Shown: positions 1 to 27,441 of the stretch, one piece after another | Position numbering within the stretch: the stretch's first letter is position 1 | Layout of the letters: every line of letters starts with the position of its first letter | Origin: a virus | Length of the DNA: 27,441 bases | Direction: 5' to 3' (one strand) | Virus record (IMG/VR): IMGVR_UViG_3300007735_000561 | Location: 1-27,441 of that record | The notes under the pieces: model-generated | Databases searched by the model: none | Told to the model about the DNA's origin: nothing | Seen by the model: only the letters and a program-made list of their open reading frames with translations | Position numbers and translations under genes: made by a program

Positions 1-1
1 A

Positions 2-2149
2 TATCTACTCGGTCCAAGCAACGTTGTTGATGGCTTATTTGTTTACAGTGGCACCTCGCAAAAAGCCCGCCATACCACTGCCACTGTTGCCTGGCAGTCC
101 TACGACACCTTGGGCGAAGTTGAGTACGAATACGTTGAAGACGCAGCCGCTGTAGCCAAATACGGCATCATCAACAAGGACATCAAGGCACTGGGCTGCT
201 ATAGCCAAGGTCAAGCACATCGCGCCGGTAAATGGGCGCTGCTGAGCGAACAAAACCTGACCGAAACTGTCACCTTCTCGGTTGATATTTCAAGCGGCAT
301 CATCCTGCGCCCCGGCATGGTGATTGACATTGCCGATCCACTTAAGGCTGGATCACGTCGCAGCGGTCGCATCAGTAGCGCCACCACAACCACAATCACC
401 ATTGACAGCACTACCAGCCTGTCTATTGACACGACCGAATCACCAACTATTTCGGTGTTGATGCCCACTGGATTGGTAGAAACCAAAACCATCAGTGGTA
501 TTTCAGGTCGTGTTATCACAGTTAGCACCGCATTTAGTGAAGCTCCAAATGCCAACAGCATCTGGCTTATCCAGACCACTGACCTGCAATCGCAGCAATA
601 CCGCGTGCTGAATGTTGCCGAGGCGGAAGACGGCATCTACGGCGTTACCGCGCTGGAATACAACAGTTCGATCTACACGTCGATTGAATCGGACATCACG
701 CTGACCGAACGGGATATTACAAACCTGTCCGACAAACCTGATGCTCCAAGCAGTGTTGATGGCGTTGAGTATCTCTATCAAGACGGACAAAGTGTATTTT
801 CTGGTTTTGATTTGAGCTGGACAAGTCCTAAACAACGGGTCAACGAATTTCGAGTGAAATGGCGCATTGATGACGACAACTGGAGCCAAGCCAATACAAC
901 TTCACCATCCCTACAGATCAAAAACACCCGCAAGGGCACGCTTTACGTCCAAGTCACTGCCGCCAACTACCTAAACAAAGTCAGCGACATTGCAACAGCT
1001 CAATTTGATCTGATCGGTAAAACTGCCGTCCCAGGTAATGTTCAAAACCTTACTTTTGAGGCAATCAACAACAACTCGGGTCGTCTGCGCTGGGATGAAA
1101 CAGTCGATCTTGACGTAAAAGTTGGCGGCAAGGTCTACATCCGCCACAGCAGCCTGACCGATGGAACTGCTACTTGGAGCGATAGCGTTGACCTAATTCC
1201 TGCCAAATCCGGCTCTCAAACCGAAGCCATCATCCCGCTGGTGGAAGGTGAGGTGCTGGTGAAATTTGAGGATGACGGTGGACGGCAAAGCACAACCGAA
1301 ACCAGCGTCATTATCGACCTGCCGGACACCATCGCCCCGCTCACGATCCAAACCCGCAGGGAAGATCAGGACGCCCCACCGTTCCAAGGATCGAAAGTCG
1401 ATGTGTTTTACAGCGATGAGTTTGATGCGCTCACCTTGGATGGTGCCACTGCCTTTGATAGCGTTGTTGATGTTGATGCCATGGTCACTTTTGACGTGAT
1501 CGGTGAAGTTCTCGCGTCCGGCAACTACACCTTCCTCAACACGCTGGATCTCGGTAATACCTTCTCTGTTGACCTTCGCCGCTATTTCGTCACCCGTGGC
1601 TACTACCCATCGGACCTGATCGACTCCCGTACCAATACGGTGGACGACTGGAACGATTGGGATGGCGCTGTTACCAGTAATGTCAACGCCAAGCTGATGC
1701 TGCGCTCCACCAACGACAACCCCAGCAGCAGCCCGACTTGGGGAAGTTGGCAGGAATTCGTAAACGGCACCTTTCGTGGTCGTGGCTTCCAATTCCGCGC
1801 CGATCTCACCAGCAGCGCCATTGACCAGAACATTTTGGTGGACGAGTTGGGTTACGACGCCACCTTCCAACGCCGCACCGAGAACAGCGATGGACCCGTC
1901 AGCAGCGGTGCCGGTGCCAAGGCGGTTACCTTCGCCAACGCCTTCTGGACTGGTACAGCAAGCCTTGGTGGGGTTAACGCCTACCTACCGAGCATCGGGA
2001 TCACCGCTCAGAACATGGGCACCGGCGATTACTTTGAGGTCACCAGCGTGTCAGGCACTGGCTTTACGGTTACGTTCAAAAACTCTGCCGGAACTGCGGT
2101 CAGCCGTAACTTCAACTGGAGTGCGGTTGGCTATGGCAGAGGCGGCTAA
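2..2149 (+). CDS. Tail tip / host specificity protein J-like, 5' truncated by the window
   Basis: The frame is open from the first bases, so only the C-terminal 715 residues are present; an internal TTG at 110 is not the true start. The stretch near 200-290 (GQAHRAGKWALLSEQN) is typical of J-type central tail fibre proteins of siphoviruses. It is followed by a beta-rich region and two fibronectin-III-like domains (about 740-1020 and 1021-1320, with the linker TAVPGNVQNL between them). The last 600 bases are a beta-rich region with many Trp, Asn and Gly residues, probably a receptor-proximal domain. Known role of the family: it closes the tail tip and contacts the host surface. It is followed 35 bases later by a tail fibre gene, which fits a host-recognition module. 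The family is fairly sure; receptor and fold are not known. Confidence 0.85.
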   Translation, partial: YLLGPSNVVDGLFVYSGTSQKARHTTATVAWQSYDTLGEVEYEYVEDAAAVAKYGIINKDIKALGCYSQGQAHRAGKWALLSEQNLTETVTFSVDISSGIILRPGMVIDIADPLKAGSRRSGRISSATTTTITIDSTTSLSIDTTESPTISVLMPTGLVETKTISGISGRVITVSTAFSEAPNANSIWLIQTTDLQSQQYRVLNVAEAEDGIYGVTALEYNSSIYTSIESDITLTERDITNLSDKPDAPSSVDGVEYLYQDGQSVFSGFDLSWTSPKQRVNEFRVKWRIDDDNWSQANTTSPSLQIKNTRKGTLYVQVTAANYLNKVSDIATAQFDLIGKTAVPGNVQNLTFEAINNNSGRLRWDETVDLDVKVGGKVYIRHSSLTDGTATWSDSVDLIPAKSGSQTEAIIPLVEGEVLVKFEDDGGRQSTTETSVIIDLPDTIAPLTIQTRREDQDAPPFQGSKVDVFYSDEFDALTLDGATAFDSVVDVDAMVTFDVIGEVLASGNYTFLNTLDLGNTFSVDLRRYFVTRGYYPSDLIDSRTNTVDDWNDWDGAVTSNVNAKLMLRSTNDNPSSSPTWGSWQEFVNGTFRGRGFQFRADLTSSAIDQNILVDELGYDATFQRRTENSDGPVSSGAGAKAVTFANAFWTGTASLGGVNAYLPSIGITAQNMGTGDYFEVTSVSGTGFTVTFKNSAGTAVSRNFNWSAVGYGRGG

Positions 2150-2184
2150 AGTTGGACAAACACTGTCTGGAAGCGGGCTAGCCC

Positions 2185-3717
2185 ATGGCTCAGCATGATT
2201 ACGTCATTGCCAACGGCACTGGTGCTGCCGTCCGTAGTGACCTGAATAACGCGCTCGCCGCGATTGTGTCACAGAACAGTGGCGCAACTGCACCAGCTAC
2301 GACTTACGCCTTTCAATTCTGGGCGGATACGACGACCAATACCTTAAAACTCAGGAACAGCGCGAACTCTGCATGGATCGAACTGATACAACTTGACGGC
2401 GACTTCACAACGGTTTCCGTCGATAACGGCACTGCTGCCGCGCCGTCGATCTATTTCAATGCCAGCGGCACTGATACCGGGATTTACAGCAGCGGCACGG
2501 ATGCTGTCGATATTTCAACGGCTGGTACGCGGCGTTTTGGCATCAGCAGCAGTGGCGAACTAACTGCTTATGGCGGCAACCTAACGTTGAACGCTCAAGG
2601 CGACCTGCGCTTTGCCGATTCCGACAGCAGCAACTGGGTTGCTTTCCAGGCACCAGCAACAGTCGCCAGCAATGTGACCTGGACCTTGCCGAGCGCTGAC
2701 GGCACAGCTAACCAGACGTTGATCACTAATGGCAGCGGGACGCTGAGCTGGGCAACTCCTAGTGCCACTGTTGACAAAATCACCGAAGGCAACACCGAGG
2801 CGGAGGTTGTTGATACAGGTTCCAATGGTCACTTCAAGGTGACGACGGAAGGGACTGAGCGATTCAGGTGCGATGCATCGGGTCGCCTCTTGTTGGGCAC
2901 GTCTTCTGCATCTACAGCGACAGATAGCCAATACAGTCGATTACAAATCGTAGGGCATACCGGAGGAACGGAAGTTCCTGGTCGAATGATCCTGAGGAGA
3001 AATGAAACATCCGCAAATATCAGCATTAGTGAGTCCATAGGCGAAATATATTTTGGCGATAATCAAGCGGGAGAATACGCTCTCATTAAATGTGAAGCCG
3101 ATGGTACAGCTGGAAGCAATGATTATCCAGGGCGGCTTCTATTTTTCACTACCGCCGACGCGGCGAGTTCACCGACGGAGCGGATGAGGATCACGAATGG
3201 TGGAGATTTGCTTATCAGTGCAACATCTAGAGCCAGTGTCGAAAAAGTAAACATAACTCATGATGGCTCCGCCCAAGAAGGTCTTATTTTCGTAAATACC
3301 AATACTGCCGCGGGAACTAATACTGCAATCGGCTTTCGCCGCCCATCAGGCACAACTGTTGGCACCATAACAACTACGCTTTCTGCAACTGCTTTCAACA
3401 CTTCCTCTGACTATCGCCTCAAGGAAAACGTCACTCCAGTCACTGATGGCATCACCCGCCTGCAGCAACTGAAGCCAAGCCGCTTCAACTTCATCGCTGA
3501 GCCTGGCAAAACAGTTGATGGCTTCATCGCTCACGAAGCCCAAGCCGTTGTTCCTGAGTGCGTCACTGGCACCAAGGATGAAGTCGATGCTGAGGGCAAA
3601 CCCCTCTACCAAGGCATCGACCAATCCAAGCTGGTGCCACTGTTGACCGCTGCGCTGCAGGAAGCAGTAGCCAAGATTGAAAGTCTGGAAGCTCGCTTAA
3701 CTGCGGCAGGCATCTAA
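2185..3717 (+). CDS. Tail fibre / spike with C-terminal S74 intramolecular chaperone
   Basis: 510 residues. The N-terminus (MAQHDYVIANGTGAAVR) resembles the attachment region of many cyanophage fibres (from memory). The middle is a low-complexity, Gly/Ser/Thr/Asn-rich beta region with two repeats of the type 'TERFRCDASGRLLLG' and 'TERMRITNGGDLLIS', common in trimeric fibre shafts. The last about 104 residues form a peptidase S74 domain: the segment SSDYRLKEN holds Ser408 and Lys413, the spacing of the Ser-Lys catalytic dyad known from endosialidase-type chaperones, and GFIAHE and the C-terminal coiled coil (KIESLEARL) follow. Known role: the domain trimerises the fibre and then cuts itself off. 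DNA around 2930-3300 is more A/T-rich than its flanks, which suggests a swapped receptor-binding segment. Confidence 0.88.
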   Translation: MAQHDYVIANGTGAAVRSDLNNALAAIVSQNSGATAPATTYAFQFWADTTTNTLKLRNSANSAWIELIQLDGDFTTVSVDNGTAAAPSIYFNASGTDTGIYSSGTDAVDISTAGTRRFGISSSGELTAYGGNLTLNAQGDLRFADSDSSNWVAFQAPATVASNVTWTLPSADGTANQTLITNGSGTLSWATPSATVDKITEGNTEAEVVDTGSNGHFKVTTEGTERFRCDASGRLLLGTSSASTATDSQYSRLQIVGHTGGTEVPGRMILRRNETSANISISESIGEIYFGDNQAGEYALIKCEADGTAGSNDYPGRLLFFTTADAASSPTERMRITNGGDLLISATSRASVEKVNITHDGSAQEGLIFVNTNTAAGTNTAIGFRRPSGTTVGTITTTLSATAFNTSSDYRLKENVTPVTDGITRLQQLKPSRFNFIAEPGKTVDGFIAHEAQAVVPECVTGTKDEVDAEGKPLYQGIDQSKLVPLLTAALQEAVAKIESLEARLTAAGI

Positions 3718-3731
3718 GTCCCCTTCACTAA

Positions 3732-4256
3732 ATGGATGTAATCCTGGAGCTTGGTGGTAATCCTTCGCGGATGTATCGCGTCATGGAACTGGCGCAACAA
3801 TATCCTTCCGCACAGATTGTCATCAGCTCCGAAGGATCACCCGACTTTGTTGTCGGCTTATTGCGTGGTGCTGGCATAGCTGAAGCTCGCTTCATTCTTG
3901 ATTTCAAGGCGTGGGATACCGTCACCAACTTCACCCACACCCTCCAGCTGGTGCGTTCTTACGTGCCTGGCACGCTGTACGTCGTAACAGACCAGTTCCA
4001 CATGAAGCGGGCTATGGCAATCGCCAGGGCGGTCTACTTCTTGCGGCGCATCAAAATTGTGCCCGAACCATACATGGGCAGCGAACCACATCCGCCGGAA
4101 TCTGAGGAACTGATCCATTATGACCAGATGCGTAGCTGGATCTGGCGCCTGACGGGCTACCTGCAATACGACAAGGCAGTCAAGGATCAACGGATGCCTG
4201 GCATTGAGGCAGACGAACAACATGCCCGCCAACAGGGTTACCCCGTGAGCAAATAA
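3732..4256 (+). CDS. YdcF/ElyC/SanA-like DUF218 domain protein
   Basis: 174 residues, almost exactly one DUF218 domain. The start MDVILELGG matches the first beta strand and glycine motif of the family. A strand-turn IVISSEG, then WDTVTNFTHTL (the usual 'T..N' segment) and YVVTDQFHMKRAMAIAR (the usual 'VT..FHM.RA') follow in the expected order. DUF218 proteins of bacteria have been linked to envelope and polysaccharide metabolism, and YdcF binds S-adenosylmethionine in vitro; the biochemical role is not settled. No signal peptide or membrane segment is visible, unlike SanA/ElyC. It lies 14 bases after the tail fibre gene and before the lysis genes, so it is probably a late-expressed accessory gene. 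The family is confident; the phage role is unknown. Confidence 0.75.
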   Translation: MDVILELGGNPSRMYRVMELAQQYPSAQIVISSEGSPDFVVGLLRGAGIAEARFILDFKAWDTVTNFTHTLQLVRSYVPGTLYVVTDQFHMKRAMAIARAVYFLRRIKIVPEPYMGSEPHPPESEELIHYDQMRSWIWRLTGYLQYDKAVKDQRMPGIEADEQHARQQGYPVSK

Positions 4257-4286
4257 GGCTAACCTTGCCCCAGTGTCATACACCTG

Positions 4287-4448
4287 ATGCCCTGCACCAA
4301 ATCTCAACTGATCAGCGCCATCAACTCCTACGCCGCTGCGCGTTGCAGTAACGATGGTTCGTTGATTCAAATGGCAGCCAACAAACTCACCGAAGCCGTT
4401 GAGTCCCTGGAGTTTGCCGCTGAACCCGAACCGCCTGCGGAAGACTGA
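4287..4448 (+). CDS. Small hypothetical protein (53 aa)
   Basis: ATG to TGA, product begins MPCTKSQLISAINSYAAARC and ends in an acidic, proline-rich tail (EPEPPAED). The middle looks helical (NKLTEAVESLEFA). Its stop overlaps the next start as TGATG, so the two are probably translationally coupled. The composition and compact packing support it as a real gene. No function recognised. Confidence 0.6.
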   Translation: MPCTKSQLISAINSYAAARCSNDGSLIQMAANKLTEAVESLEFAAEPEPPAED

Positions 4449-4582
4449 TGGCAGTCAAAAGTAAGGTCGGCGCCAAGACTATCCAGCACACACCAGGCAA
4501 GCCGAAAAAGACTCGGCAGGGTCAAGGTCAGCACAGCTTGCCTAATCACGGCCGCAAGAAAACTCGTGGTCAAGGACGCTGA
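4448..4582 (+). CDS. Small very basic protein (44 aa), possible virion or nucleic-acid-binding protein
   Basis: Starts at the ATG that overlaps the previous stop. The product is rich in Lys, Arg, Gln and Gly, with the segments HTPGKPKKTRQGQGQ and GRKKTRGQGR. From memory, short proteins with the same 'GAK-T-PGKPKKTRQG...RGQG' layout recur near tail and lysis genes of cyanophages; this was not checked. The strong positive charge and absence of any hydrophobic core suggest binding to nucleic acid or to the virion. Function unknown. Confidence 0.7.
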   Translation: MAVKSKVGAKTIQHTPGKPKKTRQGQGQHSLPNHGRKKTRGQGR

Positions 4583-4584
4583 TC

Positions 4585-4740
4585 ATGGACCCCGATACCC
4601 GTCTGAACTGGCAGCGAATCAAAGATGCGCTGGAAGCAACGGGTAAAACGGATAATCACTACTACCGCCGCGCGGTGGCAATCCTGCAGGGTAAGCCGGA
4701 CCCATTTGACAAACTGCAGCCGCTTAATTTCAACAAGTAA
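4585..4740 (+). CDS. Small conserved-looking hypothetical protein (51 aa)
   Basis: Starts two bases after the previous stop. The sequence MDPDTRLNWQRIKDALEATG then NHYYRRAVAI looks like two short helices with conserved aromatic residues, ending in a proline-containing tail. From memory, similar short proteins sit beside the basic protein in cyanophage genomes. No catalytic or metal-binding motif. Function unknown. Confidence 0.65.
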   Translation: MDPDTRLNWQRIKDALEATGKTDNHYYRRAVAILQGKPDPFDKLQPLNFNK

Positions 4741-4764
4741 CCTGTAGGTGTCGTTACTGGCACC

Positions 4765-5019
4765 ATGATTGAAATTTTGGCAGCCGTAACCGGCGCATCC
4801 CTTACTGCAGCGGCTGCTGCGATCTTTGGCTTTTCAAGACGCCATGAAGAAGGACGTGATGCTGTGATCCGTCTGACGACAGCGGTTGAGCATATTGCTA
4901 CGCAGCTTGAAGTGCTGCATGTGGATATGAAAGAAGATCGCCGTGAAACCTTTAATCGCATTAGTGGTGTAGAACAACGGGTGTCTAAGCTGGAAGCGCG
5001 TCCTAACTGTCACCCCTAA
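4765..5019 (+). CDS. Small membrane protein with coiled coil, holin or spanin candidate
   Basis: 84 residues. Residues about 3-22 (EILAAVTGASLTAAAAAIFG) form one Ala-rich membrane segment; basic residues (SRRHEEGR) follow, then a predicted coiled coil (about 32-78, with heptad-like IRLTTAVEHIATQLEVL and FNRISGVEQRVSKLE). One N-terminal membrane span plus a long charged coiled coil is seen in phage lysis accessory proteins and some holins. The stop overlaps the ATG of another tiny membrane protein, and the endolysin lies about 400 bases downstream, so a lysis role is likely but not proven. Confidence 0.65.
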   Translation: MIEILAAVTGASLTAAAAAIFGFSRRHEEGRDAVIRLTTAVEHIATQLEVLHVDMKEDRRETFNRISGVEQRVSKLEARPNCHP

Positions 5020-5156
5020 TGGACCCCACTACTGCTGCTGCCATTGCCATCATTGTGGCTGCTGGCTCTGAAATTATTGCCATCCTGCCCATCAAGGAAA
5101 ACTCCTGGGTGCAACTAATTGTCAAGGCGCTTAAGGTGCTGTTCCCAAAGCGTTGA
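5019..5156 (+). CDS. Tiny single-span membrane protein (45 aa), holin candidate
   Basis: The product begins MDPTTAAAIAIIVAAGSEII, a hydrophobic segment of about 20 residues, followed by an amphipathic, basic end (LIVKALKVLFPKR). Its ATG overlaps the stop of the preceding membrane protein gene. A pair of small membrane proteins just before an endolysin is the usual layout of a phage lysis cassette. Which of the two would be the holin cannot be decided from sequence. Confidence 0.65.
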   Translation: MDPTTAAAIAIIVAAGSEIIAILPIKENSWVQLIVKALKVLFPKR

Positions 5157-5449
5157 ACGCTGACGTTCAGTGGCTGTGGCGTTATGAGAGCAGGGATTGG
5201 CGTGAGCGTTTGAGGCGCAAAGCGCAAGAACATAAATTTCAAGCAACTCTGACGCCACGACTTGACCGTGAAATAGAAAAGGTCAACAAGGTCATTGACC
5301 TTGAAACTGAAAGGCAAAAGCGTCAGCCTGTAATTAAGCACGAAAACCCAACGCCTGAGCAAACTGGCGATAGCCGCTTGCTGGGCGGTCCGATGTCAAT
5401 TTCATCACCGTGGAACGATGACGACCCAGAACCGCCTGCGGCTAGTTGA
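5153..5449 (+). CDS. Hypothetical charged protein (98 aa), TTG start
   Basis: The only plausible start is the TTG at 5153, whose codon overlaps the TGA of the preceding gene (TTGA); no ATG occurs in frame until near the end. The N-terminal half is rich in Arg, Lys and Trp (WLWRYESRDWRERLRRKAQ) and likely helical, followed by a charged helix (EIEKVNKVIDLETERQKRQ) and a Pro/Ser-rich disordered tail. The last 32 bases overlap the endolysin start. No known domain; position suggests a lysis or virion accessory role. Confidence 0.55.
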   Translation: MNADVQWLWRYESRDWRERLRRKAQEHKFQATLTPRLDREIEKVNKVIDLETERQKRQPVIKHENPTPEQTGDSRLLGGPMSISSPWNDDDPEPPAAS

Positions 5450-6434
5450 TTTTTTTAGGTACTACAAAGAGCTGCCACATCAAACGGCGGCAATCTTTGA
5501 ATTAGAAGCTGCACTATTAAAGGCAGCACCGGAAATCTTGAATAGGGATCAACTGTGGTTTAAGACTTGGAGCCAAATTGGCAAGCAGGATAACTTTAAT
5601 AATGACTGGAATGGTGTTTATGGTGCGGCAAAGAAAGCCGGTGCTAAATATCCAGAGCTTGTTGCTGCTCAGTGGGCGTTGGAATCTGGCTACGGTAAAC
5701 ATACCAGCGGCAAGAATAATTACTTTGGGCTAAAAGGTTCAGGCACATTGCGTAATACCAAGGAGTTTATAAACGGCAAGTGGATCACGATTGAGGATGC
5801 GTTTTTAGATTTCCCTGATCTTGAAACATGCGTTTATTACTTGGTTGAACGTTGGTATAAAAATTACCACGTTTATCAAGGATGCAATAATGCTGCTAAT
5901 CGTGAAGATGCAGCGCGGTGGCTTGTTAATGATGGCTACGCCACTGATCCAACTTACGCTGATAAGCTCATCAAGCTAATGAATCAGCACTTACAAGGCA
6001 AACCAGCGGACGACAAATTCACGCCAGACAAGCCGTTTAATTTTAAGATTACACCGCATATTACTTACGGCGAGTTAACCCTTAACGATGAGGCTCGTCG
6101 TTTTCAAATACAGGCTCAATGTGATACCGCACTGAAACTATGCAAGTATCTAGAAAAAGTGCGTAAGCATTTTGCCAATAATCCTATTGTCATTACCAGT
6201 GGTTACCGTCCACCTGCTGTAAACAAAGCCGTTGGCGGTGCTAGCAATAGCGAACACCTATATAACGCAAATGGTATAGGCGCAGTTGATTTTTATGTTA
6301 AAAACGTTGATATTTACGAGGTGCAAGAATACTGTGACCAGACATGGCCTTATAGCGTTGGATACGGTGCAACAAAAGGTTTCGTGCATTTAGGTATGCG
6401 GCTTGGAAAACCTCGTATTAGGTGGGACTATTAA
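5418..6434 (+). CDS. Two-domain endolysin: glucosaminidase plus M15A-type peptidase
   Basis: 338 residues with no signal peptide, so a holin is expected to release it. Residues about 60-190 match the FlgJ-like glucosaminidase/lysozyme family: AKYPELVAAQWALESGYG contains the expected catalytic Glu89, followed by NNYFGLKGSG and DFPDLETCVYYL. Residues about 210-338 match a peptidase M15A fold: VITSGYRPP (260-266), SEH (His280), VDFY (Asp291) and FVHLG (His324) supply the expected zinc ligands and catalytic site. The enzyme should cut both glycan and peptide parts of peptidoglycan. The first 50 residues (FFRYYKELPHQTAAI) form an extra module of unknown role. Codon use is more A/T-rich than in the tail genes, hinting at separate acquisition. 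Confidence 0.88.
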   Translation: MTTQNRLRLVDFFRYYKELPHQTAAIFELEAALLKAAPEILNRDQLWFKTWSQIGKQDNFNNDWNGVYGAAKKAGAKYPELVAAQWALESGYGKHTSGKNNYFGLKGSGTLRNTKEFINGKWITIEDAFLDFPDLETCVYYLVERWYKNYHVYQGCNNAANREDAARWLVNDGYATDPTYADKLIKLMNQHLQGKPADDKFTPDKPFNFKITPHITYGELTLNDEARRFQIQAQCDTALKLCKYLEKVRKHFANNPIVITSGYRPPAVNKAVGGASNSEHLYNANGIGAVDFYVKNVDIYEVQEYCDQTWPYSVGYGATKGFVHLGMRLGKPRIRWDY

Positions 6435-6461
6435 ACTGACTTGTAAGCCGCTACAAACGGC

Positions 6462-7316
6462 ATGTCAATTACAGCGACCCGATTATCGCCTGAACTGTTA
6501 GAAATTCGCATACCTTATACCAGCGTCAAGGACTCGGTAAAGTTCCTGCTGGCTTCTGATATTCACCTTGACAATCCCAAGTGTGATCGCAAACTGCTGC
6601 TGCAGCATTTAGAGGAGTGCCGCTCAGTTGGCGGTAAGGCTCTGCTGTTTGGCGATGTTTTATGCGTGATGCAAGGCAAAAAAGATCGGCGTGGCAGCAA
6701 GGGCGATATACGTCCAGAGCATCTTGGCGGCAATTATTTTGACCTTGTTTTTCGGGAGTCAGCGGACTTTTTCAAGCCATACGGTGACATGATCCTGATG
6801 ATGGGTGATGGTAACCATGAAACGGCAGTGCTAAACAATCAAGAAATTGACCCGTTAGAAAATGTGGTCAGGCTGATGCGTAACGATGGTGCCGTCACTG
6901 AGCACATGGGGTATCAGGGCTTTGTGCGGTTTGTCTTTCACCAGGGTGAAAACCATTGTGTAAGACGCTGCACGCTATTCTTTCACCACGGCGCGTGGGG
7001 TGGCATTGTCACCAAGGGCACCATGGGTGGTGGTCGTTACGCCCAGATTGCACCAGATGCGGACATTGTGCTAAACGGACACAACCATGAGCGCAGCATT
7101 GTGGCGCACCCGTGTTATCGCATCAGCAATGACGGTAAGGCATGGATTGAGCAACGCTGGCATCTGCAGACTGGTACTTATAAACAGGAGTTTGGCGCTA
7201 CTGGTGGTTGGGCTATCGAACGAATTGTGATGCCTAAAAGCCTCGGTGGTATTTGGCTGACGTTAAACCCACGCACCAGAGGTGGGGTTAACATTACCTG
7301 TCAGCCTACGGTTTAG
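6462..7316 (+). CDS. Calcineurin-like metallophosphoesterase
   Basis: 284 residues carrying the ordered family motifs: SDIH (Asp33, His35), FGD (Asp65), GDGNHE (Asn118, His119), FFHH (His175/176) and GHNHE (His207, His209). These would hold two metal ions for phosphomono- or diester hydrolysis. In the second motif the usual GDxxD is GDVLC, so the last acidic residue is Cys. No membrane segment or signal peptide. Substrate unknown; phage members of the family may act on nucleic acid, cyclic nucleotides or end groups. It is the last gene of the rightward late block, and its end overlaps the convergent minus-strand gene by 11 bases. Confidence 0.82.
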   Translation: MSITATRLSPELLEIRIPYTSVKDSVKFLLASDIHLDNPKCDRKLLLQHLEECRSVGGKALLFGDVLCVMQGKKDRRGSKGDIRPEHLGGNYFDLVFRESADFFKPYGDMILMMGDGNHETAVLNNQEIDPLENVVRLMRNDGAVTEHMGYQGFVRFVFHQGENHCVRRCTLFFHHGAWGGIVTKGTMGGGRYAQIAPDADIVLNGHNHERSIVAHPCYRISNDGKAWIEQRWHLQTGTYKQEFGATGGWAIERIVMPKSLGGIWLTLNPRTRGGVNITCQPTV

Positions 7317-7476
7317 ACCGTTTTAGATCCGATTGGTTTTTATGGCTCATCCATAAATCATGGTAAAAGCCAGTGGCTTCCCAGTCAGTCGTAAATTCTT
7401 TGACTATGCCCAAATAAGATACACGCCAGCGTGTCGTATTACCTGCAACAATTCTTTCTAGTTTTGGTTCTGGCAT
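7306..7476 (-). CDS. Small hypothetical protein (56 aa)
   Basis: The chosen start is the ATG at 7476 (MPEPKLERIVAGNTTRWRVS); an upstream extension to 7563 would run antisense to a plus-strand gene and looks unlike protein. The pattern of alternating charged and hydrophobic residues suggests a small beta-rich fold followed by a basic tail (SDLKRSKP). It would be the last gene of the leftward early region. Function unknown. Confidence 0.5.
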   Translation of the reverse strand: MPEPKLERIVAGNTTRWRVSYLGIVKEFTTDWEATGFYHDLWMSHKNQSDLKRSKP

Positions 7477-7525
7477 TTGGCTACCCTGTGCATTATGCAT
7501 TGATCCGATGACCTGGGGGCAGTGG

Positions 7526-7903
7526 ATGATAGTGGAGTTCTCCGTTGAGGAAGAACTACGCATTGAAAACCAGTCCCGATCAGCCTTGCATTGTCAGGAT
7601 ACTGAGCAGTTAGCAAAACTATGTTGTTCGCTAGTAAAACAAAATGCGTATTACACCAAGTTGATTTCACAAGCCACAGGACATATTGCTGAACTTGAAA
7701 TGATCGCAATGTTTGGCGAGGATCCTAAATTACAGTGCGCGTCTGATGATTCGGGTCAGACTCGTCCAAATGACACTCAGGTCCGAAACCCGTTTGTAAT
7801 AACTCTGTTAATAGTGCTTGGCTTTGTGGTTGATGTAGCTGAGTTTTGCTTTGATCTGCTGCAACGAGTGATGCGAACCAAGAATCCAAAGAATCCCGAC
7901 TAG
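7526..7903 (+). CDS. Hypothetical protein with C-terminal membrane segment, plus-strand island
   Basis: The start at 7526 (MIVEFSVEEELRIENQSRSA) is preferred over the ATG at 7508 because the N-terminus then looks like a compact helical protein. Residues 1-62 are helical (TEQLAKLCCSLVKQNAYYTKL, then a second helix ending IAELEMIAM); from memory this part resembles small cyanophage proteins of about 75 residues. The C-terminal extension has a hydrophobic segment (FVITLLIVLGFVVDVAEF) and a basic end. It lies alone on the plus strand among leftward genes and its last about 180 bases overlap the end of the minus-strand gene 7725-8060; at least one of the two overlapping ends may be non-functional. 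Confidence 0.55.
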   Translation: MIVEFSVEEELRIENQSRSALHCQDTEQLAKLCCSLVKQNAYYTKLISQATGHIAELEMIAMFGEDPKLQCASDDSGQTRPNDTQVRNPFVITLLIVLGFVVDVAEFCFDLLQRVMRTKNPKNPD

Positions 7904-8060
7904 GCGTTTTGATTGGCAGCTTGAGGAATTGCTTTACTTCTTTGTCAGTCCTAACAATGATGCTGGCATTTTGAGCGTAACAAATAAAGTAGCGTCCATT
8001 CCAGTCCTTACCTGTTTCGACTGACATGTTGCCTGGCAGGTGCAGCGTTTCACGTTTCAT
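7725..8060 (-). CDS. Hypothetical protein (111 aa)
   Basis: Starts at an ATG overlapping the TGA of the upstream zinc-ribbon gene (ATGA), which supports the start and coupling. The first about 65 residues (DWNGRYFICYAQNASIIVR, then EVKQFLKLP) look like a small alpha/beta fold. The rest, rich in Gln, Ser and His, is read antisense to the plus-strand gene 7526-7903 and may be only an open tail. No motif recognised. Confidence 0.55.
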   Translation of the reverse strand: MKRETLHLPGNMSVETGKDWNGRYFICYAQNASIIVRTDKEVKQFLKLPIKTPSRDSLDSWFASLVAADQSKTQLHQPQSQALLTELLQTGFGPECHLDESDPNHQTRTVI

Positions 8061-8305
8061 TGCAACAGGATTAGCAGTTGTTTGCTCAAGCGTCGCCAGT
8101 TAATTGTGACCTTGCGGTCTTTCCACTTTACGCTCATTGGTGGCGCAACAATCTCTGCCATCTGAATGGTATTAAAGCGATGGTTGCAGCTTGGGCATTT
8201 CCGGCGACGGTGAAAATCGCCAGTTTCGCTGCGGCATGTTGTGACTACATCTGTAGTCAATGAACCGCAAGCTGGACATGGCGGTCCGATCCTATTAACT
8301 GACAT
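8057..8305 (-). CDS. Zinc-ribbon protein resembling the N-terminal part of NrdR
   Basis: 82 residues. The arrangement CPACGSLTTDVVTTCRSETG, then HRRRKCPSCNHRFNTIQ, follows the NrdR zinc ribbon: two CxxC pairs with an Arg-rich stretch before the second pair and an 'RF.T' after it. The ATP-cone that makes NrdR a nucleotide-sensing repressor is missing; a short basic tail (WKDRKVTINWRRLSKQ) is there instead. A DNA- or RNA-binding role, perhaps in transcription, is therefore an inference. It starts only 4 bases after the sigma factor stop and so probably shares its transcript, which suggests that both act on gene expression. Confidence 0.65.
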   Translation of the reverse strand: MSVNRIGPPCPACGSLTTDVVTTCRSETGDFHRRRKCPSCNHRFNTIQMAEIVAPPMSVKWKDRKVTINWRRLSKQLLILLQ

Positions 8306-8308
8306 GGT

Positions 8309-9235
8309 TTAACCCCAACCCCAGATCAAGCTGGAGCTGCAATTCTGTCGTTGAAACTTTCCCGGCGGTCCCTCTCGTAAGATCATTCGCAGTTCACGTT
8401 CTGCTACGTCTAACAGGCGTTTGATTGTGTCTTGCGCTGTGCCTACCTTCCGTGCAATTTCACGTTTTGAGCAAGGCTCCTCACCATCTAACCCGTAACG
8501 CATGATGATAATGTCTTTGTGCAAGGTATTCATGTGTGTTAGAGCTTGACGAACTGCTTCAATTTGAGTGTCTAAAAGTAAATCCTCCTCTGGTCTTTCT
8601 GTATCTGCTGGTATCAGATCAAGGATGGAACTGCCTTCCTCTCGCAGGGTTTTGACCTTAGCGTCAAGGCTTGTGGCATCCTGTGCGCTACGCATGTAAT
8701 CACGCAGGGTATGCGGTGCGATACCTGCATGAACGGCACAGTCTTCAATGCTTGGTTTTTCGCCGTGCTGTTCTTGGTAGTCCAGCATGTAAGAGCGAAC
8801 CTTACGAAGAATATCGTTAGCGCCTGTTGGCAATTTGATGATGCGATCTTGTACCTGAATTGACCGCATAATGCCTTGACGAATCCACCAGTAGGCATAT
8901 GTTGAAAATTTATACCCACGTTCGGGGTCGAATAATTCAACAGCGCGGATCAATCCAATGTTGCCTTCTTGTACAAGATCGTGCATGGTGACACGATTTG
9001 CCATGTGCTTATATTTTGAGGCGACACCAATGACAAGGCGCAAGTTGCCTTGAATCATTCGCTTCTTTGCCCGTGTCCCCACCTTGATAATCTTTAGTTC
9101 CTGTTTGGTGTATTGCTCCTTAAATCCGAGTGCCATCATCCTCTGGATGGCATGACCTAGTTCAATCTCCTCTGCTGCTGTTAGCAAAGGGATCTTACCG
9201 ATCTGATTTAGATAGTCGCGTAACGGGTCAGACAT
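8309..9235 (-). CDS. Phage-encoded sigma-70 family RNA polymerase sigma factor
   Basis: 308 residues from the ATG at 9235 (MSDPLRDYLNQIGK); a longer form could start at the ATG at 9271. Order: region 1.2 (1-34), region 2 (about 57-136, with GNLRLVIGVASKY, DLVQEGNIGLIRAVE, FSTYAYWWIRQ), region 3 (about 137-200) and region 4 (about 222-283). This is the primary or group 2 type, not an ECF or T4 gp55 type. It should direct host RNA polymerase to phage promoters. At the position of E. coli Thr440 in the -10 reading helix there is Met123. In region 4.2 the usual TRERIRQIE is replaced by AQDTIKRLL, changing the main -35 contacts. The C-terminal 20 residues (from GPPGKFQRQ) are an extra tail. An intrinsic terminator separates it from ssb. 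Confidence 0.93.
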   Translation of the reverse strand: MSDPLRDYLNQIGKIPLLTAAEEIELGHAIQRMMALGFKEQYTKQELKIIKVGTRAKKRMIQGNLRLVIGVASKYKHMANRVTMHDLVQEGNIGLIRAVELFDPERGYKFSTYAYWWIRQGIMRSIQVQDRIIKLPTGANDILRKVRSYMLDYQEQHGEKPSIEDCAVHAGIAPHTLRDYMRSAQDATSLDAKVKTLREEGSSILDLIPADTERPEEDLLLDTQIEAVRQALTHMNTLHKDIIIMRYGLDGEEPCSKREIARKVGTAQDTIKRLLDVAERELRMILREGPPGKFQRQNCSSSLIWGWG

Positions 9236-9243
9236 CTGATCAT

Positions 9244-9264
9244 AAAAAAGGGGGCAAAGCCCCC
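9244..9264 (-). terminator. Intrinsic terminator after ssb
   Basis: On the minus strand the transcript would form a perfect stem GGGGGC / GCCCCC with a UUU loop (9264-9250), followed directly by six U (9249-9244). It begins 7 bases after the ssb stop codon and ends 9 bases before the preferred sigma ATG. The longer sigma frame stays open across it. Confidence 0.85.
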
Positions 9265-9270
9265 CGGACA

Positions 9271-9603
9271 TTAGAACGGCATGTCGTCTTCAGCAACCCT
9301 AGGTCTGGGAGGCAACGTAAAATCGTTGACCGCCACATCCAAGGAAGCGCCAGGACTGCCATCCTTCCGCTCAAAGGTTTCGATGTAAGCCTGCCCAGTA
9401 ACGGTGACTTGAGCACCTTTGGTCAGGTATTCATCGACGACCTTAGCGCGTGGACCCCATACAGCGCAGCGAAGCACAGTGGTGTGATCTTCGCCTTTGA
9501 CCTTTTTGTTGACCATCAGGGTGAAGTTTGCAACCTCACGGTCACCAATCGTTTTAAGATCAGGGTCGGCGGCAAGGTTACCTACCGCAGTGATTTGGAG
9601 CAT
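9271..9603 (-). CDS. ssb: Single-stranded DNA-binding protein
   Basis: 110 residues, shorter than the roughly 150-180 of bacterial SSB but with the OB-fold pattern: MLQITAVGNLAADPDLK, VANFTLMVNKK, VLRCAVWGPRAKVVDEYL, KGAQVTVTGQAYIETF. It ends in DDMPF, the acidic tip that in bacterial SSB recruits partner proteins, after a very short linker. It would coat single-stranded DNA during replication and recombination. It overlaps the upstream small gene by 22 bases and is followed by a strong terminator. Neighbouring annealing-protein and RusA genes complete a recombination module. Confidence 0.93.
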   Translation of the reverse strand: MLQITAVGNLAADPDLKTIGDREVANFTLMVNKKVKGEDHTTVLRCAVWGPRAKVVDEYLTKGAQVTVTGQAYIETFERKDGSPGASLDVAVNDFTLPPRPRVAEDDMPF

Positions 9604-9797
9604 GAGCCGAAAAATTTAGAGAGGATAACGGATAAGGCTTGTTGCGGTGTGTACTGACGTGCCTGCATGAAATGATTTAATTGTGACCTTAAATCAGGTG
9701 GCAACAATTCAAGATCTGCAGGGAGATGAGGTTTCATGGTTTCTCGTTGTGCAGCGTATTGTGCTGCCATTTGAGCGTGCATCATCTCGTCAGTCAT
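9582..9797 (-). CDS. Small hypothetical protein (71 aa)
   Basis: Product begins MTDEMMHAQMAAQYAAQRET and is mostly helical, with a Pro-rich turn (PADLELLPPDL) and a second helix (QLNHFMQARQYTPQQALSV). It sits between the annealing protein and ssb and overlaps the ssb start by 22 bases, so it probably belongs to the same transcript. A helper of recombination is a guess from position only. Confidence 0.6.
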   Translation of the reverse strand: MTDEMMHAQMAAQYAAQRETMKPHLPADLELLPPDLRSQLNHFMQARQYTPQQALSVILSKFFGSCSKSLR

Positions 9798-9809
9798 GGC
9801 TTGTTTGTA

Positions 9810-10511
9810 TTAAGTAGAAAGCCGCTCCTGGATGTACCGCAGATGTTTAGGAAGCGTGATATGAGAGGTCATAAGATCTCCCTCAGGCACGGCAAACTCC
9901 TTATTGAACTCCTTAATGATTTTGTTCCGTTTGACAACAGGTTCTGCTGCCAATAGGTCACGAATCGTTTTTAGATCACCGTCAGTGATCGGGAGTTCCT
10001 CTGGTGGTAGCTCGGACGGCTGCTCCTTCTTTGTAGCGGCAGCCACGGGTTTTGCTTTTGCTGACGCAGGCTGCTCAACAGTTGGTAACGGACCGTCAGC
10101 CTTTGCTTCTTCGATTTCCTCTCGCGCCCACAGCTCATAGCCAAGGCTGAAGAAGAACGCTGATGCAGCGCATAATGCACGACGGTGTGAGTCGCAAATC
10201 ATGCGGCTATTGATTTTGTCCCATGCAATCGGCATGTTGCGATTGTCAGTAATCGCGTAGACAAAATCAGGCGTTACATTACCGTCTACATGTTGAAAGA
10301 ACACGCAGAGGTAACCAGAGCCATCAGGTGATCGCCAGACGTGGTTTTCGCCATGTGGTGCTGGCTTGGTTTGCATCATCCAGCCAGGGGCAGTGGTATG
10401 CAAGTGATTAGCGATCCGTGCCCATGAAACGTAGTCTGCGGCGTAGGATCCAGTGCCTTTACGGAATACGTCATCTTTAGTGATGACACCCGCAAGATTT
10501 GGAAAGGTCAT
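9810..10511 (-). CDS. DUF1071/Sak3-like single-strand annealing protein (putative)
   Basis: 233 residues. The first about 125 residues (YAADYVSWARIANHL, then a beta region with WRSPDGSGYLCVFF, then DNRNMPIAWDKINSRMICDS and HRRALCAASAFFFSLGYELW) follow the pattern of the DUF1071 single-strand annealing protein group: a 'YxSWA' start, a polar loop with N-x-x-I, and a helix with R-x-x-x-A before G-x-x-L. The second half is a Pro/Ala/Lys linker and a charged C-terminal helical domain (about 165-233). It would anneal complementary single strands with SSB nearby. It overlaps rusA by 4 bases. Assignment is by eye; another annealing family remains possible. Confidence 0.6.
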   Translation of the reverse strand: MTFPNLAGVITKDDVFRKGTGSYAADYVSWARIANHLHTTAPGWMMQTKPAPHGENHVWRSPDGSGYLCVFFQHVDGNVTPDFVYAITDNRNMPIAWDKINSRMICDSHRRALCAASAFFFSLGYELWAREEIEEAKADGPLPTVEQPASAKAKPVAAATKKEQPSELPPEELPITDGDLKTIRDLLAAEPVVKRNKIIKEFNKEFAVPEGDLMTSHITLPKHLRYIQERLST

Positions 10512-10951
10512 TCGTTTGATTGGTTTAGCGCAGTGAGCGTAATGATGGCGCCAGGTTGTTCGTTAGCAGTGCAGTACCGTTTGATGGCATTAACGCTAAC
10601 GACTTGGCGGTCATCATCAAAGAGGATGCTGGTTAGAGCATCGCAGGTTGAACGGAGCAATTTGTCAATGTCTCCGTTACGGGCTGAGGTGCAGTAATAG
10701 GGGGCGGACGGGCGTAGACCATGTTTTAGGAAATGAGATGCAGGTCTTTGAAAGCGGAAGACAACGGATAGGGACATGGGACCAGATGCGTCCCAATTTG
10801 CTGGTTTGGTGTGCAATGCGCTGTATTTAACGTCTTGCCGCCATGGTTTGACATTCTTGCTTGATTCCACCATGACACCTTTGCCAATGTGCCGCTTTGA
10901 GCCTTGGGGTGCAGGCAAGCCATGAACGGCAAAGGTGAAGCTGGTGTTCAA
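10508..10951 (-). CDS. rusA: RusA-family Holliday junction resolvase
   Basis: 147 residues, close to the usual 120-140. Motifs: LPAPQGSKRH near the start, VESSKNVKPWR, then NGDIDKLLRSTCDAL (Asp94, Asp96, Asp104) and LFDDDRQV (Asp112-114). These match the acidic residues that bind metal in RusA and the DDxxV box. The dimeric enzyme cuts four-way junctions symmetrically, resolving recombination or packaging intermediates. Its start overlaps the upstream gene and its stop overlaps the annealing protein start (ATGA type), so these genes form one translationally coupled operon. Confidence 0.92.
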   Translation of the reverse strand: MNTSFTFAVHGLPAPQGSKRHIGKGVMVESSKNVKPWRQDVKYSALHTKPANWDASGPMSLSVVFRFQRPASHFLKHGLRPSAPYYCTSARNGDIDKLLRSTCDALTSILFDDDRQVVSVNAIKRYCTANEQPGAIITLTALNQSNE

Positions 10952-11259
10952 GGTATCATTCGCAGTTGATAGAAGACTGACACGTTCCGCTGAGCAAGTC
11001 CAGCGTCAATGTCACGTTCTTTGATGGTACGGATTGCATTTTCTGCTTCTTTGCTGAGCTTGTAAGTATTGCGTTGGCAGCGTATGTACCTAGCATTGTC
11101 AAATTCGTAAGTGTTGTCATCAACCTGATGAGCGTCTAGTTCACCTAAAGCGATAGCGCCTTCGATTTCATCACGCAGGAAAGCTTCGCGTGCTTCTAGG
11201 TCTTCTTTCTCGGAGCGGATAGCAAGAAGTTGATTGATGAGATCTTGTGCGGTTGACAT
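10948..11259 (-). CDS. Hypothetical protein with N-terminal coiled coil (103 aa)
   Basis: The first 40 residues (LINQLLAIRSEKEDLEAREA) are a predicted coiled coil; a beta-like segment follows (YEFDNARYIRCQRNTYKL) and a helix (KEAENAIRTIKERDID). The layout resembles, from memory, small proteins placed next to recombination genes of other phages. Its stop overlaps the rusA start. Function unknown. Confidence 0.65.
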   Translation of the reverse strand: MSTAQDLINQLLAIRSEKEDLEAREAFLRDEIEGAIALGELDAHQVDDNTYEFDNARYIRCQRNTYKLSKEAENAIRTIKERDIDAGLAQRNVSVFYQLRMIP

Positions 11260-11261
11260 GG

Positions 11262-11462
11262 TTAGAAGGATGCGCGTTGGATGGGTTGACAGGTGGTGAT
11301 GGCGCGTTGCTCGACAACGTGCAGGGTGACGGCGGCAACTGCGATGCTGAAGATGCAGAAGCCTATGGGCAGGAACTCACGGAAACGAACAAGAGGGTTG
11401 GGTTTGGCGTAGGAGTCCATGAGGACGTAGAGCCCACGCTGCAGGCGGACGGTGTGTTTCAT
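11262..11462 (-). CDS. Small single-span membrane protein (66 aa)
   Basis: Residues about 31-50 (LPIGFCIFSIAVAAVTLHVV) form a membrane segment with a basic N-terminal side (PLVRFREF). It starts in a 4-base ATGA overlap with the upstream gene and ends 2 bases before the next start, which supports it as real. No family recognised. Confidence 0.55.
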   Translation of the reverse strand: MKHTVRLQRGLYVLMDSYAKPNPLVRFREFLPIGFCIFSIAVAAVTLHVVEQRAITTCQPIQRASF

Positions 11463-11689
11463 TTGGCGGTGACAACGATGCGGTTGATCAGGTCGTGAAC
11501 AAGGTCGTAACCCAGGCTGGAATCAGGGTCAATGTTGTTGCCTTTAAGCACATCTCGTGCCATGTCAGCAAGGACTTCTACAAGCTCCTCACCGACGTAA
11601 ATATTGAACTGATCTGCGAGGTCATGAGCCATTGCCGTTTCTTGATCGGCAGAAAGCTCAGGGCAGTCAATGGGTTGAAGAGGAAACAT
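11459..11689 (-). CDS. Small acidic hypothetical protein (76 aa)
   Basis: Product starts MFPLQPIDCPELSADQETAM and is acidic and helical (EELVEVLADMARDVL, YDLVHDLINRIV). It is the first gene after the regulatory element at 11713-11760 and thus probably the first gene of the 11689-9271 transcript. No known motif. Confidence 0.65.
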   Translation of the reverse strand: MFPLQPIDCPELSADQETAMAHDLADQFNIYVGEELVEVLADMARDVLKGNNIDPDSSLGYDLVHDLINRIVVTAK

Positions 11690-11712
11690 GGGGTGAATTG
11701 CGCGTTGGGCTG

Positions 11713-11760
11713 TGAGGCTTTTGCCTCATGGGACTATTAAAACCTAAAACAGGTCAAAAA
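11713..11760 (-). promoter_or_regulatory. Operon-boundary regulatory element, copy A
   Basis: Reading on the minus strand after the terminator: TTTTTGACCT (11760-11751), an A/T-rich box TTAATAGT (11740-11733), then a perfect hairpin TGAGGC-AAAA-GCCTCA (11728-11713), 24 bases before the first gene of the next unit. The same order of parts occurs at 15126-15173. The distance from TTGACC to AATAGT is 13 bases, too short for a normal -35/-10 pair, so TAGT may be the -10 end of a non-standard promoter or TTTTTGACCT may be a protein-binding site. Confidence 0.45.
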
Positions 11761-11783
11761 GAAACCCCTTTTGGGGTGGTTTC
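11756..11783 (-). terminator. Intrinsic terminator after 11782-12015
   Basis: A perfect palindrome at 11764-11777 (ACCCC-TTTT-GGGGT) is followed on the minus strand by TTTCTTTTT (11764-11756). It lies directly downstream of the stop of the minus-strand gene 11782-12015 and shares its T-run with the TTTTTGACCT box of the following element. Confidence 0.75.
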
Positions 11784-12015
11784 ACAAATCTTTATCATTG
11801 GTGCCTACTCGTAATTGGTGCAGCAGCCTGCGGCGCACTGGAAAGAAATAGGCATAATCGCGGCTTTCGGTAATCGGCGCTGCTTTGCCACAGACCTGGC
11901 AAATGCCATTCCACCAACTGCTGTAGCCAACGCTATGCACACCGTATTTTTCGCCGCAGTCAGCACAACAGACGCTGGCTTGCGTCAGCTTGTGCAGCAG
12001 TTCACGGTCAGTCAT
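11782..12015 (-). CDS. Small zinc-binding protein with two CxxC motifs (77 aa)
   Basis: The start at 12015 (MTDRELLHKLTQASVCCADC) is preferred; it overlaps the end of the upstream gene, while the extension to 12108 is antisense-like. Cys pairs CADC and CQVC, about 25 residues apart and separated by GVHSVGYSSWWNGI, form a likely zinc ribbon or treble-clef knuckle, followed by a basic helix (FFPVRRRLLHQLR). Such proteins often bind nucleic acid. Last gene before the terminator at 11756-11783. Confidence 0.65.
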   Translation of the reverse strand: MTDRELLHKLTQASVCCADCGEKYGVHSVGYSSWWNGICQVCGKAAPITESRDYAYFFPVRRRLLHQLRVGTNDKDL

Positions 12016-12352
12016 CGAGTTGCTCCAGGGCGGTTTTGATGGTCTCAAGGTCTTGATGAAACTCTCTGGTGTCATCAGCGCCAGTAGCGATGGCATAGAG
12101 AGCACCAAGCGCCTGCTCCTTCAAGCTCTGCGGCTTGGGGCGGCGGGCATCATGTAACTCGTCAATGTCACATCGCGCCCACTGGTTGTTGCGGTCAAGC
12201 CACTCACAGCACGCTTCCAGCTCCTGGTCAGCGCCCCAGCGGGCGGCCTGAACAGCTACATGCCAAGTTTCATCCTTGGTTGTGTGAGCTGTTTCAGCTT
12301 CCCACTGCTCTACAAGCTCCGGCGGTGGGGTGATTGGGTGTTGTTCAGTCAT
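12008..12352 (-). CDS. Hypothetical acidic protein (114 aa)
   Basis: Begins MTEQHPITPPPELVEQWEAE. Helical, with ELEACCEWLDRNNQW and a segment RRPKPQSLKEQALGAL, which from memory recurs in small proteins of Synechococcus phages and may be a shared short domain. The C-terminus is an acidic helix (DLETIKTALEQLDD). A 28-base repeat with a palindrome sits just before the start. Function unknown. Confidence 0.65.
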   Translation of the reverse strand: MTEQHPITPPPELVEQWEAETAHTTKDETWHVAVQAARWGADQELEACCEWLDRNNQWARCDIDELHDARRPKPQSLKEQALGALYAIATGADDTREFHQDLETIKTALEQLDD

Positions 12353-12375
12353 AAGTCAAATTTGTTTCAAATTAG
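12348..12375 (-). repeat. Palindromic leader repeat, copy 1
   Basis: On the minus strand this reads CTAATTTG-AAA-CAAATTT then GACTTATGAC, where ATG is the start of the 12352 gene. It contains a perfect 15-base dyad AATTTG-N3-CAAATT (12359-12373) ending 6 bases before the ATG, where a ribosome binding site would normally be. No purine-rich Shine-Dalgarno is present. The second copy is at 12595-12623. Confidence 0.65.
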
Positions 12376-12392
12376 AAATTCAATGGATGCAT

Positions 12393-12599
12393 TTAGCTGC
12401 CCCACCTATCCAAAACTGCTCTCGCATAACCACGCAGGTGTTCCGTCAAGATACCCTCCTGCCCGCCAATCCATTCATCCAGCAACTCATCAAGCTCCTG
12501 ATCGCTAGGTATTTCCTTAGGTACTTGGCACATTGCCAGTCCCTTTTCAACTGCTGCCAAGATTTGTGCTTCTTGCTCTGGTGTCAACATCAAAGTCAT
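12393..12599 (-). CDS. Small acidic hypothetical protein (68 aa)
   Basis: Product MTLMLTPEQEAQILAAVEKG, then acidic helices (SDQELDELLDEWIGG) and a C-terminal helix (YARAVLDRWGS). Preceded by the same palindromic leader as the next gene. No motif recognised. Confidence 0.6.
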   Translation of the reverse strand: MTLMLTPEQEAQILAAVEKGLAMCQVPKEIPSDQELDELLDEWIGGQEGILTEHLRGYARAVLDRWGS

Positions 12600-12623
12600 A
12601 AGTCCAAATTTGCATCAAATTAG
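12595..12623 (-). repeat. Palindromic leader repeat, copy 2
   Basis: Minus-strand reading CTAATTTG-ATG-CAAATTTG then GACTTATGAC, ending in the start of the 12599 gene. The 15-base dyad AATTTG-N3-CAAATT is at 12607-12621. It differs from copy 1 only in the three spacer bases and one inserted base, so the arms are conserved while the centre is free, as in a protein operator. Confidence 0.65.
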
Positions 12624-12814
12624 GAGTTTGTTAGGTGTGAGGACTTACATGGGTAGGTTGCTTGCACGATGCCCTTGTCCGGGCGAGCGCCGACCGTTGG
12701 TACTACACCGTGTCCACGATGGGAACCTTTATCATCTTGCGCTTGGGAAATACAGTTCCACCAGTTAGACCGACCAGTGGTATCCCCTACGCAGGCAGCA
12801 ACCGTGACGACCAT
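12620..12814 (-). CDS. Doubtful small ORF (64 aa)
   Basis: The frame (MVVTVAACVGDTTGRSNWWN) fills the gap between two better supported genes and has no better alternative in other frames. The product is polar with three Cys and no clear secondary structure pattern. It could be a real small gene or a leader region. No tRNA or other RNA gene was recognised in this stretch. Confidence 0.4.
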   Translation of the reverse strand: MVVTVAACVGDTTGRSNWWNCISQAQDDKGSHRGHGVVPTVGARPDKGIVQATYPCKSSHLTNS

Positions 12815-12841
12815 GCAATAAAGTCACCCAATGCCTCGTAG

Positions 12842-13030
12842 TTACTCTGGTTTGTGTTGGTAATGCCTAGAAGCGTCTAGGCGATACACATACTCCAGAT
12901 AAGCAACCTGCCATTCAGGTTCCAATTCCCAAATCCGCCTGCCGCGAAACATTGGTAAACATTCATCCGATGGCAGGTGTTCATAGCGAGCCATGATGCG
13001 AAAAAACAAACGGCTCACAATCCTGATCAT
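12842..13030 (-). CDS. Small hypothetical protein (62 aa)
   Basis: Starts in an ATGA overlap with the upstream gene. Product has a basic N-terminal helix (IRIVSRLFFRIMARYE) and a Trp/Tyr-rich second half (RRIWELEPEWQVAYLEYVYR). No motif recognised. Confidence 0.6.
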   Translation of the reverse strand: MIRIVSRLFFRIMARYEHLPSDECLPMFRGRRIWELEPEWQVAYLEYVYRLDASRHYQHKPE

Positions 13031-13767
13031 TTCTGCGGCTCCTTGTTAATGTTGATGACCTCAGTTACAGCGTTGCGGTAACCGTGATAGTACAAAATAC
13101 CCTCACGCTGTTCATCAGGGCAAAAGCAACCATGCCGCAGATCACGAATAATGTCATTGAAAAGCATCAATGCATCATTCATCTGATACATAGCGTTAGC
13201 GTGGCAATCATCTGAATCGTCGTCATACCATTCGCCCATGGCATGACCGATTGCAGACTGAATGACCTTAAGCTGTTGCTCATGCTTCTCTAGCCATTCA
13301 CCTTGCAGCACCAATCGCTGCAAACGCTTGACCTGCTGTTTGACAAGTTCAGACTTGCTATTGTCAACCATATTGTCAACCTTTACGGCTGACTCCTGTT
13401 GTGCCGCAATAGGTTGCGGGGTTTCAGCTTGATCCTCGGGCATGATGTTAAGTTCAGGGATGCGCTCTTTAATGCGCTGTTGGGTTTCGGTTGGTTGATT
13501 TGCTAGGGGCAAAGCCCAGGCAATCAAGTCTGATCCGTTTTGTGCTGGGCCACGAATAGCAGCACGAATTGTTACATCAGATGGCACGACACGCCACCAG
13601 TCCTCGTGGTCTGGTTCATAAACAAGAACGTCAGCAAAACCTTCTGTTTCTGCGTGCATGACAGCTACTTTACCGCCTTGTTTTTTACCGCCGTTATTGG
13701 TTTTGGCTGTATGAAACCAGCGGTAAGGAACTGCCTCGATGTTTTTAGGGGTTGCAGAAATGGTCAT
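13027..13767 (-). CDS. Hypothetical protein (246 aa)
   Basis: The start at 13767 (MTISATPKNIEAVPYRWFHT) is preferred; the upstream extension to 13872 overlaps the next gene and looks unlike protein. Residues about 1-95 look like a beta-rich domain (GGKVAVMHAETEGFADVLVY, then DWWRVVPSDVTIRAAI). A Gln/Glu/Pro linker (about 100-135) leads to a helical C-terminal domain with acidic DDDSDDCHA and a Cys/His-rich end (LRHGCFCPDEQREGI). It is the largest member of this cluster of small genes. Function unknown. Confidence 0.65.
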   Translation of the reverse strand: MTISATPKNIEAVPYRWFHTAKTNNGGKKQGGKVAVMHAETEGFADVLVYEPDHEDWWRVVPSDVTIRAAIRGPAQNGSDLIAWALPLANQPTETQQRIKERIPELNIMPEDQAETPQPIAAQQESAVKVDNMVDNSKSELVKQQVKRLQRLVLQGEWLEKHEQQLKVIQSAIGHAMGEWYDDDSDDCHANAMYQMNDALMLFNDIIRDLRHGCFCPDEQREGILYYHGYRNAVTEVININKEPQK

Positions 13768-13786
13768 GATTGGTTTGTGGTAATGA

Positions 13787-13972
13787 TTAGAGCTGAACTT
13801 CAACGCCGCACTCAACCCAGAGCCGTTGCTTGTAAAGCTGGCGGAGATGCAAGCACTCCTGAGCTTTTTCAAATTTGTGGCACTTCAGAAAATACTGCTC
13901 ACGCATGGTTTCCCAGTGGTAACCAGTCCAGATCAGTTCCAACGGGACAGATTTAACAAGTGGTCGTTTCAT
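13787..13972 (-). CDS. Small hypothetical protein (61 aa)
   Basis: ATGA overlap with the upstream 43-residue gene. The product is basic, with a helical middle containing Cys and His (QYFLKCHKFEKAQECLHLRQ). The chain of overlaps supports it as real. Function unknown. Confidence 0.55.
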   Translation of the reverse strand: MKRPLVKSVPLELIWTGYHWETMREQYFLKCHKFEKAQECLHLRQLYKQRLWVECGVEVQL

Positions 13973-14100
13973 CGTGTTTTGCTGTAGCAGTGGTAAAGGT
14001 GGTCAACCTCAGAGCGAAGGCGGATGCCTGTTACGTCTGGTCGCTTGGAAAGCAGCCAGAACAAAAGTCTGGTCTGCCAAGTCAGGTTGTATGGGTTCAT
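13969..14100 (-). CDS. Very small basic protein (43 aa)
   Basis: An ATG at 14100 overlaps the stop of the upstream gene (ATGA), and its own TGA overlaps the next start (ATGA). The product, MNPYNLTWQTRLLFWLLSKR and a C-terminal part ending YHCYSKTR, has a hydrophobic Trp/Leu helix and many Arg. The double overlap makes it likely to be translated. Confidence 0.6.
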   Translation of the reverse strand: MNPYNLTWQTRLLFWLLSKRPDVTGIRLRSEVDHLYHCYSKTR

Positions 14101-14303
14101 TGCGTTCGCTTGTGAAAAAGTTCAGTCATTTTGGTGTCAAGCTTGATGATGGCATCAGCCCAACTGCCTTCTTCGACTTGGTCTTCAGGGTCTGGCAAGC
14201 TGTTACGAGCATCGCGTGCCAACTCGTAAAGCAGATCAAGTTCTACGGCATCAAAAGTACAGACGTAGGTATGGTCTCGTCTGTTGCTGCTGGTGCTGGT
14301 CAT
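14097..14303 (-). CDS. Small acidic hypothetical protein (68 aa)
   Basis: Product with a helix AVELDLLYELARDARNSL and an acidic turn (PDPEDQVEEGSW), then a basic end (ELFHKRTQ). Both ends overlap neighbours by 4 bases as ATGA. Function unknown. Confidence 0.65.
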   Translation of the reverse strand: MTSTSSNRRDHTYVCTFDAVELDLLYELARDARNSLPDPEDQVEEGSWADAIIKLDTKMTELFHKRTQ

Positions 14304-14422
14304 CGCCGTAACTCCTGTGTGCCGCTATGAGTTGAACCATGATGCCCGGCAGCTTCAAGTCCAATCATTGTGAAAGTTGCTGTTGCAATCAATAGGCAGA
14401 TTACATTGTTGATTCGGTTCAT
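14300..14422 (-). CDS. Tiny membrane protein (40 aa)
   Basis: Start at 14422 (MNRINNVICLLIATATFTMI): one membrane segment after a basic residue, then a short polar His/Gly tail. It could be a signal-anchored peptide. Its stop overlaps the next start by ATGA. The longer upstream frame is a shadow of the 14427-14612 gene. Confidence 0.55.
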   Translation of the reverse strand: MNRINNVICLLIATATFTMIGLEAAGHHGSTHSGTQELRR

Positions 14423-14426
14423 AGTT

Positions 14427-14612
14427 TTAGTAGCTATTCCATTCGTCCGCTGACGGGACGTATTCGACAAAGAACGTTGCGCCCTCGATGGCGCAGGTGC
14501 TTTTGAGAAGCTCAAGCTTGTCGTAGGCGACAGCTTCGAGAAACGCGGCAGTGCCGGTTGGTATGGTTCGTGTTCCAAGGTCATCGGTAACAGTGCAGAA
14601 AACTTCAAACAT
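14427..14612 (-). CDS. Small hypothetical protein (61 aa)
   Basis: MFEVFCTVTDDLGTRTIPTG, then a helix AAFLEAVAYDKLELLKS and a strand TFFVEYVPS: a plausible small alpha/beta fold. It lies 4 bases after the upstream gene. From memory, similar small proteins are found in cyanophage early regions. Function unknown. Confidence 0.65.
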   Translation of the reverse strand: MFEVFCTVTDDLGTRTIPTGTAAFLEAVAYDKLELLKSTCAIEGATFFVEYVPSADEWNSY

Positions 14613-14615
14613 GGA

Positions 14616-14774
14616 TCATTCCTCGTCATAGCCGTCAAACCATTCGCCATCTTTGCGGGTCTTAGGATCGCGGCAATGCTGTTGTGCTTGCTCCAGTGTT
14701 AAGCCCTTGCGGACGACACGGTTTGGCTTGTCAATGTTGGGGTGGTAAAAGCGGATGATTTTGTAGGTTGTCAT
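14616..14774 (-). CDS. Small hypothetical protein (52 aa)
   Basis: The frame MTTYKIIRFYHPNIDKPNRV, then LTLEQAQQHCRDPKTR and an acidic end (GEWFDGYDEE) resembles, from memory, a short cyanophage protein family with the same 'TYKIIRFY...L.LEQAQ.HC.DP.T' pattern. Start overlaps the upstream stop as ATGA. Confidence 0.7.
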   Translation of the reverse strand: MTTYKIIRFYHPNIDKPNRVVRKGLTLEQAQQHCRDPKTRKDGEWFDGYDEE

Positions 14775-14929
14775 AGATCAAAATCCTCCAAGCTAGTGAT
14801 GAGTCCGTCGAAATCCTCTGAGGCTGGTAGGACACTAATCAAAAGGTCAACTGCCTCGCCATATTCTTCTCGCAGACAATCCAAATAATCCTCTCTGTCT
14901 GCGTATCCATTGTCTGTATAGATACTCAT
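14771..14929 (-). CDS. Small acidic hypothetical protein (52 aa)
   Basis: The start at 14929 (MSIYTDNGYADREDYLDCLR) is preferred over the ORF extension to 15013. Very acidic, ending LITSLEDFDL. The pattern 'Y.DREDYL..L...YG' and the 'EDFDGLI..LED' end recur, from memory, in cyanophage small proteins. Function unknown; the acidic surface could mimic DNA, but this is speculation. Confidence 0.7.
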   Translation of the reverse strand: MSIYTDNGYADREDYLDCLREEYGEAVDLLISVLPASEDFDGLITSLEDFDL

Positions 14930-14931
14930 GA

Positions 14932-15111
14932 TCAGCAAGCTGCAAATTTTTGAGCCACCAGGTATTGAACCTGTTTCATCTGCTTGGCAACCTTGCGTTT
15001 TGCCTTGCTGCACTCAGACCAATCGCCGCGTGCAAAGCAGTGCTGATATTCGGTTTGAGCTTCTGAGAGAAGCTGTTTTGCAAATGCCAGTTGGGTTTCA
15101 AGTGTTTGCAT
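14932..15111 (-). CDS. Small helical protein (59 aa)
   Basis: The start at 15111 (MQTLETQLAFAKQLLSEAQT) is preferred; earlier in-frame ATGs at 15141 and 15159 fall inside the regulatory element. The product is a long helical hairpin with a Cys pair region (HCFARGDWSECSKAKRKVAK). First gene of the 15111-11782 unit. Confidence 0.6.
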   Translation of the reverse strand: MQTLETQLAFAKQLLSEAQTEYQHCFARGDWSECSKAKRKVAKQMKQVQYLVAQKFAAC

Positions 15112-15125
15112 AATCTGGAAGGTGG

Positions 15126-15173
15126 TGGGCTGTTTGCCCATGAACCAACTATAACCCATAAAAGGTCAAAAAC
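15126..15173 (-). promoter_or_regulatory. Operon-boundary regulatory element, copy B
   Basis: Minus-strand reading: GTTTTTGACCT (15173-15163), TATAGT (15153-15148), then a hairpin TGGGC-AAACA-GCCCA (15140-15126), 14 bases before the first gene. It has the same parts in the same order as copy A at 11713-11760. The hairpin arms differ in sequence but pair in both copies, as expected for an RNA structure. The TTGACC-to-TATAGT spacing is 10 bases. The plus-strand AGGTCAAAAAC (15163-15173) equals the first 11 bases of iterons 1 and 4. Confidence 0.45.
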
Positions 15174-15195
15174 AAGCCCTTTTCGGATCTTTTAC
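15171..15195 (-). terminator. Weak terminator-like element before copy B
   Basis: Corresponds in position to the strong terminator before copy A: on the minus strand GATCCGAAAAGGGC is followed by TTGTTTTT. The stem has only a few pairs (CC/GG and neighbours), so termination here is uncertain. Confidence 0.3.
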
Positions 15196-15201
15196 AAGTA
15201 T

Positions 15202-15441
15202 TTACATCTGCTGCCCGTGCTTGAGCGATGGAAACTTGCGCTGTCGTGCGTCTGCAGCCTGCCTACTCTCAGTCGTCGGCTTGCGGCTATTGCTGCCCTT
15301 GGCTCGCTTCTTGCCGAATTTTGCGTATCGCTGCTCACTGATGGCAATCGCATCACGAACAGCCTCCTCGTAGCCAGGTGGTGCAAGATCTGGGCGACGC
15401 TGAAAAATTTCGTTCCAGTCCAATTCTGTCAAAACGGACAA
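15202..15441 (-). CDS. Small basic hypothetical protein (79 aa)
   Basis: MSVLTELDWNEIFQRRPDLA, then PPGYEEAVRDAI, followed by a Lys/Arg/Ser-rich disordered tail (FGKKRAKGSNSRKPT). The 'LDWNEIFQRRPDL.PPGYEE' motif is one I remember from small cyanophage proteins. It overlaps the nuclease gene by 13 bases and probably shares its transcript. Confidence 0.7.
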   Translation of the reverse strand: MSVLTELDWNEIFQRRPDLAPPGYEEAVRDAIAISEQRYAKFGKKRAKGSNSRKPTTESRQAADARQRKFPSLKHGQQM

Positions 15442-16040
15442 GCCTCAACACGGAACGCATCCCAAGCATCAACCCAAGCACCAAGGCATTCGTCAGGTTC
15501 GCTTTGGATCACCCTGCAGCGCCCTGGACCAACAACCACCGTGTAGCACCAATCAACACAAAGCAACGGGTGGTGGTCTATCAGCATGGCAAGGTAACCG
15601 CCAAGTTGTGCTGTTGCTGGCTTGCGCTGTGACACACCCGAGTCGCTGCCTACGGTCTTCAGGTCGCCAAGGACAACCTTCCCGTTAGAGGTGCGGAGCA
15701 AGAAGTCAAAGCTGCCGCCAATACCCTTACGAGCATCACAAAGCCTGTATTCGACTGCCAACGGCTCTGATTCCTGCAGCAGCCAGCACTCTTGTAGCGC
15801 ATCCGTCCACTCGCCGTATTCGGTCTCAGGCAGTTCCTCGCCAAGCAGCATCGACTCGCAAAAAGCATGAACGGCGTTGCCTCGTGGTGCCCAGATATGC
15901 TTTGTGCGCTCAAACTGCGCTGCCCTTTCTGGCGTGGATCGGTTCGTGACCTTGGAAACACTGAACGGCAACCACCGACCTTTGTAGCGGTATCGGTGCA
16001 AGCCAGCATGGAACTCAAGATCCGGGATAGGGTCCAACAA
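15429..16040 (-). CDS. PD-(D/E)XK nuclease (RecB/Cas4-like exonuclease)
   Basis: 203 residues from a TTG start; the TTG at 16037 is equally possible and no ATG exists near the start. The active-site pattern is present: His58 (RGNAVHAFCES), Glu97 (VEYRL), Asp112 (GGSFDFLL), Asp126-Lys128 (LGDLKT) and a QxxY-type motif (AQLGGYLAML). Such phage nucleases make single-stranded ends that feed SSB and the annealing protein. It is the first leftward gene, facing the divergent regulator gene at 16104 across an inverted repeat, and the start codon lies at the edge of that repeat. Confidence 0.82.
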   Translation of the reverse strand: MLDPIPDLEFHAGLHRYRYKGRWLPFSVSKVTNRSTPERAAQFERTKHIWAPRGNAVHAFCESMLLGEELPETEYGEWTDALQECWLLQESEPLAVEYRLCDARKGIGGSFDFLLRTSNGKVVLGDLKTVGSDSGVSQRKPATAQLGGYLAMLIDHHPLLCVDWCYTVVVGPGRCRVIQSEPDECLGAWVDAWDAFRVEACPF

Positions 16041-16075
16041 GGGTTGGTTTATGATCCAGTTTGGGCACCAACCCT
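16040..16075. promoter_or_regulatory. Inverted repeat in the divergent control region, operator candidate
   Basis: AGGGTTGGT (16040-16048) and ACCAACCCT (16067-16075) form a perfect 9-base inverted repeat with an 18-base centre. The centre contains TATGAT (16050-16055), a possible -10 box for rightward transcription. It sits between the start of the leftward nuclease gene and the rightward regulator at 16104, so a bound protein could control both directions. Confidence 0.5.
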
Positions 16076-16103
16076 ACCACAGAAGACCCATTTCAATTCC
16101 AAA

Positions 16104-16274
16104 ATGATCGGATCTAGCACGAAAATTGCCATTGACGACACGATCCTCAAACGGCTTGAAGCCTTGATGCCTAGCTATCAGACCCGCAAACCTTATATCA
16201 ATATGTTACTTGATGAGGCTGCAACGCGTCTAGAAAACCAGCATCGTGCTCAAACAGATGAATGGGACAACTAA
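16104..16274 (+). CDS. Small ribbon-helix-helix-like regulator (56 aa)
   Basis: The start at 16104 (MIGSSTKIAIDDTILKRLEA) is chosen because upstream sequence is antisense to the nuclease. The pattern strand (TKIAIDD), helix (TILKRLEALMP), turn, helix (KPYINMLLDEAATRL) and the size fit an Arc/CopG-type ribbon-helix-helix DNA-binding protein. It would bind DNA as a dimer through the strand. It lies directly beside the inverted repeat at 16040-16075 and divergent to the early genes, the classic place for an early-gene regulator. The fold is inferred from pattern only. Confidence 0.6.
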   Translation: MIGSSTKIAIDDTILKRLEALMPSYQTRKPYINMLLDEAATRLENQHRAQTDEWDN

Positions 16275-16301
16275 AGGGTTTACAGGCTTAAAGGCATTGG
16301 T

Positions 16302-16341
16302 AAAATAAAAAGCCGCCCACCCAAGATCCGGGCAGGCGGCT
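16302..16341 (-). terminator. Leftward-facing intrinsic terminator
   Basis: AGCCGCC (16311-16317) pairs with GGCGGCT (16335-16341), with two mismatches and a further CCC/GGG pair inside. On the minus strand the stem is followed by TTTTTATTTTA (16311-16301); on the plus strand no T-run follows. It would stop transcription coming leftward from beyond 16341, although no leftward gene is seen there. Confidence 0.7.
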
Positions 16342-16366
16342 CGTCCAAAAGCACGCCCAAGTCTAC

Positions 16367-17155
16367 ATGAAGGCTCCAGTAAAGTCAACCGCTTTTGCGG
16401 TTGCACCATATGACCTGCTTGACGCTGACTTAGATCCAAGAGCAATCGTTGTTTATTTATGGCTACACCGTTTTGGCTGGAACTCGCCCAAAGGCTGTTA
16501 TGCATCACTGCAGACAATCTCAGAGCGATCAGGTGTTACCAGGAAGATGGTACAACGCTCGCTGAGCACTCTAGTTGAAACAGGCTGGATTCAGGTAGAA
16601 AAACGCCCTGGTTTTACAGCCGTCTACCACGTCATCGTGGACCACCTAGGTCAAAAACGACCTAGGTCAAAACGAACCCAGGTCGAAATCGACCCAGGTC
16701 AAAAACGACCTAGGGGTCAGGTCAAAAATGACCTAGGGGGTCAGGTCGAAAACGACCTACAAACAAAAACCCAATACCAAGAACCCATAACAAAAACCCT
16801 TATAAAGCTGGAAAGCGAGTTTCCAGCGGTTTGTCCTGAGCCAAAGCAAAGGCGTAAAACCAAGGGGTCGGACGCGTTTGAAAAATTCTGGAAAACGTAC
16901 CTGTCTGCACCCGTCCGTGCTGCCAGTCAGTCAAAGCCAAAGGCACTGGCGCAGTGGCAGAAAACTGTCCGGTCCGAATCTGAGGCAACCTTGCTTGAGG
17001 CATTGGAAACTGAGATCAGCCATCAGCACCTTGCTGCAGGCACGTTTGTCAGCCCACTGCCTGATTGCTTCCGTTGGTTACGCGACGAGCGTTACCTCAC
17101 CGTCAACGACCGCCCGCTTAATACCACCAACTACATTCCCGACGTGATTCGATGA
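16367..17155 (+). CDS. Winged-helix replication initiator candidate (lambda O-like)
   Basis: 262 residues. Residues about 18-90 form an HTH_36-type winged helix (DPRAIVVYLWLHRFG, YASLQTISERSGVTRKMVQR, ETGWIQVEKRPG), the domain found at the N-terminus of many phage replication initiators. Residues about 94-131 are a charged linker encoded by six DNA iterons. The C-terminal part (about 160-250; SDAFEKFWKTYLSAPVRAAS, then CFRWLRDERYL) looks like the helical region that in such proteins contacts a helicase or loader. An initiator whose gene contains the origin is exactly the lambda O layout. No helicase or loader gene follows, so host DnaB recruitment is inferred. Ends in an ATGA overlap with the next gene. 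Confidence 0.7.
   Translation: MKAPVKSTAFAVAPYDLLDADLDPRAIVVYLWLHRFGWNSPKGCYASLQTISERSGVTRKMVQRSLSTLVETGWIQVEKRPGFTAVYHVIVDHLGQKRPRSKRTQVEIDPGQKRPRGQVKNDLGGQVENDLQTKTQYQEPITKTLIKLESEFPAVCPEPKQRRKTKGSDAFEKFWKTYLSAPVRAASQSKPKALAQWQKTVRSESEATLLEALETEISHQHLAAGTFVSPLPDCFRWLRDERYLTVNDRPLNTTNYIPDVIR
16648..16805 (+). repeat. Six iterons and A-rich tract: probable replication origin
   Basis: Six 16-base units of the form AGGTC-RAAAAY-GACCT begin at 16648, 16664, 16680, 16696, 16719 and 16743. The first four are exactly head-to-tail; the last two are preceded by 7- and 8-base spacers (AGGGGTC, AGGGGGTC). Each unit is itself an inverted repeat. Units 2 and 3 carry arm changes (ACCC, ACCC). Immediately after follows an A-rich stretch (16759-16805) with only one G on the plus strand, like a DNA unwinding element. 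All this lies inside the coding frame of the initiator candidate. Confidence 0.8.
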
Positions 17156-17448
17156 AGCTGTTTAGTCCAGAGACGAAAAACCAATTTGTTTTTGCCGTGT
17201 TGCCTAAAGCTGCCAAGGAAGGAACCGCACCGGCGTTCCGCACTGTTGATGCCTACGACTTCGACGAGGCGCAACGCAAGCTGGATAAATTCCAACTTCG
17301 CAATGCCTATCCCTATCCGGTTGGGCGTTATGACGAGTTCGGCAGGTACATGACCTACAAGCCACCCGTCGAGGGAGTGACCCCTGGCAGGTTTGTGCTC
17401 CATCCGCACGCAGACGAGGAGCGTCGTCGTGAGGAGGCGTTTGCCTGA
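17152..17448 (+). CDS. Hypothetical protein (98 aa)
   Basis: Begins in an ATGA overlap with the initiator gene and ends overlapping the next ATG. A beta segment (FVFAVLPKAAKEG), a helix (FDEAQRKLDKFQ), a Tyr/Pro-rich middle (NAYPYPVGRYDEFGRY) and a basic, acidic tail (DEERRREEAFA). No motif recognised. Coupling to the initiator suggests a replication-linked role. Confidence 0.65.
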   Translation: MKLFSPETKNQFVFAVLPKAAKEGTAPAFRTVDAYDFDEAQRKLDKFQLRNAYPYPVGRYDEFGRYMTYKPPVEGVTPGRFVLHPHADEERRREEAFA

Positions 17449-17678
17449 TGGCACTTCAGCCAATCTCCACCGCTGTTGGTGCCCGCAAGTTGCTGCAGCG
17501 GTTAATCGATGCCAAACGCTGCAAGTTGGAGGATTTTGACAATCCACCACCAGGGCATATCAATCCAGGCATGTACCGCAACCTGCTGCGCGATCCCGTC
17601 GATGATGCAGAACCCAAAATCGAGGTGGTCAGTCCGCGTGACTTTGCCCCAACCGATGAACCCCCCCTTCCTTTCTGA
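17448..17678 (+). CDS. Small hypothetical protein (76 aa)
   Basis: An N-terminal helix (GARKLLQRLIDAKRCKLEDF) leads to DNPPPGHINPGMYRNLLRD and an acidic tail that ends DEPPLPF. The acidic end with a terminal Pro-Phe loosely recalls SSB tails, but this is weak. From memory, 'LLQRL.DA.R..LEDFDNPPPG' recurs in cyanophages. Function unknown. Confidence 0.65.
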   Translation: MALQPISTAVGARKLLQRLIDAKRCKLEDFDNPPPGHINPGMYRNLLRDPVDDAEPKIEVVSPRDFAPTDEPPLPF

Positions 17679-17679
17679 T

Positions 17680-17991
17680 ATGTCCGCTGAAAAGCGCCTC
17701 CCAGTCAAGGTTTATCTCACCGCAGACGAAAACGAACACCTCACCCGTCAAGCCAAACAGCTCGACATTGAACGCGGGCAACTCATCCGCCTACGCGCCT
17801 TAGGGGATCCTACGGTCGCCTGTAACGCCTTTGTCGGTGCTTCCGCGCCCTACACCCTCACCGCCTATCAGAACGCCGTTACAGCCGCTTGTAGGGCTGC
17901 TAGAGGCTCTGCACCGCGCCCAGTGCTTGAAGCAATCGCCGCCGCTGTTCTCAACTCACTCCATGGTCAAAACCAAACCTCAACCCACTAA
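17680..17991 (+). CDS. Ribbon-helix-helix/MobC-like DNA-binding protein candidate (103 aa)
   Basis: Starts at the ATG one base after the previous stop (MSAEKRLPVKVYLTADENEH). The pattern strand (PVKVYLTADE), helix (NEHLTRQAKQLD), helix (ERGQLIRLRALG) fits a ribbon-helix-helix domain of the kind found in relaxosome accessory (MobC-like) and phage regulators. The C-terminal half is Ala-rich and helical (YQNAVTAACRAARG). Position after the origin gene would suit an origin-binding accessory protein, but this is inference. Confidence 0.55.
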   Translation: MSAEKRLPVKVYLTADENEHLTRQAKQLDIERGQLIRLRALGDPTVACNAFVGASAPYTLTAYQNAVTAACRAARGSAPRPVLEAIAAAVLNSLHGQNQTSTH

Positions 17992-18136
17992 CCAAGACAT
18001 CAAAACCTGGCTACAACACTGGGATGATTACTTCCTTGCCCTTTACTACGAACGCAATGACCCCCAGAAACCGCTTGAATACACTGATCGAATCAACCGC
18101 TACTTCCGTCCAACCGACCTGCCATACGCTCGATGA
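17963..18136 (+). CDS. Small hypothetical protein (57 aa)
   Basis: Start at 17963 (MVKTKPQPTNQDIKTWLQHW), overlapping the previous gene by 29 bases. Rich in Trp, Tyr and Asp (DDYFLALYYERNDP), ending RYFRPTDLPYAR. Compact and probably real. Function unknown. Confidence 0.55.
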   Translation: MVKTKPQPTNQDIKTWLQHWDDYFLALYYERNDPQKPLEYTDRINRYFRPTDLPYAR

Positions 18137-18245
18137 TGGCAGCGTTCGTATCTGTGTAGGCAACCTCTGTGGAACAGTTTCAAGCCATCACCTTGTTGAA
18201 CCCAAAATCAATCAACTACAGCAACTACACTCTCAGAAATACTGA
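18057..18245 (+). CDS. Doubtful small protein with uncertain start
   Basis: The C-terminal part looks like real protein (TLDDGSVRICVGNLCGTVSS), beta-rich with a CVGNLC pair. However, the only starts in frame (ATG 18024 or 18057) lie well inside the preceding gene, 80-110 bases before its stop, and the first 25 residues look like an off-frame reading. A non-standard start near 18110 or a frameshift from the preceding gene are possible explanations. Confidence 0.4.
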   Translation: MTPRNRLNTLIESTATSVQPTCHTLDDGSVRICVGNLCGTVSSHHLVEPKINQLQQLHSQKY

Positions 18246-18251
18246 GTCGGC

Positions 18252-18464
18252 ATGGCGTTGGCTTTTAATGTCATGGTCAACAACCACGATGTTGAATTTT
18301 CATTCAGCAAAACGTCTGGCACGATTCAGATAACTGCAATCGACGGGCAACCTAGATCTGTCATTTGCCAAACCTTGTTAGTCAAAACCCTTGACGAAGC
18401 AAAAGAACAAGCTAGGATTTTGACCGAAAACAAAGCCAACACATTGTTTTGGCATCCAGTCTGA
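18252..18464 (+). CDS. Small hypothetical protein (70 aa)
   Basis: Alternating beta-like segments (FNVMVNNHDVEFSFSK, TIQITAIDGQPRSVIC) followed by a helix (LDEAKEQARILTENK). A small alpha/beta fold is likely. Ten bases separate it from the ParB-like gene. Function unknown. Confidence 0.6.
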   Translation: MALAFNVMVNNHDVEFSFSKTSGTIQITAIDGQPRSVICQTLLVKTLDEAKEQARILTENKANTLFWHPV

Positions 18465-18473
18465 ACAGCCTGC

Positions 18474-19241
18474 ATGACATCAATCAATAGCCTTAAGCAC
18501 GACCATAAAAATGCTCGTAGGCGGACTGATCGCTCTGCAATGCTGATTGCAGAATCGCTGAAGCGTTATGGTGCTGCACGCAGCATCGTCATTGACGAAG
18601 ACAATCGCATCCTTGCTGGTAACGGCACTATCGAAGGTGCCAAGCAGGCTGGCATCACGAACGTCCGCATCATTGACGCTGACGGCGATGAGGTGATTGC
18701 CGTTAGGCGTTCTGGTCTAACTGAGGACGAAAAGGTTGGTCTTGCCCTAGCTGATAACCGCACCAGCGACCTCAGCGAATGGGATGGTGCCATGCTTCAT
18801 CAACTCAGCGAAGAGCATGACATTACCGCCTGGTTCGACAAAAAAGAACTAGAGGAACTATTTGGCGCTGAGGAGGTCTTAGACGAAGACAGTCCTTACA
18901 CAAATAAAACCAATGCACCTATTTACGAGCCCACAGGTGAAATCCATAAACCAAAGCAGCTCTACGATCCAACTAAGACAAATCAGCTAATTGCCACAAT
19001 CGAAAATGCCGACATCCCTGACGACGTAAAGGCTTTCTTGATTTCAGCCGCTCATCGCCATACAGCTTTTAACTATAGCAAAATTGCCGACTATTACGCG
19101 ACTTCGCCAAAAGAAATTCAGACGCTCTTTGAAGATTCCGCTCTCGTCATAATCGACTTTGAGCAAGCAATCCAAAACGGATTTGTCAAACTCGACCAAA
19201 GCGTAGAAGAAGCCTTTAAGCAGGATCATCCTCATGCGTAA
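18474..19241 (+). CDS. ParB/Srx-like domain protein
   Basis: 255 residues. The N-terminal 105 residues match phage ParB-like domains: AESLKRYGAARSIVIDEDNR, ILAGNGTIEGAKQAG (variant of the ParB nucleotide-binding 'GxxR' box), VIAVRRSGLTEDEK and ALADNRTSDL. There is no fused methyltransferase, although many phage ParB domains of this subtype are fused to one. The C-terminal half is a separate helical domain (IPDDVKAFLISAAHRHTAFN, YYATSPKEIQTLFEDSALVI). ParB/Srx domains bind or hydrolyse nucleotides and DNA. It overlaps the glycosyltransferase-like gene by 8 bases, so the two are probably partners in DNA modification; this link is inference from context. Confidence 0.75.
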   Translation: MTSINSLKHDHKNARRRTDRSAMLIAESLKRYGAARSIVIDEDNRILAGNGTIEGAKQAGITNVRIIDADGDEVIAVRRSGLTEDEKVGLALADNRTSDLSEWDGAMLHQLSEEHDITAWFDKKELEELFGAEEVLDEDSPYTNKTNAPIYEPTGEIHKPKQLYDPTKTNQLIATIENADIPDDVKAFLISAAHRHTAFNYSKIADYYATSPKEIQTLFEDSALVIIDFEQAIQNGFVKLDQSVEEAFKQDHPHA

Positions 19242-20091
19242 TGACTTCTGCGTATTTATCCTGTCAAATCGTAGACCGGATAACATTAAAACTCTAGAAA
19301 CACTGGAGCGTTCTGGTTACACCGGCAAATGGTATATCGTGATTGACGACGAAGACCCAACTGGTAATCAATACAAAGCAACTTACGGAGATAAAGTCCT
19401 TGTATTCTCAAAAGCTAAAATTGCACAAACAACAGATTCCTGCGATACTTCAACCGACAGACGCACACCACTCTGGGCTCGTAACGCCTGCTGGGATTTA
19501 GCAAAACAAGTCAAATGTCGTTTCTTTTGCCAACTAGACGACGATTACAGTTGGTTTGCTTACCGCAGAATCGGTCGCAAAAATCCAGCAGAACCACCTA
19601 AATACTCGAATTTTAAAGCACAAAGCCTTGACATCATCTTTACTGGCATGGTCCAATTCCTTCAGGAAACGCCATCCGTTTCCAGCATTGCTTTTTCTCA
19701 AGGAGGTGACTACAACACAGATTCACTAAAAGCAAGACGAGTTCTGCGTAAAGCAATGAACTCATTTTTCTGTGACTCTGAACGCCCATTTAACTTCATC
19801 GGTAAATTTAACGACGACGTCAATACCTACATTTCACACGGTGCTACCGGCAAACTATTCTTTACCTACTGCCCCATTCAGTTAGAACAAGCTCAAACTC
19901 AAAAGAATAAAGGCGGTATCACTGAAGCCTACAAAGAAAGTGGCACTTATGTAAAATCTTTCTACACAGTCATGATCTCTCCATCCTCAACATGGATTGA
20001 ACTCATGGGTCATTCCAATCCACGCTTACATCACACTCATGATTGGAATAAAGTCTGTCCCAAAATTATTCATGAAAAATATCGACGCTAA
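19234..20091 (+). CDS. GT-A-like glycosyltransferase, candidate TET-associated (TAGT) type
   Basis: 285 residues. YIVIDDEDPTGNQY (about 34-47) and the segment ARNACWDLAKQVK followed by FFCQLDDDYSWF (LDDDY at 101-105) form the pattern of a GT-A fold with an acidic metal/sugar-nucleotide site. This combination resembles the TAGT glycosyltransferases described by comparative genomics in phages, where they sit beside base-oxidising TET/JBP genes and ParB-like genes and may add sugar to modified bases. No TET/JBP gene is in this window. Over four 60-base lines counted by hand GC is about 43%, against about 50% in a terL line, which hints at transfer. Alternative: a glycosyltransferase acting on host envelope. 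Confidence 0.6.
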   Translation: MRNDFCVFILSNRRPDNIKTLETLERSGYTGKWYIVIDDEDPTGNQYKATYGDKVLVFSKAKIAQTTDSCDTSTDRRTPLWARNACWDLAKQVKCRFFCQLDDDYSWFAYRRIGRKNPAEPPKYSNFKAQSLDIIFTGMVQFLQETPSVSSIAFSQGGDYNTDSLKARRVLRKAMNSFFCDSERPFNFIGKFNDDVNTYISHGATGKLFFTYCPIQLEQAQTQKNKGGITEAYKESGTYVKSFYTVMISPSSTWIELMGHSNPRLHHTHDWNKVCPKIIHEKYRR

Positions 20092-20131
20092 TATGCTATA
20101 CCTACAATGCACTAAGCCATTCAGTACATAA

Positions 20132-20455
20132 ATGGCAGACCATCGCGGCACTAAAGCAGAAACCGAACTACGCGCACAACGCTTCGCTCGCATCATTGCA
20201 AACGGTGGACGTAGGTCAGACTGCATTCGATTCGCCTCAGAAAACTGGGGGGTTGGTCCTCGCTCCTGCGATAAATACCTTGAACTAGCAAGGCAGCAAC
20301 TCAAAGCTGATTGGGATATTGAACGCCCGCAGATGATCGCTGACCTCCTCTCTCAATGCTCCACACTTCAAATTGAAGCCCGTCGTGCTGGGCAATATCA
20401 CATTGCTCTTGGTGCCATTAACACCGCTGCCAAGCTAGCGCAGCTTTGCTCGTGA
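20132..20455 (+). CDS. terS: Terminase small subunit (putative)
   Basis: 107 residues, start MADHRGTKAETELRAQRFAR. An HTH-like region (GGRRSDCIRFASENWGVGPR, then SCDKYLELARQQLKADWDIE) followed by an oligomerisation helix (AGQYHIALGAINTAAKLAQL) fits TerS proteins that recognise the packaging site. The position directly before terL, with a GTGA overlap, is the strongest evidence. Confidence 0.75.
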   Translation: MADHRGTKAETELRAQRFARIIANGGRRSDCIRFASENWGVGPRSCDKYLELARQQLKADWDIERPQMIADLLSQCSTLQIEARRAGQYHIALGAINTAAKLAQLCS

Positions 20456-21801
20456 GCATCCTTGCTGCAGCTCCTACCGGCAGCGTGCTGCATCAGCTCA
20501 ATTACGGCAACGGTAACGTTGACATACCACAGCTTCTTGCTCACATCCGCTCAGACCTGCACCCAGGGCAACTTGCGTTTGTAGACGATACCAGCACTCA
20601 AATCCTTGGTATCTCCGCAGGCTACGGTGCCGGTAAAACCCGTGCGCTATGCGCTAAAGCAGTCATGCTCGCGGCTGCTAACCAAGGTTTCATCGGTGCA
20701 GTCATGGAACCTACAGGACCGTTGATTCGTGATATTTGGCAAAATGACTTTGAGCAATTCCTAGAAAATTACGAGATACCCTATACCTTTCGCGCATCAC
20801 CGTTGCCTGAGTACATGTTGCACCTGCCAGGCGGTGATACAAAAATCCTCTGTCGATCATTTGAAAACTGGTCACGCATCATCGGCTTGAATCTTGCATG
20901 GGTGTTAGCCGACGAGATTGATACCGTAACGCCCAGCATTGCTAACAAGGCGTTTCCTAAAATCCTCGGTCGCTTGCGTTCCGGTAACGTCCGGCAATTT
21001 GCGGCAGCATCCACACCAGAAGGCTTTCGCTGGATGTGGACTACCTTCGGCAGTGATGAGGCTAAAGCAAGACCAGACCGGCACCTAATCAAAATGCGGA
21101 CCGCTGATAATCCGCACCTGCCGCCAGACTTTATCGAACGATTACAAGCCAACTACGACCCAAGTTTGTTGCGTGCATACCTTGACGGGGAGTTTGTTAA
21201 CCTCACCACCGGGCAGGTTTATGACCGCTTTGATCGCAACAAACACTGCATTGCAAACACGCCAGATACAGCATCAGAATCACTCAGGGTTGGCATTGAC
21301 TTTAACGTCGGCAACATGTCTGCCATCATTGCCGTCAGACTTGGCAGCAGCCTGCTAATCATTGACGAGATCAGCGGCGCACACGACACTGATGCCTTAG
21401 CTCAAGAGATCATTAGGCGTTACCCAGACCGGCGCATTTACGCTTACCCAGATGCCAGCGGTGGCAATCGCAGTACCAACGCAACACAAACCGACATTGC
21501 CATCCTTGAGTCGTACGGCATGGCAAACCAATCACCACGCGCCAACCCACCCGTGCGTGATCGTGTAGCCGCAGTACAGGCTTTGCTAGAAAACGGCAAA
21601 GGTGAAGTCAGACTGCAAATCGCCCATACCTGCAAACGTCTGATCGAGTGCCTAGAGCTACAGTGCTACACCGAAAAGGGCGACCCCGATAAGGACGCAG
21701 GGTTTGACCACATGAACGACGCCTTAGGATACCTTGTCTGGCGTGAGTTTAACCCGCTGCACGCTAAGGCTGGCAAAGGCACCGGAATTAGGATATACTA
21801 A
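20452..21801 (+). CDS. terL: Terminase large subunit
   Basis: 449 residues from the GTG at 20452, which overlaps the TerS stop (GTGA); the TTG at 20446 is an alternative. ATPase: Walker A ISAGYGAGKT (54-63), Walker B VLADE (151-155), coupling-type region AAASTPEG (185-191). RNase H-like nuclease: GIDFNVG (Asp283), YAYPDASGG (Asp334) and DHMNDALGY (Asp423). The enzyme pumps DNA into the prohead and cuts it. Length and motif order are normal for the terminase_6C group. Confidence 0.95.
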   Translation: MSILAAAPTGSVLHQLNYGNGNVDIPQLLAHIRSDLHPGQLAFVDDTSTQILGISAGYGAGKTRALCAKAVMLAAANQGFIGAVMEPTGPLIRDIWQNDFEQFLENYEIPYTFRASPLPEYMLHLPGGDTKILCRSFENWSRIIGLNLAWVLADEIDTVTPSIANKAFPKILGRLRSGNVRQFAAASTPEGFRWMWTTFGSDEAKARPDRHLIKMRTADNPHLPPDFIERLQANYDPSLLRAYLDGEFVNLTTGQVYDRFDRNKHCIANTPDTASESLRVGIDFNVGNMSAIIAVRLGSSLLIIDEISGAHDTDALAQEIIRRYPDRRIYAYPDASGGNRSTNATQTDIAILESYGMANQSPRANPPVRDRVAAVQALLENGKGEVRLQIAHTCKRLIECLELQCYTEKGDPDKDAGFDHMNDALGYLVWREFNPLHAKAGKGTGIRIY

Positions 21802-21826
21802 GCAGCGTTCAACATTGAGCCTACTA

Positions 21827-22144
21827 ATGCTCGTCGGTCAAGAACTACTCGCCAAAGTCAAAGAGCTTGGTGACCTTAACAAATCCGATCTCGTTCGTGA
21901 GTGTGGCTACGTCAAAGGTGACAAACTTTGTTTCACCCAGTTTTACGAAGCACTCCTCGATGCCAAGGGTCTGCAAATGAAGCCTACGCTTAAGCGTGGT
22001 CGTCATTTGACCTACAAAACCAAAGTTCAGTTCAACGGCAAACTTTCCATTGGCGAAAATTACGTCAAGGAAATGGGCTTCCAGCCTGGTGATGAATTTG
22101 AGATCAAAATTGGTCGCAAATCTGTTACCCTCGCTGCTGTCTAA
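21827..22144 (+). CDS. Cyanobacterial-type AbrB (cyAbrB) transcription regulator
   Basis: 105 residues. The N-terminal part (QELLAKVKELGDLNKSDLVR, CGYVKGDKLCFTQFYEALLD) and C-terminal AbrB swapped-hairpin domain (KVQFNGKLSIGENYVKEMG, PGDEFEIKIGRKSVTL) have the order of the cyAbrB family, which is typical of cyanobacteria and, unlike Bacillus AbrB, has the DNA-binding domain at the C-terminus. Known host members act as abundant DNA-binding regulators of carbon and nitrogen genes. Here it sits between terL and portal, so it is expected to be expressed late. It could redirect host transcription, replace a host nucleoid protein or control lysogeny; sequence alone cannot decide. Confidence 0.85.
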   Translation: MLVGQELLAKVKELGDLNKSDLVRECGYVKGDKLCFTQFYEALLDAKGLQMKPTLKRGRHLTYKTKVQFNGKLSIGENYVKEMGFQPGDEFEIKIGRKSVTLAAV

Positions 22145-22171
22145 ACTGATTCATAGCCTGCGGGATCAACA

Positions 22172-23620
22172 GTGGTTTACACCGGCTTCACTCATTACGA
22201 CCGCCAAATAACCTCTAACGTCTCGCAGGTCAATGACCCGAATGCCGCTTGGCGTAATCAGGAACCCCATTGGATCCTTTTAGAAGATCTGATCGGTGGC
22301 ACCTACGAATTGCGTCGGCGGCATCGGCGTTACCTTCCGCAGGAACCACGAGAGCAGGACGAAAGCTACGACAATCGGTTAGCGCGTAGCACCTGTCCAC
22401 CGTATTACCAACGCCTTGAACGGATGTTCGCGGGCATGTTGACCCGCAAACCCGTCAGGCTAAATGATGTATCAGATATTGTCCGTGAACAGCTATTCGA
22501 TGTAGACCTTCAAGGCAATGACTTGAACGTCTGGACGTATGAAGCTGCACGCAAAATGGTGCGTTACGGGCATGTTGGTGTGCTTGTGGATGCTCCTGCT
22601 GCTGGTGAAAATGGAAGACCTTATTGGGTTAGTTATACGCCGCGTGAAATCCTTGGCTGGCGTACTGAACTAAAAGATGGCGCACAAAAGCTAACGCAAC
22701 TGCGCCTACTGGAAAAGGTCATCGTGCCCGATGGTTTATACGGTGAAAAGCAAATGGAGCAGGTGCGTGTACTAACGCCTGGCGCATTTGAACTGCACCG
22801 CCGTGATGAAAAAGGTGCCTTCCAAATTCATGACAGTGGCGCCACCACTCTTGATCAGATTCCTTTTGCTGTTGCTTACGCTAACCGCGTGAACTTTATG
22901 GAGTCACGCCCACCGCTAGAAGATATTGCAGAACTAAACCTAAAAGCGTATCAAGTCCAATCTGATCTTGATAATCAACTGCACATCTCCGCTGTGCCGA
23001 TGCTTGCCTTCTTTGGCTTCCCATCATCAGCCGAGGAGGTATCAGCCGGTCCTGGTGAGGCTATTGCCTTCCCTGCAGAAGGCGATGCACGGTATATCGA
23101 GCCTGAGGGTAAAAGTTTTGAGGCGCAGTTCCGCAGGCTGGAACAAATTGCAGTGCAGATCAATGAATTGGGTCTGTCTGCTGTACTAGGTCAAAAGTTA
23201 AGCGCCGAAACTGCAGAGGCAAAGCGTATCGACCGCAGCCAAGGCGACAGCACAATGATGGTCATTGCACAAAATATGCAAGACCTGATTGATAACTGCC
23301 TGACATGGCACGCACAATATCTAAACATTTCGCAGGCTGGTAGTTCTTACGTTAACCGTGACTTCCTTGGCGGCAGACTGGAACCGCAGGAGATCCAATC
23401 GCTGCTGGCACTTTATACCGCTGGCACCATCACACAAAAGACCCTACTAGATCAGCTTTACGAAGGCGAAGTCTTAGGCGATGAGTTTGATGTAGAAGAA
23501 GAATTAGAGGCTACACAAAATGGCGGACTCATTGACATGAACGAGCCTGAGCCGGTAGGCAATGAAACGATGCCTGAAGTTTCAGCGGAGCCTGAGGATA
23601 CAGACGAAATCCCGGCATGA
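22172..23620 (+). CDS. Portal protein, DUF4055 type
   Basis: 482 residues from a GTG start. LIGGTYELRRRHRRYLPQEP, DNRLARSTCPPYYQRLERMF and AGMLTRKP are the typical N-terminal pattern of DUF4055 phage portal proteins, and a long helical stem (IAELNLKAYQVQSDLDNQLH) and clip-like region follow. It forms the dodecameric DNA channel at one capsid vertex and docks TerL. The acidic, Glu/Pro-rich C-terminus (about 445-482) is probably flexible. Its stop overlaps the next gene by ATGA. Confidence 0.85.
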   Translation: MVYTGFTHYDRQITSNVSQVNDPNAAWRNQEPHWILLEDLIGGTYELRRRHRRYLPQEPREQDESYDNRLARSTCPPYYQRLERMFAGMLTRKPVRLNDVSDIVREQLFDVDLQGNDLNVWTYEAARKMVRYGHVGVLVDAPAAGENGRPYWVSYTPREILGWRTELKDGAQKLTQLRLLEKVIVPDGLYGEKQMEQVRVLTPGAFELHRRDEKGAFQIHDSGATTLDQIPFAVAYANRVNFMESRPPLEDIAELNLKAYQVQSDLDNQLHISAVPMLAFFGFPSSAEEVSAGPGEAIAFPAEGDARYIEPEGKSFEAQFRRLEQIAVQINELGLSAVLGQKLSAETAEAKRIDRSQGDSTMMVIAQNMQDLIDNCLTWHAQYLNISQAGSSYVNRDFLGGRLEPQEIQSLLALYTAGTITQKTLLDQLYEGEVLGDEFDVEEELEATQNGGLIDMNEPEPVGNETMPEVSAEPEDTDEIPA

Positions 23621-23898
23621 TGGGATCAATATTTCAGCTATTACAAATGAGCATCCGTAAGCCACGAAAGCAGCAACTTGCTTGCAGCCGCAAGGAGATG
23701 CCACAGGATGTATTTGCAATTATCAGACTTGCATGGTTTAAGAATGGTAAGCAATATTCAGTAGAGGAACTGCAAGTTTTAACGGCTTGTCCAGACACTA
23801 TTTATACGGTACAAAAGTTAGTACACGAAGCGTTAAAAGCTGGTGCTGATGTTTCTGTTCTAACTGCGTGTGATCCAACGAAGCTTGGGTTTGTGTAA
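23617..23898 (+). CDS. Small hypothetical protein (93 aa)
   Basis: Helical and basic at the N-terminus (SIRKPRKQQLACSRKEM), then DVFAIIRLAWFKNGKQYSVE and VQKLVHEALKAGADVSVLT. Overlaps both neighbours by a few bases. It lies between portal and MuF, a place where small head accessory proteins occur, but no family was recognised. DNA here is A/T-richer than in the portal gene. Confidence 0.55.
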   Translation: MMGSIFQLLQMSIRKPRKQQLACSRKEMPQDVFAIIRLAWFKNGKQYSVEELQVLTACPDTIYTVQKLVHEALKAGADVSVLTACDPTKLGFV

Positions 23899-25091
23899 TG
23901 GCAACGCTATCCAGCTTGTACCGTAACGCGATTGACCTTAATCGCTTCAGCAATAGTGTGTCACGGCAGATCGTTAGTTCCTATAACGACATCATCATTG
24001 ATGCGGTCAATCAACTCAGAACGATTGACGAATTAGCTGCACCAGTCAAAGCAGCACGACTCCGTGCAATCTTGGCGCAACTTAAAGCATCGTTAGGTAC
24101 TTGGTCTAATGCCAGTGTGCAGTCTGTTGCCGCAGAACTGCAAGGTTTATCGTTGTTACAGTCTGATTTTGTCACTGATCAACTGCGTCGCGCCTTACCG
24201 GCAGGTGCCAGAAACATCGTCAATACCGTTGAAATCAGTCCGCAGTTTGCACAGTCCGTCGTCACAACCGACCCAACGCAGATCAACGTAGTCACGCTCA
24301 GCGATGACCTTGTTGCTGCTGTTCAGGGTGCTCCGCAAACTTATAGCCTGACAGCAGCCAAGGGCGCCACAATCACCTTGCCCAATGGCGAAGTAGTTAC
24401 CAAAGCGTTTAACGGCATCGTTGAATCACAGGCTGAACTGTTTTCGCAGGTAGTTCGCAATGGTCTGCTAACTGGTGAACCCACCCCTGAGATTGCTAAA
24501 CGATTGATTGGCAGGCTTGAGATTGGGCAAAAGGGTAGCGTTCGGCAAATTGCTGAAGCCGGTGGACAAGCAACCAAAGCTGCCAACCATCAGGTAATGA
24601 CACTGGTTCGCACAAGTATCAACCAAGTTGCTAACGCTGCCAGTCAACAGGTTTACGAAGCAAATCAGGACATTACCAAGAAGTACAAATACGTTGCCAC
24701 GTTGGACTCCCGCACCAGTCCAATCTGCCGTGCGTTAGACGGTAAGGAGTTTGTTTATGGCAAAGGACCAATGCCTCCGCAACACTTCAACTGCAGGTCA
24801 ACGACGGTGCCTGTCATTGATTACGAGGAGTTAGGCTTCACGCCACCGCCTCCTGGCAGGCGAGCCAGCATGGACGGTCAAGTGCCAGCCGATCAAACCT
24901 ATGGGCAATGGTTAGCAAAGCAGCCAAAGGCTGTGCAGGCTGACGTATTAGGCAAAGAGAAAGTTCGATATTTTGAGCTGCTATCCGAAAAGTACGGTCC
25001 ACAAAATGCCATCGTCAAACTTGTGCGCGATGATGGTTCAGAGTTATCGTTACAGCAATTACAGCGCCGTTATGGAGCAGTTAACCCTTAA
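23898..25091 (+). CDS. Phage head morphogenesis protein (MuF/SPP1 gp7-like)
   Basis: 397 residues. Long helical N-terminal region, then the MuF-type domain: VMTLVRTSINQVANAASQQV (233-252), YVATLDSRTSPICRALDG (265-282), KGPMPPQHFNCRSTTVPV (289-306) with the conserved Cys and His residues. Family members are minor head proteins bound to portal and carried inside the capsid. The C-terminal 80 residues (DQTYGQWLAKQPKAVQADVL) resemble the extra region found in many homologues. Confidence 0.9.
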   Translation: MATLSSLYRNAIDLNRFSNSVSRQIVSSYNDIIIDAVNQLRTIDELAAPVKAARLRAILAQLKASLGTWSNASVQSVAAELQGLSLLQSDFVTDQLRRALPAGARNIVNTVEISPQFAQSVVTTDPTQINVVTLSDDLVAAVQGAPQTYSLTAAKGATITLPNGEVVTKAFNGIVESQAELFSQVVRNGLLTGEPTPEIAKRLIGRLEIGQKGSVRQIAEAGGQATKAANHQVMTLVRTSINQVANAASQQVYEANQDITKKYKYVATLDSRTSPICRALDGKEFVYGKGPMPPQHFNCRSTTVPVIDYEELGFTPPPPGRRASMDGQVPADQTYGQWLAKQPKAVQADVLGKEKVRYFELLSEKYGPQNAIVKLVRDDGSELSLQQLQRRYGAVNP

Positions 25092-25365
25092 ATACACCTA
25101 TGCCGACGGGCGCAAGGCTTCTGAGTTTGAGCCGATCCAGATTGATGGTCAAACGGTTGAGGCACGGTACGTTCAGCAACCAAACGGCACCGCTGGATGG
25201 TTTGATCGGCAAGGGCTACGCTTGAACTACCCGTCTACTACCGATGGCAAAGAAACCAACCAAAGCCGAAAAGAAAGTCGGCAAGGTGATGAAGGAGTAC
25301 AAAGAGGGAACGCTGCACAGCGGCAAGCCCGGAAAGGGCAAGGGTCCGGTCGTCAAAAGCCGTAA
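25072..25365 (+). CDS. Small hypothetical protein (97 aa) overlapping the next gene
   Basis: Start at 25072 (MEQLTLKYTYADGRKASEFE), 20 bases before the MuF stop. The first about 57 residues look like a small beta-rich protein (VEARYVQQPNGTAGWFDRQG). The last 40 residues are read from a different frame of the 25244-25429 gene and are Gln/Arg/Lys-rich; they may be functional or a passive overlap. Confidence 0.55.
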   Translation: MEQLTLKYTYADGRKASEFEPIQIDGQTVEARYVQQPNGTAGWFDRQGLRLNYPSTTDGKETNQSRKESRQGDEGVQRGNAAQRQARKGQGSGRQKP

Positions 25366-25429
25366 GCAAGCTATTGCCATTGCCCTGAGCGAAGCCGGCA
25401 AAGCCCGTAAGCCCAAGGGTAAGAAGTGA
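25244..25429 (+). CDS. Small basic protein, DUF6496-like (61 aa)
   Basis: Lys-rich: AEKKVGKVMKEYKEGTLHSG, then GPVVKSRKQAIAIALSEAGK. This pattern ('KVGKVM.EFKEGTLHSG...V.SRKQAIAIALSEAG') is one I recognise from a widespread small phage and bacterial protein family. The role is unknown; the strong charge suggests DNA or capsid interior binding. Confidence 0.75.
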   Translation: MAKKPTKAEKKVGKVMKEYKEGTLHSGKPGKGKGPVVKSRKQAIAIALSEAGKARKPKGKK

Positions 25430-25596
25430 TGGCAGCCAAAAAGCCTGGGCTGTACGCCAACATCGCTGCTAAACGGAAGCGGATTGAGGAGGGCTCCAAG
25501 GAGCGCAAGGCCCGCCGTGGTGAAGCTGATTATCCCGAGCCCGGCGCGTTCAAGGCTGCTGCCAAGACTGCTAAAAAACGGAAGCCTAAAAAATGA
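25429..25596 (+). CDS. Small basic protein (55 aa)
   Basis: Overlaps the previous stop (TGATG). The sequence MAAKKPGLYANIAAKRKRIE ends in AFKAAAKTAKKRKPKK. The 'KPGLYANI.AKRKRI..GS' pattern is frequent, from memory, in small proteins near capsid genes. Function unknown; net charge strongly positive. Confidence 0.75.
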   Translation: MAAKKPGLYANIAAKRKRIEEGSKERKARRGEADYPEPGAFKAAAKTAKKRKPKK

Positions 25597-25772
25597 ACGG
25601 CAGGATCTGGGAAGGTGGCTGCACTTACCTCAAGTGCGCTGACGGCATGATTGAAGGCCGGTTCATCTTCCCAACGCCGAACAACCCCGAAGTTTTGGGC
25701 GCTTTGATGAGTAGGTTGGCCAGCGGTATTGAGGTCATCATTTGCACGGAGGAAGACGACGATGACGATTGA
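25593..25772 (+). CDS. Small hypothetical protein with acidic tail (59 aa)
   Basis: MNGRIWEGGCTYLKCADGMI with a Cys pair, a helix (NPEVLGALMSRLASGIEVII) and a run of acidic residues at the end (CTEEDDDDD). Overlaps neighbours on both sides, including 11 bases with the next gene. Function unknown. Confidence 0.6.
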   Translation: MNGRIWEGGCTYLKCADGMIEGRFIFPTPNNPEVLGALMSRLASGIEVIICTEEDDDDD

Positions 25773-26037
25773 GTACCGGGGCGAAAAATTTGAGGGCTAC
25801 AACAAACCCAAGCGCACACCAAACCACCCCACCAAGTCCCACGCCGTCCTGGCCAAGGAAGGGGACAAGGTAAAACTCATCCGTTTCGGTCAGCAGGGCG
25901 TGTCAGGCTCACCACCGCAAAAAGGAGAATCAGCAGCAGACAAGGCCAGAAGGGCATCGTTCAAGGCACGCCATGCGGCCAATATCGCCAAAGGCAAAAT
26001 GTCAGCGGCGTGGTGGTCAAGCAAGGAAAAATGGTGA
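25762..26037 (+). CDS. Small basic phage protein (DUF6321-like, 91 aa)
   Basis: Start at 25762 (MTIEYRGEKFEGYNKPKRTP). The core KSHAVLAKEGDKVKLIRFGQ, then GESAADKARRASFKARHAAN and a WW end follows a recognisable family of small phage proteins with 'SHAVLAKEG.K.KLIRFGQQG..G'. Basic and probably partly helical. Role unknown; the position before scaffold and capsid suggests a virion or packaging protein. Confidence 0.75.
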   Translation: MTIEYRGEKFEGYNKPKRTPNHPTKSHAVLAKEGDKVKLIRFGQQGVSGSPPQKGESAADKARRASFKARHAANIAKGKMSAAWWSSKEKW

Positions 26038-26038
26038 A

Positions 26039-26233
26039 CTAACGACCTTCATCGCGGTGTATCCGGTCTTTCAGCTCTGAAACATACTTACGCAGCGCGT
26101 TGGCATTTTCGATGTGCCACCGTTCCCCCGTCCGCAGATACTGCCGCGTGTGCAGGTCGATGGCCTTCAGCATGTGGTGAATAACGGGATTCCACGGCTC
26201 ACGTACAGGCGTATCCCATTCCCGGCGTGACAT
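26039..26233 (-). CDS. Small hypothetical protein on the opposite strand (64 aa)
   Basis: MSRREWDTPVREPWNPVIHH, then a helical part (LKAIDLHTRQYLRTGERWHI, ENANALRKYVSELKDRIH). 'EWDTPV.EPWNPVIHH..KAIDLH' is a pattern I remember from cyanophage small proteins. It is the only minus-strand gene in the head module, ending 1 base from the convergent stop and starting 55 bases from the divergent scaffold gene. Confidence 0.7.
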   Translation of the reverse strand: MSRREWDTPVREPWNPVIHHMLKAIDLHTRQYLRTGERWHIENANALRKYVSELKDRIHRDEGR

Positions 26234-26287
26234 GTGCCCTTGGGCCCAATTACCTATACACTTTGGCGGTAAACCCTACGGGTCACA

Positions 26288-26983
26288 ATGTCTGAAGAAC
26301 AACTGCAGGAAGCTACGCCGACTGCCAGCAACGATGAACTTGAAGCTCTCAAGCGGAGCATCGAAGGTTTAGAGCGCAAAAACTTTGAGCTGATTGGCAA
26401 ACTCAAGGAACAAAAGGAAAAGGCCGTCTCTGTTCCTGATGGCGTTGATGTAAAAGAACTCCTTGAGTTCAAACGCAAAAAGGAACAAGAGGAACTGGAA
26501 TCAAAGGGCAAATACGACGAAGCCCTGAAACAGTACGCTCAGCAGTTCCAAGTACGCGAAGAGGATTACAAGAAGCGTATTGCCGAGTTGGAGTCAAAAC
26601 TGACGGTCAACCAACTTGATAATCGCGTGGTTGCAATCCTTGCCGAGCAGGGTGCCCATAACCCGCATGATGCACTGCGTCTGGTGCGCGATCAACTGAA
26701 ACTGGACGAAAACGGAAACCCCGTAGCTGTTGACGGCTACAACGAAATCCCGATGGATCAGTGGGTTGAGCGCCTGAAAGCCGATCGTGGCTATCTGTTC
26801 AAGGCTCCGACGATTAAAGGTTCTGGTGCGCCTATCGGCATCAAAACCACATCGTCCGACATTCCGGCTGGCACTAAAAATCCGTTTACCAAGGAGTATT
26901 TCAACTTGACCGAGCAATCGCGGCTGTACCGCACTGATCGTGATCTGTACGAACGCTTGAAGGCTGCCGCCAACAATGCTTAA
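26288..26983 (+). CDS. Capsid scaffolding protein
   Basis: 231 residues, acidic and Lys-rich, with a long coiled coil (about 14-115: DELEALKRSIEGLERKNFEL, ELLEFKRKKEQEELESKGKY, REEDYKKRIAELESKL) and a more compact C-terminal part that would bind the capsid protein (NPFTKEYFNLTEQSRLYRTD). It lies directly before the major capsid gene, the normal place. It should guide prohead assembly and then leave. A possible promoter box TATACA lies at 26255-26260. Confidence 0.85.
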   Translation: MSEEQLQEATPTASNDELEALKRSIEGLERKNFELIGKLKEQKEKAVSVPDGVDVKELLEFKRKKEQEELESKGKYDEALKQYAQQFQVREEDYKKRIAELESKLTVNQLDNRVVAILAEQGAHNPHDALRLVRDQLKLDENGNPVAVDGYNEIPMDQWVERLKADRGYLFKAPTIKGSGAPIGIKTTSSDIPAGTKNPFTKEYFNLTEQSRLYRTDRDLYERLKAAANNA

Positions 26984-27054
26984 TATGTAATCGCTAGACG
27001 TAATTGGCTACGCCGGTTCGTCATTGGGTTACGCCCGCACCGTAAAACCATTTT

Positions 27055-27066
27055 GGAGATTTCACC
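27055..27066 (+). promoter_or_regulatory. Ribosome binding site of the capsid gene
   Basis: GGAG at 27055-27058 stands 8 bases before the GTG start at 27067. This clear Shine-Dalgarno, rare in this window, fits the high expression expected of the capsid protein and supports the GTG start. Confidence 0.7.
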
Positions 27067-27441
27067 GTGGCGACTCTTCGCTCCGATGTGATCATTCCCG
27101 AAATTTTTACGCCCTACGTCATTGAGCAATCGACCCTGCGGAACCAGTTTCTCGCTAGTGGCGTTGTGCAGCCCATGGCTGAACTCAATGCAACCGAAGG
27201 CGGCGATTTCGTGAATGTTCCTTTCTGGAAAGCCAACCTCTCTGGCGATCTGGAAGTTCTTTCTGATTCCACCAGCCTGACCCCTGGCAAAATCACCGCT
27301 GACAAGCAAGTTGGCGTGATCCTGCACCGTGGTCGTGCCTTTGAGGCCCGCGATCTGGCCGCTCTGGCTGCCGGTTCTGACCCCATGGCCGCCATTGGCG
27401 CCAAAGTCGGTGAGTACGTTGCTAACCAGCAGCAGGCTGAC
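27067..27441 (+). CDS. Major capsid protein, 3' truncated by the window
   Basis: 125 codons present from GTG. VIIPEIFTPYVIEQSTLRNQ, GGDFVNVPFWKANLSGD and RGRAFEARDLAALAAGSDPM follow the N-terminal part of a common HK97-fold coat protein family of tailed phages ('IPE.FT.Y..EQT...N', 'G..V..PFW', 'A...D.A..LAGSDPM.AI'). It follows the scaffold gene after an 83-base leader. The usual length is about 300-340 residues, so about two thirds is outside the window. Confidence 0.88.
   Translation, partial: MATLRSDVIIPEIFTPYVIEQSTLRNQFLASGVVQPMAELNATEGGDFVNVPFWKANLSGDLEVLSDSTSLTPGKITADKQVGVILHRGRAFEARDLAALAAGSDPMAAIGAKVGEYVANQQQAD

Follow-up and report, generated by a model that had tools for sequence, protein, structure and literature searches.

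The window analysed here is the whole 27,441-base IMG/VR virus record IMGVR_UViG_3300007735_000561, a fragment of a KBS2A-like cyanosiphovirus whose gene order resembles that of Cyanophage KBS-S-2A. The genes around its sigma gene are of phage type and encode a single-strand DNA-binding protein (ssb), a Sak-like annealing protein, RusA, terminase, portal, and head and tail proteins. The sigma locus contains the following features.

8057-8305, minus strand: gene for an NrdR-like zinc ribbon protein (Pfam PF22811), next downstream of sigma
8309-9235, minus strand: phage sigma-70 gene, 308 aa, regions 1.2 to 4; Gln120 corresponds to Q437 and Met123 to T440
8316-8339, minus strand: hairpin CAGCUCCAG-CUUGAU-CUGGGGUUG inside the last sigma codons, just 5' of the NrdR-like gene
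9249-9265, minus strand: intrinsic terminator stem-loop GGGGGG-CTTTG-CCCCC, its T run extending to 9244, shortly before the sigma ATG
9268-9296, minus strand: probable promoter of the sigma gene itself, TTGCTG (9296-9291), 17 nt, TAATGT (9273-9268)
9271-9603, minus strand: ssb gene (phrog_44), upstream of sigma

The minus-strand reading frame from 9235 to 8309 encodes 308 residues, and the sequence-only reading was right to describe it as a complete sigma-70 gene with regions 1.2 to 4; the plus-strand frame over 8309-9235 has many stops. A longer open reading frame begins at 9271, but translation more probably starts with the ATG at 9235, since the longer frame crosses both the overlap with the ssb stop and the hairpin of the terminator and since six relatives (L010, L011, L014, L016, L017 and L026) have a stop codon in the stretch equivalent to 9271-9235. 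Regions 1.2, 2 and 3 match Pfam above the curated cut-offs, which places the protein in the sigma-70 family, and region 4 matches below its cut-off (E = 3e-4, 20.7 bits against 24.1). The NCBIfam models align the protein through residue 295 of the longer form, and the predicted model has region 4 helices at residues 237-247, 257-264 and 268-288. Region 1.2 starts at residue 3 of the 308-residue form and region 1.1 is absent, as in group 2 factors. The best NCBIfam model is TIGR02997, the cyanobacterial RpoD/SigA family (255.1 bits, E = 8e-76), although the score lies below that family's curated cut-off of 384.5 bits. It matches phrog_351 (E = 2.5e-67), and the solved chains nearest to it are cyanobacterial SigA proteins. 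The predicted structure (pLDDT 78.5, 29 sequences) has the helices expected for regions 1.2 to 4, a disordered tail from residue 293, and Syn7942 SigA as its best PDB match (E = 1.9e-14).

In a syntenic set of 13 genomes that includes the window, with genes called by a purpose-made codon score, ssb lies upstream of sigma in all 13 and the gap length alone differs, which rules out a different upstream gene in some of the relatives. The element between the two genes combines a G-C stem, a short loop and a T run, as an intrinsic terminator does; it ranks near the top of 34 terminator-like sites (22.1 expected) and folds at -13.4 kcal/mol (z = -1.95). Every one of the 19 distinct upstream sequences of the clade has the stem and T run, with loops that vary in length and sequence. 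By eye, the same terminator was not seen before 11 of 12 sigma genes outside the clade, the twelfth having too short an upstream stretch to judge, and none was seen before those of S-CBS3, KBS2A, S-CBS1 and S-LBS1. Directly 5' of the terminator, a TAnnnT is found in 19 of the 19 clade sequences, with a TTG at a spacer of exactly 17 in 16. In 12 of the 19, part of this TAnnnT comes from the ssb stop codon, with which the -10 overlaps. In six sequences the stretch is non-coding; there, TTGCAG and TACCCT are identical in 6/6, whereas the first nine columns of the spacer all vary. The predicted start lies near 9261, within the G run of the terminator stem, and would leave two or three of the stem Gs. 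In folding calculations, the read-through RNA reaches -12.4 to -14.5 kcal/mol and the predicted RNA from this start -2.1 to -7.5 kcal/mol. We consider that the sigma gene probably has a promoter starting inside the terminator stem, and, because of that position, its own transcripts would be expected to escape termination. The terminator would then separate the sigma gene from the replication operon, and the gene itself would be transcribed from a promoter of early type. The early-type promoters of the window phage look ordinary, TTGnnn-17-TAnnnT; a common early class at divergent promoters is an impression gained by eye and does not enter the evidence.

The hairpin might alternatively belong to the 5' leader of the sigma mRNA and act on translation or stability in place of terminating read-through. 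It closely precedes the ATG, without a Shine-Dalgarno box in the interval, and other short hairpins precede the scaffold and capsid starts; however, those hairpins have no T run, whereas the perfect G-C stem and T-rich run of all 19 clade sequences have the textbook form of a terminator. We consider the leader reading doubtful, if still worth keeping in mind, and prefer the terminator with its overlapping promoter, which could provide a simple and testable idea for the timing of the gene.

Other elements of the window were noted in the course of this work. On the plus strand, short hairpins with TGC or TAC loops lie immediately 5' of the scaffold and capsid start codons (26260-26290 and 27030-27066), and by eye their stem bases covary in pairs between relatives. 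The terminator scan also brought up, among its terminator-like rows, a region of the replication-protein gene (16655-16750, minus strand) in which repeats of TTTTTGACCT occur together with inverted AGGTC copies and which could represent iterons. Between the divergent early operons, 16146-16274 (plus strand) encodes a small protein that resembles a ribbon-helix-helix repressor by eye and has no Pfam match. An Rfam search of the window gave no match.

The hairpin at the 3' end of the sigma gene is formed by coding sequence. Synonymous change in the last 18 codons is reduced (pS 0.27 versus about 0.7 elsewhere in the gene), and the series AGC TCC AGC TTG A-C TGG GG- TGG is almost invariant in the 19 sequences compared and able to fold; in the window it folds at -16.2 kcal/mol (z = -2.32). 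When the viral collection was scanned for the exact pattern, 37 stretches matched, and in all nine that were opened the match lies in the 3' end of this sigma gene. Any part that the hairpin plays in translation of the downstream gene would be guesswork.

In a tree of 59 rows, 29 of the 30 phage sequences form a group separate from every host row, with support of 88/96, which is below the starred level of the tree tool, and the clade of the window has support of 100/100. The exception is the S-LBS1 sigma, which falls outside the phage group on a long branch. The window gene therefore belongs to a cyanosiphovirus sigma lineage that groups apart from host sigmas. Constraint within the protein is uneven. 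Among 12 clade rows, mean pairwise identity is 0.93 in regions 1.2 and 2.3, 0.88 in 2.4, 0.45 in region 4.2 and 0.36 in its recognition helix; that helix has an identity of 0.62 among host rows and 0.69 among eight other phage factors, most of which are canonical there. The dN/dS ratio is about 0.06 in region 2 and about 0.30 in region 4.2 (14 sequences), both being rough values since synonymous sites are near saturation. A ratio of 0.30 argues that region 4.2 is still under constraint. Judged from these rates, the -35-reading helix evolves fast in the clade and appears to be its loosest DNA-reading part, yet not a free one. As a separate observation, the contigs L149 and L342 carry a late module of the window type (terL 88% in L149) together with a sigma of canonical residues (35%), an arrangement that looks like a natural swap of sigma type on one late module.

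The sequence-only reading had aligned the factor by hand and claimed that Q437 is kept (Gln120), that T440 is replaced by Met, and that R584, E585 and R588 are replaced by Gln, Asp and Lys. Alignment with E. coli K-12 RpoD from NC_000913 confirmed each of these assignments and revealed two further changes, H455 to Gly and Q589 to Arg. It had also pointed out that these residues matter in E. coli, which agrees with the available text of a published study in which mutants at T440, R584, E585 and R588 had altered base preference, with shifts in the reading of -12, -33 and -31 (PMC2613000). The inference of an altered specificity presupposed that cyanobacterial group 2 factors do not share the changes, and they do not: among the best 80 of at least 591 cyanobacterial sigmas, a sample that is consequently close to the query, T440 is retained in 80/80, with no Met at this position, R584 is present in 78/80, E or D at 585 in 80/80, and R588 in 80/80. 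In three host genomes, His455, Glu458, Glu/Asp585 and Arg588 occur in 17 of 17 sigmas and Arg584 in 16; these sigmas were found with a pattern requiring Thr440 and are informative for the other residues only. The residue changes are real, and they are phage-specific in comparison with the sampled host factors.

Within the clade of the window, Met440 is nearly fixed. It is present in 12 of 12 clade rows of our alignment A1, the window included. Met440 is favoured in the 30 virus relatives (60 to 81% identity) that were found with six patterns, because one of these patterns was WWIRQGIM; a sample linked through Sak is free of this bias, and of its 30 loci, 26 have the sigma gene and 25 are readable, with Met at residue 440 in 24 and Ile in one. 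Residues 583-589 vary among close relatives (AQDTIKR, AQDTTAR, AQDTTKR, AQDATKR, AQDNTKR, HRESVRK, HKEAARK, HRETVRK, GKEVTRQ and GRDTTSK), and the replacements at 584, 585 and 588 therefore do not characterise the clade as a whole. Across phages at large, residue 440 is Met, Ile, Thr, Gly, Gln, Ser, Asn, Ala or Cys, and the sigma tree requires at least three switches between Thr and another state. Separately, a search of 292 genomes of the cyanobacterial phylum gave six DNA pattern matches with Met at 440 (L226-L231), candidates by pattern alone, which read WWIRQTIM in five cases and WWIRQLQM in one.

A comparison of the upstream regions of the 13 genomes revealed a recurrent element about 30 nt 5' of an AbrB-like gene, with TAnnnT mostly in the form GCTATACT. 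The features of this operon in the window are as follows.

21791-21800, plus strand: -10 region of the late promoter, GGATATACTA, with the hexamer TATACT at 21794-21799
21827-22144, plus strand: gene for an AbrB-like regulator (Pfam PF14250), first behind the late promoter
22172: portal gene (phrog_145), following the AbrB-like gene

The TAnnnT occupies a fixed spot in 29 of 29 distinct sequences and in 64 of 64 of a wider set; as a control in the latter, eleven other 7-base windows were scored, of which one overlapping the site reached 48 and the remaining ten 0 to 11. In the widest set it was found in 99 of 109 by script and in the other 10, which are anchored on a different query start, by eye. 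A set of 17 non-redundant late promoters shows no variation at -12, -11 and -7; 16 of them have G at -14, and 11 have C at -13. Position -33, the proper distance, is likewise occupied by G in 16 of the 17, so a weak -35 may exist; most of these conserved -33 G bases fall within terL codons or terminator stems. In three genomes (G010, G008 and G002), a terminator-like hairpin noted by eye ends right before the late promoter, and its T run forms the promoter spacer. A position-weight scan of the 13 genomes gave 60 matches, 12 of them intergenic near a start, and 20 column-permuted matrices gave 104 to 353 matches with 1 to 16 intergenic near a start. With nearly one site per genome and similar numbers from the permuted matrices, we rejected GCTATACT as the motif of a many-site regulon and regard it as one promoter. 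The intergenic regions yielded no other recurrent class of motif, and no shared promoter was found upstream of the terS or capsid genes.

Both the sigma gene and the late promoter could be read in 26 phage contigs, some of them closely related to each other and hence not to be counted as independent. This linked set omits six sigma-bearing contigs that yielded no AbrB upstream region; 20 of 40 contigs had no sigma match, and several of these are fragments. Residue 440 in the linked set is Met in 10 contigs, Thr and Gly in 7 each, and Ile and Gln in 1 each, and region 4.2 ranges from canonical to scrambled, yet position -12 of the late promoter is T in all 26 (24 by script and 2 by eye). Four of them (G338, G340, G323 and G341) have Thr440, His455, Glu458, Arg584, Glu585, Arg588 and Gln589 and nevertheless carry the late element, GGCTATATT or GGCTATACT, as others do. 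Two specific pairings were considered and ruled out, namely Met440 with C at -12, where T is constant, and Q589R/K with G at -34, where phages with Q589 and a canonical region 4.2 show the same TGG.

The sequence-only reading had concluded that Met440 and the changed residues of region 4.2 probably give the factor a promoter class of its own, differing at -12 and -35. The residues are indeed unlike those of all sampled host factors, the region 4.2 helix is divergent, and the E. coli mutants cited above lend the idea plausibility. However, it was not borne out: the T at -12 persists whatever residue 440 is, phages with canonical sigmas share the late promoter, the residues at 584, 585 and 588 vary even between close relatives, and the intergenic regions offer no second recurrent motif class. 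The constancy of -12 bears on the factor only if the late promoter is its target. Since the same late promoter accompanies canonical sigmas, either the residue changes leave reading unaltered or the promoter belongs to host SigA, which may read it; either alternative would weaken the inference of a new promoter class, and neither would disprove it. We regard a separate class as unlikely, and the earlier interpretation is partly supported, in that the residue changes are upheld and the new specificity is not. It is similarly improbable that the factor reads host SigA promoters and supplements or replaces the host sigma, for instance where the latter is limiting or blocked, because although its region 2 is close to host factors and the early-type phage promoters are ordinary, its -35 helix is variable and lacks the host's residues, and a duplicate SigA function needs no separate old lineage.

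The reading that we prefer, and to which we assign a probability of about one half as a whole, is that of a working, group-2-like factor from an old, phage-specific cyanosiphovirus lineage. Its most likely action is to bind the core polymerase of the host and direct it to the phage late genes. Regions 1.2 to 2.4, which would bind the core and read the -10, are under strong constraint; the -10 box that the factor recognises is most likely an ordinary TAnnnT, aided by the G at -14, and Met440 probably does not redirect the reading of -12. Because the -35 helix is weakly constrained, little dependence on a -35 box is to be expected. The terminator and the gene's own promoter, as described above, belong to this reading. 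A bolder version, which we think improbable, holds that the clade sigma gave up -35 reading in favour of -10-only late promoters, that terminator and promoter form a switch, and that the 3' hairpin couples the translation of the next gene to sigma synthesis. If it were true, the same few bases would end incoming read-through and yet pass the sigma gene's own transcripts.

Sigma genes of this kind are already known in cyanosiphoviruses. The sequence-only reading had called a complete sigma-70 unusual in a phage; such a gene is indeed present, but S-CBS1, S-CBS3, KBS2A, S-LBS1 and P-SS2 carry such genes as well. The genome note of KBS2A names the sigma gene and contains no promoter work on it (PMC3751600), and the S-LBS1 paper names its sigma gene, with no promoter work on it in the sections available (PMC6157547). 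According to the available parts of PMC2784084, P-SS2 carries one group 2 and one group 3 factor, and its authors thought that the group 2 factor reads canonical promoters. A literature search, largely of papers open without subscription, gave no report of promoter mapping for a cyanosiphovirus sigma. These genes occur in a large, mostly uncultured cyanophage group, and a report on what they read was not found in that search. The phages themselves form a natural test set, in which one late promoter is combined with sigmas that have Thr, Met, Ile, Gly or Gln at 440 and canonical or scrambled -35 helices. Because the late promoter is shared and the sigmas vary, the role of these residues in promoter choice outside E. 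coli can be asked directly.

The sigmas of S-CBS3 (rpsD4), KBS2A, S-CBS1 and S-LBS1 contain regions 1.2 to 4, as that of the window does, with identities to it of 42.9%, 37.0%, 37.3% and 32.6%, respectively, and ORF 113 of P-SS2 is a group 2 sigma of the same cyanosiphovirus kind. In KBS2A and S-CBS3, the gene stands at the end of the leftward replication module, as in the window. The clade of the window differs from the four isolates compared in having Met440 and Gly455, whereas the isolates have Ser, Thr, Cys and Ser at 440. The cyanobacterial group 2 factors (SigB to SigE type) have the same overall domain order and are 33 to 41% identical to the window sigma across most of its length, but, unlike the window sigma, they keep T440, H455, E458, R584 and R588 almost without exception. 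E. coli RpoS offers a parallel in that its T440 position is also altered, to Glu, and RpoS nevertheless still reads an ordinary -10, a further point against deriving a new promoter class from Met440; moreover, the late promoter GCTATACT resembles the extended -10 of sigma-S. In contrast to the window sigma, RpoS keeps R584, E585, R588, Q589 and His455 and has Lys at 458. Phage sigmas that turn the host polymerase to late genes are described in phiEco32 (gp36) and phage 7-11 (gp47). The available part of PMC8948821 reports that gp36 reads single-element promoters, which is explained by its missing region 4 and gives a precedent for such reading by a phage sigma. Lacking region 4, gp36 has the promoter tAATGTAtA in that text, whereas the window sigma appears to retain region 4 and the late -10 of the window is an ordinary TAnnnT.

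Follow-up and report, generated by a model that had tools for sequence, protein, structure and literature searches.

We find that the element at 16648-16827 of a 27,441-base viral sequence (the window, taken whole from an IMG/VR virus record) is very probably a theta-type phage replication origin lying inside its own initiator gene. Judged from sequence, it appears to be a lambda-type in-gene origin whose initiator belongs to another family, a known kind in a new case. It combines dyad iterons in the initiator gene, a strand-biased A-rich tract and an inverted repeat beyond the tract, features which are those of the lambda type. The original prediction of a lambda-like origin in this gene is upheld by a match of the protein to an initiator profile (PHROG_270), by preservation of the DNA in relatives and by the same order of elements in the lambda record. 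Coordinates are collected in Table 1.

Table 1. Features in and around the initiator gene (window coordinates)
Feature	Position	Strand	Basis
Initiator gene, 262 aa: HTH_36 winged helix, linker, C-terminal domain	16367-17155	+	PF13730, PHROG_270, AlphaFold2 model
Winged-helix DNA-binding domain, residues 9-92	16391-16642	+	AlphaFold2 model; solved winged-helix folds
Recognition helix, residues 59-72	16541-16582	+	within winged-helix domain
Linker, residues 95-161, predicted disordered; translation of the origin	16649-16849	+	pLDDT <50
C-terminal domain, residues 162-250; putative replisome recruiter	16850-17116	+	models; weak structural likeness
Iteron 1, AGGTCAAAAACGACCT, perfect arms	16648-16663	+	sequence inspection
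Iteron 2, AGGTCAAAACGAACCC, 2 arm mismatches	16664-16679	+	sequence inspection
Iteron 3, AGGTCGAAATCGACCC, 1 arm mismatch	16680-16695	+	sequence inspection
Iteron 4, AGGTCAAAAACGACCT, perfect arms	16696-16711	+	sequence inspection
Iteron 5, AGGTCAAAAATGACCT, perfect arms	16719-16734	+	sequence inspection
Iteron 6, AGGTCGAAAACGACCT, perfect arms	16743-16758	+	sequence inspection
A-rich, G-poor tract of 13-14-base AACAAGAACCC-like repeats; proposed unwinding element	16760-16806	+	composition, TRF, conservation
Hairpin GCTGGAAA-GCGAG-TTTCCAGC, perfect 8-bp stem, right of the A-rich tract	16807-16827		variants, DNA fold
Leftward intrinsic-terminator-like hairpin and T run, proposed tO analogue	16310-16342	-	15 pairs, RNA fold z -4.16
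Leftward promoter-like TTGACT-N17-TAGACT over the start codon, proposed pO analogue	16360-16388	-	sequence, relatives
Rightward promoter-like TTTACA-N16-TAAAAT ahead of the initiator	16279-16306	+	sequence

The initiator and the element within its gene

The protein matches PF13730 (HTH_36) at 1.3e-10 in the Pfam search and the PHROG_270 'replication initiation protein' profile at 1.6e-23 over residues 13-245, most of its length; several O-like initiator families match more weakly in the same PHROG search. The PHROG_270 profile identifies the protein as a replication initiator. The AlphaFold2 model (m4fd403ee124c) is confident for the winged helix and for the C-terminal domain, with pLDDT <50 at residues 95-161. 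Among solved folds, the winged helix is like those of RepA_N initiators, at Z about 9 (4pql, 4pt7 and 5kbj resemble it at fold level with Z 8.5-9.4). The C-terminal domain, which carries the motifs FWKxYLSAPVRAASQSKPKA and PDCFRWLRDER, weakly resembles phage replisome organizers and RepA-like initiators in structure, and a comparison with the PDB by sequence and by fold returned no useful match and no significant solved relative. Just 5′ of the gene, a 56-aa small ORF at 16104-16274 has no Pfam match; by eye it looks ribbon-helix-helix-like, and cyanophage KBS-S-2A has a small ORF at the same place. The two genes that follow the initiator (17152-17448 and 17448-17678) matched no Pfam or PHROG family.

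Six AGGTC-N6-GACCT units had been predicted in the middle of the gene. Six 16-base units are indeed present; their arms are perfect in four only, unit 2 having two mismatches and unit 3 one. The first four are exactly tandem as proposed, with starts at 16648, 16664, 16680 and 16696, and the start-to-start spacings along the array are 16, 16, 16, 23 and 24. The 47-base A-rich tract with its single G was likewise recovered at 16760-16806 (A27 C14 T5 G1), and TRF finds a period of 13 within it at 16762-16799. The original prediction overlooked the hairpin (DNA fold z -2.95), which directly abuts the tract, so the element is better stated as 16648-16827, past the end first given. Two other uses of local sequence were set aside: the hairpin as a rightward terminator, since relatives keep the stem and not the T run, and GC skew as an origin locator, since in the window it changes sign with gene direction and marks no origin.

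The hairpin stem is present in all 38 genes examined from the two dyad classes A (AGGTC/GACCT) and B (GGAGC/GCTCC). Its 12 distinct variants in these classes are 100% paired, with compensatory changes on both sides at 3 of 8 pairs, as in GCTGGAA/TTCCAGC, GCTGCAA/TTGCAGC and GCTTCAA/TTGAAGC, and with them the amino acids encoded by the two arms change in step (LE..FP, LQ..FA). Genes of class C (CTACTGG, CCTTCC) have a GGTATTTC-TGAC-GAAATACC hairpin and an additional GCTGCAAA stem.

Dyads bound by winged-helix dimers are typical of repressors, and a possible start of a leftward transcript lies nearby, so the array could be an operator through which the protein regulates its own transcription rather than an origin. 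We consider this unlikely: the array lies some 280 bp into the coding sequence, an A-rich tract of the unwinding type and a covarying hairpin adjoin it, and the profile family is one of initiators. Autoregulation on top of initiation is possible. Under the origin reading, the initiator would bind every 16-bp dyad through its winged helix, probably as dimers, and the filled array would strain and then open the neighbouring A-rich tract. The C-terminal domain, held on the disordered linker as a tether, would recruit the host helicase or primase. Past the tract, the hairpin would add a third cis element, placed as in the lambda origin, with a possible part in loading or single-strand priming.

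Selection on the DNA of the linker

Codons were shuffled among synonymous positions only, which leaves the protein unchanged. In 5000 such shuffles no 5-6-5 dyad word ever arose in four copies, and the total of 7 5-6-5 dyads in the real sequence was reached in 1. The dyad score of the linker is 101 against 21 +/- 12 in the shuffles, none of 500 being as high. Among eight relatives of one length, aligned without gaps, divergence at third codon positions amounts to 0.53 across the DNA-binding domain and 0.47 across the C-terminal domain; it is 0.08 in the iterons, 0.04 in the A-rich tract and 0.18 in the hairpin. Codons 93-142 have a mean of 0.07, and the lowest of the 99 other 50-codon blocks is 0.45. 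The sharp drop in the iterons and tract indicates that selection acts on the DNA of the element, in line with the earlier suggestion that the DNA rather than a protein repeat is selected.

It had also been proposed that the linker between the two domains is the translation of the iterons, and the predicted disorder at residues 95-161 does coincide with the element. With pLDDT <50 across nt 16649-16849, the stretch of protein predicted to lack structure is the stretch of DNA that appears to be selected. The repeats might instead be a by-product of a linker that is useful as a basic, repetitive peptide (GQKRPR, QVKNDL), such as a tail that sticks to DNA. The linker is basic and its hexapeptide is repeated, GQKRPR recurring after 16 residues as first described (48 nt = 3 x 16), but the 16-base period is read in every frame, synonymous positions are fixed within the element and vary freely outside it, and the dyads are lost when codons are shuffled with the peptide unchanged. 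The dyads are also kept while the peptide shifts, for example from QVKNDL to RSKNAP to PTPGTPSNP, making a peptide-driven repeat highly improbable. Comparison of homologues revealed the opposite of a conserved linker without repeats, as the dyads stay and both the linker peptide and the dyad letters change.

Matched specificities and cassette exchange

Relatives of the initiator were drawn from 79 viral loci found in one scan; a second viral scan with alignment gave the same contigs, and a profile scan of genome contigs found no relative. The dyads recur at the same place in relatives, in five or six copies, but with other letters: AGGTC/GACCT in L001-L030, GGAGC/GCTCC in L031-L042, CCTACTGG/CCAGTAGG and CCTTCC/GGAAGG types in L044-L058, GGTACC in L061 and L062, and CGGCA/TGCCG in L064-L078. 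Between AGGTC/GACCT and GGAGC/GCTCC, three of the five arm positions differ, on both sides. Residues at the start of the recognition helix vary by class, being TRK or SRK with AGGTC, CEK with GGAGC, RDR with CTACTGG/CTCCTGG, and KHR or IHR with CCTT(CC). The A-rich AACAAGAACCC tract is kept in classes A and B and takes variant forms in the others. Most classes show a clear excess of dyads compared with synonymous shuffles; the excess is weak in L061, L064 and KBS-S-2A, with shuffles scoring as high in 46 of 500 for L064 and 206 of 500 for KBS-S-2A (L157). Some class B units, such as GGGTC-N6-GCTCC, pair the left half of class A with the right half of class B, as though halfway from one specificity to the other.

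A tree of the DNA-binding domain built with the recognition helix left out requires two changes among iteron classes A, B and C, the minimum possible, whereas the C-terminal-domain trees require nine (protein) and eight (DNA). AU tests on the C-terminal-domain DNA tree reject the clades of both class A (p 0.0003) and class B (p 1.3e-5). Mean identity of the DNA-binding domain is 74% within A and 72% within B versus 53% between A and B; for the C-terminal domain the corresponding values are 72%, 74% and 73%. Since the monophyly of the classes is kept by the DNA-binding domain and rejected for the C-terminal domain, the DNA-binding domain and the iterons appear to recombine as one cassette against the C-terminal domain. 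Linkage probably accounts for part of this co-travel of dyad class and DNA-binding domain because the two adjoin on the DNA. The class-matched helix residues argue for functional pairing, with only about four independent switches.

That the dyad class follows the DNA-binding domain of the same gene also bears on a centromere-like partition site, for example for the ParB-like PHROG_620 protein encoded 1.7 kb downstream (18474-19241): although plasmid centromere-binding proteins are among the nearest solved winged helices in Foldseek, partition has no use for an A-rich tract and hairpin, and the iterons are found, as those of lambda are, within an initiator gene, so such a site is very improbable.

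The PDCFRWLRDE C-terminal domain is joined to very different N-terminal parts in the genes at 4611-5309 of L069 and 4554-5297 of L079, and neither of these parts matched a Pfam family. In L079, 18-base repeats (CGCACCTGAAGTGACTTG) at 4489-4573 span the gene start, outside the linker.

A leftward element and comparison with known systems

At the start of the initiator gene we observed a conserved pair of leftward signals. The terminator-like hairpin is GC-rich and lies upstream of the start codon, with its T run on the minus strand; such a leftward hairpin occurs in 35 of 36 loci versus 12% of shuffles, and a rightward one in only 3 of 36. In 92% of 25 loci the start codon is overlapped, always at the same position, by a minus-strand -10-like TAnnnT, and the -35-like hexamer 17 bp from it has a mean of 2.96 of 6 matches compared with 1.47 in the background. 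This sequence context is absent from the other window gene starts that were checked; a TACATG before the start codon, considered as a general translation context, does not precede the other window genes checked either. The conserved pair at 16310-16388 looks like lambda pO/oop and may make RNA. The rightward promoter-like sequence is also found in L001, L003, L018 and L032 and not in the other 20 loci examined; a transcript from it would begin at the stem of the leftward terminator. A match to Rfam RF02883 on the minus strand at 16305-16449 scores 20.5 bits against a gathering score of 40 and was dismissed as chance or a generic terminator stem.

In the lambda record (L158), four iterons at 39034-39118, spaced 20, 24 and 23, lie within O (38686-39585) and are followed by an A-rich stretch and a predicted 10-bp stem, ATTCGTCAGA-GAAT-TCTGGCGAAT. 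The order of iterons, A-rich tract and hairpin is thus that of the window, the origin is mid-gene between DNA-binding and C-terminal parts, and the iterons of both are dyads, imperfect in lambda. Iteron number varies among lambdoid relatives as well, from four in lambda to six in Stx phages (PMC7466680). In lambda, pO at the 5′ end of O lies over the start codon with a terminator just beyond and makes the short leftward oop RNA, and pO activity affects origin function (PMC3985674); the leftward element of the window is similarly arranged. The differences are that the window iterons are 16 bp with other letters and those of lambda 18-19, that no P gene recognisable by Pfam or PHROG adjoins the window initiator, and that the host is probably a cyanobacterium. 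The initiators also differ: lambda O matches Phage_rep_O (PF04492) at 5.7e-36, whereas the window initiator, an HTH_36 (PF13730) protein, has no PF04492 match at E up to 1 in the Pfam search. With the same order and place but no common Pfam family, the origin would work like that of lambda while its initiator appears not to be a member of the lambda O family.

Staphylococcal RepA_N plasmids offer a second comparison. In pSK41, the Rep boxes and origin are central in rep, between the winged-helix N-terminal and the C-terminal domains, and rep is controlled by an antisense RNA over its leader (PMC5703833). In the chimeric pPR9 replicon, the N-terminal domain and origin have been swapped for a pfam13730 (HTH_36) version and the C-terminal domain kept, and pPR9 became compatible with pSK41 (PMC5703833). 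While pPR9 is a single described case, exchange of the same kind appears many times among the window relatives. These are plasmids of Gram-positive bacteria, and the RepA_N domain is not the family of the window initiator; RepA_N is absent from its Pfam list, and the PDB comparisons by sequence and by fold did not match its C-terminal domain to the solved one of Rep.

The nearest isolate by initiator is cyanophage KBS-S-2A (HQ634187, host Synechococcus WH7803), whose CPKG_00028, annotated only as a hypothetical protein, is homologous in its N-terminal domain (residues 1-89, 45% identical). The gene neighbourhood is the same, and a AATAAAAACCC tract is followed by a GGCGC-AA-GCGCC hairpin; the C-terminal part of CPKG_00028 is different, and its repeats are GC-rich with dyads that are not significant by the shuffle test. 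KBS-S-2A has neither a polymerase nor a helicase among its annotated genes, as would suit a phage that relies on the host replisome. Because of this kinship and because the top-scoring model for the window sigma factor (8309-9271, minus strand) is that of cyanobacterial RpoD, TIGR02997, though below cut-off, a cyanobacterial host is likely for the window phage. KBS-S-2A also encodes a sigma factor. Sak-like, RusA and SSB neighbours are signs of a recombination and replication region, and a TET-associated glycosyltransferase (19234-20091; PF20691, 3.2e-30) that adjoins the ParB-like gene hints at DNA base hypermodification.

We give slightly less than an even chance to a joint reading with at least five initiator-origin specificities, trade in cassettes, an oop-like RNA and the whole lambda arrangement around an initiator of another family. 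The winged helix and iterons would co-diverge through a few recognition-helix residues, and the cassettes would be traded between phages against a constant C-terminal domain, perhaps to evade interference between co-infecting replicons. The leftward promoter-terminator pair over the initiator start would yield a short oop-like RNA, so that pO/oop, DNA-binding domain, origin and effector domain would form a recurring lambda arrangement.

In-gene iteron origins have long been known from lambda and some plasmids. Most noteworthy here are the series of matched specificities, their cassette exchange and the conserved leftward element. The matching of initiators to origins was previously argued from a handful of cases; dozens of environmental phages display it, with dyad letters, recognition-helix residues and domain exchange all readable from their sequences. 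A literature search found no paper describing the origin of cyanophages of the KBS-S-2A kind, and these phages gain a candidate origin. The relatives may serve as ready-made orthogonal initiator-origin pairs. They also suggest a testable account of why the origin sits in the initiator gene: one crossover in or beyond the linker would swap the recognition domain and its target together.
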